From contig CM066290.1 in assembly GCA_033816765.1 (NCBI GenBank), forward strand, positions 3,100,001 through 3,164,000: a DNA stretch of 64,000 bases, in the 5' to 3' direction. Shown one piece after another: positions 1 through 64,000 of this stretch. Both the position numbers and the translations under genes were made by a program. The notes below the pieces were generated by a model, which did not search any database, was not told where the DNA came from, and was given only the letters and a program-made list of their open reading frames with translations. Each line of letters opens with the position of its first letter. The stretch's first letter is position 1. The DNA is from Nothopassalora personata. Taxonomy: Eukaryota > Ascomycota > Dothideomycetes > Mycosphaerellales > Mycosphaerellaceae.

Positions 1-178
1 GGATATAGTAAGAGATCGGATTGCCATTTTGGTCTCAGAGTATGGTACAAGTTACAAGAGGATATCATGGAGCCTCCCATGGCCTATGGAGACACCTCCA
101 TCCAACGCCGTGCCGCTTACTTCAATTTTGAGCCTTCGCCCTGGTATCCCAACCCGACCCATATGCTATCCCGACCGA

Positions 179-1833
179 TTAATGACCAAAGAAACCCGAC
201 ACTAGCTCGCCGATGTCGCCAGCATCTTCTGGATAGACCCAGAACGCCAGCGCAATGATAACATATGTGCCCAAGCACATGCAACCCTCGAGGTAGTTGC
301 TCTTTCCGTCTTGGATCAGGTAGTTGACGACCAAGACACTCAGGAAGAAGACGACCGTCTCGAAGCCTTGGAAGTGAAGAGACATGGGTTGACCAATGAT
401 CCAACCCAAGATGACAAGGAATGGAGTGACGAACAGCGCAATCTGCATGGAGCTGCCAATGGCCACACCAACGGCGAGATCCATCTTGTCCTTGTAGGCC
501 ACGACGACAGCGGTGACGTGCTCCGCTGCATTGCCGACAATTGGCAGAAGGATGAGACCAATAAAGGTCTTGCTGATGCCGGAACTAGCGACAATCGAGT
601 CGATGCTGTCCACAAGGTACTCGGCGCATACCGCAACCAGAATGGTGACCAGGACCAGAGCGATCGTGGCCGCGACTGGACCAAGGATTTCCGGCTCCTT
701 TGCCTCGCCGCCTTCCTCATCCTGAGCCTCCGCATCGAAGAGATGGGCATGAGTCTTGAGCTGGAAGACAAGATATAAGACGTAAAGGATAAGCATGATG
801 ATGGCTGTGCCGCGCGACAGTACGAGTATGTTGCCGTCGGAATCCGCGGTGCTTCGTGTAAGAGCAGCGTACATGGTCGCGGGGATGATCAAAGAGGTAG
901 CGGCGACGGCCATGAGCGAGGACATGGTGGATGCGACGGTCTCGTTGAACCGACTCTCTCCGCGCCTGATTCCGGAGGAGATGAAGCAGCATCCGAGGAC
1001 AAGCAGGATGTTCGATAAGATCGAGCCCAGCATGCTCGCCTGCACGATGCGGATCTCGCCCTTGTGTAATGCAACGATGGAGACCTGAGGATGTCAGTTT
1101 TGCGCTTGCACGTGATCACTGACAGTACTCACAATCAGCTCCACAGCGTTTCCAAATGTCGCATTCATGAGACCTCCAACGGTCTGCCCAAGTTTGACGG
1201 AGAGCTCCTCAGTCGCAAAACTGAGCAGAGCTGCGAGCGGGACGATGGCGAAGAAATTGACCACGAAGACGGCGGTCGGGTTGGCATCCATCGCACCGAG
1301 GACGATACCGGCTGGTACGCAGACCAAGAGCACGTTGACGTAATTGCTAGCCAGTGTTGCCCAGGTCAGATGCAAGAAGTTGGACGGATAGCGCACCCAT
1401 GCGCGCTCGTCCTCGTGCAACGGCTGTCCATTCGAGTTCTTCAAGACTCTGCCGCTCGCCATATTGCCCAAGCTACTAGCTCCGCGCGTGATGAGCGGCG
1501 TCTCCTCGTTCGATTCGTCGCGCGGTGCGCCATTGAGGCCGCGCTCTTCGTCGTTGGTCATCGTGGTGGTGTATGTGGAGTTGTTGGTGGTATTGAAGCT
1601 GCCGAAGCGGCTGTGCTTGGAAAAGGCCCGCTTGACTTGAACTGTGATGTCGCGAATCGCATTAGTACAGTGACGATGACCGGGACAGGAACAGGACCAG
1701 GACCAGGAACAAAGCAGCGGCGGTGCCCTGGGCGCATATAACAGAGCAGCCTTTGTGGATGACCATGGTCGGAAAATGGTCGGAAAAGCTTACTTGTGTA
1801 CGTACGACCAGAGGGCTCCGGTGGCAGGGCCAA
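179..1833 (-). CDS. VCX1: Vacuolar Ca2+/H+ exchanger (CAX/VCX1 family)
   Basis: Cation/proton antiporter expected in the vacuolar membrane, where it uses the proton gradient to take up cytosolic Ca2+. Hand-spliced exons on the minus strand are 1833-1794, 1641-1133 and 1084-179, giving 484 aa. The two introns start GTAAGC and GTGAGT and end CAG. The CAX signature is clear: GNAVELIVSIVALHKGEIR spans the second splice junction, and GNAAEHVTAVVVAYKDKMD lies in the second half; these are the two alpha-repeat motifs that bind cation. About ten hydrophobic segments are visible, with an acidic loop (EAQDEEGGEAKEPE) between the halves, as usual in the family. The first Met at 1561 would also give a protein, but the frame stays open upstream and a good intron links it to MALPPEPSGRTYT, so I prefer 1833. 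The start is the least certain part; the family call is secure. Confidence 0.9.
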
Positions 1834-3117
1834 GAGTGTGGCTTATGGCCCAAGAGTCAAGGGTGCTATGGAGGCAATGTTTCTCCCGGTCTCAGCGGCC
1901 GGCGTGAGGGATGTGAGATGCCCCAGGGGAGGGGGGGGGGTGGTGATGGGCGATGGGTGGTGAGAGAAGGGTACTACTAAAGGATGGAACGGATGGGCAC
2001 TCACTCATCATGTCTCGTGGTAGGAGTTAGCCGTGCTGTCAGCCTCTCTCTCCTCGCCGTCACCTCCCTGCAACGCGATGGAGCTCAAGTGTTTCTCTTG
2101 GTATTGCACTAGCCAAGACCTGCTCGTCGAGTCGCCGATGGCAGTGACTGTATGTTGCTGCTTCTGCTCTAGTAATTCGCGCGATCGATCCGCGCCGCAC
2201 CCCGTCTTAGGTACAGTACAGTACTTTCAGGCGATCGGGAGGAGAACAGCGAGGCGCCGTGCTGTACTGTCGGTTCGAGGCGGAAACTTGCCAAGTCGCT
2301 ACAATGTTTGCAGTATAGATACAAGCTTTACACAGCCCCAATCCCACTTCTCGGATGTCGCAATGATATCATCCCGATCACCATCGTCGCAGAGCACGTG
2401 GCGCTGTATCAGAGGCCTACAGGTTTAGAGACCAAGATGTACTGTAGCATAGCATACATTGCCAAGACAGTATCCCTCCCTATGTATTCCTGGACTCGTC
2501 CCATTTGACTGTCGCTGTCTTCAAAGCGGAATGTGTGCCAATGCTGCTGATAGTGGCTGCTGATGGTGGCTTATACGACGTCAAGGCGTCGCGAGCAGAA
2601 TAGGAAGCTTGTATCGCAGCGGATACCGCCGATGCGATATGATCCGGGGCGCCAATCTCACACAAGAACACCAATGCTGATGAGGGCCGCAGTAACTCCA
2701 GCCGCTCAGCAGTGGCAGGACTACGTGAAGCTGATGACGCTCATGCTGTGTGACCGGCAGACTTTGAATCCTAGTCACCGCCGCCACGGCCCTTCTCACC
2801 GCAGCCGTCACTAAGGTCGCATGGGGATGAATGAGGCTGAGGATCAACCTGGTAAGCAACGATCGGGCTGATGAACACATTCCGGTATGTAAAACCATCA
2901 CCCGGTACTTGAATCCTTCATGTGTCCTAGATAGGGTGTATCTACCGAACCTACTGCCAAATTCAAAGCAACGCACGCATCCGCCCATCATTGTCCTGTC
3001 AATGTCCGTGCAGTGCTATGTTCCAGAAAAGCATACCCTTGGTATTCCGTTCGACGCCTTCCAGCCCTAACCGCCAAGCAAGCAAGCCGTCCGCAGCACC
3101 CAACGCCAATGTCATCA
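1834..3117. other. Intergenic, no gene seen
   Basis: About 1.3 kb between two minus-strand genes. It holds the exchanger promoter, a short G-run near 1926-1940 and scattered short open frames without recognisable domains or splice-supported extension. I see no RNA gene or repeat. Confidence 0.6.
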
Positions 3118-4890
3118 TCATGAGTAGGCAGACGTGACATGGCCACCGTCGATATCGCGGTCATTGTTCGCGTCACCTGGTATTGTCGCCCTTCTGCTGC
3201 CGGCGCCGTAGATAATCTCCATCATCTTTCGCTTTTGCGTCTCGCGGCTGCTCTTCAGCTGCTGATATGTCGTGTCCAGACCTCTGATCTGTTCCTCCAC
3301 AGACAAGGTACTCGAGTTTTGTGATCGTACAAGGGGACTGACAAGCTTTCTCCTCAGGATCTCGAGATTTGACTTGAGCTGGAGAAGACGCTGATTGTGA
3401 TCGACCAGAATGTGCTTGTTGCGCACAGTCCGATCGCGTACTGAGTGGAGCAGATTCTTGTTCTTCTCATACTTGCGCAGCTTTGATGCGTTCACGCCGA
3501 TGACCTTGGTCCACAGGCTGCCCAGGAAATCGTTCTCCATGCGCTCTTGTTGATCCTGCTCACGAATCACTGTTCGCTGTAGGTTGAGGAATTGCTTGTC
3601 GATCGCCTCAAAAAGAGAGAAGAGCTGGATGGAGTAGGTCAATTCATTGTTGATGCTCTCCTCCAGAACGCCAAGGAACTCATGAAAGGTTCTTTCGAGC
3701 GCCGACTTGGTTCGTTGCTGATACGTCTGACCGAGAAGATCCTGCATAAGCTTGCTCTCGCTGAGGATGCCAGTCTTGGTCAGGAAGGAGTGCGCGTTCG
3801 ACCATACGGATGTGATAGTGCTCGGCGGCTCACTGGATATAGTTGCTAGTTCTCGTTGCGCCCATTCCATCACTATGAGAATGCCGTCGATATCGGCATC
3901 GACACCCGCGAAGAATCTTGTCAATTCCTGTGCCAGTGTCTTCAAGCTGTCGGATAGGTCATCGAGCTGGTTGACTATGAGTGGCGCAGACGTCATGTTG
4001 GTGCTTCGTACACTCTCTCCAAGATCCCATACGGCGACACCAGTCTCCTGCAACTGCTCGATCTGTGCATGTCCATGCTCCGAGTAATAGATGACGGGCT
4101 CGAACGACTTTGCCAGGCCAGCAACCTTGATCAGATCCGGTGACGGTCCATTTGTAGGCGTTGATAGAAGATTCACCACGAGCCAGTACACCATCAGCGT
4201 TGAAAGCGCATAGAAGAATGTGTTGTACGTTGACTTGGTGACATGGTCGATGGCTTTCCGTACGCCACGTACTGCTTGTTCAATCGGCTCTGTCCTTTGA
4301 ACAACGTCCAGCGATGTCGAGAAGCGGATATAGTTGTTCTGGGTAGGCGTTCGCATCGCAGGCGACTCGACATCGTCCTCCGGCTCCGGGTCATGGCTGA
4401 TCTCTCGAACTGTCGGTGTCGCACTTGTACCTCCATCTTTGTCGCCCGCTGCTGCTGCTAATGTTGCTGCGGGTTCTGGAGTGCCGTTGGGTGTCCGACC
4501 TTTGACGGGTGACTCGGGCAACGGAATGCGCCTAGCAGTCCGATATGCGGTCACATCGCCGTCGTCGCCTTCCTCGTCGGCGCTGTGGTACTGTGGGCTT
4601 GGATCCTTGCTATTATAGCCTCTGCGATTCGGCGATAGTGCTTGGTGATGTTGGAACCAACCGCTGCCAGCCTTGCGCCACGCGGGTGGGGAGTAGCTCC
4701 TCCCTGAGCTCCGCTCGCTGTACTCGGAGTTCTGGTTGCTTTGGTAGCCTTCACGGAAGCCAGAATGCTGCGAAGGCATGTCGGGAATGGTGGGAGAGAA
4801 CTCGCGGGCTTCAAAGTCGTCCATGGATGCGCCTAAGCTCGGATGCGAGTCGAGATAATGCTGTCGCGAGGTCATGGCCGGGGCGATCAT
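3118..4890 (-). CDS. Unrecognised one-TM coiled-coil protein
   Basis: Single-exon 590-aa protein of unknown function. Residues 1-190 are low-complexity and polar, with a short conserved-looking stretch FSPTIPDMPSQHSGFR near 31-46. A single hydrophobic segment (FFYALSTLMVYWLVVNLLS) lies at about 225-243. The remainder is rich in charged helix with likely coiled coil (about 440-560) and ends in a basic/acidic tail. This suggests a fungal membrane-anchored protein with a long soluble helical domain, perhaps on the nuclear envelope or ER; that location is only inference. The start at 4890 is followed by a second Met five codons on (MTSRQHYL), which could be the true start. The next gene is divergent across about 1 kb. 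I cannot name a family. Confidence 0.75.
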   Translation of the reverse strand: MIAPAMTSRQHYLDSHPSLGASMDDFEAREFSPTIPDMPSQHSGFREGYQSNQNSEYSERSSGRSYSPPAWRKAGSGWFQHHQALSPNRRGYNSKDPSPQYHSADEEGDDGDVTAYRTARRIPLPESPVKGRTPNGTPEPAATLAAAAGDKDGGTSATPTVREISHDPEPEDDVESPAMRTPTQNNYIRFSTSLDVVQRTEPIEQAVRGVRKAIDHVTKSTYNTFFYALSTLMVYWLVVNLLSTPTNGPSPDLIKVAGLAKSFEPVIYYSEHGHAQIEQLQETGVAVWDLGESVRSTNMTSAPLIVNQLDDLSDSLKTLAQELTRFFAGVDADIDGILIVMEWAQRELATISSEPPSTITSVWSNAHSFLTKTGILSESKLMQDLLGQTYQQRTKSALERTFHEFLGVLEESINNELTYSIQLFSLFEAIDKQFLNLQRTVIREQDQQERMENDFLGSLWTKVIGVNASKLRKYEKNKNLLHSVRDRTVRNKHILVDHNQRLLQLKSNLEILRRKLVSPLVRSQNSSTLSVEEQIRGLDTTYQQLKSSRETQKRKMMEIIYGAGSRRATIPGDANNDRDIDGGHVTSAYS

Positions 4891-5868
4891 GCGCTGTGCG
4901 TTACGTGCAGCGATTCACTCGCCGCGACTCGCGCAGTGAATGGAGGGAGTTTATGGGGACGCGGAGTCGGCCGGGGGGTGAATATGGATCAGAGACCGGT
5001 GATGCAGCGTGAGTGATCGATTGCGCTCGTGCTTGTGCGGCAGGTCTCTCGTGAATGCGGGCCGCTACGTGTGAAAGGAAGATTGGAAGTGTGCTCTCGA
5101 GACTGTCGCATCTGCTGTCTTGGACGCGTGCCTGATGTCTGATGTGTTGCGCGCTCAGCCTTACCGCGAAAGTGACGCTTCTGCCTATAATGAGGAGGTG
5201 TATGCGACGGGAAGCAGGTACGATACAATGCGATCGGGCATGTCAACCCCTCGTTGTCGCATTTGGCCTGTCTAGATAAAGGTGATGGCTGGCGTCAGAG
5301 CGCAGGGGAGGTCCCGCGACCTAGCGACAGACACGCGGATCATTCTCCTCCACTTATCGCTCCCGGATAGCTCCGTGGCTGCATAAGACTGCACACCTTT
5401 CTCTCCCCAGCAATTCATTCAAGAACGAGCTTTGTACAATCAAATACCACACGGCTTCCACGGGACAAAAGTTCCTAGAGGTCGACGTTCAGTGTTTGCC
5501 ATGGTCCTGCTTGCCCTCTTCGTGAAACGCGGCAACGACCCGACCAACAGAAGGAGGACAACAGCCTCGCTCGCATGGCCCATGTGGGTCCACGATGATC
5601 TTCGGGGACGAGGTTCATTCCGAAGCGGTTGAGCGAAGCATTTGAAGCAAATTGATGGCGGCTGCTGTCCCGCCTCGCAGCTCGGCATAGCTTTGCCTGA
5701 ACTTTTTCTTCTCGACCTTATTATGCCGCGACAATGTTTGAGTTTGCTTCCTGTGGCATGGTATGAGTAAGAGCCGTCGGATCTGGATGACCATCGTGCG
5801 CTGCAGTATGTGTACTGTCCGCTTGTATCTGTGAAGCAGCTGCAGTTTATCACAGCACGCCTTGCACT
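4891..5868. other. Divergent intergenic region
   Basis: About 1 kb between the divergent starts at 4890 (-) and 5869 (+). It must hold both promoters. A pyrimidine-rich tract followed by CAG near 5397-5412 could mark a 5'UTR intron or start region. No coding sequence is convincing. Confidence 0.5.
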
Positions 5869-7854
5869 ATGGCATCGAAATGCTCTCGTGTAGCATTCAG
5901 ACATGTGCTAAGAAGCCACACACGGCCGTCACTGCTGAGACACCGGTGTACTTTTCAGGCCAGGCAGGTGTCTTCATCGACGAGGCGCCCTGTCGTCGGG
6001 ACGCTATGGAGCTTTGCGCTCAGCGGGATGGGTGGCGTTGTGGGAGCTGGCGCCCACCATCACCTTCGAAAAAGAGAAGAAATTGTCGAGCGTGAGCTGG
6101 AGCACGATGCGATCGAATATGCTAGCCGAGCACAAATGCTAAACGTTAGTCTTGCAGATGCACTCGCTCCAATACTCTCTGACACCAACGTAGGCCGCCA
6201 TGGAAATCGCAGATAGCTTGAAAGGCGAAGATATGGTCAGGTACGATGAAGATGTGATTGAGAATCATGGACATTCAGAATGGTCCACATCTAACACGAA
6301 AGAGCGGCCAGTCGCAGTGGTCTATCCGCGAAGCACAGAAGACGTTGTAATGATCGCCAAAATCTGCACTGAACATAACGTACCCATGGTGCCGTTTGGA
6401 GCTGGATCTAGTGTTGAAGGTAACTTTTCCTCGCCGTATTCGGGACTTTGCATCGACTTTACGTATATGGACAAGATAATCGCTTTCCATCCCGAGGATA
6501 TGGATGTTGTCGTTCAGCCTGGAGTCAATTGGGTGGACCTGAACAACAAAATTCAGCATACAGGGTTGTTCGCACCCCTCGATCCCTCGCCTACTGCACA
6601 GATCGGCGGCATGGTCTCTACAAATTGCTCGGGAACGAATGCGATGAGGTACGGAACGATGAAAGACTGGGTCATCAATCTTACCGTCGTACTGGCCGAC
6701 GGGACCGTGATCAAGACCAGGCGCCGACCACGCAAAACGTCGGCTGGATACAATCTGACTTCGTTCTTCGTGGGTGCTGAAGGCACGTTGGGCATGGTCC
6801 AGAAGTAACCATGAAGCTTGCCCCAATACCTCAAGACACTAGCGTAGCTATCGTGTCGTTCGACAGCATACGAGAAGCTGCTACTGCTGCTTCAAGCATT
6901 ATTCGCTCTGGAATCCAGCTAGCAGCTCTTGAGCTGATGGATGATGTGCAGGTCAGTCGCTTCCTGCACGGCTGATGCATGAGAGGTTGACTCAAGCAGA
7001 TGCGAGTGGTGAATCGTCACGGAAGTGCTGCGGTCAGGAAGCGCAGTTGGGATGAAAAGCCGACGTTGTTCTTGAAGTGGGTAATGTGACACCCCCAAAA
7101 GGGACTGAACTCATCATTTGCAGATTCTCCGGGACGACCAATGGCCTCAAGAGCGACATCGACCGAGTCCGGCAGCTCATGAAGCCGCACAATGCTGGTG
7201 ACTTCATCTTCGCGAGAACCAAGCAGGAGGAACAGGATCTGTGGGCTGCCCGAAAGGAAGCACTCTTCACGATGGTCAACACCAAGCCGGAGGGTACCGA
7301 GATATGGTCAACAGATGTTGCCGTGCCTCTGTCCCGCTTAGCAGATATCATAGGTGAGTGTGAATGATTTTGACTCGGCACTGATACTGACCCTTGGGAA
7401 GTGCATTCGAAAGAAGACTGCAGCAAGCTTGGTTTGTTTGCAAGTATAATCGGGCATATAGGAGATGGCAATTTCCACGCATCAATGTTCTTCGATCCTA
7501 GGAATGCAGAACAAAAGGCTGCTGTCGGCAAGGTTGTGCACGATATGATGGATAGGGCATTGGAGATGGAAGGCACTGTTTCTGGTGAACACGCCATTGG
7601 TATTGGCAAAAGGGTAAACCTGTGTCCGTCCTCGAACAAAGTCTTGTTCGCTGACAGCCCAATGTGTAGGATTGTCTCGTCGACGAGTTGGGACAGACCA
7701 CCATTGACTTTATGAAGTCGTTGAAAAGGGCAGTCGATCCTAAGTATGTGGTTTCGTTTCTGACACTGTCTTGAGGCTGACCACGACGAGCAGGTGGCTT
7801 CTGAACCCTGGGAAAGTGTTTGACCTGCCGGAGGCGCGCAGCAGTTCCGAATGA
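5869..7854 (+). CDS. DLD1: D-lactate dehydrogenase (cytochrome), with a one-base frameshift
   Basis: FAD-linked mitochondrial enzyme oxidising D-lactate to pyruvate with cytochrome c as acceptor. Exons are 5869-6144, 6194-6951, 7000-7076, 7124-7353, 7402-7613, 7670-7743 and 7794-7854; all introns are GT..AG of 47-56 nt. The N-terminus is basic and Arg-rich (MASKCSRVAFRHVLRSHTR), a mitochondrial presequence. The FAD_binding_4 core (VPFGAGSSVEGNF, GGMVSTNCSGTNAMRYGTMK) and the C-terminal FAD-oxidase domain (GHIGDGNFH, GEHAIGIGK, WLLNPGKVFD) are all present. Exon 2 has 758 nt where 759 are needed: after GAEGTLGMV the frame runs into TAA at about 6806, while one extra base would read on as VTEVTMKLAPIPQ. 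Either the gene is newly broken or this is a sequencing error. Everything downstream is intact, so decay is at most very recent. Confidence 0.88.
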
Positions 7855-8129
7855 GTCTTATGTGCTGACTGAACCAGCGCTTGGTCTGCGAGGCACATGT
7901 ATAGCGATGCCCCGCCTTATGCAGATCGACGGGTGTGTAGTGGATCAAGGGAAGCGCTTAACGATAGGATATCTCTACGACATTCTTCGGCGCGGTTGAG
8001 TCGCAAAGGTACCGGGGGAGGTCCCTCTGTCGGAAATGCTTCCTGGTCCAGACATGGCCTAGTGTCCGATGCGATCCTGTTCCACAGCACGAGGAACGAT
8101 CGCTGGAACGTGGTCGTCAGCAGTGTTGG
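7855..8129. other. Short intergenic stretch
   Basis: Downstream of the lactate dehydrogenase. No gene is visible before the AT-rich repeat block begins. Confidence 0.5.
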
Positions 8130-8690
8130 GAAAAAGGTAGTAATAGTAAGAGTTATAGTAATTACTACTTACTAATAGTAATTACTATTTACTATAGTAA
8201 TACCTATTACTATAGCCTTAGGAAAGTCTTTCTATTACTATTTACTATTACGATTTTACTATAATAGTAATTACTATTTACTATAGTAATAGTAATACTT
8301 AGATATAGGCTTACGTAATAAGGTTTATGTTATATAGGGATTATATATATTTAATATTACAATTAGACTATTAACTAGTATTCTATATCCTACTATAGCT
8401 ATCTTGTAGAGTCTACTCTAAGTAGCGTAATTTAATAGCTTACTTAAGTACCTATTATACTAGTAGTAGTAATACTACTTACTATATAGTAATTACTATT
8501 TACTCTTACTCTTACTATTCTCTTACTATTCTCTTACTATTACTATTACTCTACTACTATAGTAATTACTATTACTCTAGACCCTCGGAAAATGTAGTAA
8601 TTACTATTTACTATTACTCTTACTATTTATAGTAGGAGTAATTACTATACTCTTACTACTTACTCCTTACTCTTACTACTCTCAACACTG
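8130..8690. repeat. TTACTA/TAGTAA-rich low-complexity block
   Basis: About 560 bp built almost only of interspersed TAGTAA, TTACTA, TAATAG and ATTACTATTTACTA words. The words are self-complementary, so the block reads alike on both strands and could form hairpins. The edges are sharp: normal GC-balanced sequence stops near 8130 (CAGTGTTGGGAAAAAG) and resumes after 8680 (CTCAACACTGG). Notably CAGTGTTG on the left and CAACACTG on the right are inverted repeats, as if the block were bounded by short terminal inverted repeats. Confidence 0.8.
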
Positions 8691-9774
8691 GTCGTCAGCT
8701 AGTGGATCGTATGGTTCGCTGATCCTGCGCTTCCCTGATGTACATGATTTACCTTACCGTGCTCATACCCAGGCTGTTGGTTCATTAACATGATGTGTGA
8801 GTCGAAAGGTGTTTAGGACTGCCAATGGTCGCGTTGAAGAAAGGCGCGACGTGTGTTCGGAGGAAGCAGGAAGGAAGAGAGCACGTGAGACTCGCTTGTG
8901 ATACTGTAGAAGGACCGACACGCGATCCCTGTCAACGCGGCCGTCGACCGACTCTGCAGCCCAGTGATAGTGATGATGAGTACTGCAATATGCACAACAG
9001 CAGACTGCTTCGTTGTCGCGCAGGATCCCACATGCCCGCATATGCACCACATCAGGCCCGCAGACAGCCGCGAGAGCCGAGGAGTGTGTCTGCGATCATG
9101 TTGGCAACGGTTCTGAGAGGAACCAGATACATAGGATGTGGTACCAGCAAGCGTTTGCGCTATGGATGTGCGCCGGGGAGGCATTACCGAGTGGCTGTCG
9201 AGGAAGCCGATGGTGTGAGAAGTGCCGTGCAGAGAGCAAGTCATGTCAAGCCGCCCTCACCGATATTTGGCGACTGTGACCAGCTGACCAAATGTGACGG
9301 GAGCGCTGTTCATCAGCAGGAGGAGGAGGAGGAGGAGGTGGCCGTAGTGTGTCGGCCGTGTCGTCGCTCTCTCCGCTCGGTCTTATTAGCAACATGGCAA
9401 CACCAAGCCTACAGTACAGTTGACAGTACAGTTACTACAGTACCAGCAGTACCCACCAGCGCGGTCCAGGTCTAGGTCCTGGTGCTAACTTAATCGTCTG
9501 CTCGGCCGTAGAGCTCGACCTTGACCTTGCAACTCACCTGACTCTCGCTACCGGCGCGCACTCGATTCTGCAGTTTATGTTCTCTGCCGTGTCCGTCTCG
9601 TAGGGAATGAATCCACTGCAGGCCCGCCGTCTGACCGCCACACTCGGCAACTACCACTCGCTGCACATGCTCGCCAGTGGCAGGCTCATGTCAGATCGTC
9701 GCAGCCTTGTCGCATTGCGCTAACGGCATTGCGCACAGCAATACCGACACTCTGGAGGAAGCACGCGAAGCTCT
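8691..9774. other. Intergenic, upstream of the 9775 gene
   Basis: No convincing gene. A short GGA/GAG triplet run lies near 9319-9340 and ACAGTACAGT-type repeats near 9411-9445. The last few hundred bases are probably promoter and 5'UTR of the next gene. Confidence 0.5.
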
Positions 9775-11406
9775 ATGGCCGAGGCGGCAGCAGGCCGCGA
9801 AGGCAACACCACCACGAGGCGGCAATCCTTTCGCAAGACATTGGCCGACGCCGCGCTGCCGCAGGAATACCTCGATGCTCTCGAGCAGAAGCGGAAACAG
9901 CTCGATGACTCGATACACAAATACATTGCCGCCAAAGAGAGAGACTACAAGGCCTTTGAGAAGGAATTGAGGCAGCATTACAAGTTTGAGCAGGACCGAG
10001 GCGAATCGGCGGGCAAGCTACGGAAGACGACGACCACCGAGCCAGCGAGTGCAGCATCGTCGACCGCGACCCGAGTCCAGGATCAGCACCAGAATGCCTT
10101 GGATGTATTGATGAACGCTGGCTTGCGTCGGAACCAATTGGGGCAGTCGGTAGCAGTCGCGGTTGTGGAAGACGATGGTGCAGGCACAACGTTGGAAGCA
10201 AGGCCGAATCTGGCTGGCCTGGTGGATCGACGAGCAAGTCTGGAACGGGACAAGGACTTTGTTGGTGTCTTTACGCCAGCTTTCCTGCCCGCTCTGGCCA
10301 GCAAGGATGACGAGAATCACCCCAGTGCACTTCCTGAGCGTGGCGACTCTGCGCCGCCCTTGAGGGATCCCAGCCCAGCAACGGCCGAGCAGAATGGCGT
10401 GCAGCGCGCCAATTCGGACTCAATCATGCAAGCGAGGAACAAGCGTCCAGTGGAGCTGCAAATGCCGCACCGGACCTCGTCTTCGGGCTCCTCCGCGGAT
10501 GGTCGACTAACTTCAGTATTGAAGTCGTCCTCGCACCCGGCACGACCTCATCGAAAACGTGTGTCGCTAGCGATAGGGGACTCGGTTGTGAAGCCGTCTG
10601 ATAATGTGCCGTCGAGTATGACCAGCAACAACAGCACGCCCTCACATTCAAGGACACGCTCAGCCATGCATGGCTTGGATGAAGCGCTGGTTGCCCAGGC
10701 TGTGGAATCACTCAACGCTGTCCGTGGCCAGGCTCGCGACTCTGTTATGGCATCTTCGTCTCCATCAGGTCCTTCTTTATCAACCACAACTTCGCAATCC
10801 AGAATCTCTTCAATTGACGACAAGCTGGCGCAGTCCAATGGCACGAAAGTCGAACCGACGAACGTCATGTCACCCACGCCCACTCCGTCAGCGGCTTCGA
10901 ATTCAAATGTTGCAACATACAAGTCATCCATCGATCCGGATGGCGATCTCTTCGATTTACAGGACGAGGATGAAGATTCTCATGCTACGCTTAATTGCTC
11001 AGCTGACGACTCGCTGGACAGCGAGGACGATGTGACTGGTCGAGTCCAGCGGGATGGATCTGCAAGCTCTGAAGATGAAACATACGAAGGTGATGTCGGT
11101 CTTGTGCCGGATCACGACCCCGAAGATCACGCCGAGCATGTCGAGTTTCGCCCTGGGTCTGCGTCCTTCTCGAAGCAACCGACGGATCCTGGCTTTCGTA
11201 GACCTTCTGTCTCACTGGATCCCGTGTATAGAGGGCAGGACTATGGACAGGCTGAGCACAATGCTGTCCCGAACGAGATATACGGGTCGTCATACAGTCG
11301 GCCAAATAAAGGATCGTTCACATCAGGATCTCTGGGGGAGTCCTTCATGGCTCGAAATGCAGAATTAATACGGAATCAAGCAACGCAAGAGCAGGTGCGG
11401 TCTTGA
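9775..11406 (+). CDS. Unrecognised Ser/Asp-rich, largely disordered protein
   Basis: Single-exon 543-aa protein without a family I recognise. Residues about 15-85 form a charged helix or short coiled coil (LPQEYLDALEQKRKQLDD, YIAAKERDYKAFEKEL). The rest is low complexity: Ser/Thr/Pro-rich stretches with basic patches (HRKRVSLAIG), then acidic Asp/Glu/Ser clusters (DLFDLQDEDEDSH, DSEDDVTGR). Such composition is common in fungal phospho-regulated or cytoskeletal proteins, but no specific role can be read. The ATG at 9775 begins the helix region and is the best start. Codon use looks like neighbouring genes and no intron is needed. Confidence 0.7.
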   Translation: MAEAAAGREGNTTTRRQSFRKTLADAALPQEYLDALEQKRKQLDDSIHKYIAAKERDYKAFEKELRQHYKFEQDRGESAGKLRKTTTTEPASAASSTATRVQDQHQNALDVLMNAGLRRNQLGQSVAVAVVEDDGAGTTLEARPNLAGLVDRRASLERDKDFVGVFTPAFLPALASKDDENHPSALPERGDSAPPLRDPSPATAEQNGVQRANSDSIMQARNKRPVELQMPHRTSSSGSSADGRLTSVLKSSSHPARPHRKRVSLAIGDSVVKPSDNVPSSMTSNNSTPSHSRTRSAMHGLDEALVAQAVESLNAVRGQARDSVMASSSPSGPSLSTTTSQSRISSIDDKLAQSNGTKVEPTNVMSPTPTPSAASNSNVATYKSSIDPDGDLFDLQDEDEDSHATLNCSADDSLDSEDDVTGRVQRDGSASSEDETYEGDVGLVPDHDPEDHAEHVEFRPGSASFSKQPTDPGFRRPSVSLDPVYRGQDYGQAEHNAVPNEIYGSSYSRPNKGSFTSGSLGESFMARNAELIRNQATQEQVRS

Positions 11407-11931
11407 ATAGACCATTTGGCGCAAATCATCACTGGTGTAGCTAGGATGTTACTTTGGATATACCCAGGGAATTGAATATGAACACACTTTGTACATGAGA
11501 GCAACTTCAGCGTCCATGTCACAATTGTGTGTTGGTATGAGTTCACTGACATGTGCGCAGGCCTTGAAATGTTACGAACCGAACCTGACTGCTATCATTT
11601 CACATGTGGGCTTCGATTGAACTCCCGCAGTGTGCTCACCAGCTGATTGGCACACTCATTGAAGATTCAGCACTTTCCGCAAGGGTGGCGGAGATGTGCG
11701 TCCCGGATATCTACGAAAGTGAAAAATCGGTCGATTTCGAGCTCACGGCTACAGTAGAAGCCCGGACCCACTTCCTGACGGCGGAGGGCGCCGAGCGCAG
11801 TCATCAAACAGATAAGGAGCATCAGACATAAAAGATGCAAGTCCTGAACGTCATTCCCATCGAGATCAAGCACACCAGGACGTTTACATTCCAGCGTCAG
11901 ATTCCTTCGAGTAGACCAGACCATAACCGCT
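11407..11931. other. Intergenic
   Basis: About 520 bp between two plus-strand genes. It holds the terminator of one and the promoter of the other; no other feature is seen. Confidence 0.5.
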
Positions 11932-13050
11932 ATGGCTATCCAAAGCAAGATCACAGTCCACAAAATCGCGCCACGACCAGGATCGAAGATGGACTTCGGC
12001 GCTGAGCTCCAAGGAGCAGACCTAGAGAACGTTAGCCAGACCGACTTCGAAGTGATACGGAAAGCTTTGTACGAACATCAAGTTCTTGTGTTCAAGAATC
12101 AGCAGCACGTCTCTCCGGCAGCACAATACGAGCTCACCCGCCTTTTCGACCCCACGGTGCAAGCCTACGGACATGGGAAGGCACTTGATGCAAAGCGCTC
12201 CATGCTGCATCCAGACTTGAAGACGATTCCTCATCAACCACAAGTCCAAGTCATCGGCAACGGTCCAGTTGCAGAATTCGAAGGACTTAAGGACATAACG
12301 CTGAAGCACCCTCACCACAAGACCTTCCACAAGGACCGGATTTCCGAAGAAGACGACCGGGACAACACGCGCTTCTACCGCTGGCACATTGACGCCGCCC
12401 TCTACGACCTCAATCCACCTCGCGTGACTTCTCTCATGGCTGTCAAAGTCCCCAAGACTCAATACCAGACTCTGCGTTACGACGACAGCTCAAACCAGGC
12501 GCTCCAGGTCCCACGCGGTAGCACAGCTTTCGTCAGCTCCTACAAAATGTATGACCTCCTCTCCGAAGAGGACAAACGTTTCGCCCGCACTACCAAGGTC
12601 CAGTACGCGCCACACCCATATATCTGGATGAGCGCCGCCAAATCCCGCTCCGACGGCCTAGGCCTGATCTCCGAAGACCTCGAGCTCCCTCACTCAGAAC
12701 TCCCGGCCATCGAATCAAGCAAAGTCAAGATCTTCCCAATGTGCTGGCGTAACCCCGTCACAGGCAGACTAGCTCTTCAAGTCCACCCCTCGGCTGTTAT
12801 GAAACTCCACCTGGAAGACGGGACTGTGATTGATGACCTCAAGGAGGTCAGGGAAATGGTGCACCGTCTGCAGAGACCTGGGATTGCGCCGGAGTTCGTT
12901 TATCCTGTGGACTGGGAGGAAGGAGATTTCGCTCTGTTCAACAATCATGGGGTGTTGCATTCTGTTACTGGCAGCTTTGAGCCGGAGGAGGTGAGGATCT
13001 TTAGGCAGTGTAATTTGGCTGCTAGTGAGGAACCGTTGGGTCCGGAATAA
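11932..13050 (+). CDS. xanA: Xanthine dioxygenase-like Fe(II)/2-oxoglutarate enzyme (TauD family)
   Basis: 372-aa, intronless TauD/TfdA-fold dioxygenase. The Fe(II) triad is visible: His152-x-Asp154 in RWHIDAALYD and His343 in NNHGVLHSV. Arg355/Arg358 (EVRIFRQCNL) are placed to bind 2-oxoglutarate. The length and blocks such as TSLMAVKVPK, TAFVSSYKMYDLLS, YAPHPYIWMS and RLQRPGIAPEFVYP are those I associate with fungal XanA. That enzyme hydroxylates xanthine to uric acid with succinate and CO2 as co-products, and serves as an alternative to molybdenum xanthine dehydrogenase in purine use. Assignment to the TauD superfamily is near certain. The XanA substrate is inferred from overall similarity, and another small-molecule substrate is possible. 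No purine gene lies nearby. Confidence 0.82.
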   Translation: MAIQSKITVHKIAPRPGSKMDFGAELQGADLENVSQTDFEVIRKALYEHQVLVFKNQQHVSPAAQYELTRLFDPTVQAYGHGKALDAKRSMLHPDLKTIPHQPQVQVIGNGPVAEFEGLKDITLKHPHHKTFHKDRISEEDDRDNTRFYRWHIDAALYDLNPPRVTSLMAVKVPKTQYQTLRYDDSSNQALQVPRGSTAFVSSYKMYDLLSEEDKRFARTTKVQYAPHPYIWMSAAKSRSDGLGLISEDLELPHSELPAIESSKVKIFPMCWRNPVTGRLALQVHPSAVMKLHLEDGTVIDDLKEVREMVHRLQRPGIAPEFVYPVDWEEGDFALFNNHGVLHSVTGSFEPEEVRIFRQCNLAASEEPLGPE

Positions 13051-13349
13051 GATGTCGCGTTGATGTGGCACAGGCGGAGAATTGAAGGGGGGTATGGGCA
13101 GATCTACCCGCTGTAATTGCAAGGCGCTGTTTACGATACCCGGACTGTGACGTCTATCTGCTTTGGGACGGTGTTGGTTCATTATTTTCAATGGGATTAC
13201 TCATGGTGTTGGTTAGGCCTCATTAGTTGATGGCTTGCATAAGACTGTTCTTCGAAGTGAGCATGCATAGCAAAGCGTACCGCGAGATCCAAACATTCTT
13301 CTTAGCCTCTGACTTATCACGATGAAGTCGTAGAAGACAATGGAGCAGC
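13051..13349. other. Intergenic
   Basis: 3' flank of the dioxygenase gene; nothing further seen. Confidence 0.4.
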
Positions 13350-13544
13350 TCAGTACATCATAGCGGTCGCGGCTAATAGTGATGGCTGAGACTTAGCAGG
13401 CTGTGGCGTCGGTGAAATCGGAAATGGCAACCGCCAGGTCTCCAAGTGGTCTATCGACGGATTCTCGTTGGTCTGCAACGCCAGAGCAAAGCATGCTTCA
13501 ACGAGTGAAAGCGCTGTAAAGACCGTGAGAATGAGCTTCATCAT
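13350..13544 (-). CDS. Possible small secreted protein
   Basis: 64-codon ORF starting MMKLILTVFTALSLVEACFA, a good signal peptide (charged n-region, hydrophobic core, A-x-A-like cleavage near ACFA-LA). The mature part would be only about 44 aa with no cysteine, so it is not a typical Cys-rich effector. It could also be the first exon of a longer gene or a chance ORF. It lies alone in a gene-poor stretch. Confidence 0.25.
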   Translation of the reverse strand: MMKLILTVFTALSLVEACFALALQTNENPSIDHLETWRLPFPISPTPQPAKSQPSLLAATAMMY

Positions 13545-16500
13545 GGCGGCGTCGATAAAATGTGCTTTTGCTACGTGATGCGTCTGCCTGTCAACCCGTG
13601 AGGAGTCTGCTCATCTTTATGTCTACGATGCTGCTTTGGAGGATGAGGCGCAGCGAAAGGGCCTGATTGTGGCGCCCGTCAGGCCTCTTGAGTTTCGAAG
13701 CTCCATGGACATAACGTTGCTAGACGTAAGGCAGACCGTACGGCATGAGAGATAAGGGTAGTGTCTGTGTTGATGAAGACGTGAAGTTTGCGTTGATGTG
13801 TGAAACTTGACGAGGCATTCATTGGTGGACATGGAGCTCTTGGCGCTCGAACGTCCTTCTTGTCAGCGACAGGCCGACTGTATCTTCGAGCAGCGCAGAA
13901 TGCTTCCTATCTTGGCATACACGGAGGAGCCGGCAGCCTCTCGAGGATGCGGCCTCTGCCCCAGCCTCCAGCCACCTCGAGACGACCAATGGTCCAGTAT
14001 GAGGTGCTCACATCAAGTAAGATTTCTTAGGCACGTCACGCTTGCTCTGAGGCAATGAGTAGAACGTCAGAACATGGGTTCTCGGTCTAAGAGAAGTCCC
14101 GTCGCGGTGCCTGTTACACACAACAAGGCCGCATATGGTGCTGGTTCGGCTGTTGTCTCGGCGGTACTTTTGGTCTCACGAAAGGCGCAGTGTCGATCAT
14201 CTTGCCATGCATGCTTTGTTATGCCGAGCAGTGTAGCGTGCGAGGGCTTGATAGCATCGCAAATCCGTTAAGGCGGTGCATCCCACGTGTTCGAGCGGCC
14301 TTTTGAATTCGCCCCTTTGCTATGATGCCTGATCGCCCGAGCCGCCCTTCCACATCACCCACCGTCTCGAAGACGCCCCGCGACTAGACATTCACGCTCT
14401 GAATACCCGGCTTGATGGAATGTTCGCATGGTCTGCAAAATGCCGCCGGTAGCCATGATCTCATTAGCGACATAGCATGGCAGTGCCATTCTCATGACTC
14501 TTCAGTCGAAGTCTTAGGCAGCCCTGTTTGTCGGGTATAAACACGACCATCGTGTCTCACTTTCACTTCCTGTACGACATCCTTTACAGGCCTACTTCCT
14601 CCCAGTACAGGGACGAAGGCTACGAGCCCAGGACCCACGCCTATGCCCGAAGGAGTCGCAACCAGAGACGAACGCCCCCTACCGTCATCTCCTCCAACAG
14701 AAGCTCTTCCAGGAGGCGATCCTCCTCACACCACCATGAGCCCCGATCCCGTAGTCGGAGCGTGGTGTACTACTACCCATGAACAGACATGCTGAGCGAC
14801 AGACGACACCTTGGAAAGTACACCACGACACAACGAGATGGCAGACAGCAGCAAATCGATGTGGGATCAAGACATACGGACATCGACTGGAGGTGAATCT
14901 GAGCAGCCAACAGACTTGTAAGATCAATCTGACCGATTCGTAAGACTCAATCGATACTCCTCGAGAGACTAAGCGGCCCTGACCAAGTTCATGGCCAACC
15001 AGCACCTCGCCTCATTCGCTACAGAATTCATTGTAGACATTCGCCCATGTGACGACACGACACATGGGCCATAGTACTACACCACAGACATAAGCCGCGT
15101 TACTACATCTGTCCTGCCCGGTATGAGCTAATCCCAGATGCTTCGCTGGAGGATCCAAGCCGCTATCGGTACTGTCGATAGTGTCGAGACGGCGTACATG
15201 GTATTGGTGTGCTTCAGCTACAGCGTGAGCTCATTAGAAGGAGTATGTCTCGTTCACGAATCCCCCTTGCTAGCACCACAATGAACTCCAAGTCATAAGC
15301 ATACCTGTCTAATTCAAATCCTGCCGTCCATCAGTAAGCATAGCCCCCTCTATTGCACGGGAACGCTGACAACGCCGGGGCTGCGCACACTGCAAGGCGA
15401 ACGCAAGGGCCCGAGCCGGCGACGAGGTCATCTGCAAGATCGAGTTGCACTGCATGCTGTATGCCTGGATAACTTCATCGTTACCGTGTCGTTCTCTTTG
15501 CCTGAATCTCAGTTCGAGGCAACGATAGCAACACCCCACTCGTGTGGCGCTACATGAGACAGAGTCATACTACACTGCCAGTCTCATACCTTGTAACCGG
15601 CTTCGCCTCACATTTCGATTGGCTATTCCGTCTACTTAGTGATCAGTAAGAGCGTGAGCGCTGCATGGAACGCAAAGCTGGGAGCGACTCAAGCTTCTGT
15701 CAAGAGCGCAGTTACACAGTGAACAAAGAAGGAAGAACCTCTATGGCGCAGTAATTGTCATTTCTGCCACTTGTCCTTCGTCGATCTCCAGGAACAATGT
15801 CTAGTAGGAGTGACACGAGAATTCTTCGCCTCCGTGTTGTTGGAGTTTTGAAGATGTGCCACCAACACTCATGATCTGTACAGGGACATTCAGCCCTACG
15901 GTATTCGCCTTTGAGCTTTCATCTCGAGCACGTGTCAGCCACAATCCTTCGTCAACATGCAGCGGCAAAGTGAATGCCGGCCCAAATCCGCTTTGCCGGT
16001 TACACTGACTTCCAAGACAACCCAGGCAACTCGCGCAGCCTTGACGGCTCTTGTGGCTAAGGGTTTGGAGCGTTTTTAGTGAGGCTTCACGAATAGAACT
16101 GGATGATGACCGTGTGCGCCTCGACTGCGTATTCGACTGACTCGCATACCAGCGAATTCGCCAACGTAGCCCTGTCAGAACGCCACATGGAACTGTTGTC
16201 GCCAGAAGCGCTTGACGCATTAGCTGTCGGCACCTCCATTGCACGTCCTTCTGATTCCGATGAAAGGTGGCTGGTGCAACGAGACCATTTCTCACGTCAA
16301 CCATGAATTGTGAGTGGATGTTCAATACACACCTTCGCGGGTCGTGACCTCGCCAATCCAGGGTATCATCCATAGCTATGCCTGGCAGTTCCCACAACCC
16401 AGTTCTCGTTGCTCAGTTTCTGGTCCTGTCGTAGGCCGGACAGTGTGAGATCGGCTCTTGTTGGCGGTCACAAAGGTATCGTGATCTTGAAGTCGCTTCA

Positions 16501-17520
16501 ACATGTCCAAGCGGAGCACCGCCTCATATTTGCACTCGTTTTGACTTCGGATCCTCATTTGGTCGTCATTGTCTGATCCTGGTTGGCGGTGCAGCTGCTC
16601 ACTGGCGACTTCAGGTCAAGGTGGCTTGGTTCTCCTCCACTGCTGATGACCCGTCATCCTCAGTCGCCCTTCTCTGTACACACTTGCGATATCATGGCGG
16701 TGCCGGCGGACTTCACCCAGCAGTGTGCTTTCCTGTTGCCTTTTAGCCCCGACAGGAGTGTTAAAGGAAAGGGCCATCTCGCCGAATTTCTGAGACTTAC
16801 TCACACAATCCCCAACAGCGTCAGTACCAGCGGTCAACAGTACGCTAGACATCGACTCGAAATTCCAGAATCTTGATGAAAGTTTCCATCATGCCTTCGT
16901 TCAAGACTGTTTTCGACAAGCTCCAATACCAGCAACATCAACCCATCACCACTGATGGCATCCACCACGGTCTTGCGACCCAAACCTCTAGTGGTCGTGG
17001 AGTTTCCCTGACTGGCTATTGGTGCGCGTTTTCTTCGTCAAGGTGGGAGTGGACTTCGGCTCACATCGGACAGGGTGTGCCATAGTTGCAAACACACGAA
17101 CAATCCATACCACTGTCCAACACGATGCCCCACATGCTTGCACTTCAAGTGCCCATCGTGCTTCGTATTTCGATAGTCGTGGCACGACAAGGCTTGGTAA
17201 CAGTAGCTGCCACGAAGTAAGCATCTATCGCGACGCGCCCAACTCTATAAGCTGAACATACTCAGTTACAGAATTTGCCTGGATTGATGGCGATATTTGA
17301 GTCGACTAGAGTGTATGAGATACTCTTGATCTGTTGTACTTCGGAGTCATTCCTTCTGTCGTTGATGCGTTACAGTATAGATGTGCATGTTGAGTACCCA
17401 TAGTTTAGATGAGGAATTTCAATGGTTGTGCTTGCAGTCATCATGTTCCAGCTGCGAGAAGCACGGCAAATGTCGTGGATCGTGATTCAAGGCGCGCGTT
17501 GAGTCATTCCTTCTGAACCT
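13545..17520. other. Gene-poor region with coding relics
   Basis: About 4 kb with no complete gene. Three coding-like pieces stand out. One is an Arg/Ser-rich open frame at about 14590-14782 without an ATG (ending RSRSVVYYYP). The second is a minus-strand frame 15801-16397 with a Cys cluster (CASCLGCLGSQC) near its middle. The third is a zinc-ribbon-like piece near 17050-17176 (listed separately). None can be joined into a gene with sensible introns. I read the stretch as decayed coding sequence plus promoter of the next gene. Confidence 0.45.
16888..17176 (+). pseudogene. Possible zinc-ribbon protein fragment
   Basis: In one frame (17012-17176) lies VCHSCKHTNNPYHCPTRCP followed by TCLHFKCPSC: paired CxxC motifs (CxxC, CxxxC, CxxC, CxxC) as in small fungal zinc-ribbon proteins. 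The upstream ATG at 16888 (MPSFKTVFDKLQY) is in another frame and no clean intron connects the two, so the piece is either a relic or a gene whose splice sites I missed. Confidence 0.25.
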
Positions 17521-17575
17521 CAATGTACTTCGGGTGGTTGTTGTCCCAGGTTCGCTCGTCTCCGCCATTCGTTTC

Positions 17576-18946
17576 TTATTCTCCGTGCTTCCTTTTCACT
17601 GACCCACCCATCTGGACGCTCTCCATCTTGCCAGCCAACGTCAAGCCTTCGCTTCCGCTTCCCGCTATGGGAAGTGCTTGGCCTTCTGTGTTTTTTCTGA
17701 GGTCCCTCATGTTGTCCAAACCAGCATCCATAAGGAGAAGCTCGAATTCCGGCCCAAGCGGAAACTCCGATGTCTGCGAAGTGTGATCGCAACAGGGAGA
17801 ATGTTTGACTGGAAAGACCCATTCGTGCAGCTTCTGTCCAAAGACTTGTTTGAAATTAGCATACGCACTTCCCATGTTCCAGGGATTGAGGCCGGGAGGG
17901 GTTTGTAGGATCGCGAATGTCCTCGGTTGTGGTGCCGGCAATGGTGGTCTATCAACAGGAAGATGCAGTGGGAATGTGATGGTTCCCTTCCAGATCTTCG
18001 ACTTTCCATGCGGACTGGGGTCCGGAGGTTGCATTGGATTACCAGATCGTGATTGTCGACTAGAGTAGTTCATGTGCGCCGGATCGTCGAGCTCCGATGT
18101 CATTGGCCTGTCACTATCATCTTCTGCTGTAGGCGACACCTTTGCTGGCGGCGGAGGCAGCGGCATCGTCGGATCCACCTGCCTCTCTGGCGGGAGAAGC
18201 ACTGCCAAATACATCCTCCGGCTAACATTCTCAATCGTGGTAATGTTCTGGAAGACCATATTCATGCTATTCACCACCATGCCCAGTGTGAACAGTAAGA
18301 AGAATCCAGCCACACCAAGAGCCACGTACCAATGCACATGACCCTTCTGACGTGCAATCCAGTATCCCAAGACGGCAGTAAGATAGCAAGTCAGAATCAT
18401 AGTGTAGACCAAGAACTGAATGAAGAACTTCAGAGCGCACTCCCCAACAACGCCTCCGATCCATGGACAGAAATGGTCCATCTTCCGCGTACACCGACCA
18501 ACATCTTGGCTGTGATGTGTTCGATCCGGCTTCCAGTTCATGCAATGCGCGCACCAGATTGGGATACCATTTGGATCGCAGACGAAGACATCTCTTCGCC
18601 AGAATTCATCGATGCCCGGGTGCGGTTCGCTCGCTCGTCTTTCCTGCTCGAAGCCTTGGGGTATGTAACCGGGGTCCTTGAGTACTGTTAGGAACAATCG
18701 CAGCCAGGTGGCGGCCACCGGTATCAGTAGTACAAAGTAGACTATAGTGATCGCAAGGCCCGCTGCGACGCGTCGCGGCTGTTGGAGATTGCCATTGTCG
18801 TCTTTCGGCGGATTGATGAGGTAGTTGATGCTGAGCGGGCCGACGATGACCCAACTGGCGTAGCCGACAATCAAGACTAGAAGCGCTGGTATGAACCTCG
18901 AAATCCATATCGAAGCCTTGTTGCGTGGGCTCATAGCCCTGCCCAC
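17576..18946 (-). CDS. PFA5: Palmitoyltransferase, PFA5-type, with DHFC active-site motif
   Basis: 456-aa integral membrane S-acyltransferase that palmitoylates cysteines of target proteins. Four hydrophobic segments are visible (about 15-37, 62-85, 180-200 and 212-235), with the cysteine-rich DHHC domain between TM2 and TM3. That domain reads CAHCMNWKPDRTHHS then GRCTRKMDHFCPWIGG. The catalytic tetrapeptide is DHFC rather than DHHC: the acylated Cys and the first His are kept but the second His is Phe. PFA5 orthologues commonly carry DHYC here, so an aromatic replacement is family-like. The C-terminal 200 residues are Pro/Ser-rich cytosolic tail. It is a single exon. PFA5 is my best match; other fungal PFA members are less likely because of the GG in place of the usual N after CPW. 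Confidence 0.87.
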   Translation of the reverse strand: MGRAMSPRNKASIWISRFIPALLVLIVGYASWVIVGPLSINYLINPPKDDNGNLQQPRRVAAGLAITIVYFVLLIPVAATWLRLFLTVLKDPGYIPQGFEQERRASEPHPGIDEFWRRDVFVCDPNGIPIWCAHCMNWKPDRTHHSQDVGRCTRKMDHFCPWIGGVVGECALKFFIQFLVYTMILTCYLTAVLGYWIARQKGHVHWYVALGVAGFFLLFTLGMVVNSMNMVFQNITTIENVSRRMYLAVLLPPERQVDPTMPLPPPPAKVSPTAEDDSDRPMTSELDDPAHMNYSSRQSRSGNPMQPPDPSPHGKSKIWKGTITFPLHLPVDRPPLPAPQPRTFAILQTPPGLNPWNMGSAYANFKQVFGQKLHEWVFPVKHSPCCDHTSQTSEFPLGPEFELLLMDAGLDNMRDLRKNTEGQALPIAGSGSEGLTLAGKMESVQMGGSVKRKHGE

Positions 18947-19572
18947 GATGGCCTGAAATCGGAGGAGGCGATGCTATCTTTGTATGGACATTATTGTTGT
19001 GATGATGGTTGTCGTTGTTAGGTCACAAGGTGGCAGGTGCCGGCAAAATCCAGTGGCGGGTTGCTGCAACTTGCAATCTCAGATCTCATATGACAGACAG
19101 GGTTCGGTCCTTTCAACAACGACACGACTCCAGCCAGCGCACACTAACCGAATTACAGGGAATCGAGTCTTTCACTACGTCGGCATTGCGGTCGTGGTGC
19201 TGTACCGCTTGCGCGCCGTCTTTGGTGTCCCCACCACCAATATTATCGGCTAGATATGTAACAGGATGGACCGAACAACACACCTCGATCCACGCACTTG
19301 ACACCCATTCAGGCTCGCTGGCCCCGAACCTGCCGTTGCGGCGCCGATCAGCGTGGTCGGATGCTGAGGTAAGACGAAGGGCACGGTGTGCGAGGGAGAA
19401 GGATCAATACTGTGGGATGACCGATGCTCCAGCATGCCGTCTTTGTATCGTACATCCGTTGGGACCCCTAATGCCATGCTATCCAAACTTCCCTCAATCG
19501 ATCTGGTATCTCTCTTTCCCATTCTATGAACGAACGCTCAAACACCCTCGTGACTCATATTCCCACCGCTCT
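18947..19572. other. Intergenic
   Basis: About 630 bp between the 3' end of the thioredoxin gene and the start of the palmitoyltransferase gene, both on the minus strand. It contains the palmitoyltransferase promoter; no other feature seen. Confidence 0.5.
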
Positions 19573-20277
19573 CTACCTCGTCTTAACATTCGTCCTCCCC
19601 TGCACCGCAAACGAACTCTCCTGCGCCGTCCTCAGCGGATCGAAGCTGAACAGCGTCGAGATGTACAGCCCCAGAAACCTCACAATCTGCGCCGGCAGTC
19701 CTCGTCCCTGCGCGAAACTCGCCGGCGCACTGAAGAGCTGTCCAAAATTCACGTTCGGCATCTGTAGTCCTGATCCTCCAGCTCCCGCGCCTGACCCTAG
19801 ACTCCGTCCTCCACTGGCGCTCGTATCTCCGCCCAACTTCTGCCCACTTCCACCGAACGCGGCACTCTGCTTCGCGGGCCCTCTCGCGGCATCGGCGGCG
19901 GCTGAGAGGATGGCGGAACGGAGAGCGTTGGGATTTGCGCCGCGGACGGTTTCGACGACTTTGGTGCCCTTGAGGACAAGGAAGGTGGGCATGCTGGCTG
20001 AGTATTAGTATATACTCACACGTGCTAGGTAGCAGGCTTGGACTCACGCAGAGATGCCATATGTTGCCGCTACATCGCGCTGGTTATCGACGTTTACTTT
20101 GACGAAGGCGAGGCGACCGGGCTTGGATTCTTGTGCGGCGAGTTGTTCGAAGATGGGGCTGATCTGCTTGCAAGGACCACACCAGTCTGCGTAGAAGTCG
20201 ACGACGACGTAAGTTGAGGATGCGACTATGCTTTTGAAGTGCGCCTGGGAGGTGATGCTGATTACTTTCGAGGACAT
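19573..20277 (-). CDS. Thioredoxin with long Gly/Ala/Ser-rich C-terminal tail
   Basis: Two exons (20277-20048 and 19993-19573, intron GTGAGT..CCAG) give 216 aa. Residues 1-105 are a canonical thioredoxin fold with active site WCGPC (VVVDFYADWCGPCKQISPIFE), cis-Pro (SAMPTF) and the closing beta strand (FLVLKGTKVVETVRGA). It can reduce protein disulfides in the cytosol or nucleus with thioredoxin reductase. The tail of about 100 residues is Gly/Ser/Ala-rich (SGGRSLGSGAGAGGSG) and ends with a hydrophobic/amphipathic stretch (IVRFLGLYISTLFSF), which might attach the protein to a membrane. The tail makes it twice the usual thioredoxin length. This layout recurs in filamentous fungi as thioredoxin-like proteins of unsettled role. 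Confidence 0.9.
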
Positions 20278-20518
20278 GATTGCAACGGTTTGGTGGTGTG
20301 GTATTGTGGGAAGATGTCAGGAATTGCACACAGAGGTGGCAGGCGGAGCTGATTAGTAATGGCACATGAGACGGCCTGGACCCAAACGTGAGCAAGAGAA
20401 GCTGTGTTTTGTGAGACTTTGCCAATGTCATACAATGCTTCCGTCTAACGCTGGCATGCTACGCTTCTCCAGATACAGTCCAAGCCAGTGTCCATGAAAT
20501 GAAGTTGAATTCCTCATA

Positions 20519-22294
20519 TCACAACTCTCCTCCGATCCATTGTTTCAGGGTCATAACAGTCGTGTACGCCATAGCCACTACTCCGATAATAATCAAGGAG
20601 ATGTCGTAAGCCTTCTCCCAACTCGTCTCAGCGATGCCACGTAGATGCAATGTCGGTGGGTAGATGTACACCAGAGGCACACAAGCGAAGGCACCGATCA
20701 AGGAGACGAACTTGTCCAAGTCTGAAGCTCCGAGGATAGCAATGACTGTACACAGTACCATAGCACCTGTTCGCAGACCGTTCTTCTTCCACTTCACAGA
20801 ACTGCTCTTCTTTCCAGAGGCTCGATCGCCAAACAGAAACTGTTCGATGATTCTGACAGCTGGAAACAGCTGCACGGGCTCTCCGACCAATACGGCCATG
20901 GAGTAAAGGAACTGCACCGCGTTGACGAATTTGCTGGTTTGCGGGAAGTTGGAGATGACCTGAATCTTGGTCTCCTCGCCGAAAGTCGCGTAACACAAAG
21001 CTCCTACGGATGTGAAGATCACCGTGATGATCAGCATAACTGCGTACAATAGGTAGGGGAACTTCTCGGGCTGCTTCATCGATGACTGGATTGGCAAGAT
21101 GAGTCCTATTCCTTCAAAGGTGAAGATTGCCGACCCAATCGTTAGAGTGAATGCGTTAGGGTTGAAGAGCTTCATGGTCGGTGCAGCTCCAACTGAGGCC
21201 AGGCTGGAGATGTCGTAGTACCAGATGTAGATCAGACCGATGAGGATGAAGACGTCTGCCAACAGAGCCGCGGGTCCCAGCTTTCCAATGTTACGGATCA
21301 ATGCCAGAGGTACCAAAAGCACGAGCTGAATGGCAATGAGCGATGATGTTTTGAAGGGCTGGGTCTGGCCGACAGGCACCACGGCATTCAAGAACGAGAG
21401 CAAGTTCTCGGCTGTAAAGATCAAGCCAGCGCAGACAAATCCCAGCTGGGATAGCGTGATCGATGCCAGAATGAGGGCTCGCACTTTTTTCCCGAAGATT
21501 TCTCCACCAAGTTCACCATAACCACCACCTCCATATCTCTGTCGACATTGCAGCAGGAGCCTGAAACAGAGTGTTGTGATGATGGAAACCATGATTAGCA
21601 CCACAGAAGAGAACAAAATTCCTCCATTGCGGAAAGCTTTGGGCAGAAACATAATGCCGGTTCCGACGAAAGCCTTCAGCAGCGTGAAGAATGTCTTAGT
21701 GGTTCCAGCATTGCCCTCCTTCCTCATCCGCCTCGAGCTCTTCTTACGCCCAAGCAGCGGCCGCCTTTCATTTGGATCAGCATCACCTTCCTCAATGGCA
21801 GACTCGTCATCTGAATTCGAGTCAGTGTCTTCCAGGTCCTCGCCAGCAAAGCTGCCATATAATTCCAGAAATGAGATGAAGTTCTTAGTCACAGGTGTAG
21901 CGGCAGTGCTGAGGCGCCTTTGTACGCTATGTCGTTGTACATACTGTCTCCGCATACCACCTGGCTGGAGTTGTTCCTCGACAGGCGGATCAGGCAATTT
22001 GACCAGAGGTCGGCTGTGCTTTGAGGAGAATGTGTTTGCTCGTCGAGGAAGACTTGCACGTGCTTTGATCTTGAATATGTCACGGTGCATATCACCTCCT
22101 TGAAGCCTCAATGAGGACTCGGCCTCGGTAGGTGGCGATCCTGGAAAATTCCTCCCGGAAGCGGCATCGCTGTCGTTGCCATCGTCAGTTCCATAGGTGA
22201 TGGCATCAGGCTCAGCAGAGTAGCCCTCTGGTAGATGTCTGTCGATAATCTGTGCCTCTCGCTTGGACTGTTCCGATCCTGGAGTGTCGGCCAT
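20519..22294 (-). CDS. AVT3: Vacuolar amino-acid transporter (AVT3/AVT4-like)
   Basis: 591-aa single-exon member of the amino acid/auxin permease (Aa_trans) family. Residues 1-195 are a polar, acidic and Ser-rich N-terminus, typical of fungal AVT proteins. About eleven membrane segments follow, opening with KTFFTLLKAFVGTGIMFLPK, the conserved first-helix motif of the family, and including TIGSAIFTFEGIGLILPIQ in mid-protein. Orthologues in yeast export neutral amino acids from the vacuole using the proton gradient; export of neutral amino acids here is inferred from subfamily resemblance. It sits upstream of the thioredoxin gene on the same strand, 241 bp apart, with no functional link evident. 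Confidence 0.9.
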   Translation of the reverse strand: MADTPGSEQSKREAQIIDRHLPEGYSAEPDAITYGTDDGNDSDAASGRNFPGSPPTEAESSLRLQGGDMHRDIFKIKARASLPRRANTFSSKHSRPLVKLPDPPVEEQLQPGGMRRQYVQRHSVQRRLSTAATPVTKNFISFLELYGSFAGEDLEDTDSNSDDESAIEEGDADPNERRPLLGRKKSSRRMRKEGNAGTTKTFFTLLKAFVGTGIMFLPKAFRNGGILFSSVVLIMVSIITTLCFRLLLQCRQRYGGGGYGELGGEIFGKKVRALILASITLSQLGFVCAGLIFTAENLLSFLNAVVPVGQTQPFKTSSLIAIQLVLLVPLALIRNIGKLGPAALLADVFILIGLIYIWYYDISSLASVGAAPTMKLFNPNAFTLTIGSAIFTFEGIGLILPIQSSMKQPEKFPYLLYAVMLIITVIFTSVGALCYATFGEETKIQVISNFPQTSKFVNAVQFLYSMAVLVGEPVQLFPAVRIIEQFLFGDRASGKKSSSVKWKKNGLRTGAMVLCTVIAILGASDLDKFVSLIGAFACVPLVYIYPPTLHLRGIAETSWEKAYDISLIIIGVVAMAYTTVMTLKQWIGGEL

Positions 22295-23807
22295 GGTGCT
22301 CGGATGACCAGGGCGAAGGTTTCAGAAACTTTCCTGAAATCGTTGTAGGTTCGCGTTCTCTTCACGATGTCCGATGGATCCGAAAGCGCACATACACCGA
22401 GAGCTAGGAGAGTTGCGTTCCTTGTGGAAGGTATTAATGTCTGTGTAGATGAGATAGATGGAGATGGCTGACTTGAGCAGGTGAATGACTGTCCCACTTT
22501 CGGGGCACGTGCCGCAGTCTGGTCGAAATCTTGGAAGCACAAAGAAGAGCCGAAACATGCCCGGGCCCTTGTCTTCACAACAACAACAACAGGCGCCTCT
22601 CGTGGTCGATCGAACAGACCACATATAGCGCTACAAGCTCGCTGGACACGCTCCAGTAGATGCTGCTGTACGCGACCATTTCACAAAGTACACCCAGGTA
22701 CAGCATTATACCCGGCTGGCCAACGACGCGGATATTCACCGGCTCAGTTGCCTCCGGAGCATTTACGATGATACATATATGTTTATCTTATCAATGCATG
22801 AACACGAAGGAAGTCGCATATGGCAGGAGCGCTCAAGTATATCAGAGAGACTTCATCTATCTTCAGTACCTTATGATGATCTTCTGCGGACCCTCTGCCG
22901 CATTTAAAATCTTGGAACGCTAGCAACTGCGATCCACGCCTCTTCACCTACCCAGGTTGATATGCTCTATGCTTCGTACTAGCTTACCAATAGGCTCAAG
23001 CATCGGCGTGCACACATGGGTTGAGACGAAGAGCTTGCTGGCCAAAGGACCTTCTTAGACTCTGCAGTCGGCTACGTCAATTGGTCACTTATGCCGGCCA
23101 CGTTTGCCTGGACCAGCTTCCTCTATTCCCTTCTAGCTTCACAAAGTGGGTGCTATCAATAAATATCTCCAGCGCCCTAGCGGAATTCACTGTCACTTGG
23201 GCACGTCCTCGTTACCGCGATGTGCTATAACCACCGCCGCGAGGTTCTGACCACCCACCTGAAATTGGAATTCGTCTACGAAGCCAAACACCATCCCGCC
23301 ATCCGCTAGTCGGCCAACAAAAGCTCTGAGTTGGTGAGCTACTGTCCGGAGCTTCGCGTGAGATTGAGGATCGATGGTATCGTCTGCAACTTCGGGGCGC
23401 ACTCTGGAAGTGTACACCTTCACGCAATTGAAGCCACGATGCTGTGCTTTAAAGTCCAGAACGACGCTTCACAGTGACAGTGATGGCGCGGAAGGTGTTG
23501 ATGTATGAGAGAGCTCGCTTTAGCGCCGACGAGCTCGTCTCACCTTGCCCTGCATGCGGCCTGATGCGGCCGCTGTGCCAAGGGCGCCAAACAGCTTGCT
23601 CCTTCGCCAATCACGTCTCTGAAGTGCATCCCGACAACGACAATTCGTCTGTGATGGGCGCCAGTGATGAGTATAGCGCGCTGGGTCCCCTCGTGTGCCT
23701 CAGAAGTACTACTACAGTAAGTTGCCAGTCACCATTTCGCCGTCACCCTGTACACCATATCACACAAGAGTCAAAAGAGTCCGCCTCGTCCCGCAAATCG
23801 TTCAAAG
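22295..23807. other. Divergent intergenic region
   Basis: About 1.5 kb between divergent starts at 22294 (-) and 23808 (+). A minus-strand open frame at 23193-23447 (around GGMVFGFVDEFQFQVGG) looks somewhat protein-like but has no recognised domain and no supporting splice sites, so I do not call it a gene. Confidence 0.45.
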
Positions 23808-25394
23808 ATGGGCAGAGGCGGTGCGAAATACGATAGCTATGCAGCTCTAGTCCTGCTTTCAGCGGTATCGCGAGCCAGCGCTGGCCTTTGGCATGTCGAT
23901 ATCGATCTAGATCCTGCTCCAGCACCAGAAGACGGACCGCCTTTCTCGTTCCACGCGACGCGCGATCGATCACTTCTGCCGTATCAGATTATCGGGGTGG
24001 TGGGCGCATACATAGCTTGTGTGGTCATACTTGGATCGCTACTCCTCACAGTGGGAAGACGAGCTAGGAAACGAGCGCAGGATATGACTCGCAGACCGGT
24101 CGAGATGGTAAAGCCCGATTGGAATCAGACGCCAGTAGAAGGGAGGAACGGATGGTGGCAGAGGACGAGGAACAAGACTGGCAGCATGAGAAGTGCTAGG
24201 AGCAATTGCAACATCGCATCACCTTCAGGTCACAGTGTCACGAGCTTCGACCATGAAATGCATGAGCAGAACAAACAACGGGACAAGCTGAAGTTAGCCG
24301 ATCTCTACGGGGCTGTCTACGGCGACGAAGAGCGCAAGAATAGCTCTGTGACCGATATACAGGCACCTGAACCACCACGATATGAGCGTGGTCAACCGCT
24401 CACCCCTCTGGCCATAGAAAGACCGGACCTGAGACGTGTACAGACCAGCGACACTTATCCACAAAGTCCATTGAGCCCTGTCACGCCGCGATCGCCCTCG
24501 GTCCGGGCGATATACCCACCCAAAATGACGAGCCCTGTGGGAAACGAGTTCCCAGCTGCGCCCACGTCACCTGGCCCTGGACTGCCGAGATCGCCACGAG
24601 ATGGAAGAACCGCTTCTTTCGGCAGTCATAAGAGTGCAAGCTCTCCCCAGAAGAATAGGAAAGGACTGCGTGATCTCAAAATCAGTAATCCAGTGCAAAG
24701 GTACCGTGGTGATGATAACGACGACGGAGCCAGGACACCGCTCTCCCCACGCGCTTTCGGGCAGCCGGGTGAGGTGCCGCCATTGACTGGTCACACTAAC
24801 GACAGCCAATATCCTCCGACCACACCAGGAACAGGAAGGAGCTTTCCCTACCCAGAAGATCCACGAGATGAGATTCGCGCTCTCCCGGAGGCGTACCCCC
24901 AACGACAGCACAACTATGAATACAACAATGCTGCTCAAGCAGTAACAGATGTAGCCTCTACTCGACCAGATCCTACAGGCACTCTCCCACAAAATAAACA
25001 AGGCCATGGTCACGTCGCAGGTGACTTGCCGCTGAGAGGATTCGCTCGGCAGCAGCAGCCTGCTGTGCAACAGGAGCCTTTCCCTTTGTCGCCTACCGGA
25101 AATTGGCAAATGGGAATACGATCGCCCGGCCTCAAATCTCCCGCTATTAGGGAGAACGTGTTGGAGTTCGGCCCTCAAAATCTGACCGTCCCGTTGACAG
25201 GACAGTTGACGGGCAAAGCAGTCCCGTACAGTCCGTACATGCCAGACGGTCTCATCACACCTGTGTACTTGCCGAAATTATTGGACTCTGCCGAGCGCAA
25301 ACAAAAGGAACGAGAAGCGAAAGCTACTAGAGGCGCAGCCACGGAAAGAGACCAGGTCGCGGACGAGAAGGACCTCTGGTCTAGTGGCTACTGA
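23808..25394 (+). CDS. Unrecognised signal-peptide and one-TM protein with long cytosolic tail
   Basis: 528-aa single-exon protein. An N-terminal hydrophobic segment (YAALVLLSAVSRASAG, about 10-25) looks like a signal peptide, followed by a short outer domain of about 45 residues and one TM helix (YQIIGVVGAYIACVVILGSL, about 58-78). The stop-transfer is strongly basic (GRRARKRAQDMTRR). The remaining 440 residues are disordered, Pro/Ser/Arg-rich with repeated SP and TP sites (SPLSPVTPRSPS), suitable for proline-directed phosphorylation. This is the plan of a cell-surface or secretory-pathway protein with a regulatory tail. I do not recognise a named family. It ends just before the decayed 3' end of a convergent HET pseudogene. 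Confidence 0.78.
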   Translation: MGRGGAKYDSYAALVLLSAVSRASAGLWHVDIDLDPAPAPEDGPPFSFHATRDRSLLPYQIIGVVGAYIACVVILGSLLLTVGRRARKRAQDMTRRPVEMVKPDWNQTPVEGRNGWWQRTRNKTGSMRSARSNCNIASPSGHSVTSFDHEMHEQNKQRDKLKLADLYGAVYGDEERKNSSVTDIQAPEPPRYERGQPLTPLAIERPDLRRVQTSDTYPQSPLSPVTPRSPSVRAIYPPKMTSPVGNEFPAAPTSPGPGLPRSPRDGRTASFGSHKSASSPQKNRKGLRDLKISNPVQRYRGDDNDDGARTPLSPRAFGQPGEVPPLTGHTNDSQYPPTTPGTGRSFPYPEDPRDEIRALPEAYPQRQHNYEYNNAAQAVTDVASTRPDPTGTLPQNKQGHGHVAGDLPLRGFARQQQPAVQQEPFPLSPTGNWQMGIRSPGLKSPAIRENVLEFGPQNLTVPLTGQLTGKAVPYSPYMPDGLITPVYLPKLLDSAERKQKEREAKATRGAATERDQVADEKDLWSSGY

Positions 25395-25439
25395 GGCTGC
25401 AGTCATTCGTCGCTGTGTATATACAATTTTTCACATGAC

Positions 25440-26860
25440 ATGGATCGATCACCAAACATCGTCCGATATGGAATATCTCATCTCGTTTGCCAGCTGTCTT
25501 GTGTTGGCACATAGCTTCTCCCCACATGATGCCGTCGACCTAACATGCTTTGAGTAGGCAATGCTCATTGCGACCGCTCCTAGCCACTGGTTGCACGACG
25601 AAGGGGACTTTACCTTCGTAGAACAAGGCAATAGGATCGCCATTCCGCGTGCCTGCAGGTCCTGCCCTATGTAGCCGCGTGATGTCACGAACAAGCATCG
25701 ATCCATGCACGCTGGAACATATGCGTTCCGATATTTTTGTTCCGGAGCTTCGATGTCCTTTCGAGACACTTTACCAGTCTGCTTGAATGGAGTTGGGCCC
25801 AGCCTCCTGTATCATGTATCTTGTTGCATCTCGATAAGACTCGCTCTACGAGATAGATTTATCTTATCTTGGTGCGATATTTTGCATAGTCTGTGGCTTC
25901 CAGCGCATGTGTAAACCCAGCAGCCCGTAAACCCTATCCTTTGGGTTCGTAGCCTCTAGCCCTCAAGCCATGTACTGACAGAGGCGAGATCCCTTCTGAG
26001 ATTTTGAAAGCTTGTCTTCGGGACAGCTTCATGGTCTGCAAAATACCACAGGTTACACGCGTGATCCAAGCACTGCGTCGATATCACTCGCAAGGGCAAG
26101 ACCAGATCTTCGTTCCAGGACAGCCGAATGGCAGCTCGTAGGATATCGGAAAGAGAAAATCTCAGCCGCGCCAAAGTAGCAAGTGCTGGTCGGTGCCAGT
26201 GCAACTTCTTGGACTACCTGTGCCGAGTATTAGTTTGGAGCCCATAAGAGGTCGTGTGGGAGACTGTTAACCATGTCCTGCTGAACAAAGTATTAGAGTA
26301 CAAGTAGTTCAGCGGCTTGAGATTGAGCTTCGTGTCAAGTAACGTCCCATCTCGACCCATTGTGCACCGTGATCCGTGCACATCAAAATGTGTTGCTTCG
26401 AAAAAGGTACTGTTTGGCGGAACCTTCTTCTTTATAGCCTCCAGCACCGCCGTCAACGTCTTCTTATACCATGTCCTCGTGCTAGTCAAAGTGTACAATA
26501 TTGAGTTTAGCACATCGATAGATATCGCCCATGATAGAGACTTGCTGACTTTTCATCATTGTCATGTTGTTTGATGCACACAGCGTCGATCCATATCATT
26601 CTGCTTCAGTGCGGTAGCCGAACGCGGTGTAAGACGCAGCCAGCGCTGTTCTCGATGAGTCATTGCTGGTCATTGAGGTTGATTGGGAAGTGTCTCTTGG
26701 ACTGCCCCCAGCAGTAAGAAATGGTCTCGTACCGCGGTGCAGGAGGAGCTAGCAGAGACGGGCCGCATTGTGCATTTGATAGGTTGTAGAAAAGCTCCGG
26801 CGAGGACTTCCAGTAGCCTGATCTCATGTTTACTGGCGTCGATTTTGCCATAAACCGGCT
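25440..26860 (-). pseudogene. HET-domain (heterokaryon incompatibility) pseudogene
   Basis: The family's blocks appear in order on the minus strand but in changing frames. They are: EIRLLEVLAGAF (about 26830); PRYETISYCWG (about 26720-26750); MIWIDAVCIKQHDNDEK (about 26590); QQVSIMGDIYRCAKL (about 26530); SNTLFSRTW then, after an intron-like gap, VVQEVALAPTSTCYFG (about 26290-26170); SLSDILRAAIRLSW (about 26150); CLFVTSRGYIG (about 25690); and VDGIMWGEAM near 25520. In-frame stops lie between the second and third blocks and at least four frame changes occur, one of them a single extra T near 26155. Intact HET proteins trigger cell death when unlike mycelia fuse; this copy cannot be made. Base composition is not RIP-like, so decay was by ordinary drift. 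Confidence 0.88.
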
Positions 26861-27323
26861 GCGATGAGACTTTCCCCGGCGACACCTGCGTACTGTTGCG
26901 AGGCCGCTCGGCTCCTGCTGTGGTTCGTCCTTGGACCGGTTCGATGATATTGCCACCACGTTTTAATGAAATAAAGGCGCTGTGAACTTCGTGTGCTGCG
27001 ACCTGCGCTGACTTCTTTTTCGAGCGAAATAAAGGCATGACACATGAGACGACTGAAGCATTAAACAAAAGCTTCGGATGATGGACCAAAGCTAGAAACT
27101 GCCACGGCCATCATTATGACCAACGAAATCGGCGCATGCCAATACTTGGTGCGATAGCCATAGCTCGATATGAAATGCTACTCAGTGATGCTGGCGGCTA
27201 CGTATGTAAGGTCGCACATTGTGCCATAATAATGCTGAGCCTTCCAGAATCCGGCGCCAACCTCAATGCGGAGCTGGAGTATTCGGGCAAAGACAGTCGG
27301 CATCTCGTGGCAGTATTTTTATA
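26861..27323. other. Intergenic
   Basis: About 460 bp upstream of the HET relic and downstream of the methyltransferase gene. Part may be the lost 5' end of the HET gene. Confidence 0.4.
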
Positions 27324-28535
27324 CTATCCAGTTGGAGCTTTGATCGAAAGTATTTTCAAAGGAACGGCCTTTGCGTAGAAAAGTGAAGTCTGCTCACGAA
27401 TCGACTTTGGCTGGAAGTCGAGCTCTTGCACCCGGAACTTGTTACGCACTACCGTATATCAGTCGTGTACTGCAATGCCGACAAATATTGCAACTCACAG
27501 CACGCATGTCGGAACGTCTCAAACGTTTCCAGGTTTCGGACAGCTCCAGATATCAGGACATGCACGCCGGGGCGCATCTCGAAGAGCAAGCGCAACGTAG
27601 CCACCAGCGCAGATATCGCAGACTTGTCGTACGTCTAAATAGTCAGCGCGATAATGGTTTGAATTAGAGCCAGCAGTCTTACAATGTCTGCGCCCAGGAT
27701 CACATCGTAAGGCCATGCCTCGCAATCTTCTTCAACCCATGTACCCTTCAACCCTCTGCCCCAGCGGAGCAGACTCGCGAATATCCTTTGCCCATCATCA
27801 AGCCCATTGAGGAAAAAGTTCTCCTTCAATGCTTCCACAACCCCTTCATCGCCATCTGTGGTGGTGACGTGCTTGGCTTGTAAGTGTTTGACGGCCAAAA
27901 TAGCAAGAAAGCCAGTGCCAGCGCCGAGCTCCAAGATCGATTGGTTTTTGACAATGCTCTGTCCTGCTGGTGTTAGGAGATACGAACCAAGATGTAGAGC
28001 AGCTTCCCAGGTCCTAAAGCCGGTGGTGAGTGACCCAGATATCAAGTGCCGTCTCTCCAGTAGCGTGACGGTCGGCTCGTCCTGGTCTTCGCCATAACAT
28101 GATTGGTTAGGTGGCAAGCACGTAAACGTCACATACGACTTCTGCTGTACTGCTGTACTTTCTGCAGGCAGATCTGAGGCGATCAATGTGGACAGATGGG
28201 ACATGAGATCGTCTGAAATTTCCTAACGTAGTCAAAGCGCATCAGAAAGTAATGCAAGGAAACAGAGAAAGCAATGTGTGATGAGAATAACTTTCACCTA
28301 CATCCTCTTCAGGATCCTCAATAGACTGTTCTATCTTGGCAAGTAATGGCTTGAGCACTCGAAGCTGGTAGCGCTCCGGAGGCAATTTGGAATTCTTGTC
28401 GATGTTGAAAAGCTTGGCGTACAGCCATGACTGCACGGCTGGGTCTCTCAACAGTTGCTTGGGTGGCCAGGCGAGGAAGTCGGGCTCGAATAGCTGTCGG
28501 TACTGTCTTCGGAAGAGCAGCAATTGAGGGTCCAT
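27324..28535 (-). CDS. EFM3: eEF2 lysine methyltransferase (EFM3/FAM86 family)
   Basis: Exons on the minus strand are 28535-28298, 28212-27683, 27634-27499 and 27448-27324, giving 342 aa, close to the family's usual length. The N-terminal FAM86-type helical region (QYRQLFEPDFLAWPPKQLL) is followed by a class I methyltransferase fold: TGFRTWEAALHLGSYLL, the SAM-binding ILELGAGTGFLAI, acidic strand-2 motif TTDGDEGVVEAL and the motif YDVILGADITYDKSAI, joined only after splicing. The C-terminus reads ELDFQPKSIREQTSLFY. Yeast Efm3 trimethylates a lysine of elongation factor 2. It starts 372 bp from the divergent ribosomal protein eS24 gene, so the two translation genes may share a promoter region. 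Confidence 0.9.
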
Positions 28536-28907
28536 CGTGGCGGATATGGCCCAAGTCCTTGATGGTGTTGATGTGGCGTCCTTATGGCAGAGTGAGTTCT
28601 AGCTCGAAGGTATTCGAGCTGCGTACAGCGGACGTATGATGCCGCCGAAATCCAATTGTGGCGCGTGGAGCTGTGCATTGATGTATGTGATGAAAACAGA
28701 GAGTGTGGTGAAACAGCAGGAGATCTTGATGATCTTGCAGCCTCAGGCACGCAGGTTTAGCTTTTTCGCGATGCTAGCGCGCGCTTGGCAGGCGGAGGTT
28801 CGAAATTCAGCGAAAGGTGCGAACTCGATCTTTGAAGAGCAGGAAGGCGAGCGCTCACTCCGAACCACGACCCCCACCGACAACGACGACATCCATCAAT
28901 CGCAATC
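28536..28907. promoter_or_regulatory. Shared divergent promoter region (EFM3 / eS24)
   Basis: 372 bp separate the two start codons, so promoters and 5'UTRs of both genes must lie here. No TATA box is evident. A CA-rich leader (CAACGACGACATCCATCAATCG) directly precedes the eS24 ATG, as is usual for highly expressed fungal genes. Shared control is inference. Confidence 0.5.
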
Positions 28908-29506
28908 ATGTCGGAAGGCCAAGTGACCCTGCGCACGCGCAAGTTCATCCGCAACCCGCTCCTGGGCCGCAAGCAGATGGTCGTGTGCGTAACACCGCCC
29001 CGTCCCATCCTCCTCCACCACCACCGCGAATCGCATATACCACCGCCCACCGTCCGCACGGATACTAACACGTTCTCCTAACAGTGACGTCCTCCACCCA
29101 TCGCGCGCCAACGTCTCCAAGGATGAGCTCCGCGAGAAGCTCTCCCAGCTCTACAAGACCTCCAAGGACCAGGTCTCCGTCTTCGGTTTCCGCACTCAGT
29201 TCGGTGGTGGCAAGAGCACCGGCTTCGCCCTCCTCTACGATTCCGCCGAGGCCATGAAGAAGTTCGAGCCACACTACAGACTCGTCCGCTACGGACAGGC
29301 CACCAAGATCGAGAAGGCCTCAAGACAGCAGCGTGAGTGCACCCTGCATGTGTGGTGGATTAAGCCCGTCTTCATTGACGCGGCGAGAAATTTGGACAAC
29401 ATAACTGATGACGCTTTCGTGATTAGGCAAGCAGAGAAAGAACCGCTCCAAGGAGTTCCGCGGTACTGCCAAGACCAAGAGTGCCTCCAAGGACAAGAAG
29501 AAATAG
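28908..29506 (+). CDS. RPS24: 40S ribosomal protein eS24
   Basis: Three exons (28908-28984, 29085-29332, 29427-29506) encode 134 aa. The protein is a component of the small ribosomal subunit. Blocks typical of eS24 are seen: [19 protein letters not shown], then [34 protein letters not shown] and a basic C-terminus ([17 protein letters not shown]). Intron 1 (100 nt) has an ideal branch site TACTAAC at 29063-29069 and intron 2 (94 nt) ends GATTAG. Retention of introns in a ribosomal protein gene and the strong splice signals fit a highly expressed housekeeping gene. Confidence 0.97.
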
Positions 29507-30255
29507 ACGACTCGCAGGACAATTGGTGCAATGGGTTCGGTTCCGATTCGCTTGCCTGCTGCAGCGAGCTGCCATGTTCTACGGGCCTGTGTCATGGTCT
29601 ACAGGAGGAGCATTGGCGTGGCGTTGGTGCTGGAGTTAGAAATACAGCACGGGCAATGAATGATACAAATTCCGACCAGTCACTGCATCCTCTCCCCGGT
29701 ACTTTTCTGTACTCGTCTCGAATCTCTCTGCCATTGATCAATGGGCACCCGCTCAAGCACAGTCTTTCGCCATGTTCACGTGTCCGCATTTACTTTATGG
29801 CAAAGTACTTTCCGTTCACCATGTATTGATCCTTCCTTTGCTGAAATACATGATCATGCTCGGACCATTGCTCGTTCATTGCTGGGCACGTATACTGCGT
29901 CAGCTCAACAGAGCTGTCAGCCTATCATACCTACTCCATTCTACGATGCTACTATTTGATCAAGGATCGACGACTCGCCAAAATCGTTCGATTGACGAAC
30001 TCACCATGATAATGCTTTCATCATACGCTCTGAAAATTCCGAGTGCTAGGTGATATCTACCTTCTTCTCCGCAGTGAAATGCCCAAGCCAGTATAGCCAT
30101 TTGGAGACCTCACAGCGAAGCACAGTTTGGACCATGGTTTGGCATCGACTAGCCTGAAGAGCGAGGAGGGAAATACACTGCCAAGATTTTGCCCACAGAT
30201 TTGAAAAAGCTAAATAATATGTACAAATTTCGTGTGCACCATCAACATCCCCATT
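29507..30255. other. Intergenic
   Basis: 3' flank of eS24 and about 750 bp with no gene; it leads to a tRNA-like relic. Confidence 0.5.
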
Positions 30256-30345
30256 GCCGGGGTAGCTCAATCGGTAGAGCGTGTGGCTCTTATGGCTCCT
30301 AGCAGTCAGAAACCTCAAGGTCGTGTACGTTCGCAGTGCGTCTCG
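30256..30345 (+). pseudogene. tRNA-Lys(CUU)-like sequence, probably a relic
   Basis: The 5' half is a good tRNA: acceptor strand GCCGGGG, TA, D-arm GCTC-AATCGGTA-GAGC, then stem TGTGG and loop CT-CTT-A giving anticodon CUU. An intron-sized insert follows the position after the anticodon, as in fungal tRNA-Lys genes, and the 3' anticodon strand pairs at four of five positions. The T-arm is broken (GTGTACGTTCGCAG cannot form a five-pair stem) and no CCCCGGC-like acceptor 3' strand follows. I therefore read it as a degenerate tRNA gene. Confidence 0.5.
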
Positions 30346-30996
30346 ACGTATCGAATACATCCCCTAACAACTCGCAGGGGTTCGAGCGTAAGTTGTACAA
30401 CTTTCTAACGGGCTTAAGTCAAACTCTGACATCGGTTCAGCCCACCTTCGGCTATTCCTATACACAAATCTTCGCCTTTCCTTTTTTGCTCTTTCACGCT
30501 CCTTATCATACTGTGATACGATGTCAGCTTGTGTTTTGCGATGGAGCTTATGTGGAAGCAGATAGTGATATGGACGTCGGGCTTTCACATGCGCTTATTG
30601 CGGCCCGTGCGGAACCGCGCTAGCGCCTTTTTGGCCTGGCACGAGGAAAGCTCCGTAGAATTATACTGTAAGACGCGTACATCAACAAGACAGGAGAGAA
30701 GCGGAACACTAACGTAGGTTGAGATCATCGCTACCTGGATGAGTCCCAACATGCAACGTAAACATTGCCAGTTATTTTCTCTCTCGCTTACGCTGATGCT
30801 TTGACTACGCGGGTTAAGCGGAAACTTTGGCACTGTCACATGCATTTACCGGTCGCTCCGTGCGAAAGTGCTTGCGTCTAGAACAGCAATGCGTAACAAG
30901 TATTCCGAAGTTGCGCGTAGCCTAGTCGTATCCTCGGCTTCGTACTCATGGCGGAGGCGCGGCACACCGCTCACAGCGGCAAAGGCTTTTCATCGT
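30346..30996. other. Intergenic
   Basis: About 650 bp with no gene. A second T-arm-like string GGGGTTCGAGC lies near 30376-30387, without the rest of a tRNA. Confidence 0.4.
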
Positions 30997-32323
30997 TCAG
31001 TTGAAGCTAACTTTAACCATCGGTATTGGCGGTATCATTTTCAGCTTCACGAAGTCCTGGAACACGTCCAACAAAGCCTCCGAAGAGTCCACGAACCCGT
31101 GCCAGCCGAGCTTACGACTCTTGTCCATACTGCGCAGAGTCGTCAGCTTCCATGACTACGGGAAAGGACAACACTTACCTGAACAGCAGTGGAGCAGGTC
31201 TGCACAGTGTTCCATCAAGGAAGCCAAAGACTCGATCAACATCCATTAGCTCTTGTGACAAGTCATGCTCCTTCACGAGCTCGCTCCACGCCTGCTGCAC
31301 TTCGGCCTGCTTCGCCCAGTCTACCAGCCGAAATTTGCGGCGGGTGATACCTTTTGGACCGTATCCTCTTGGCACGAATCGCGTCTCGGTCTCGGTGTAA
31401 ACGTCGTCCTCCTGTGGCCCTTTCGCTTCGATGCCGTACCAGCCCGCAATCCTTGGCCATGCCTTCTCCCAGGCGAAAGCGCTATTGTCACAAGTGTTGT
31501 ACTTTTGGTTAGGTGGTCCTAGCAACACTGCCCATTCCTCCTGATAAGCATTCAGCTGAGCTGCTGACATAGACTGCGGCATCTGCCAGCTGTCGATATC
31601 GCCTGGGAACTCGAACGGCTTTCCAGTCTTCTTGGAGACAGCCGCGTATATTGCTAGTGGAAAGGCACAATTCATCGCCGCATCAGGAACGGCACCCACG
31701 ATCGGACCTGGCATATGGACGCTCCAGCCTACGCCAGTCTGCTTACAGTACTCCCATACAAGGTCCTCTTGTGGATAGTAGAAGTTTGGCTCGAGCTCAA
31801 CACGAGGGTCAGTCTCCTCTTGTGGCACTTTGATAGGTCCCAGATGGCCTCCGTAGTTCTTGGCGCCAGTCTGCAACAGGAAACGCTTCGGGGTGATGTT
31901 TGCTATTTTGAGCGCATTGAGAAAGTTGTCAAGCAATTGCGAGTTGACCTTGACCAGTTCTTCCGCATTGCTCCACAGACCAGCTCCTTCCTTGGGCGTT
32001 GGCTGGATGTAAGAAAAGAAGAAGACATGGTCAGCGACCACTTTGTTTGCGTCAAGAACACTTGCAATTTCTTTTGGATCCTTGAGGAAATCGAGTGAAA
32101 TGTGTTCCACATTATCCGGTAGTCCCCCAGGTGTGAGCGGAGGTCTGCGGCTCAAGCAGATGATCTTCTTCCATCGTTTGGGATCCTCTGATAGGACTTT
32201 CAGCATATAGTGGCCAGAGATGCCATTGGCTCCAGTGATGATGGCCGTCAGACCACTGAGCTCAGGCGGGTAGACTGGCAAGCCGTGGAAGATGCCTTTG
32301 GACTGTATCTGCTGGATCGACAT
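30997..32323 (-). CDS. PRISE-type short-chain reductase (NAD(P)H enone reductase family)
   Basis: Exons 32323-31179 and 31129-30997 give 425 aa. It belongs to the extended SDR proteins related to plant progesterone 5-beta-reductase/iridoid synthase (PRISE), which reduce activated C=C bonds with NADPH. Seen: the Rossmann glycine motif IITGANGISGHYML, FFFSYIQPT as the second strand region, and NFYYPQEDLVWEYCKQTG carrying the Tyr and Lys candidates of the active site. The C-terminus SRKLGWHGFVDSSEALLDVF, typical of fungal members, comes from the second exon. Many fungal homologues sit in secondary-metabolite or detoxification clusters; here a regulator and exporter lie nearby. The substrate is unknown. 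Confidence 0.87.
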
Positions 32324-33839
32324 GATAGAGAAACTTCCGAGGAAGAAACACGGCTTTGAGAAGGATCTTGGTAAGCACCTACGGTCCGTTCACTTTACTT
32401 GTACTTCATGCATGACCCCGCGCAGCTGGTGAGTTGGGCCATTCAGCAATTGGCTTTTCGCATGTTCGAGAGTCGTGATCTTTGTCGGCGTGACGATCGG
32501 TCTGGACACAGGGAGTCTGGACAAACGCCCACGCGATAATCAGTTCGAAGAAATTCTAGAGGAACGCCAGGGGTCGTCTCGGCTCCTTGCTCCATGCTCC
32601 GCACTTGCTTGCAGCCAATCAATGTCCGGATAGTCCCCTCCCCATAAAGGCCGCTCGTCATCGAGGATTCAACCGTTTTTATCGCAACTCAGCGAGCGCT
32701 TCGGGCTGACTTACCGATTGCGTGCGTGTCGTGTCTGGGATAGGTCCGTCTACAGTCCACGTAGTCGTGTGTATAAGATCATCTGGTCCCCCAATTTTGC
32801 CAGCATCACGAATCAATCAGAAAACCCATCGACCAGGCAGTCTCCTATGAAAACGGTCCAGCTGGACACCAATGCCAGAATACATGACTACCAAAAATCA
32901 AACCATAATGCATTTTTCTAAGCTCAACAACCGACGCAAGTCAGACCTCAGCGCTCTTAGCGCTACATCATCGTCTTCCTGCATTGACGAGGCACTGATG
33001 ACCACAACCCTACCACTCGCTCCTAGAGAAGACAACTGTAACATGTCTGAGGAGTCTCGACAGAGAAGGCTTCTTGCTAAATGCAAACGCGCAAACATGC
33101 AGCCATGGAAGAGCGTCAAGCCATTGCCAGCTGACCTCAAGTGAGAATTGATGGCCAGCTGGGTGGACTTCCATTGAGCGAGGAGAATCGATAACTCAGG
33201 GCGATGTTCTCTCAAGGAGTCATCGTGAGATTCAGGGAGACAGCAGAGAGTAGCATGATGCATGCGTCCGGATACGCAAACCAAGCAATCCAACAGGCTG
33301 CGAAGCAACATGTGCAAAATACAATGCGTCCCATGGGTTGCAACAATCAAACTGGGCAGGGGGAGGATTGCCGGCGAAAGATGCAACATTAATATAAGGC
33401 TGTGTTCGCGAAACAGTCGGTCACAGTGAGTGATTGGTACTCCTTCCATCGTCATTGACGGAGAGGAGAGCATACCAAGTTGACCTCCTAGAAGGCACTG
33501 GCTTTTTGACCGGCAAGGAAAAGGAGAGTCGTGGAGTCATGGTAGGCATTGCTGTAATGGTAGAGATAATGTATGATTGAGTTGCTGGATCTATGTCCCG
33601 TCACCTACCGCTCCAAGCCACTCTCTCGACAGACACATTGATCACGACTGCACTAACGTGATATGCATGCAGCTCCTCATGTATTGTCAATCACGAACGG
33701 ATTGGCCTGCGTTGTCGCCGCTTTCTCTGGCTCATCTCGCTGAGTCAGATCCGGTGGCGTGACCGTAACTACTCTCCATTCATCGATCCTGCATTTGTTC
33801 GAACTTACGTACTTATCGTATGATGATATTATTGCAACC
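32324..33839. other. Divergent intergenic region
   Basis: About 1.5 kb between the divergent reductase and regulator starts. No gene or repeat seen; the open frames here lack domains. It must contain both promoters. Confidence 0.5.
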
Positions 33840-36159
33840 ATGAGTACCGGCTCGCCTAGCCACAATGAAGCAGATGGAGGCCAGCGACCTGCAAAGCGCA
33901 GGCGCGTTGCTCTGGCGTGTCGACCATGTCGAGAGCGCAAGAGCAAATGCGATGGATTCCAACCAACCTGCGAGACTTGCGTACAACAAGGCTCAGAATG
34001 CTCATATCCGCCCCAGATCTCCAAGAGCGATTTGCTGAGGCAGGAGGTCGTATGCATGGTAGAGAATCTCGAAGTGAGAATGGCAGGAATGGAGCGTCTC
34101 CTGGCGAACATCGCCAATAATCAAGCTGTGCCCGGAGTGGCAGCGAGACCCCTGGAGCCGGCCAGTACGAATCTGCGTCAAGCATCAGACGAGATTACGA
34201 TCCATGAAGATGCTCTCCAATCCGTTCTCGAGCGTGACCAAGAAACCGATGGCATTGGTATCGTGCCTAGCTCTTCGAGAGAAGACGCTTTCTTTGGTCC
34301 CTCTTCCAATATCGCGTTTGTGCGCCTAGTCTCACGCGCCTTGTACAAGGTCAACGAACGACAGAATGCATCCGGCAGAGCTCAGTCTAACAGTGCAGGC
34401 AATGCTGATGTTGCGAGCAACAACAACATCCGGCCAAGCACCAGGAGGCACGATGCTACCACAGGCGGCTTTCATGCCAGGAGACCAGGCGACGCTCCCA
34501 GGACGTTTTCAATCCCACCAGACGCGAAAGCGAGGGATCTGATTCGCGGCTTCTTCGTCAATTGCGGCTATATACATCCTTACATACATGAAGGGAGGTT
34601 CATGGAATCCTATGAGCAGGCCCACAGATCGCATTTCACAGAAGTCCGACGCAGCTGGCTCGCATTGCTTTACATCTTGTTCGCAATGGCGGTCAATTCC
34701 TGGCCGTATTGTGATACGCTGCGTGCTTTTCAAGACGAAGAAGCAGAGGCGTATTTCGAATTGGGCTCCGGTCTCTGCTTAGAGCAAGTGTTCGATAATA
34801 GCGGATCAAGCTTGGAAGTCGTCCAGTGCCTTATCGCCATCTCACTATACCTGCAAGGAACCCATAGCTCCAGTCGGAGTTGGATGTTTCATGGTATAGC
34901 ACTCCGACTTGCATATCAACTTGGCTTACACGCTGGAGGAGAACCAAAGAGCATGGACCCTATCGAATGCGAAGTGCGGGTCAGAGTGTGGTTCGGTGTC
35001 ATGCTTCTCGATCGTAACTTGTCCATGACACATGGGCGACCCTCGCAGGTCCCGGATATCGACCCAGCTGTTCGCCGCCCGCAGACGTATCTTGACTCAG
35101 CTCAGAGAGGCATACAACAGCAAGACGAGTCCTCTGTTGCATTCTTCAATGCTATGATCGATCTATCTGAGGTACTGTGCAAAACGATTGACAGTCTCTA
35201 CAGTGGCAATCGCGCTGGTCGTACAAGCTTTACGCTTGAGACCATAGCACAGGTATACAGGCTCGAGGGAGAGTTGACTGGGTGGACCAGCAAGCTGAAA
35301 TCTCAGCTGTCCATCATGAAGTCTAGCGAGCTTCCAAATCAGCCAGCATACCAAGATGAGCCTGTGGCACTGCTGATCAGGCGGCAGAGAACTGTCATCA
35401 CACTGCGATATCACAATGCACGCATCCTTCTGCATCGACCGGTTCTGGAAGGCTTGATGGATATATACCTGACGGCCGAACCAGATTATCAACACGCTCA
35501 GATCATGAGCAAAGCCGGAGCAAATTGTGTGGCTTCTACCGTAAGCAGCGCCGTGGAATGCGTGGAAATCGTACACTATCTTATGGCTGGCTCAGCTCAT
35601 GGCCATCAACAATTAGGAGCTTGGTGGTTTTCGGTGTACTACACTTTCAATGCGTGCTTGGCTATACTTGCTGGTCTCATTGTATCGCAGTCAGGAGCAC
35701 GCAGCGCCGAGCCGTTGACCAAGCAGGAGCAAGACTCAGCGTTCAAGGCGCTCCAGAAAGCCCTCGAAGTACTTGACTGCTTCGGTCCCTCGGTTCAGGG
35801 ACAATCTACAGTCACACGCTGCAGAGACTATCTCCTCGGTAGGCAGAACTGGCATTCTTCGTCATAGGCAGTGCTGATTTTTCGCAGAACTTGTTAGTAT
35901 TGCTGAGCCAATGCGAATCGGCTTCTCAGCAGCAAGAAACGCAGCATCATCAGCCTTCACGAACGGGGACTACGGAGCGAGCTATGGTTCTGCTAGCGCA
36001 TCGACATTGCCAATACCAGCTCCAGGCATGGCTTACATGGCACCATCGTCTCCGTTCAGGCAATTCTCATCGAACGCTGACTTGGAGAGCTTCCTGTTCC
36101 CAGTCGACATGCAGACATTCGGTGGTCACCTCGTGGGCATGGATCAGCCCTTCATTTGA
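33840..36159 (+). CDS. Zn2Cys6 transcription factor with fungal-specific domain
   Basis: Exons 33840-35838 and 35888-36159 (intron GTAGGC..CGCAG) give 756 aa. The start is the ATG at 33840 (MSTGSPSH). The DNA-binding binuclear cluster reads CRPCRERKSKCDGFQPTCETC and on to C-S-Y-P, the full CX2CX6CX6CX2CX6C spacing, preceded by a basic PAKRRRVALA. The middle-homology region follows: FVNCGYIHPYIHEGRF, SLYLQGTHSSSRSWMFHGI-like helix, HGRPSQVPDIDP and RYHNARILLHRPVL. The second exon adds a Ser/Ala-rich activation-type tail ending GGHLVGMDQPFI. It lies 498 bp upstream of an MFS exporter gene on the same strand, so it may control it; that link is inference. Confidence 0.92.
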
Positions 36160-36657
36160 GAAAGCCTCAAAAGCTGATGACACGGTTGAATGCCGCCGAG
36201 GGCTTCAATCCACCGGAAGCAGACGCATTGGCTCGAATGGGCCGGAGCGTAGCTATTTAGGACCGAGCGTGGCAATCTGTGGGAGGATGTAGCGCGTTGC
36301 GTAACCACTATCACCAGCCTGTCCCGATCCAACAGCCACGACGCAAGGTGTCGCCAGAGCTCGCTCGTAAGTCACCGCGCTTCAGCATACCCTTGACAAG
36401 GGTCGATAGTTGATCAGCAGTAGGAATTCTTTAGCTCAACTCGCTAGATCTGAAAGCCAAACGCCAACGACGAGCTAGCGGTATCAGCATCCGCGCTCAT
36501 GGGAAGACGTTCCGGAAACGCACACCACATCCACGGAATGCACAGTACCGAAGATCTCGTGTATACTTAAGCTTATAATGCTTTGCCGCAGAGCCGTACC
36601 TCTTGTTGCTGGCAGCTGTGTGCTTCCATCGATCTCGAAACCGTCAATCTCGAAAGA
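36160..36657. promoter_or_regulatory. Spacer between regulator and exporter genes
   Basis: About 500 bp that must hold the exporter promoter. Several CGG triplets, the half-sites used by Zn2Cys6 proteins, occur, but no clear symmetric site stands out. Confidence 0.35.
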
Positions 36658-38443
36658 ATGGAGGTAATCAGCCGAGTACTGTCTCGACCGCAGCTCAAAC
36701 CATACAGGACGAAAGGTCTGGTTGCGAAAGATATCCAGTTCGATGAAGAAGGCTTGCTCAAGTTCTCACCGGGGGATGTCGAGAACCCCAAGAACTGGTC
36801 TCGAGGAAGGAGATGGGTCATCACAGCAAGCTGCGTCGCACTGGTCGTGAACGGAAGCATGGCCTCTTCCTCGCCATCTGGCTGTTTAGCAAGCATCTCT
36901 GACGATCTCGGCGTCTCTCTGGAAGTCGCTCGACTGACAGTAACTCTCTTCGTCCTCGGCTTCTGCTCTGGTCCAGCATTGTGGGCTCCCCTCAGCGAGT
37001 ACTACGGACGGCGCAAGCCATTTATCGGCTGCTTCCTGGGTTACACCGCATTCACATTCTTGTGCGCATTTAGCCCGAACATTGCTGTGTTGCTCGTTGG
37101 CCGCTTCCTCTGCGGGACATTTATCAGTGGAGCGCTATCGAACACACCTGGTGTTTTCGCGGATCTATGGGGTCCGATTGAGAGGAACACCTGCATGATG
37201 CTGTTCGCTTGTACATTACAAATGGGACCCTCGATTGGGCCGGTGACGAGTGGTTTCTATCAGCTGAAACTCGACTGGCGATGGAATGTGAGTAAGATAT
37301 ACTCTGCTGATAACGTTGCCTTACTGACACGCCTCGACAGTTCTACCAGCTTCTGTGGCTCGCAGGCGGCTGCCTGTTGCTTCTACCATTGATCCCGGAA
37401 ACGCTACCTTCTCGTGTTCTCCTCAAAAAAGCTCAACGAATCCGCAAGTCCCAGATCCCGGGCTACGAAAACGTACGAGCACCACTCGAAGTAAAGGACC
37501 AGTCGCTGCTGGAGATCATTAAATTCGCGTCAACACGACCATGGGCTATCCTACTTGATCCGATCGCAGCGCTGATAGCTGTTTACATCACAGTCGTCTA
37601 CACGATGCTGTATATGCTCTTCACAATCTTTCCGATCGCCTTCATTCAGACTCGGGGATGGAATGCTGGAGTTGGACAGCTTCCGTTGCTATCCGTCTGT
37701 GTCGGGAATGTCATCGCCGGGCCATACATCCATTGGGACTCGCTAAGGCAACGGAAGAAAATTGCTGCTGGCCATGTACGCTGTGCTGAGGTGAGCTATC
37801 TCCTTGCCACCTACGAGGACTGTACTGACGGTGAAACCTACAGGATAGCCTGCCCGTAGCCATGACAGGAGCCGTCTGCTTCCCCGTCGGCATCTTCCTG
37901 CTTGGCTGGAGTGGCGCCTACGCAAGCGTACACTGGATCGTGCCCTGCATCGGCGGAGTCATTCTCGGCTTCACCATCACTGTCCTCTTTGTAGCGTTTC
38001 TTTCCTACCTGTCGGAGACGTACCTCATGTACGCAGCCTCAGCACAAGCCGGGAACCAGATCACTAGATCTGCCGTAGCAGCAGCGGCTCCTCTCTTCAC
38101 TCATCAGATGTTTGCGGCTCTCGGGATGGGTGGCGGAGCATCACTTATCGGTGGAATTGCAATACTATTGATGCCGATACCGTTTGTGTTCTACAAGTAC
38201 GGTGGAAGGATCAGAAGCAAGTCCAAGTTCGCTCCCACTGATGCGCGCGATACACAGAAGCGAGGAGATGAAGAAGAAGCGCAGGACCCAGCCACAGGAC
38301 AGAAAACAGAAGCCGAGCGGGTATCGCCACCAGGAGAAGAGCAGGAAGAGGCCGAAGAACTACGCTCAGATAGTGACAGCGGAGATGATGACTCTCACGA
38401 GAAGGGCGAGATAGAAGAACAGGGCGAAAAATCTCCAGTGTAG
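36658..38443 (+). CDS. MFS drug:H+ antiporter-like exporter (DHA1 type)
   Basis: Exons 36658-37287, 37341-37790 and 37844-38443 give 559 aa. A plasma-membrane proton antiporter exporting small molecules is expected. The N-terminus has the fungal DHA1 mark DVENPKNWSRGRRW before TM1. The MFS loop motif after TM2 is seen as APLSEYYGRRKP, and motif C-like GPSIGPVTSGFY lies in TM5. About twelve membrane segments follow, and the C-terminus is a 90-residue acidic/charged tail (GDEEEAQDPATG, SDSDSGDDDSHEKGE), longer than usual. The open frame extends upstream of the first ATG without another Met, so 36658 is chosen. It is adjacent to a Zn2Cys6 gene, a pairing often found in resistance or metabolite clusters. 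Confidence 0.9.
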
Positions 38444-39348
38444 CGTGCTAGCTAGCGACGTGTCAACGATACACATCTTCACGCCCACTGCACATCGGAA
38501 CAAGCATCCTTTATCAGTGCTCACGTGACATCTCCAGGGATGACGACCGTGTGCTCATCAACTCGGTATCGTGTCAGTCAGGCTGTCCTCCGCTCTTCCG
38601 AAAGTCCCATTTCAGCGCTTTATTAGCAGTCCCTCGATATCTCCATTAGGCGTCATTGCGGTGTCGCGTAGGGTCGACTCTTCGGCCTGAGATGCCAGAT
38701 TTGGTGGCTGGTACTGCTTACGTAGCATCTTCAGAGGAGAGGGAAAACGGCAGCAGCCGCTAAGAATTAGGTGACTTCAATCAATTGGCGACACCAGCGA
38801 CCCCACAATAGTGTCGCTGGTATCAAGAAGAAAAGTTGAGAAAGGGATACCACTCGCTTACATGTAATAAGAACGTCGCTCGTTATACCTATCGGCAGTT
38901 GTCTCCAAGTAGAACTATACTGTAGGCGGCCACCCCTGTTGTCAAATGCCGCCGCTCGAAATTACGCGCTCCGATGCAAGCTTCACGGCAGTCGGATACG
39001 GCGAAGCTTGCGAGTGGGTCTTGGTATGGCGCTGATGTGGAAGAAGTTCCCGGCCGGGAAAGGATTCCGGAGAAGTGTCCCGGGTGACGATGGTGAGGTG
39101 TTTCTGTTGGAAAGTCTGCGTACTGTTCAATATATGCGAGATGTCCCTGCTGTCGGTGTGTCAGCCCTTTGGCGGGTCATTGGTGGACATGTGGGCCGTT
39201 CGGTCGCTCTAGGTACGTGAAGGCGCAGAACATATTGGTATGTTTGCAAGAACTTCATGGAGTCCAGCGCGTTGACTCCTTGACTCATTGACATTGTGGT
39301 ATCTTTGTTAACCCGCTCAACAACGCCAGACTCCTCGACACATAGTAC
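38444..39348. other. Intergenic between convergent genes
   Basis: About 900 bp between the exporter (+) and the hydrolase (-) 3' ends. No gene, RNA or repeat recognised. Confidence 0.5.
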
Positions 39349-40587
39349 CTAGTGTGACTTGAGCCACTTCAGGAGCTGCTGGAAAGCTTCAGACTGCTTC
39401 TGCTTGATGTTGCTGTCCTCGTAGTCTCCCAACACCGCAAAGCCATGCGGTACATCGGGGTAGACCTGAACTTCATGCTCGATGCCCTTCTCTTGCAGCT
39501 TCTTGACTCCTGCTTCGCGAATGTTATCCGGAAACAAGCTGTCCTGCTCGACTGCCACGATTGCGAGTGGGACTTTGCAGTTCTCCAGATCTGTGACTGT
39601 AATCTGAGTGCCGTGTGCAATGGCTCCCACCTTTATCTGTGGTCCCTTCTTGACCATGCCTTCCTCCGCTTGCGTCTCTGCTGATCGTTGTCCGGCTGCT
39701 ACGTCGGCGTGGAGCTCGGAGCCAAGTAGGAGAGTATACTTCGCACCGAAGCAGTAGCCGACAGCGTATATGCCTCCTCCGTGTGCGACTGCGTCGGCAA
39801 ACTCCTCCTTGACTGAATCGATGACTTTGTTCAGAATCGGCAGGACCTTCTCTGGGGTGTGACGAGCCAGCCACATGTCGATCGTGAAGGACTTGGCGAC
39901 GGAGGCTACACCGAGCTTCAACTGCTCAATCACGCTTGGGTTCTCCTCGGCGGCAGCTGTCTGGGTGGTGGAGATGGATGAGGCTGGGTCGCCTGCGAAT
40001 CTGGAGATCAAGAGTGATTAGACGGGTCAGAGACTGTGCACTTCGTTGATCGACACGTACTGATCTGGCATAACAACCAGGAAGCCCTCAGCAGCATACT
40101 TGTCGGCCTGGAGCTGGTTGTTGGTGGAGCGGATGCCCGTGCCTCCCGTGAGGAGCAGGAGCAGCTTGGAAGGAGCATGTGGATAGTCTGACGGCTTCGA
40201 GATGTAGACGTCAACATCGTTGAGCTTAGCTATTTCCTATGGCCGTCACGTCTCAGCAGGGGTGTCTCGCAGGGGGGGTGTCAGGCTCGATCATACTCCG
40301 GTGGACTGCTCGCCGGCCGCTGTGCTCAGTCAGCCTTCTGTTCGCTTTGAGTCTGATATACAGCTATGTGTGCAGGAGGAAGTACGTGTAGGACGATCGG
40401 TATCGGTGGTGCAGTGTTTCTACTGGCCGTCAACACTGATACTGGCTGGACACGGTGTCTTTGCGCGTTCGAGCTTACATACTCCCATGCTCGCCGCGCC
40501 TTGGTCAGGCTTCGAGTCGCCCACGACGCGACTCTGTTCCTGGGCATCGCTCTCTGGAGCTCGGGTGGCTACGTCTTCGTCTGCCAT
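39349..40587 (-). CDS. Dienelactone hydrolase family protein (5' exons uncertain)
   Basis: Alpha/beta-hydrolase of the dienelactone hydrolase family. Secure minus-strand exons are 40236-40061 and 40000-39349. A preceding short exon ending at 40297 (AAGEQSTG) is well supported by phase and donor GTATGA. The most upstream coding piece starts with the ATG at 40587 (MADEDVATRAPES), but its joining is unresolved. The nucleophile elbow is GYCFGAKYTLLL (Cys in G-x-C-x-G), with His in PHGFAVLGD and Asp upstream in VAVEQDSLFP, matching the Cys-Asp-His triad of the family. Typical roles are ring-cleavage product or ester hydrolysis in the cytosol; the substrate is unknown. It could take part in the same neighbourhood as the nearby reductase and exporter. 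Confidence 0.85.
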
Positions 40588-41025
40588 CCTGATCGTTGCT
40601 GGTAGTGTGAGAGCGAAGACGCGTTGATTCGTGAGGGTTCCAGCACAGTGCACGTTGCGGTGAACAACGCGTCTGATGGTGCAATGAGGGGTCGGTCCTG
40701 TGCCATCTCGATTGTATGGTTGGTTTTTGTACACGACACGCTAGTGGAAGATCCTTGACTATGCATAAAGGCGTTGAAGCGAGGGAGGCGCGTCGATGAT
40801 GCAGAAATATCAACTTGCACAATATCTGGACTGTCATGTCATCGGTATTGCTGGGTGTACGCAGACATGAGGCAACGTCTCGACCGGCGTGTTGCGCCAG
40901 CACGCAACAGCACGACCAGACTAAACTCATTGCCGCCGCCCGCCTCGTAATATTCATATTCACCACCACCTATTCACCACCACACAACCTATAGCTCGGA
41001 TGTGAGAGAGCGTGCGACAGCGGCG
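40588..41025. other. Intergenic
   Basis: About 440 bp upstream of the hydrolase gene; no feature before the minisatellite. Confidence 0.4.
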
Positions 41026-41161
41026 CGTAGCTGTATCATTGTATGAGAGGCACAAGACGCGGCGCGTAGCTATAGCATTGGTAGCTATAGCATTGGTAGC
41101 TATAGCATTGGTAGCTATAGCATTGGTAGCTATAGCATTGTATGAGAGGCACAAGACGCGG
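41026..41161 (+). repeat. 15-bp minisatellite flanked by a 21-bp direct repeat
   Basis: Five perfect head-to-tail copies of GTAGCTATAGCATTG occupy 41066-41140. A variant copy (GTAGCTGTATCATTG) precedes at about 41027-41041, and TATGAGAGGCACAAGACGCG occurs both between the variant and the array (41042) and directly after the array (41141). The unit contains the palindrome TAGCTA. It lies about 260 bp upstream of the next gene's likely start. Confidence 0.9.
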
Positions 41162-41418
41162 TTCGAGTCGATCGCATCGTGCGTGAGCCTCTGAGAGCAT
41201 GGCACATCCAGGCGTTGTCGCACGAGAGACAAATCGCAGACAAGTCGTAGCATGTGAGACCAAGCTGAGCTCAGTCTTAAGAACAAGGTGAGATGTGCAT
41301 GTGTGAACAAAGCTGCCTGTCTCCCAGCAAGCACCGCAAGTATTCCTACTTACAACCATCACCATCCGCACCAGCACATATCAAGCCAACACGACTCCGC
41401 CCTGCGGACCCGCGAAAT

Positions 41419-42381
41419 ATGACTGTGAAGCCGGATCTGATGCTTGTGAGTCAGGTGGAACAGTCAGTCGTCAACCTCATCTGTTTCTACGAGGTATTCG
41501 GCCACATCCACGCCAAAGATGTGAAAGAGTCTTGGATCCAGCTGCTGCTCTGCCTAGACATCTTCGACTACAGAGGCCGGCCTTTGTGCAGATTCTGGAC
41601 GGATGATGCCGGTCTTGATGCAGAGTCTTTGCGACAATACGGCCATGATGGACAGATCAGATGTTGCCACTACCTCGACATCAGCCTCGACGTCAAGCAC
41701 AACGAGTTACTCAGCGGCGCTTTTCGACAATTCTACATCGACGCCAGTGATCCGCTCATTGAGCGACAAGGTGACTCGGCTCTTCTCGATGCTATCACAG
41801 CATTCGCCGCATATGTGTGCTGCGTCGAGCATAAGAACAGCAAGAAACGCATGGGGACTCTAGCTCAAGAGCTCCTGCCTATCGTCAAGAAGTGGCGGAG
41901 GCAATACGTCTTCTGCGAGACTCCTGAGCCAGATTTGGTCGTGGATGCTGTGGAATTGGACCCGCCTGGCCGGGTATCGGGAATCTTCAACAGGCGCCTG
42001 AAGAAGCAGACCAAGAAACAGCAGAGGAGCCGAAGCGGCTCGCCTTCGTCGGGTGAAGAGTCTTTCGATGCGTCGTTGACCCCGGAAAAGCCACTGAGAC
42101 CGGTCTCTTCAGCCCACGACCTCTTGATGGTTCCACGGCGCGGCCTATCCAACGCATCAGCTTGGAGCGTGACCGAGAGAGGCAGGAGTCGCAAGGCGCA
42201 TTTTGCCTCCATCGGCGTGAAGACTCAAGCCTTCTTCAAGTCCACCGGATTGGGTTCGGGAAGGTCAACGAATGCCAAATCGAGCACATGGACCGTAAGT
42301 CGTCCGTTGAGCACGATTCAAGCTGGAGGGAGCCATGATAGCATGTCGCATCGCAGATCAATATCGGCACGCATCGACTAG
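41419..42381 (+). CDS. Unrecognised protein with N-terminal globular domain and basic Ser-rich tail
   Basis: Single exon; the likely start is the ATG at 41419 (MTVKPDLMLVSQ), giving 320 aa. An earlier in-frame ATG at 41293 would add 42 residues of unlikely composition. Residues 1-160 look globular (QSVVNLICFYEVFGHIHAKD, LLLCLDIFDYRGRPLCRFW). From about 180 the sequence is low complexity with a basic patch (NRRLKKQTKKQQRSRSGS) and SP/TP sites. No family is recognised. It shares about 0.8 kb of upstream DNA, including the minisatellite, with the divergent hydrolase gene. Confidence 0.65.
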   Translation: MTVKPDLMLVSQVEQSVVNLICFYEVFGHIHAKDVKESWIQLLLCLDIFDYRGRPLCRFWTDDAGLDAESLRQYGHDGQIRCCHYLDISLDVKHNELLSGAFRQFYIDASDPLIERQGDSALLDAITAFAAYVCCVEHKNSKKRMGTLAQELLPIVKKWRRQYVFCETPEPDLVVDAVELDPPGRVSGIFNRRLKKQTKKQQRSRSGSPSSGEESFDASLTPEKPLRPVSSAHDLLMVPRRGLSNASAWSVTERGRSRKAHFASIGVKTQAFFKSTGLGSGRSTNAKSSTWTVSRPLSTIQAGGSHDSMSHRRSISARID

Positions 42382-42534
42382 GTCGTTAGGCTACTTTCGA
42401 GGCATAGCGAGGTGATGATTCGAGCTGAGGCGAAGCGCGTGAGGACATGAAAATCGGGTTAATCCTTATGCGAGGTTTTACGTCAGTCGAGGATTGTGCA
42501 GCTCTATTCTCTATCAAAGCTCTCTCGGCTTCAC

Positions 42535-43383
42535 TCACACACCACCGGTGCCCGTACTCTCCGTAATCCCGCCGTCGACGACGAGCGCATGACTGGTGAC
42601 ATACTTCGCAGCGTCACTACTCAGGAACACAACCGCATTAGCAACATCGAGTCCATCTCCCATCCGTCCCATCGGTACATTGTGCTGCGTGATCTTCCTT
42701 GCGACTTCCTGGTCCTCCGGCTTATCACTTTCCGCCAAATTCTCAACGAGCGGCGTATACATTAATCCAGGCACCACGCAATTGAATCTGATTCCTTTGG
42801 CGCCATACATACACCCTGAGGCTTTCGTGTACTGAATGACTGCCGCTTTCGCTGTAGCGTAGCCAATCTGAGGCTTGCCAATGTACCGCATCGCGGTTAT
42901 GGAGGCGTTGTTGACGATTGCTCCAGAGCCTTGCTTCTCCATAATCGGAATGACCAGTCGACAACATCGAAAGACGCTGTTGAGGTTCAGATCAAGCATT
43001 CTTTGCCATGCTTCCTCAGACAACGTTCCTGGATCTCCTGGTGCGGTCATTCCAACGTTGTTGTAGAGGATATCGATTCGACCATGCTTGTCGACCGCAG
43101 CTTTGACGAATGCTTCGACATCCTGGACTAAGGTCATATCGGCACTCATTACATCGATTATAGCGTGGGGATTATCTTGCAGCAGGCGCTTTTTGGTATA
43201 ATTCGCTGCATTGAGGTTGACATCACAGCCGACTATCTTCACGCCATTGTGAGACAGGACGCGGGCTGTTGCTGCTCCATTGCCCCATGTATCGGAATCT
43301 GGACGGCCGACTTGCCCTATACCGGTGACGAGGGCGACTTTGCCTTTGAGGTCTGGGTAGGTGGGGAAGTTGGCGGTCATCAT
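42535..43383 (-). CDS. Short-chain dehydrogenase/reductase
   Basis: 282-aa classical SDR using NAD(P)H. Seen: cofactor motif VALVTGIGQVG near residue 16, acidic residue region VGCDVNLNAA, NNVG (YNNVGMTAPGD) at about 112, catalytic Ser in NNASITAMRY and the YATAK active-site Tyr-x3-Lys at about 185, followed by CVVPGLMYTPLV and the C-terminal LVVDGGITESTG. The TGIGQVG variant of the usual TGxxxGxG lacks one glycine spacing feature but keeps the turn. The substrate cannot be told; the family includes alcohol, sugar and 3-oxoacyl reductases. Single exon. Confidence 0.9.
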   Translation of the reverse strand: MMTANFPTYPDLKGKVALVTGIGQVGRPDSDTWGNGAATARVLSHNGVKIVGCDVNLNAANYTKKRLLQDNPHAIIDVMSADMTLVQDVEAFVKAAVDKHGRIDILYNNVGMTAPGDPGTLSEEAWQRMLDLNLNSVFRCCRLVIPIMEKQGSGAIVNNASITAMRYIGKPQIGYATAKAAVIQYTKASGCMYGAKGIRFNCVVPGLMYTPLVENLAESDKPEDQEVARKITQHNVPMGRMGDGLDVANAVVFLSSDAAKYVTSHALVVDGGITESTGTGGV

Positions 43384-43966
43384 GGAGTCCTGATGCGAAA
43401 GGCAAAATGTGTTCAGTAGAGAAGAGTGAAATCAAAGTACCTGTAGATGATCAACGTGAGGTCTCGAAACCTCGAGACGAGCATTTGGCAGAATCAGGTC
43501 TTGTTCAGTCGAGAGGCAGGTAGTCCGACGCCTTTACGGGAGGGCATCTCTGCGGACGAGTGAGGGGTGGGGTAATGAGGTGTGAGCAAGTGCAGGCCCA
43601 AGGACATCGATAGCAGCAGCGTACTGTTCAAGAATCAGAACTCCGTCCTTGAAGCGATGTCGGCTTGTGCTTCGTTGGAGACGCCAATGAAGAGCCTGGT
43701 TGTGCATTGTGTCCAAGAAAGAATGGAACATTGCATCGAGGTGAAGTCGATCGTCATCGGCACGGACCAGGTCTTCATCTTCTTCTTCTTTCCCACACCC
43801 TTCCTAGCCATATATATCTTAGAAGGTATGCCGGCCTCGGTGCATAGGTAGTACCTCTCAATGCTGACATCTTTACACATTCGCTGCACTTCAAGCAGAA
43901 ACCTTCCCCTTCGATACACATCCTTCCCAACGGCAAGACCCAATCATATCTACCAGCACTGTCAGG
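43384..43966. other. Divergent intergenic region
   Basis: About 580 bp between the divergent SDR and DUF1907 genes. It holds both promoters; nothing else recognised. Confidence 0.5.
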
Positions 43967-44956
43967 ATGATGAAGACAACGCAGCACCTACTGTCTCCTC
44001 CCTCTTTGGACGAGCTCGTGGCTGTTCTCACACCTCGACTGGAAACGAACTTTGAGAGAGCAAAAGTGAGCGTGGAGCCATGCCCAGATCTGCGGAAGGC
44101 GCCCTACTACCTTGCCACGGAAGGCATCTCTGGTGACGAGCGCGTAGCAGACATTGGCGGTCAGCCCAATCTCTTCCCGGAACCGAGACTTGAATGCACC
44201 TACTCACTGATCTCCATCGCGAAGGAGATGCAGATGAGCTCAGAGCGAGGACAGCTACTCGGAGCAGGAGCCGGTCCATTCCATGACATTGGCATGAACT
44301 CGGAACTGGCGGCCAACCTCAGTTGGGAGAGCAGCTTCGATAATGTCAAGAACCTCACCTATTACACGAAATTCAATGGAAGTAATGGCACTCACGCTAC
44401 AGTCTGCGAGCCAAGTCCCAATGCAAACTGTGCTTTGATGATGAACTTGTACGGATCAGCTGGAAAGCCAGGATCAGTGTTGAAGATTACCGCCCGCTCA
44501 CGCAAAGGGGACTTCAAGAGCTTTACCGAGTGCGTTCGACGGGCGTTGGCAGACAAATACGGAGACGAACGTCCTATTAGCGTGGGCGGGATGTTCCTGA
44601 TCAAGACAGGCAAGGCACGTTTCCATGTAATGCCGGACTTCCCAGCTACGAATGGTCCACCATTCAAGGATTCGAAGCAGCTCAATGACTGGTTGACGTA
44701 CCATGACTTTGAGGCCCCTATTGTTTGCTTGACAGTATTCCACTCGGCGGATCCTGGGAAGAAGATTGGTCTGCGCATGGAACATACTCATTGCTTCTCG
44801 GTTGATGGTGGTAATCGTGGCGGACACTATCACTATGATCTGATGGCTGGTGACGGTGTGGAAGAGGTGGAGTACGAGGCATACTTCAATGTGGCCCAGA
44901 CTCTCTACCGCATCGACAAGCCTGAGGTGACCCTGGAGCGGGATCTGCATGACTGA
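43967..44956 (+). CDS. C11orf54/DUF1907-family putative Zn-dependent ester hydrolase
   Basis: 329-aa single-exon protein of the family of human C11orf54 (ester hydrolase). The diagnostic C-terminal metal motif is present: MEHTHCFSVDGGNRGGHYHY, with His residues of HTH and HYHYD placed to bind zinc. Other blocks are VADIGGQPNLFPEP near residue 60 and LLGAGAGPFHDIGMNSEL near 98. The length matches the family. The human protein shows esterase activity in vitro; the natural substrate and role in fungi are unknown. It starts 583 bp from a divergent SDR gene. Confidence 0.92.
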   Translation: MMKTTQHLLSPPSLDELVAVLTPRLETNFERAKVSVEPCPDLRKAPYYLATEGISGDERVADIGGQPNLFPEPRLECTYSLISIAKEMQMSSERGQLLGAGAGPFHDIGMNSELAANLSWESSFDNVKNLTYYTKFNGSNGTHATVCEPSPNANCALMMNLYGSAGKPGSVLKITARSRKGDFKSFTECVRRALADKYGDERPISVGGMFLIKTGKARFHVMPDFPATNGPPFKDSKQLNDWLTYHDFEAPIVCLTVFHSADPGKKIGLRMEHTHCFSVDGGNRGGHYHYDLMAGDGVEEVEYEAYFNVAQTLYRIDKPEVTLERDLHD

Positions 44957-45123
44957 AGGGAGGATGACATACCGAGCGGGCATTTGCTTGCGACAAAAGC
45001 CCGCCGCCGCTGAATTGTAAATCCTTTAGGGGCCTTTCCTGCAGCCTAGTTTACTGCAGCAAACAGCTGGTCACTCTATCTGAAGAGTTGGATTCATGGT
45101 TGCAGCACACATTCACCATCAAC

Positions 45124-45835
45124 ATGCGCCCCGTGCAGGCGCTAATCATCCCTGCAGTCTCGGTCTCTGACCTTGACAATCCTATCACTATTCAGATTCC
45201 CGCCCAAGAATTCAACGAGACTTGAACCCGGACTATCTCGCCCATCGGCAAGCAACTCGGTCTACCCATCAAGGCTTCGCGATACCCTGTTCGGAAAATC
45301 GACGATCGAGACAACGAGGTGGCGAACACGCATTTCCTCGACACCGACGTACGAGTGTTCGCTTTGCTTTACCCACCCGCGAACCATGCTTGGGCAGTGT
45401 CGTTGTCCTTCGTTTCGATGGTCACGACTTGGACGCCTCCGCGCTCGGAGCGTTGGCGAAAAAGACGATGGACCACATCCAAGGCGCCCGCGACTGCTTT
45501 CTGGCCGTGATCTTAAGCAGACGATTGCTGAATTCTATGCGCAGGCACGGGCCAATTTCGCTCGCGAATCTGCGGCGAAGCATTACCGCAATCTGATGCA
45601 TGGAGTTGCTGGATATATCAACCCTTTCAGGAGAACAGCAATTGGTTGTGTCGAGCTTTGTGAGGGCTGTGGCGCTGTCAAAACAGCTTCAGTAGGTGCA
45701 TCGCTCCTTTGCAGCAAGTGCGGGTGGGCTCGCTACTGCAGCAGAGAGTGTCAGAAGCACGACTGGGCGGCGCACCAGGTGGTGTATAGAAAGCCTTCGT
45801 GGGCCGTAAACCGTGACGGTCTTCGTGCACATTAG
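45124..45835 (+). pseudogene. MYND zinc-finger protein pseudogene
   Basis: Protein-like sequence continues through three frames. Frame 1 from ATG 45124 (MRPVQALIIPAVSVSDLD) meets TGA at 45223, then continues in the same frame as TISPIGKQLGLPIKASRYP to PPANHAW. A missing base near 45392 shifts it to VVVLRFDGHDLDASALG. Another shift near 45507 leads to DLKQTIAEFYAQARANFA and a MYND finger (CEGCGAVK, LLCSKCGWARYCSRECQ, HDWAAH). The last Cys of the finger is absent. No introns explain the breaks. Intact relatives are fungal proteins with a C-terminal MYND protein-interaction finger. Confidence 0.82.
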
Positions 45836-46788
45836 TTAAAGAGCCTATAGGTCAGGCAGATGATTGTTTGATGTCACAGCCAGGGGCGCTGTTGACAAAG
45901 TCTGTCGCCGCCGGAAGCGCTTCATCTCGAAGGTGTCGCTGCTGTGTGCAGTAAAAAGCATATATGCTCGAGCGCGTCACTACCCGTAATGGAATGTCAA
46001 AGACCTACGTCCTCTCACTTCCTTCCCAACTTCCGATCTTCGACGACAGCACCCAGCATACGCGAACTCGCGCTAGATATCACACACTCGATGATCACGG
46101 CCCTCTCGGCCGATATCAAGCCAGAGTCCTCCTCGACCTATACTAGGAGCCAGAAACCAGACTAACCAAGCTGCACCGCGAAATATTGCTGTGCATGTGA
46201 ACCAAGACGTCCGGAACGCAACCTGCGCCATCTATCTACGCAAAGATCCTCAAGGCGGCGATCGAGGACGGGATCCCGAGATTGTTTCTTGCTTTCATCG
46301 GGTGCAGCGAGCGAGGGTGGTTCATGGAGGGTGCCTATCATGCGATCTTGTGACTCAGACCTTGACGGTGAGCGTTGACATACCACACATCGCGCTGTAC
46401 ATCGCCTCGTTGATGGTAGGCTTGTGTTGTTGGAGAATTGCATTCTACTTGTGCAAGTTGACTTGGAGATGCGAAAGGACCTCCTCTTCAAGGTGGGCAC
46501 GCCGCACGCATTACTCCTTCGACCGGATGTTCCCCCTGTAGGCCAGGTTACTTTCTGCGTAGACAGGGTCTGATCTCGTCGCTCGCGACCGCGAGGTCTA
46601 CGGCCTGTCTGCTCTACTTGTGACCAGATCGAGACCCGGATGTGGTGTGGATGTAGTGGTTTGGCATCAGACTTACAGTGCCTTTGACCTGCAAAGCGAT
46701 TGGACACTATCCACAGTCCCAATATCTAGTGAAGACCAAGGTACCGACAGTTCATCTGTCCTTCTTCGACGCTTGAAGACGCTATAGA
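45836..46788. other. Intergenic with a decayed open frame
   Basis: About 950 bp. A coding-like stretch around 46210-46340 in the plus strand (KILKAAIEDGIPRLFLAF, then GCSERGWFMEGAYHAIL) is surrounded by stops in all joins tried. It may be the relic of a gene, but I cannot name the family. Confidence 0.35.
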
Positions 46789-47207
46789 CTACGTGGCTGC
46801 TTCCGCTGTCCGAATCCTGGGTAGGGCTAGTAGTTCACTGCTGAAGGTACCGACCATTTTCGCTGCGTTACCACCAGCTTGGTTCATGGTGATGACCGGC
46901 ACCACTGCCATGTAGATTAAGGGTCCGAACCAGAAAAGTAGTTCATTTCTCTCGATCTTCCGGTACCAACCCGGCATCTGTCTAGAACCATGTTAGCATC
47001 TTCGATCAATACTCACAGCACTTGAAACGTGAATCCCATCCTGAGTCCTCTCTTGATGCCATTCACTGTTTTGATTTCTTCGACCCCTACCTTCCACCAT
47101 AATGCCCCAACACAGAAGAAACAGGCATGACGATGACGTTGTGCCCATCGCTGTGGGGTCCATATCCAGCCAGCACAATACCGCAGTCCATGATTACTCA
47201 AATTCAT
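46789..47207 (-). CDS. Possible small membrane protein, two exons
   Basis: Low-confidence model: exon 47207-47017, a 35-nt intron with branch-like TGCTAAC ending TTCTAG, and exon 46981-46789. The junction reads GFTFQVLQMPGWYRKIER and the second exon has one hydrophobic segment (LLFWFGPLIYMAVVPVITM). The intron is shorter than others here. The model ends up 165 bp from the 3' end of VAC8 and could be a real small gene, a part of a longer one, or chance. Confidence 0.3.
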
Positions 47208-47371
47208 AGTTCTTCGTGCCGACGGCCTGGTAAGCGCCTGCTGCCCAAAACGCCATACAATGCTCGCTCAAATTCTCTCGCTCTGCAATGCAACAATAAG
47301 ATTTCCTCGCCTTTCCTCCGCGGACTTGATCGCAACCACTACGGCCACCATCATGGTTTCTGCGAGTCCTT

Positions 47372-49440
47372 CTAGTTCTTGAGCGAAGATGGCTGGCTGT
47401 CACCCTCGGGTACTTCGCCGTTGATGATCTGCAAGCACCGAGTGGCCAACGCAACGACCTCGCCTTCGCCGTCTTCACTTCCATCTCCAGTCTCATCGTC
47501 TGACGCGACAGTCTTTTCGCTAATTTCACGCACCATTCTCATGATGTCCTCGGCGCTTTCAATTTGCTGGGTGAGCTTGTCGTCTTTAGATTCGAGAAGC
47601 TGTAACAATGTCCATATTGCTATGTGTTGGAATGTTGGGTCCCCTGAAGCCAAGAAACGATTCAGATAGCCGTGTATGCCGCCGGACGGCTGTTGCCACG
47701 ATTTGTGGAATAATGAATAATCGTCAACTGCATCCAGTCAGCACAAGATGCCATATTTTCGTTCAGCGTCTCAGAACTTACCTTTGCTGCTCAGGTTGCC
47801 AAGTGCTGCGGCACTGTTACCTTGAACCTCAATGCTCTCGCTCTCTGTCAGTGGGATGAGCACTTCAAACACTCCCAGGCTCAGGAGCTCCGGCTTTAGT
47901 TCGTCCGAAAGTGCCAGAACGGCAATCGCCGCTGTCATCTCGGACTGCACACTCAGGGGCACGTTCAAGACAAGCTCTTGGCATTTCTGCACTGCTCCAG
48001 CCTGCAGCACCAGCTGTTTGTTCTTGTCAGAAGATGCGGCCAGATTTCGCAGAGTCGATATCGCATGACACTGGATCTCTTCGTTATCAGTTGATCCCAG
48101 AAGGTCGACCAGTGGCTTCAGGAAGCCGGCGTCAATTATGGGCGACTCGTTCATTGGGTGTATGCTGATGTTGCGGATGCAAGCAACAGCAGACAGGATT
48201 AGGGGTAGATAGCTGCTCTGGAGTAGCCCGAGTAAGGGTAGTAGGCCGCCTGCGCGCACAATCTCGAGTTGATATTTTTCGTCACTGGCCAAGTTCCTGA
48301 GAGCGAGCGCAGCTTGACACTGCACTTTGGGCGCTTGTCCTTTCATCAAGTGAACTAAGCTCTGCACCAGCTTCGTTTCCGTCTGCGCCAGTCTTTTGCG
48401 GTTCGTGCTGTCGACGGCGATGTTGCTGAGCGCTGTGGTACAGTAGTATTGCACGTCTGTGTCTTGGCTGGAGAGAAGACTGACTAGGACAGGTATCGCA
48501 CCTGCCGAAACCAGCTGTTGTCTGTTGTCATCCGAGTGGGTCATGTTTAGCAAAGCTCCTGTTGCATTCCGCTGCACCCTCATGTCTTTGCTCTTTGCGA
48601 GTCGGGTGAGAGGCGCCAATGCGCCAGACCTTGCTATCCTGGATTTGTTCTCTTCGTGGGTGGCGAGGTTGGTGATGCAGCCGACGGCATTGCATTGCAC
48701 CTCCACGTTCGGGCTGTTCATTTGTCGGATTAGAGGTGTGAGGCCGCCGAGGGATACGATCAGAGTCTTGTTCTGGCCTGTCCATGTATCAGCCATAACT
48801 TCCTCGAGCATCTCGAAGCGACAGAGGCGCACCATCTACGGCGAGGTTGCCCAGCGCAGCCGAGGCAGCTCGCTGGACCTCGATGTCGCTGCTTTCGAGG
48901 AGGAAAAGGATGGGTTCGAGCGTCGCTCTGTCCACAGGCCGCACATCTGTTCGTTATCCAGTCAGTGCCCGGTGTTTGCCATGGTAGTGTCTGCCACATG
49001 CCTCTTTCCGTGATCTCGGCAAAGGTCAAACTCGCGCTCCGTTGCAGGTCGATGTTTTGGCTGTAGACCAGCGTCGATAGGGCCTGAAGGGGTTCGCCGG
49101 AGAAGAAGTCGGTCTCGCCTCTCTGTATTGCCCAGTCATCAGCATGCGCGCACACGAGGTATGCACTGGTCGAAGGACTCGCAGCATGGCCGGGCAGGCT
49201 TCGCGGCGCAGGCGGTGGAGGGGGAGGAGGGGGCGGGGGAGCAGCGTACATTCTCGAGGTAGTTCAGCAGATCAGCCACGGCTTCGCGCTCCGAGTCGGC
49301 GAGGACATTGTCGTAGTCGACCTTGGAGCGGCCTGGGTGCAGATGGTGTGGTCAGCGGAGAAACACGAACATCGATGGTCGCGTGGCCGGGGCGTCTTAC
49401 TCCCGCAGCAGAAGAAGATGCGGCTACACAGACTCGCCAT
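47372..49440 (-). CDS. VAC8: Vacuolar armadillo-repeat protein Vac8
   Basis: Exons on the minus strand are 49440-49401, 49332-49250, 49122-49002, 48946-48833, 48777-47782 and 47727-47372, giving 569 aa. Vac8 is a scaffold on the vacuole membrane for vacuole inheritance, nucleus-vacuole contacts and autophagy. Tandem ARM repeats fill residues about 40-510 ([53 protein letters not shown]). A Ser/Asp-rich acidic tail follows. Intron 3 (49001-48947) must use a GC donor (AAAGAG|GCATGT) and CAG acceptor: only this join keeps EITERDVRPVDR in frame. The N-terminus [12 protein letters not shown] has several Cys for palmitoylation but Ala, not Gly, at position 2, so it lacks the N-myristoylation site of yeast Vac8. 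Confidence 0.95.
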
Positions 49441-50639
49441 GGTCAGGCTGTGCCGGTGGTCAGGCTGTGAGCGTCAACGGCCGCGAAGGCCTGGGTTTGG
49501 TGGTGGCAGCTATCTCGTTGCAGCTGTCGTGCGGTAGCGCGCGTCATGTATCTGTACAGTATGGACCGGAGCGATGTTCTCTATTGGCTGCGAGGTTCAA
49601 GGTACACTTTACAGTACCAAGATGTGGAGCTGCGAGAGAAGTGATGCTGCAGCCGCGCGGGCAGCCAAGTTTGCTATGCGTGCACGTGTTTCTCGCAAGC
49701 TGTCGCTGCTGCCGGTAGTCACTACTGCTGAAGGAGATGCATCTGCAGCAGCAACCGTCCACGAAGCGCGGTTGCGCCCATCGTCTCAACAGCCTCAACG
49801 GATGTCCCGGCCGATTGTGGCTAGCGCACTTCAAGGGCGCCGCGCTTGTTGCAATACCAAACACGGGCACACCTTTCTATCCTAATCCCCACGCAGGAAT
49901 GCGTCAGTTGGTTTCGTGATAGAGATGATCGAACTCGATGGCGAAGCACAGCATTCTCGCGAGCGTCTCTTGTGCAGGAAAGATGGCATATTCAAACTTG
50001 ATCAATTACCTCGTAGCACATCTCGGTGAAACATACGCTTCCTTCATCGTGACCCGTCTGCCACAATCACATGCCAGACAACACAGTACCGTGGCAGGGT
50101 GCTCAAATGTCTTCCGCTGCGGTAGCATTTGATCCCTCTCGACTCACTTCATGATCTTTCTCGTACGGAATCTGGGCACATCACGCCGCTGGCTTGGCCG
50201 CAGATGAGCTGGAGCTCAGCTGCAGCACAATGACGGACCAACAGGCATGCATCCATGCATGTGATCGGTCTGAAAGTATGCCGGCACACCAAGGGCTGTC
50301 AACATAGCTGATCGCCGCTTCGACGCTCCGTAGCCGCTTTGGATGAAGTAGCCCAAGGTCGACTAATGACACTGGCTCGGCAGATATAGAACGAGCAGCG
50401 TCCATTACCTCGAAGCCGAACGCTATGCTCTATGTACACTTCGCTTCTATGCGTCAGCCGTTCGAAGCAATTGCCTTCCTGGTGGATAGGACGAAGCGCT
50501 AGGCGGCAACGAGCTTCGTCAAGGGCCCTAGTCGAAATCGCTCGACCGATATCGAACCCTCTGCATTTCCATGCGAGCAAATCTCACTGCGGCCTGATTC
50601 GAGTTACCTCAGTAAACTCAAACTCGCCGCAGGAATTGG
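49441..50639. other. Intergenic, edge of the transposon nest
   Basis: About 1.2 kb with the VAC8 promoter and no gene. Base composition changes near 50640 from balanced to TA-rich, marking the start of the RIP-mutated repeats. Confidence 0.5.
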
Positions 50640-51126
50640 CTTTAGCTTCGCCTAGCGTGTGCTTAGCTCCGTTAAGCACGGTTCTGCACCGTTTAGCCAA
50701 TTAGAGGGCTAGGAGCGCTAATTCGCGTAGCGAGTCTAAGACTAAATGGGGCTGTTTTAGTATATACGAATTTAGCCCTGTATATAAACAAGCACTATTA
50801 CATTCGAAGGTATACATCTCTATTACTATGTTACTCTATCGCCTTAATAACTACTACATTCGACAGCGTACGCTCGGCGCTTTTAATTAAATTAACAATA
50901 GCGTCTACTATCTATTAGAACGTCCTATAATTACCGTTCGCGTAATACTACTCCTTATTATACGTATTCGAAGACGTAGAGTTAGAAGAATCGTTAGACG
51001 AGTACTCCGATACCGATAATAATGCCTCTAATAGCGACGAAGAGGAGGACTATATTAGATTCCCTCCGGTTATACTACGAAATCTATACGCGCTATATAC
51101 TACGGAGCTTACGCGGGTATAGTAAC
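50640..51126. repeat. RIP-mutated repeat DNA, unclassified
   Basis: TA-rich, poor in CpA and TpG. An acidic frame (EDVELEESLDEYSDTDNN near 50960-51020) suggests former coding sequence. It abuts the outer end of an inverted LTR (element A) and is probably the host repeat into which A inserted. Confidence 0.65.
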
Positions 51127-51453
51127 TGTTAGGAACCGCTATACGTTATTATAACTCGGGCTTAGATCTTTATAGGGATGTCTTAATTAGTTATAAAGGT
51201 AGTAGTCCTAAATAGTATATAGTATATACTTAAAATAAGTTAAGTACGAGGCTCCTATCTACTCGTAAAGAAGCGTCGTCTATATAGTGCTATGTCTTAG
51301 CGTAACTAATTAGACTAAGTAGACTAATTACTAAGTAGACTAATCTATCCGAGTAGACCGGTCGAACGTAAATAGAGTAGCTCCGTCGCTCTTCCTAGTG
51401 CTCCGTTTCGCTAAATAAGTAGTTATAGGTTCTCTACGAATTAAACCGTAATA
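51127..51453 (-). repeat. RIP-mutated LTR of element A (reverse orientation)
   Basis: Aligns by eye along its left part to the reverse complement of the intact element E LTR: TGTTAGGAACCGCT, then GGGCTT.GATCTTT, GAGGCTCCTATCTACT and GCGTCGTCTATATAGTGC are shared. The differences are mostly CA to TA and TG to TA. It ends CCGTAATA (E: CCGTAACA), followed by CTATCCCCCTT, the reverse complement of a polypurine tract. Confidence 0.85.
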
Positions 51454-52068
51454 CTATCCCCCTTCTAGCTTAGCTTCGTCCCGAAGCTTATAAATAATCG
51501 GTTGTCCCTACCTTCCTACTTATTATACTCGAAGATAACTTCTTATACTCTTCGTAACATCTATCTCTCGTAAGAAATTGCGTAATACGGTATTAAAATA
51601 GCTCCCTATACCGCCTATCGAAACGCCCGTCCTAAGAAGGACTTCCCTAAGCCGAAATGCATCGTTTATCCTCGCTCCGGCCGCTACTCCGAGTATATCC
51701 GTAAAGGATACTCGGGGTACGACGTAACTATCTCGAATCCCTAGTAGATAAGGCTACGCGAGTCCCGCGATAAGCTCCGTCGCGAACTTATTAAGGTAGA
51801 AGAGGAGGAGGCGGAATTGTTTTATAAGTTCTCCGAGTTATCGTCCCTTCTAGCTATTATGTCTCGTTCTAGGGCTAGTCTTAAAGGAGAGATAAGTCAA
51901 GTTACGTAGCGGTATTCTTTAGAGAGGCTAAAGTAAGCTAAGCGAAGATAAATAATTAGAGTAAGAGTTATATTCCAATTAGTAAGATAGTAACATAAGT
52001 TAAACGTATTAGAACTATAAGGGATTCTTAGCGTTTCTAAATACAAAGGAGACTCGTATACTATCCGG
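51454..52068 (+). pseudogene. RIP-mutated Cys-rich coiled-coil ORF of element A
   Basis: Beside the inverted LTR's purine tract, a plus-strand frame (about 51604-52000) reads FPKPKCIVYPRSGRYSEYIR, then GYSGYDVTISNP, two TAG stops, and RLRESRDKLRRELIKVEEEE. Its pattern SGxCSxC....C.xCD is that of the intact antisense protein of element E (SSGKCSHC..NCRSCDAK then WKKLGDQRRKLLSDL), with four Cys codons TGC now TAC (Tyr) and Gln codons now TAG. This is what RIP at CpA/TpG would do. The element is cut off at 52068 by element B. Confidence 0.8.
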
Positions 52069-52076
52069 TGTTAGGC
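52069..52076 (-). repeat. Left fragment of element B LTR (interrupted by E)
   Basis: TGTTAGGC, the outer end of an LTR in reverse orientation. Its last five bases TAGGC are the target site duplicated by element E. The LTR continues at 54536. Confidence 0.75.
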
Positions 52077-52393
52077 TGTTACGGTTTAGTTCGCAGAGAG
52101 GGGACAACCAATCATCCAGGCAGCAAGGCAAGGATCAGAACACGTGACCAAGGGATCTGAGGGATCTGTGGGATCTGTCGAACAGATCCGCAGAGCAGGA
52201 CAGATCTCGCGAGACCACGCCAAGACATGGCACTATATAGACGACGCTCTTTTGCAAGTAGATAGGAGCCTCGTGCTCAACTCATTTCAAGTATACACCA
52301 TATACTGTTTGGGACCACTACCTTCTCAACGAGTCAGAGACATCACTGCAAAGATCCAAGCCCAGTTGGGATAACGTACAGCGGTTCCTAACA
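52077..52393 (+). repeat. 5' LTR of element E
   Basis: 317 bp, TG..CA ends. It contains an E-box-type CACGTGACC at about 52141-52149, the nested repeats GGGATCTG, a palindromic GATCTGTCGAACAGATC, and a TATA box (CACTATATAGACG) near 52231-52243, which is the likely promoter for genomic RNA. Confidence 0.95.
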
Positions 52394-52425
52394 ACTTTGA
52401 GCACCACCACCAGGGCCCTTTGCAT

Positions 52426-53418
52426 ATGTCTGGGAGAGACGCTACCCGGAGTCCGTCACGACAACAGCCACAGTCAACTGGCATCACGGAACGAATGAGC
52501 GAAATGTCGATTACAGGAAGCAGCAAGAACAACAACACTCCTATGGGTATGCTGAACCCATTGGACCACCACCGTGCACCTAAGGTGTCTACGCCGGAGA
52601 CGTTCGACGGGACCAAGGACAAACTGGAGGCTTTTCAACTGCAGGTTCAGTTGTACCTTCACTTCAACGCACACCAGTTTCAAGGCGAGGCTTCTAAAGT
52701 CTTGTACGCCGCATCCTTCCTACGAGGAAAAGCAGCTAGAGGATTCCGACCATACCTCAAGGACTGGCTACACAACCAGGGCGAGGGAGAAACACCGAAA
52801 ACGGAAACTCGAAAAATTTTCCACGACTACGACGAGTTTGAGACGAAACTCGATGATCTATACGGGATACCAAATGAGGAGGTATACGCCGACCGACATA
52901 TCCGACAACTTCGACAGACTACTTCTGTAGCGCTGTACGCCTCAGAATTCCAAGGATATGCCGCCGACCTGGAATGGAACGACGCAGCTTTGCGATCGCA
53001 GTTCTACCTCGGGCTGAAAGACAACGTCAAAGCCGAACTATCCCGAAACGCCAGCGTCGTTACGCTAGGGGCGATGATCAAGGCAGCAAAGGAGATCGAC
53101 GAAAGGCTCCAGGAGTTGAGGTACGACCGACACGTACAGCCTGGATACCAGAGACCCGCCGCGGGCGGAAGAGGGGGCTTCAAGGCCAGAAGTCAGGACC
53201 CTAATGGTTACGGAGACCCAATGGAATTGGACGTAACGGAACGTAGGACAGGAAGGGGGCTGAAGAGCAAAGGTTCCACCTGCTACGTATGTGGCGAGCA
53301 AGGCCACTTTGCAAGAAACTGCAAGAAGAAGAACATGGTTAGCCGCGAGTTCAACGCAATGATTCGCGAAGAGAATACATGCCAGGAATGCGAGAACTTC
53401 TTCTCGAAATCTGCCTAG
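52426..53418 (+). CDS. Gag protein of element E (retrotransposon capsid with CCHC knuckle)
   Basis: 330 aa from the ATG at 52426. Residues about 55-230 are a Ty3/gypsy-type Gag capsid domain (FDGTKDKLEAFQLQVQLYL, ASFLRGKAARGFRPYLKDW, LYASEFQGYAADLEWNDAAL, FYLGLKDNVKAEL). A single zinc knuckle CYVCGEQGHFARNC (CX2CX4HX4C) follows near residue 286 for RNA packaging. The C-terminus is short (ECENFFSKSA). The stop TAG lies at 53416-53418 and no pol follows in any frame. Gag similarity is to Ty3/gypsy rather than Ty1/copia. The protein should form particles that package element RNA, with enzymes supplied by another element. Confidence 0.93.
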   Translation: MSGRDATRSPSRQQPQSTGITERMSEMSITGSSKNNNTPMGMLNPLDHHRAPKVSTPETFDGTKDKLEAFQLQVQLYLHFNAHQFQGEASKVLYAASFLRGKAARGFRPYLKDWLHNQGEGETPKTETRKIFHDYDEFETKLDDLYGIPNEEVYADRHIRQLRQTTSVALYASEFQGYAADLEWNDAALRSQFYLGLKDNVKAELSRNASVVTLGAMIKAAKEIDERLQELRYDRHVQPGYQRPAAGGRGGFKARSQDPNGYGDPMELDVTERRTGRGLKSKGSTCYVCGEQGHFARNCKKKNMVSREFNAMIREENTCQECENFFSKSA

Positions 53419-54137
53419 CAGAAACAACCTGAGGACAGCAAGGCATCAAACAGCGGCTTCTTGATTTGATGGCCTAGGACACAGAAGTCAACACTACGAA
53501 CGGCAAAACGGGATAGACAGGGGACGAACGACGAGTTTCCCACTGGATTAGACACCGGAACATCCAGGAAGTTCCAGAACTCGGAGTTTGCGTTTCCCTC
53601 CCAGTTACTCCAGGTAAAGGGACTGAGCATGGGACCGTCGGAAGGGTCTGGAGCGAGGAGAAGGCCGGCTCGCTCGAGGGCGCGCTCTTCTTCCTCCTCC
53701 TCCTCCATTTCACGCTCCTCGAGAGAGCGACCTTCCTCGACCTTTCGGTCCACGGCATCCAGTTGCTTGCGAAGACGCATCTCTTTCGCATGCGCCTCCA
53801 TCTCCTTCTCGAAAGCGGCAGCACGCAGGCGGCCGGCTTCCGCGAGCGCTTCCTTCGCTCGGTCAAGGTCCGAGAGCAGCTTCCTTCGTTGGTCACCAAG
53901 CTTCTTCCACTCAACCTCAGTCACTTTGGCGTCGCAGCTGCGACAGTTACTTAGGTGGCAGTGGGAGCACTTGCCCGACGAGATGTGTACGCGACACAAG
54001 AGACCCTTCTCCTTGCAGCGAGAACAGGGACGCATGGTTTCTTCGCCGAGACGGTGGATTCGATTTGCACGTCGTTTTCGTTTCTTGGTGGGGACGGCGT
54101 CAGACGCTGGAATGTTGACGGGGAAAAGAGACGACAT
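53415..54137 (-). CDS. Antisense Cys-rich coiled-coil protein carried by element E
   Basis: 240 aa, opposite to gag and convergent with it. The N-terminus is basic (TKKRKRRANRIHR). A Cys/His cluster follows (CSRCKEKGLLCRVH, then GKCSHCHLSNCRSC), which may bind zinc and nucleic acid. Residues about 85-165 are a strong coiled coil ending in a Glu run (EEREMEEEEEEERALE), and the C-terminal part includes FTWSNWEGNANSEFWNFL. The same plan (paired Cys then coiled coil with RLRKQL-type repeats) is common in fungal transposon-rich DNA, but I know of no assigned function. Its start is 76 bp from the 3' LTR, so the LTR-proximal region must act as its promoter. Two RIP-mutated homologues lie in elements A and B at the same relative place. 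Confidence 0.85.
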   Translation of the reverse strand: MSSLFPVNIPASDAVPTKKRKRRANRIHRLGEETMRPCSRCKEKGLLCRVHISSGKCSHCHLSNCRSCDAKVTEVEWKKLGDQRRKLLSDLDRAKEALAEAGRLRAAAFEKEMEAHAKEMRLRKQLDAVDRKVEEGRSLEEREMEEEEEEERALERAGLLLAPDPSDGPMLSPFTWSNWEGNANSEFWNFLDVPVSNPVGNSSFVPCLSRFAVRSVDFCVLGHQIKKPLFDALLSSGCFC

Positions 54138-54213
54138 CTCTGGTCTGAAAGAGAGGTGGGGAGGACTTTCCTTTGTAAGCTTCGGGGCGAAGCTAAGGCT
54201 AAAAGGGGGATGG

Positions 54214-54530
54214 TGTTACGGTTTAGTTCGCAGAGAGGGGACAACCAATCATCCAGGCAGCAAGGCAAGGATCAGAACACGTGACCAAGGGATCTGAGGG
54301 ATCTGTGGGATCTGTCGAACAGATCCGCAGAGCAGGACAGATCTCGCGAGACCACGCCAAGACATGGCACTATATAGACGACGCTCTTTTGCAAGTAGAT
54401 AGGAGCCTCGTGCTCAACTCATTTCAAGTATACACCATATACTGTTTGGGACCACTACCTTCTCAACGAGTCAGAGACATCACTGCAAAGATCCAAGCCC
54501 AGTTGGGATAACGTACAGCGGTTCCTAACA
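54214..54530 (+). repeat. 3' LTR of element E
   Basis: Same 317 bp as the 5' copy, with no difference found by eye, preceded by the purine tract and followed by TAGGC. Confidence 0.95.
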
Positions 54531-54535
54531 TAGGC

Positions 54536-54745
54536 GTTCGTCTATCTACTCGACCGGTTGCCTAGTCGTGTAGTCGTGTACGTCTATACGCTACTTCTAC
54601 GGTCGTGTTCGACTATACACTAAGCGCGCGGTCGTGTACGTAACCTAAACGTAGGGTCCCTTCCTCTTCCTAGCGATTAGTTCTTATCTTCTAATTCTTC
54701 CTCCCTATACTACGTCCTACACCGTCCTTTATCCGAACCGTAACA
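54536..54745 (-). repeat. Right part of element B LTR (RIP-mutated, reverse orientation)
   Basis: With the eight bases at 52069-52076 it makes an LTR of about 218 bp starting TGTTAGGCG and ending CCGTAACA, TG..CA bounded. CTATCCCCCTT (reverse purine tract) follows directly. TA-rich with few CpA. The body is different from the E LTR, so B is a related but distinct family. Confidence 0.75.
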
Positions 54746-55495
54746 CTATCCCCCTTCCTACTAAAACTCGTCCTCGAGTTTTCTTTCTTCTCCTATAAGT
54801 TCCTATCTTTTACTATAAGCGGCGAGTAGCTAATACGTTAGGAGCGCCGCGAACGTTAAGTACTAGGTATCGAAGCCGAGGGCCGCGAGATGCTATCCCT
54901 ATATTCTAGTTGCCGAAAGGCTAGAGTGCCTAAAGGAAGGAAGAGTCCTCGTTACGTAGTAGATATGCGCTTTAGGTATTATTCGGAGTGCGTTCGTAAG
55001 GGTGTTAAGTATAACGTAACTATTACGTAGACTAAGTAGGAGCGGCTTCGTAACTAGCGTCGAAAGCTAAAGCGAGAGCTTAATAAGGCTAAAGAGAAGG
55101 TAATAGAGGCGATGTTAAAGGTATATCGTCTTAGGAAACAGCTACGCGTTACTAAGGATAGGGAGGAAAAGGCGATAGCGAAGGATTTCGAGGATCTTCG
55201 CAGTTTGCCGAGCGTAGGTATCGATGCCTTTTCCGCGCCTTCGTCCTGTCTTCTTATTCCTAAAGGTAGCCCTAAAGAGCTAGAGGGGGTTTTCTAGATG
55301 TTGATTCCTTCCTAGGAGGACCTTTCGATAATTCCGGATAATGCCCTCTAGTTATATCCGACCCTTAAGAAAGCCGTAGTAGCTTCTTCGAGCGCTAGCC
55401 CCTCTAGTAGATAGGTGTTAGTTTCTTATAGGAGATATGTTTATATAAGTTCTTCGTTTCCCTTATTAAACCCGGTTATGTAGCTTAGTAGTTAG
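54746..55495 (+). pseudogene. RIP-mutated Cys-rich coiled-coil ORF of element B
   Basis: Plus-strand frame at about 54950-55300: YVVDMRFRYYSECVRKGVKY, NVTIT, then three TAG stops at Gln positions within TK.ERLRN.RRKLKREL, and the coiled coil NKAKEKVIEAMLKVYRLRKQ with a tail SVGIDAFSAPSSCL. It lies immediately inside the inverted LTR, as in elements A and E. Cys-to-Tyr and Gln-to-stop changes again fit RIP. Confidence 0.78.
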
Positions 55496-56419
55496 ATTGA
55501 TTGATTGATTATTCCATTAACGTGCTATTTGAGTCAAAGACTATGCAACACGGGTCTCGAGAACGAGACCAAAATTTGAGAGAAGGAGAAAAGCCCCGTC
55601 GTACCCCGGACGTAAAAACTCCTTAAAAGATGCGAGCAACGCTCGCTATTCGAACCGTAAATCGAATATATTGCGGCGTAGTACGCGCGTACCCGGTAGT
55701 CGTGTCTTGTCGAGAATTGCGGTTTGTCGCCTTGCCCCGGGCGAGACAAGTTTTGCGCCCGTGTCTCGTTCTTGTTTTTAAAAAGCCAAGCCGGCCGTAC
55801 CCGTACGCACCGAGCAAAATCCCAAGAAACACCCGTTGCCTCTGTTTCAATCCAGTCGCGTTCTCCGGTCTCGAGTGTAGCTCCTCGGTCGCAGTGGCCT
55901 CGCTGTCGTCCCCCCCTCGGCCTCTCTTGGTTCCAGCCGTGCAGTATACGTGGTTTGCGCCCCTAAACGCCTCTCTTGGTTCCAGCCGGCAGTTTACGTG
56001 GTTTGCCGGGACGACAGGTAGACAGCGCCTTCGTTGTTCGAGCGACGTGTACGCTATGTACGTCGCTTTCCCTTCTCGCAGTTCCGGAGTTCTTGTTTGT
56101 AGATTTTGAGCGTATCTCGTTCGTTCGGTTCGTCCGACCTGTCTTTTCTTGTTTCGAGTCGAGTAGGCTTGTATTTTTCGAGAGAGAGAGTCTTAGTTTC
56201 TCTTCGTCGTAACGAAGATACTTACGTCGTCCGCCGCGTGAAGGCGCTCTCTATAGGACGACGCTTAGTAGTTAGAGCGTTAGGTTATAACCTATATGTT
56301 AAGAAATTCTTCTTACCCTTAGGCGAAGGTTCGTTAAAGGTATCCTAAGGTCGTAGGTTCGATTCCTACTCTAGCTACTTTCTAGTAGATTAGTCTCTAG
56401 CGCGGGGGTTAGTCTACTA
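55496..56419. repeat. Unclassified repeat segment with a short duplication and a tRNA-like piece
   Basis: Less TA-rich than its surroundings. GATT repeats occur near 55496-55512. A 37-bp near-perfect direct repeat starting CCTCTCTTGGTTCCAGCCG lies at 55921 and 55970. A tRNA-like piece with perfect B box lies at 56263-56369 (listed separately). The 3' LTR of element C (minus strand) should lie in this interval, but I could not define its ends. Confidence 0.5.
56263..56369 (+). other. tRNA-like / possible SINE head with pol III boxes
   Basis: GCTTAGTAGTTAGAGC resembles an A box with D-arm pairing GCT/AGC. About 75 bp on, GTAGG-TTCGATT-CCTAC at 56353-56369 is a perfect T-arm and B box. The acceptor strands do not pair and a T run (CCGTTTTTTATAC) occurs near 56423-56433. 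It may be a tRNA-derived SINE or a tRNA relic. Confidence 0.4.
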
Positions 56420-56659
56420 GACCGTTTTTTATACTCCTAGAGCCTTTGCTAACAGTTTCGTAGGTTCCTTTCTAGTTCCTAGGTATTTTCTAATTCGTTA
56501 TATTCTCTCTATTTAATAAGGTATCGCTAACCTTTCCTATTTAGGATTCTTTCGACTTCGAATTCGTTTTCTACTTCCGGCTCGAAATAAAAGCTCTCCT
56601 AGTAAGGTGTTTTAGCGTCTACTAGTTCTAGCTTAGAGATGTAGAAGACTAGGTGGATT
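56420..56659 (-). pseudogene. Element C, distal part: RIP-mutated chromovirus pol C-terminus with chromodomain
   Basis: Minus-strand frame reads IHLVFYISKLELVDAK, then EVENEFEVERILNRKG, a stop at a Gln position, RYLIK, a stop at the Trp position, REYNELENT, a further stop and ELERNL. This is a chromodomain (EVERIL..RYLIKW..Y...ENTWE) with RIP-type stops. It continues the frame of 63800-64000 across the insertion of element D. Confidence 0.85.
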
Positions 56660-56865
56660 TGTCACGGCCGCTCCGCAAGTGAAGGATTTGGGATGGATCA
56701 CGTGACCTCAGAGCACGTGACCAGGATGACTCAGCCCGGCCCGAAGCCGACCCGCGACACCTCGGCCCTTAAGTATAGGCCTCGACCTTAGAACCTACTT
56801 CTCTCTTTAGCTATCGACTTTGTTAATACTACACCCCTGCACTCTCGCACTGTAGCCTCGTGACA
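56660..56865 (+). repeat. 5' LTR of element D
   Basis: 206 bp. It contains two tandem E-box-type motifs, ATCACGTGACC and GCACGTGACC, near 56697-56723, and a TATA-like CTTAAGTATAGG near 56768-56779. Confidence 0.95.
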
Positions 56866-57024
56866 CTTCGATAGCTCGCCAACAAGGACGCTGCCACATT
56901 CAGCGCCGCTCAGCTCAAAAATCGCGACATCGCGACTCCTCGAAATCCCCGACTCGCACTAGCGCAAAGATAGCGCAGTGCTCTCTCTTTCCCCGAGTCG
57001 CCAGAAAGGCGCACGTCGGCCAGC

Positions 57025-59097
57025 ATGGCCAGACTAAATCAACCTGGCGGCGGCGCCGATACTCAACGTGTCGAGCGCCGTTCGCGACTGACTCGAAACT
57101 CAGAACTCTTCACGCGATCCGATCAGCACACCCAGTCCGATGACTCCGTTGCGATAGATCCCTACACCAAATACGCCGAACAGGAACGAGCGATTCTCGA
57201 TGAACTTCCCGAGGATGAGGAGGAAGAGGCATCACAAATCCCAGACACATTCAACCTCGCAGCATTGATACACGAGAGTGATGTTGATAGCCACATGAAC
57301 GACGACGGCACGAAGGATACCTCACGAAAGGACTTTGCCGTTGATTGGACAGACACACAAGGTCGCTCGGGCACCTACCGCATCCCACTCGAACAGCTGC
57401 AGTCACTCGATGCGACCCAGCTTCACGAACACGTCAAGAGCCAACCACAAGCCATCTCGTACGCACTTCGTAAGCTCGAGGCCGATCACCGCCAAGCCAT
57501 CCTGGATGGGGCGGCGCTGTTCGATGCCAATGAGCTGAACAAGAAGAAGTTCGAGGAGGTCTTCACAGAACTTCAGCACACTGCGAAATCTGAACACGAG
57601 TTGAGGCAGGAAGCCGACACCTGGTATAACAACACTAAGGCTGCTGAGAAAGAGGTCGACGCGCTTAAGGACAAAGTCAAGGAACTAGACTCTCTAGTTC
57701 CTGACGACACCGCACCTACCGCTACCGATATAGCAGGTCTTCAACAAACCATTCAGAAACTCAAGCAGGACCTTGAGGACGCCAAGCGCGGTCGTCCTGC
57801 TGAGAAGCCCAAGGAACGCTCCGCCCGTGAACTCTCTTTGTCTCGACGTCGCCGCGGCGACAAGTCTGCCGACAATCCTGAGAAGCCTACTGAGGAGGCT
57901 GAAAAGGAGTCTGCACCTAGCAAGGAGCGCAAGGAGCGCAGCAATCCTTACGACTCCGACTCATCCGATTCATCTTCCTCCGACTCCGACTCCGACTCAG
58001 AATCCGACTACGACGCACGCCCTCAGCGCAAGAGCAAGAGCAAGGGCAAGAGCAAGAAGAAGGGTGAAGACGAGGACTTCGAAGTCATTCCCCTCGACTC
58101 AGTCGATGTCGTGCGTTACGATCCCACCATGACAGAAGACTTCAAGACAAATAGCCGTGTCGACATGCCTAAGCCCAAGTTCTCAGGAGAAAACTACGGC
58201 AAGGACTCACCAAGCCTGGATGAATGGACAATCCAGGTGGGTAACAAGTTCTCTGTATCCGTCTTCAAGGACGTTCCGTCCGCCTTGCGCTTCCTGCAGG
58301 AGTGCACCACTGGTCTAGCACAGCAGATGTTGCGAAACCACATCCCTCAGAAGATCGTCTTCGGCAGACAGACCACTAGCAAGCAGTTCACGTCTGTACG
58401 CAAAGCACTCAAATTCCTCAACAAGAACTTCGGCGACTACGACCCAGAAGGAACGGCTCGCAACAACATGGACGCACTCAAGATGAACGACTCAGACAAG
58501 TTCTCCGTATTCTACGCGAAGTATCAGAAGGAGCGCGCGCGCCTACCACCTGCTACGAGCCGTAAGCAAGAGGCACAGGAACTCAAGAAGAAGCTTAGCT
58601 TCAAATACCGCAACCGCCTGGTAGGACTGCCAGAGTTTAAGACCGCCGAGAGTCTGGCGGCACAGTGCTACCGACTGGAGAGTGAGATGGCTCAGCTTGA
58701 TATCGACCTGCCACGAAAGGTCAACGACAACAAGGACAACAAGAAGCCACCTGGCAAGCCCTCGGGCGCCGCACCAGGTGCAACTCCGCCAACTGTCGGC
58801 CAGGTGACACCGCCAGCAATCCCTGCTGATGTGAATGCACCACTCGGTCGCTCCCCACACACCAACCAGGCGTTGCTTCCATGGAAGGACCGACCTGAGC
58901 AATACAAGAACCTCGCACCACTCACTCAGGATCAGCGTACCCAGATCATCGCGAGTGGTGGTTGCCTACGCTGCCGCGGCACCGGACACGCGTCTGGAGC
59001 TGCCGGCTGTCCACTCGACCCGTACGAGCGACCCAAGCGCAAAACTGCTAACAACGGCATGACTGCTGCTGCAGCACCACCGGCGGAAAACGCCTAG
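57025..59097 (+). CDS. Gag polyprotein of element D
   Basis: 690 aa from ATG 57025. The N-terminal 260 residues are acidic and helical with coiled coil (AAEKEVDALKDKVKELDSL). A Ser/Asp-rich low-complexity linker follows (DSDSSDSSSSDSDSDSESDY) with a basic Lys/Ser run. The capsid domain is at about 375-560 (KPKFSGENYGKDSPSLDEW, FSVFYAKYQKERARLPPA, LSFKYRNRLVGLPEFKTAE). Near residue 650 a zinc knuckle-like CLRCRGTGHASGAAGC has spacing CX2CX4HX6C, two residues more than usual. The stop TAG at 59095-59097 lies in a 46-nt overlap with the pol frame. The protein is long for a Gag because of the N-terminal extension and linker. Confidence 0.93.
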   Translation: MARLNQPGGGADTQRVERRSRLTRNSELFTRSDQHTQSDDSVAIDPYTKYAEQERAILDELPEDEEEEASQIPDTFNLAALIHESDVDSHMNDDGTKDTSRKDFAVDWTDTQGRSGTYRIPLEQLQSLDATQLHEHVKSQPQAISYALRKLEADHRQAILDGAALFDANELNKKKFEEVFTELQHTAKSEHELRQEADTWYNNTKAAEKEVDALKDKVKELDSLVPDDTAPTATDIAGLQQTIQKLKQDLEDAKRGRPAEKPKERSARELSLSRRRRGDKSADNPEKPTEEAEKESAPSKERKERSNPYDSDSSDSSSSDSDSDSESDYDARPQRKSKSKGKSKKKGEDEDFEVIPLDSVDVVRYDPTMTEDFKTNSRVDMPKPKFSGENYGKDSPSLDEWTIQVGNKFSVSVFKDVPSALRFLQECTTGLAQQMLRNHIPQKIVFGRQTTSKQFTSVRKALKFLNKNFGDYDPEGTARNNMDALKMNDSDKFSVFYAKYQKERARLPPATSRKQEAQELKKKLSFKYRNRLVGLPEFKTAESLAAQCYRLESEMAQLDIDLPRKVNDNKDNKKPPGKPSGAAPGATPPTVGQVTPPAIPADVNAPLGRSPHTNQALLPWKDRPEQYKNLAPLTQDQRTQIIASGGCLRCRGTGHASGAAGCPLDPYERPKRKTANNGMTAAAAPPAENA

Positions 59098-62000
59098 GCC
59101 ATCTTCTGAGCGCAACAGATGATGGTCCGACACAGGAAGTGTCACATCAGCACGAACACCATCCCCCACACGAACATGAACATCACGAAATGAGAACAGT
59201 ACAGGCATTTTCCTTGCAAGCCCGAACGAACACGCCCTCCTCCATAGAAGTAGATAAAGGACCCGAAGTCTCACATCACTTTGTGGTGGAGGGTAGGGCA
59301 AATGGAATACATGCATATACTTTTCTTGATGATGGTGCCAATTCTGAACTCGTGAACACTTCCTACGCGCACAAACACAAATTTCCCTTGTATGATATCG
59401 AACCCTTCACACTAGGCCTGGGTGATGGCTCTCAAGCACCTACTATCATCACCAAAGCCACGAATATCGAGTTGAACCTCCAAGGCCATATCGAAGTCGT
59501 CAAATGCTTGGTAACCGACACCTGCTACGACATCGTCCTTGGCCTTGGGTGGCATGCAAAGCACAGCCCACACAAGGACTGGAAACGAAGCGTGCTCACC
59601 TTCAGCGACGACGGATGCCAAGGGCATTCACTTTACAAGAACGTCAACCTGCCAGTCGTGCTCCCTGCCTCCGAACCACCTCCGACGCCGGACCCCGACT
59701 ACGACAGCCTTGAGCGGCCAGACATCAGTGACATATCGGCCTCCTCACCTGTCGAAGTCGGCGCCGAACGAGTCGAGCGCGGACGCAAGCACGACCCAGT
59801 TGACATTGAGCAAACCAGCCTCTACGAGTTGCAAAAGCTGTGCCGCACAAGAGGCGCGGAAGTGCACACCATGTGGGTCAACCCACGCGAAACGCACGCG
59901 TCGAAGAGCGCAGCAGATCCAGTCACCGCTCAGGCATTGGGTCTGCATGCTATGACAGCACGGAAAGTCATGGGCGGCAATGCCGCCTTTGCATGCGCTA
60001 TGTATGTCGAAGACGACTACCGCAGGACGCTACGCCGCCGGCAGGAACACCAAGCGGAAGTCTACGCCATGAGCGCAGCAGATTATGATGTCTTCATGGA
60101 GAAACTGCATCGCAAGGAGAAGGAGGCTGATATAACAAAGTTGCCAGCACACTATCAGCACAGAAAGGACCTCTTCTCCAAGAAAGAATCCAGCAAACTG
60201 CCTCCGCACAGGCCTGGCCTAGACCATGAGATCAAGCTGAAGAAGGACGCTAGGCCACCTTTCAAGAGGCCGTACCCTATCTCCAACAGGGAGTCTGAAG
60301 TGGTGAAAGCGTGGGTGGATGACCAGCTTGAGAAAGGCAACATCCAGCGCAGCAACTCACCAGCAGCGTCACCAGTCATCATCGTGAGGAAGCCAGGAGG
60401 CGGCCTGCGCGTGTGCATTGATTATCGCGCTCTGAACGCGATCACAGTCAAGTCCAGGTACCCCATTCCACTCATCCAAGATACCCTCAATCGGATCAGT
60501 GGCAAGAAGTACTTCACAAAACTGGATGTCATCGCGGCGTTCAATCGACTACGCATCGCTGAAGGGGATGAATGGAAAACTGCCTTCACAACGCGATATG
60601 GCCAGTTTGAATGCTTAGTAATGCCGTTTGGACTCTGCAACGCCCCTGGGACCTTTCAGTCATACATCAACGACGCCCTTCGAGAATACCTTGACGACTT
60701 TACCTCGGCGTACCTCGACGATGCCCTGATCTTCAGCGATACTCTGGAAGAACACATCGTGCACGTGGACAAGGTGATGGCCAAGCTTCAGGCAGCTGGT
60801 CTCCAGCTCGATATCGACAAGTGCGAGTTCCACGTTCAGGAGACCAAATACCTCGGACTGGTCATTGGAGCCGAGGGTATTAAGATGGACAAGGAGAAGA
60901 TTGTAGCCATCCAAGAGTGGGAGACGCCACGCAACCCAACCGATATCCTGTCATTCCTAGGCTTCTGCAACTTCTACCGCAGGTTCATTCGCAACTATTC
61001 AGGCATCGCTTATCCCATGACACAGTTGACAAAGAAAGATGTGCCATGGCTGTGGGATGACACCTGCCAAACAGCCTTCGACTGCATGAAGCAGGCGTTT
61101 GCTGAAGAGGACATAGTGCTCGCTCACTTCGTGCCAGGACGCGAAACTAAGCTCGAAACTGATGCCTCAGATTTCGTCACTGCAGCAGTCCTGTCACAGA
61201 AGGGTGAGGATGGCGTATGGCGTCCTGTCGCATTCATGTCTAAGAAGATGTCACCCCAGGAGTGCAACTACGACATCTACGACAAGGAGCTCCTTGCCAT
61301 TGTCAAAGCCTTTGAAGAATGGAAGCCTGAGCTAATTTCAGGGGACATCGACGGGGATAGCGAGGATACCGACTTCGAGAACCTCACTGATGAGAGTGGC
61401 AAGCCTATTCTCGTGTATTCAGATCACAAGAATCTCGAATGGTTCACAAGCACGAAAGTGCTCAACCGCAGACAGGCCCGCTGGTCCGAGTTCTTGTCAC
61501 AGTTCTACTTCAAGATCGTCTACATCCCTGGCAAGACCAACATCAAGCCTGACACGCTGACTCGTCGACCGCAAGATGTGCCTGCCAGCGATGAGGACCC
61601 GCGCCGACAACATCAAGAGCAAACCCTGCTGCCCGAGCACAGGTTTCTCAACATTTCACCTATGAAGATCCGCCCCGAAGGCAATGACCTTATGACAGAA
61701 ATTCGCACTGCTTATGGTGCACCAGAAATGCAACAGGCCCTACGAGAGCTGGATGCCGGAGAACCTTGTGGACTGCTACGTCGTCACCGTATGGACGACA
61801 GCGACGCAGTCGCTATAGGCGGCCTGATCTACATGAAGAATAGGTACGGCGGATACAACGTGTTCGTGCCTGATGCTCCGGATCTGCGCTTCGAGGTGTT
61901 CAAGGCCTATCACAGCACCCCTTCTGCAGGGCATCCAGGTCGAGCAAAGACCTTCGAACTGATTACGCGCGATTTCATCTGGCCCGGCCTCTCGCAGTAC

Positions 62001-63725
62001 GTCCGCAACAAGGTCTTTAAGTGCCACGAATGCCGCTCGTCCAAGCCTTCGCAGACCCAATACCCAGGCCTGCTGAAGCCCCTGCCTATTCCTTTTGAGT
62101 TATGGGACGAGATTGCTATGGACTTCGTAGTGGGACTGCCAGAGAGCACCGACTGCAATGGCGTCACATACACTAACGCTCTCACAATCACGGATCGCAC
62201 AGGCAAAGGTTGTCACATGATCCCCGTCAAGGAGATGACGGCTGAGTACATCGCCGAAGTCTTCGTGCGAGACTACTACCGCCTGCATGGTGCGCCGCTA
62301 TCCATTGTCACCGATCGAGGGAGCCAGTGGCTGTCAGCTTTCTGGCAGCGCTTCTGCGAACTAGTCGGCATAGACCACAAGCTGTCTACAGCCTTCCACC
62401 CTGAGACGGATGGGCAGTCTGAGAACACTAACAAGGAAATGGAGAAGTATCTCCGCGTCTTTATCGACTACGCACAAGGAGATTGGGTGCAGTGGCTACC
62501 CCTTGCGGAGTTTGCGAAGAACAACCACGCTACTGAAGCCACTGGTGTGTCGCCTTTCTTCGCTGAGCGAGGCCGCAATCCTCGCACAGGTAACTTTAAC
62601 GGCGATACACTGCCTAAGCGCCTCATGCCGACCAAGCAACGTCTGAGCGCTGAGGGAGCAGAGCGGTTCGCCCAGCAAATGAAGGACCTCCACGCACATC
62701 TCCATGAATGCTTGCGTTACGACCAAGCCCTGCAAGCTGATAATGCCAACATGCACCGCACGGTGCCGCCACGATACGAGCCAGGCGACCATGTCTACAT
62801 CAACACCAAGAACTGGAAGTCATCACGCCCAGCGAAGAAGCTCGACGTCAAGTGGTTTGGACCAGTGACTGTCACTACCGCACTCGGTGAGAATGCTTAC
62901 AGTGTTGCCCTTCCAGATAAGATCCGCGTACACAACTCTTTCCACTCAAATCTCCTCAGACTCGCAGATCCGGAAGATGATGCGAGGCCGCCACCGATCG
63001 AAGTCACGGACGAGACCGGCAACACGTTCAAGACCTGGGAGGTTGAGCGTATCCTGGACTCCAAACCGAAGGGCAGAGGCATTACCATGCTAGTGAAATG
63101 GAAAGGTTACTTGGACAGTGAGTCTACTTGGGAGCCCGCGAGCGTAGTGTGCAAAGATGCACCGAAGGCAGTCGCAGACTTCAAGCATAACAACCCAACC
63201 AAGTCCATACCGGTCAACTTTCATCCGCCACCTGGTTGGATCCCAAATGAAACGTTGCGCGATATGAGACCTGAAGCAGATGTACACATTATGGATCTGG
63301 CACCTCAGGTAACCACAGTAGCACGACCGCCCTCTGTCGGCACCGGTGCTGTGGCTCTTCCTGTTGGTGACCACACGCCTTCTAATGTTGCTGTGGGCAA
63401 TAGCGAAGGGGTTTCGGTGCCTGCTTCTAATGCAACGACGGATACAACGTCGACGGACGAAGCAATCGAGGCCGCTCAGATGGAGCTGCTTGATGAAACG
63501 GATGGTATGGAGGATGATGAAGCCTTCGCATATGCACTAAGGAAGATTCAAGGTCACACGCTTCGAGACGAAGGTGTTTTGAGGGGGGGGTGGTGTCACG
63601 GCCGCTCCGCAAGTGAAGGATTTGGGATGGATCACGTGACCTCAGAGCACGTGACCAGGATGACTCAGCCCGGCCCGAAGCCGACCCGCGACACCTCGGC
63701 CCTTAAGTATAGGCCTCGACCTTAG
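59052..63725 (+). CDS. Pol polyprotein of element D with C-terminal chromodomain
   Basis: Frame open from 59052 to 63725, -1 relative to gag. It has no early ATG (first at about 59190), so expression by -1 frameshifting near the gag stop is likely. Counting from 59139 as residue 1, it holds a His-rich start, protease FLDDGANSEL (about 62), reverse transcriptase with YLDD at about 525, RNase H (ETDASDFVTAAVLSQ, about 672) and a His-His-Cys-Cys finger (AYHSTPSAGHPG..CHEC, about 920). The integrase core Asp-Asp-Glu lies in AMDFVVGLPES, VTDRGSQW and DGQSENTNKEM, and the chromodomain EVERIL..LVKWKGYLDSESTWEP is at about 1300. The chromodomain steers integration to marked chromatin. The last 44 codons run into the 3' LTR. 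Confidence 0.95.
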   Translation, partial: QRHDCCCSTTGGKRLGHLLSATDDGPTQEVSHQHEHHPPHEHEHHEMRTVQAFSLQARTNTPSSIEVDKGPEVSHHFVVEGRANGIHAYTFLDDGANSELVNTSYAHKHKFPLYDIEPFTLGLGDGSQAPTIITKATNIELNLQGHIEVVKCLVTDTCYDIVLGLGWHAKHSPHKDWKRSVLTFSDDGCQGHSLYKNVNLPVVLPASEPPPTPDPDYDSLERPDISDISASSPVEVGAERVERGRKHDPVDIEQTSLYELQKLCRTRGAEVHTMWVNPRETHASKSAADPVTAQALGLHAMTARKVMGGNAAFACAMYVEDDYRRTLRRRQEHQAEVYAMSAADYDVFMEKLHRKEKEADITKLPAHYQHRKDLFSKKESSKLPPHRPGLDHEIKLKKDARPPFKRPYPISNRESEVVKAWVDDQLEKGNIQRSNSPAASPVIIVRKPGGGLRVCIDYRALNAITVKSRYPIPLIQDTLNRISGKKYFTKLDVIAAFNRLRIAEGDEWKTAFTTRYGQFECLVMPFGLCNAPGTFQSYINDALREYLDDFTSAYLDDALIFSDTLEEHIVHVDKVMAKLQAAGLQLDIDKCEFHVQETKYLGLVIGAEGIKMDKEKIVAIQEWETPRNPTDILSFLGFCNFYRRFIRNYSGIAYPMTQLTKKDVPWLWDDTCQTAFDCMKQAFAEEDIVLAHFVPGRETKLETDASDFVTAAVLSQKGEDGVWRPVAFMSKKMSPQECNYDIYDKELLAIVKAFEEWKPELISGDIDGDSEDTDFENLTDESGKPILVYSDHKNLEWFTSTKVLNRRQARWSEFLSQFYFKIVYIPGKTNIKPDTLTRRPQDVPASDEDPRRQHQEQTLLPEHRFLNISPMKIRPEGNDLMTEIRTAYGAPEMQQALRELDAGEPCGLLRRHRMDDSDAVAIGGLIYMKNRYGGYNVFVPDAPDLRFEVFKAYHSTPSAGHPGRAKTFELITRDFIWPGLSQYVRNKVFKCHECRSSKPSQTQYPGLLKPLPIPFELWDEIAMDFVVGLPESTDCNGVTYTNALTITDRTGKGCHMIPVKEMTAEYIAEVFVRDYYRLHGAPLSIVTDRGSQWLSAFWQRFCELVGIDHKLSTAFHPETDGQSENTNKEMEKYLRVFIDYAQGDWVQWLPLAEFAKNNHATEATGVSPFFAERGRNPRTGNFNGDTLPKRLMPTKQRLSAEGAERFAQQMKDLHAHLHECLRYDQALQADNANMHRTVPPRYEPGDHVYINTKNWKSSRPAKKLDVKWFGPVTVTTALGENAYSVALPDKIRVHNSFHSNLLRLADPEDDARPPPIEVTDETGNTFKTWEVERILDSKPKGRGITMLVKWKGYLDSESTWEPASVVCKDAPKAVADFKHNNPTKSIPVNFHPPPGWIPNETLRDMRPEADVHIMDLAPQVTTVARPPSVGTGAVALPVGDHTPSNVAVGNSEGVSVPASNATTDTTSTDEAIEAAQMELLDETDGMEDDEAFAYALRKIQGHTLRDEGVLRGGWCHGRSASEGFGMDHVTSEHVTRMTQPGPKPTRDTSALKYRPRP

Positions 63726-63799
63726 AACCTACTTCTCTCTTTAGCTATCGACTTTGTTAATACTACACCCCTGCACTCTCGCACTGTAGCCTCGTGACA
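63594..63799 (+). repeat. 3' LTR of element D
   Basis: 206 bp, no difference seen from the 5' copy; followed by GGATT. It encodes the last residues and stop of pol. Confidence 0.95.
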
Positions 63800-64000
63800 G
63801 GATTTTAGCGTCTAGTAGTAGTCGTAGTCGATAGTTAACTAGTCCTACGACTTTATCGATTAAAAATAGTTCGACCTTAACGTAATCCAATTTCTTAGTC
63901 TATCTTCTCATTCTTAAGTTCTTAGTAAGGAGATAGACCTTATCCCCCTCTTTAAGTAGAGGTGCTATTTTTCTTATGTCCTACCGTTATTATAAGGGGC
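63800..64000 (-). pseudogene. Element C, proximal part: RIP-mutated chromovirus integrase C-terminal region
   Basis: Minus-strand frame reads APLLKEGDKVYLLTKNLRM, then a stop at a Gln position, TKKLDYVKVELFLIDKVVG, LVNYRLRLLDAKI. This is the region between integrase and chromodomain of a gypsy pol (motif PFKEGDKVYLLTKNL / KLDYRKVGPF). TA-rich with CpA loss. It runs off the window end. Confidence 0.85.

Follow-up and report, generated by a model that had tools for sequence, protein, structure and literature searches.

A gag-only LTR retrotransposon with a conserved antisense gene, a candidate regulator acting on its own U3 repeat array

Among LTR retrotransposons, both an antisense gene (as brtn in Boty) and a gag-only make-up (as in TR-GAG) have precedents. 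Boty of the ascomycete Botrytis cinerea is a Ty3/gypsy element with a chromodomain; its extra gene brtn lies antisense in the interval from pol to the 3′ LTR (PMC7264820, PMC8365987, PMC4227169). The plant antisense ORFs Grande gene23, RIRE2, and Retand are likewise located between pol and the 3′ LTR, and a nuclear role has been suggested for them; the function of LTR-retrotransposon antisense genes is described as unknown (PMC7264820). TR-GAG elements in plants consist of one intact gag flanked by an LTR on either side and are mobile in trans (PMC9784723). In Arabidopsis, VANDAL elements encode fast-diverging VANC proteins, the targets of which are short tandem-repeat motifs that vary between related elements (PMC5735166). 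In the literature within reach, which included few subscription journals, no prior report of the whole combination discussed below was found.

The window, the 64,000-nucleotide stretch of Nothopassalora personata DNA analysed here, carries a 2,454-bp LTR element at 52077-54530. Its features are as follows, "aORF" denoting the antisense ORF.

52072..52076, no strand: left copy of the target-site duplication TAGGC (sequence)
52077..52393, plus strand: 5′ LTR, 317 bp, matching the 3′ LTR at 100% identity (LTR comparison)
52152..52208, plus strand: U3 array, made up of GGGATCTG/GGATCTGT repeats with the dyad GGATCTGTCGAACAGATCC (its core at 52171-52188); candidate operator, binding putative
52181-52218: start of the block shared between types, slightly upstream of the TATA-like box
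52234..52240, plus strand: TATA-like box (sequence)
52273..52280, plus strand: GTGCTCAA, complement of the primer-binding site, predicted to lie close to the RNA 5′ end (putative self-priming)
52397..52404, plus strand: putative primer-binding site core TTGAGCAC (sequence)
52426..53418, plus strand: 330-aa gag with a capsid domain and a CCHC knuckle (ORF, Pfam and PDB matches)
53415..54137, minus strand: aORF, 240 aa (ORF list, copies)
53473..53507, no strand: module boundary, the range where the block shared between types stops (alignment)
53670..53945, minus strand: predicted coiled coil, aORF residues 65-156 (structure model)
53934..54026, minus strand: Zn2Cys6-like region, aORF Cys38 to Cys68 (alignment, profile matches)
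54201..54213, plus strand: polypurine tract AAAAGGGGGATGG (sequence; similar tract in pol-bearing relatives)
54214..54530, plus strand: 3′ LTR, 317 bp (LTR comparison)
54289..54345, plus strand: U3 array of the 3′ LTR, dyad core 54308-54325 (LTR comparison)
54531..54535, no strand: right copy of the target-site duplication TAGGC (sequence)

The initial annotation had described identical-looking LTRs, a 5-bp duplication, an intact gag with a CCHC knuckle, the lack of pol, and an intact antisense ORF for a Cys-rich coiled-coil protein, and all of these features were recovered. The element has the paired LTRs, target-site duplication, and polypurine tract expected of a non-autonomous Ty3/gypsy LTR retrotransposon. 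No pol-like ORF was found between the LTRs in the ORF list or with Pfam, and a tRNA scan of the window returned zero hits. The gag protein matches Retrotrans_gag (8.9e-11) and zf-CCHC (2.1e-6) in Pfam and the PEG10 capsid in PDB (7lga, 1.5e-10); with Retrotrans_gag above the Pfam cut-off and Ty3_capsid under it, the gag is of gypsy type. It is 40% identical to the gag of a pol-bearing gypsy element and, among 27 gag relatives, 74% identical over 57% of the query to one from Hortaea werneckii (P0020). The aORF starts 76 bp from the 3′ LTR, whose U3 lies upstream of it, and converges on gag with a 4-base overlap.

With its intact gag between two LTRs and no pol, the element resembles TR-GAG in part, and with an antisense ORF adjoining the 3′ LTR it resembles Boty. 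It differs from TR-GAG in being fungal, in having a second, antisense gene under selection, and in a probable exchange of modules among 13 types. Judged by published description rather than by BRTN sequence, it departs from Boty in that pol is missing from this element and its relatives, one gag goes with many types of antisense gene, and U3 arrays are matched to these types. The plant antisense ORFs reside in pol-bearing families, and matched promoter arrays are not described for them in the part of the source used (PMC7264820). An antisense position at the 3′ LTR is also shared with HBZ of HTLV-1, with no homology implied. HBZ is read from the retroviral 3′ LTR, and its bZIP product acts on LTR transcription.

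The window copy is one of many. Scoring covered 121 gag copies (98-100% identical) out of 1,048 first-look candidates, and in 117 of them an aORF lies within 1 kb downstream of gag, which leaves no room for pol; the aORF is stop-free in 113 of these 117, and the remaining four of the 121 have no assigned aORF. Conversely, 19 of 136 aORF hits (13 types) are without a gag among the 121. The 240/241-aa ORF of the window is present in 14 copies at 100% identity with no stops, and 40 copies of the window-type LTR were scored; these numbers are therefore beyond chance. A single deletion copy, which would have implied that most copies carry pol, is ruled out by this common layout. A chance antisense ORF, lacking conservation in other copies, is likewise ruled out, given its presence in 13 types and in pol-bearing relatives, six invariant cysteines, and dN/dS values of 0.13-0.24 in the six measurable pairs (four of ten were saturated and set aside), some of them between gag-only types. 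The encoded protein evolves under purifying selection.

Beyond what the initial annotation noted, at least 13 aORF types occur on the common gag, and across the 11 types compared the gag DNA is 99.1-100% identical while the aORF proteins share 18-64% (the DNA examined was that of types other than '203' and '206'). Gag uniformity solely through selection on the protein is ruled out, since the identity is at the DNA level. Two pol-bearing families show the same pattern, with 98.0% identity in gag, 99.5% in R-U5, and 38% in the aORF. Hence, the elements consist of a near-invariant 5′ module (R, U5, leader, and gag) and a 3′ module (aORF and U3) of at least 13 types. Also beyond that annotation, each aORF type comes with a particular U3, in most cases marked by a private array of short repeats or palindromes, and the two types agree in 26 of 26 elements checked. 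In the aORF, alignment with relatives extends to about residue 209; what follows is read from the gag module. We infer that aORF and U3 moved as a cassette onto the common gag module. Co-packaging and template switching may have placed new aORF-U3 cassettes on a successful gag module.

What does the aORF encode? Its six cysteines are invariant in 19 of 19 sequences, and the spacing in the window aORF (x2, x6, x8, x2, x7) fits the Zn2Cys6 pattern C-x2-C-x6-C-x5..12-C-x2-C-x6..8-C. Together with basic residues and a coiled coil after the cluster, this spacing is similar to that in Gal4-type proteins; the aORF differs in that it has no significant sequence match, is retrotransposon-encoded and antisense, and has a longer first loop in some types (L020, L036, L030, L073, and L075). 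A profile of the Cys region drew nine PDB matches with E of 10 or below, five of them to Zn2Cys6 proteins (LAC9, LEU3, GAL4, and Cep3 among them, none significant; best PDB E 0.047). Pfam Zn_clus gives a weak match in 13 of the 17 members searched (best E 0.0048), none of them significant, the window aORF scoring 9.8 bits against a curated cut-off of 21; DUF5651 outscores Zn_clus in four of the 17 (1.9e-6). No VANC-type domain appears among the Pfam matches listed. In the structure model, residues 65-156 form one predicted helix (pLDDT 90-98 over residues 71-150) and the Cys region is poorly modelled (pLDDT 58-70); Foldseek with this model gave zero matches, a full-length profile retrieved mostly coiled-coil proteins from PDB, and protein database searches were weak (three hits in one, one in another). 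A Zn2Cys6-like region followed by a coiled coil points, in fungi, to transcription factors. Among the functions suggested by the initial annotation (nucleic-acid binding, particle assembly, and control of sense RNA), DNA binding fits the sequence best. Judging from sequence, we lean toward a gag-only Ty3/gypsy-type element, the antisense gene of which would encode a predicted dimeric Zn2Cys6-like DNA-binding regulator with the repeat array in its own U3 as likely target.

Element-specific repeat arrays are present in the elements' own non-coding DNA. In 15 of 17 families, no more than 10 of 500 shuffles reached the level of repeated 7-mers seen in U3; the excess is weak in the other two (26/500 for L011 and 57/500 for L020). 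Of two controls lacking the gene, one scored 9/500, and long dyads exceed shuffles in just seven of the 17 families. The motif GGATCT/AGATCC is present four times in the window U3 and is absent from the 16 other families. Among the 16 decayed relatives closest to the window element in their aORF, U3 could be read in all except L060 and L064, and each of these 14 U3s contains the motif two to five times; RIP-type decay spares GGATCT because it has no CpA or TpG. The relic L085 has an L023-like aORF (75% identical to L023, 50% to L011) and a U3 with the array of L023 and an L011-like start, i.e., the array motif tracks the aORF and the U3 start does not. Across families, aORF identity and array similarity correlate weakly (cross-class r=0.25, p=0.03, Mantel test), and L076 has the dyad core of the window element with an aORF just 35% identical. 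Within single elements, the arrays of the left and right LTRs differ in length by multiples of 8 bp (L023, 16 bp; L030, 24 bp; L031, 16 bp; L038, 32 bp). The pairing of gene and array could be kept by adjacency alone.

These data raise the possibility, which we advance tentatively, of a fungal LTR retrotransposon community on private transcription circuits: in each lineage an antisense Zn2Cys6-type regulator, expressed from the 3′ LTR, would read its own U3 operator array, gene and array forming swappable cassettes of which at least 13 were joined to one recent gag module, with a common shell and separate switches. Binding to the array in the 5′ LTR would control gag RNA, and binding in the 3′ LTR would control the antisense promoter itself, the protein being an activator or an anti-silencer. 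The RNA may self-prime from its own 5′ end, and reverse transcriptase and integrase would be supplied in trans by pol-bearing families.

An unlikely alternative, by analogy with VANC, is an anti-silencing role: bound to the U3 array, the aORF protein would lift or prevent host silencing of elements of its type instead of working as a classical transcription factor. The tandem repeats targeted by VANC differ between related elements (PMC5735166), and here too a fast-diverging, element-encoded protein family accompanies arrays that are type-specific and shift in 8-bp steps. VANDALs are DNA transposons, VANC has other domains, and binding was shown there, whereas arrays are candidate targets here. 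The Zn2Cys6-like region and coiled coil argue instead for a transcription factor. About equally improbable is an accessory role of the aORF product, as a structural protein or a helper in packaging or nuclear import, with U3 arrays serving host factors and aORF-U3 linkage reflecting neighbourhood only. The weak aORF-array correlation is consistent with such a role, as are the nuclear accessory roles proposed for plant antisense ORFs (PMC7264820). However, a packaging helper would be expected to adapt to gag, yet 13 aORF types share one gag, and in L085 the array motif goes with the aORF while the U3 start does not.

The regulator model also has to be weighed against ordinary descent from pol-bearing relatives. 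Among pol-bearing gypsy families with LTRs of this type, the six that were examined (a family with a 1,660-aa frame lay outside this set) all have the aORF gene, in the same place as in the gag-only elements. These families have the Boty layout and a chromodomain gag-pol, and their LTR start and polypurine tract are similar to those of the window element, which itself has no pol. The elements might then have arisen by pol loss, with the aORF as a passive leftover and one recent burst plus gene conversion accounting for gag uniformity; that the shared block stops where homology between types stops (53473-53507) is what homology-driven exchange predicts. This origin is rather more doubtful, as 117 of the 121 gag copies scored retain the aORF, purifying selection on it extends to comparisons between gag-only types, and gag conversion by itself leaves the differing private arrays unexplained. 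Finally, regulation or silencing of sense RNA by the antisense transcript itself, with little part for the protein, in line with dsRNA-mediated effects that LTR-element antisense transcripts can have (PMC7264820) and with the convergent 4-base overlap in the window, is highly improbable, given selection on the protein (six invariant cysteines, dN/dS 0.13-0.24) and the lack of gag/aORF overlap in eight of nine types compared.

One genome offers many diverged versions of the antisense gene combined with a common gag, and beside each lies a candidate target array; the function of the gene is therefore directly testable with matched and mismatched pairs. If the regulator model is true, an element-encoded regulator-operator pair would be added to the known cargo of LTR retrotransposons, a set of orthogonal pairs would be at hand, and retrotransposons would evolve through swapping of whole 5′ and 3′ modules.

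Of 30 gag loci examined for paired LTRs, four (L017, L018, L019, and L029) yielded no pair and do not enter the counts, and L083, with one LTR in the wrong orientation, was excluded. L018 and L019 are both in one head-to-tail array, and the second LTR of L029 is inverted.

The element under study is a complete LTR element with the following features (window coordinates).

52077-54530: complete LTR element with identical LTRs, 317 bp each
Both flanks of 52077-54530: target-site duplication TAGGC
52426-53418, + strand: gag with capsid domain and CCHC knuckle
53415-54137, - strand: intact antisense ORF (aORF), 240 aa

The initial annotation had proposed the identical LTRs, the TAGGC duplication, an intact gag with a CCHC knuckle and the intact 240-aa antisense ORF, and all of these are confirmed. 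A polypurine tract is also present, and gag and the aORF are convergent with a 4-base overlap. The TA/AT ratio is 0.84 in the element vs 1.51 and 1.65 in the flanking 2-kb bins (0.4-0.75 for most of the window elsewhere). RIP-type decay is strong in the flanking DNA and much weaker inside the element, which argues that the element is young. It is nested among older elements with RIP-like decay, with degraded remnants of further antisense ORFs from the same family on both sides (51490-51843 and 54860-55201, + strand). A pol-like stretch at 59280-63137 (+ strand), 37% identical to the pol of the pol-bearing locus L069 and in DNA without RIP-like bias, is probably another gypsy element.

The layout of gag plus an antisense ORF is a family, not an accident. 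In the genome (54.5 Mb, 40 contigs), 40 copies of the window-type LTR were scored among 820 candidates, and the window aORF has 14 stop-free copies, each within an element aligning with the window's over its whole length, LTRs included. The gag search gave 121 scored copies among 1,048 candidates; identity is 98-100% in all 121, and 120 are stop-free. When the positions of these gags were paired with aORF matches [at most 1 kb downstream, opposite strand], 117 of the 121 had an aORF and the remaining four were without an assigned one. This spacing leaves no room for pol, and the gag-only layout claimed in the initial annotation thus recurs in 117 copies. These represent 13 types, defined by their aORFs (26, 26, 14, 12, 12, 7, 6, 5, 3, 2, 2, 1, and 1 copies). 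The aORF match is stop-free in 113 of the 117, with one TAG in each of four copies of the 186-aa type. Among the 30 loci recovered using gag DNA, 26 have an LTR pair, and 14 of these pairs are 100% identical.

Other arrangements were also observed. On contig C12 (G000:C12:1355698-1367583), six gag-aORF units form a head-to-tail array at 2,056-bp spacing, while two window-type elements on C8 (G000:C8:1779049-1783639) lie head-to-tail with a common LTR. Locus L029 (G000:C4:1625416) is a rearranged copy, its second LTR match being inverted relative to gag. Decayed aORF copies recur every ~10.78 kb, three per strand, in a large inverted tandem array (G000:C1:5714134-5776192). Fourteen decayed, equal-score aORFs of the L020 type are located on small contigs and at the start of one contig (C9:5367, C20, C21, C30, C31, C33, C34, C39, C40) and are perhaps subtelomeric repeats. 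Locus L086 (G000:C25:33600-34350), together with 19 matches with a 207-aa frame, forms a further group in which the aORF is intact. None of the 121 scored gags is near this group, which combines a GATCAG/GCTCAG array with the core promoter of the gag-only elements and differs in its U5.

Among 11 types compared, gag DNA identity is 99.1-100% vs 18-64% identity for the aORF proteins. In the type pairs L024/L023 and L020/L037, gag is 100.0% identical and the aORFs are 25% and 22% identical, respectively. Identity between types begins at 52181-52218, just 5′ of a TATA-like box at 52234, and stops at 53473-53507, shortly beyond gag. R, U5, leader, and gag thus constitute one module, and the aORF and U3 the other. 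The module boundary lies between gag and the aORF in six of nine types and, in L024 and L036, slightly within the aORF. The window-type aORF spans the boundary, with its final ~30 residues encoded in the gag module; alignments with its relatives stop at residue 208-209, and the related protein P0001 lacks the tail. Strand transfer between co-packaged RNAs might generate such new combinations of 5′ and 3′ modules. In that process the 5′ end derives from one RNA and the 3′ end from its partner, which would fit modular products.

Six cysteines are invariant in all 19 aORF sequences. Their spacing is Zn2Cys6-like, and they are preceded by a basic stretch and followed by a coiled coil. A helix is predicted for residues 65-156 [block pLDDT 90-98 for residues 71-150 and 58-70 in the Cys region]. 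In a PDB search with a profile of the Cys region, nine sequences scored E=10 or better, and Zn2Cys6 proteins account for five of them [LAC9 (0.047), LEU3 twice, GAL4, and Cep3]; in Pfam, the most frequent weak match is Zn_clus (13 of 17 aORFs, best 0.0048). None of the Zn2Cys6 matches in the PDB profile search, or in Pfam for the 17 aORFs, passes alone. DUF5651 outscores Zn_clus in four of the 17 (best 1.9e-6), and Foldseek with the aORF model returned no matches. The initial annotation held that the element keeps its antisense gene, and the aORF dN/dS is 0.13-0.24 in the six measurable pairs, a ratio that is approximate since dS is 1.4-2.7; four further pairs are saturated.

Most U3s carry private short repeats or dyads 5′ of the core promoter, e.g., GGGATCTG and GGATCTGTCGAACAGATCC in the window element, TGCTCTCTCGAGAGAGCA in L012, CTGGTCGACCGACCAG in L037, CAGACCGATCAGATCGGTCTG in L073, and GACGAGCAG, repeated many times, in L023. 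For repeated 7-mers, 12 of 17 families have counts that none of 500 shuffles attains, and in 15 of 17 no more than 10 of 500 shuffles attain the observed count, with the counts of L076 and L077 inflated by duplicated U3 pieces; the excess is weak in L011 (26/500) and L020 (57/500). Two control LTRs without an aORF gave 45 and 9 of 500, i.e., one control is at the level of the weaker families. In seven of 17 families, the longest dyads exceed those of shuffles (reached by no more than 4 of 200). Moreover, U3 type matches aORF type in 26 of 26 elements. The two U3s within one element differ by 16 bp in L023, 24 bp in L030, 16 bp in L031, and 32 bp in L038. These are multiples of 8, the repeat-unit length, so the arrays undergo expansion and contraction. 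The window's 18-base dyad core occurs 40 times in the genome, always within one of the 40 scored LTR copies.

Do the arrays go with the aORF? Judged from sequence, two cases say yes. The window aORF has its closest relatives in decayed copies that bear pol (identity 56-62%; pol adjoins the aORF in 16 of 16). GGATCT/AGATCC is present four times in the window U3, in none of 16 other families, and two to five times in all 14 readable U3s among the 16 relatives examined [the two with only two copies are matched by 9 and 18 of 300 shuffles]. Four of these U3s, aligned to the window U3 by BLAST, have little in common with it outside the motifs and the LTR tip. The other case is the relic L085, whose aORF group shows 75% identity to L023 and 50% identity to L011. 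This relic carries 10 copies of the L023 repeat unit, which is absent from every other family, and its first 31 U3 bases are L011-like. Against this, aORF and array similarity correlate weakly overall (r=0.25, p=0.03 across classes; r=0.20, p=0.02 for all pairs). The distal U3 correlates to a similar degree when all pairs are used, but not in the cross-class comparison. L076 has the window's dyad core, yet an aORF only 35% identical to the window's, and GGATCT is not subject to CpA decay. Gene and array could also be kept together by adjacency alone. That arrays go with the aORF is what the window relatives and L085 suggest. Two aORF clades also differ in GATC content (at least three copies in 10 of 13 vs 0 of 4, p=0.015, in a test chosen post hoc).

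The aORF protein, a putative regulator, would most likely act as a dimer that binds the U3 array. This array is 5′ of the gag promoter in the 5′ LTR, where binding would control the sense output; in the 3′ LTR it precedes the aORF [whose start codon lies 73-103 bp from the LTR in nine types], where it would control the aORF's own level. Thus, one protein could set both. A private protein-array pair would let a type evade regulation by rivals, or host silencing directed at a shared site.

Zhao 2011 reportedly dealt with the antisense gene brtn of Boty. An antisense gene and gag-only elements are each already known, as described in reports on brtn (PMC7264820, PMC8365987, PMC4227169, PMC5987419) and on the TR-GAG elements of plants (PMC9784723). 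A survey of LTR elements in fungi (PMC3248453) is silent on antisense genes in the passages covered. In searches of openly licensed literature, we found no report of elements that combine a gag-only layout with an antisense gene, of one gag shared by many antisense-gene types, or of U3 arrays matched to such genes. The best working parallel to the aORF-array pairs is offered by VANC proteins, encoded by VANDAL transposons; their targets are described as often being tandem repeats that vary among related elements (PMC5735166).

A pol search gave 150 scored matches among 2,094 candidates. All six pol-bearing gypsy families examined with this LTR type (L070, L071, L075, L076, L077, and L078) have a homologous aORF with an open frame that lies between pol and the 3′ LTR. 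L069, a second copy of the L070 family, has gag and pol and carries stops in the aORF stretch examined. In the family with a 1,153-aa frame, the aORF is ~2 kb from pol at nine of nine positions among those listed; two further gypsy families (1,375 and 1,707 aa) lack such an ORF in the stretch read. Between the L069 and L071 families, gag is 98.0% identical over 971 nt and R-U5 99.5%, and the aORFs are 38% identical, so modularity holds among pol-bearing families too. These families are likely candidates for the enzyme source of the gag-only elements. In the gag-only RNA, TTGAGCAC directly past the LTR is complementary to GTGCTCAA at 52273, 39 bp beyond the TATA-like box. The one pol-bearing leader read, that of L074, has TTGAACGC, which is complementary to GCGTTCAA in the L074 LTR. 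This paired change on both complementary sides suggests self-priming, as exemplified by Tf1, retained separately in the gag-only and pol-bearing groups.
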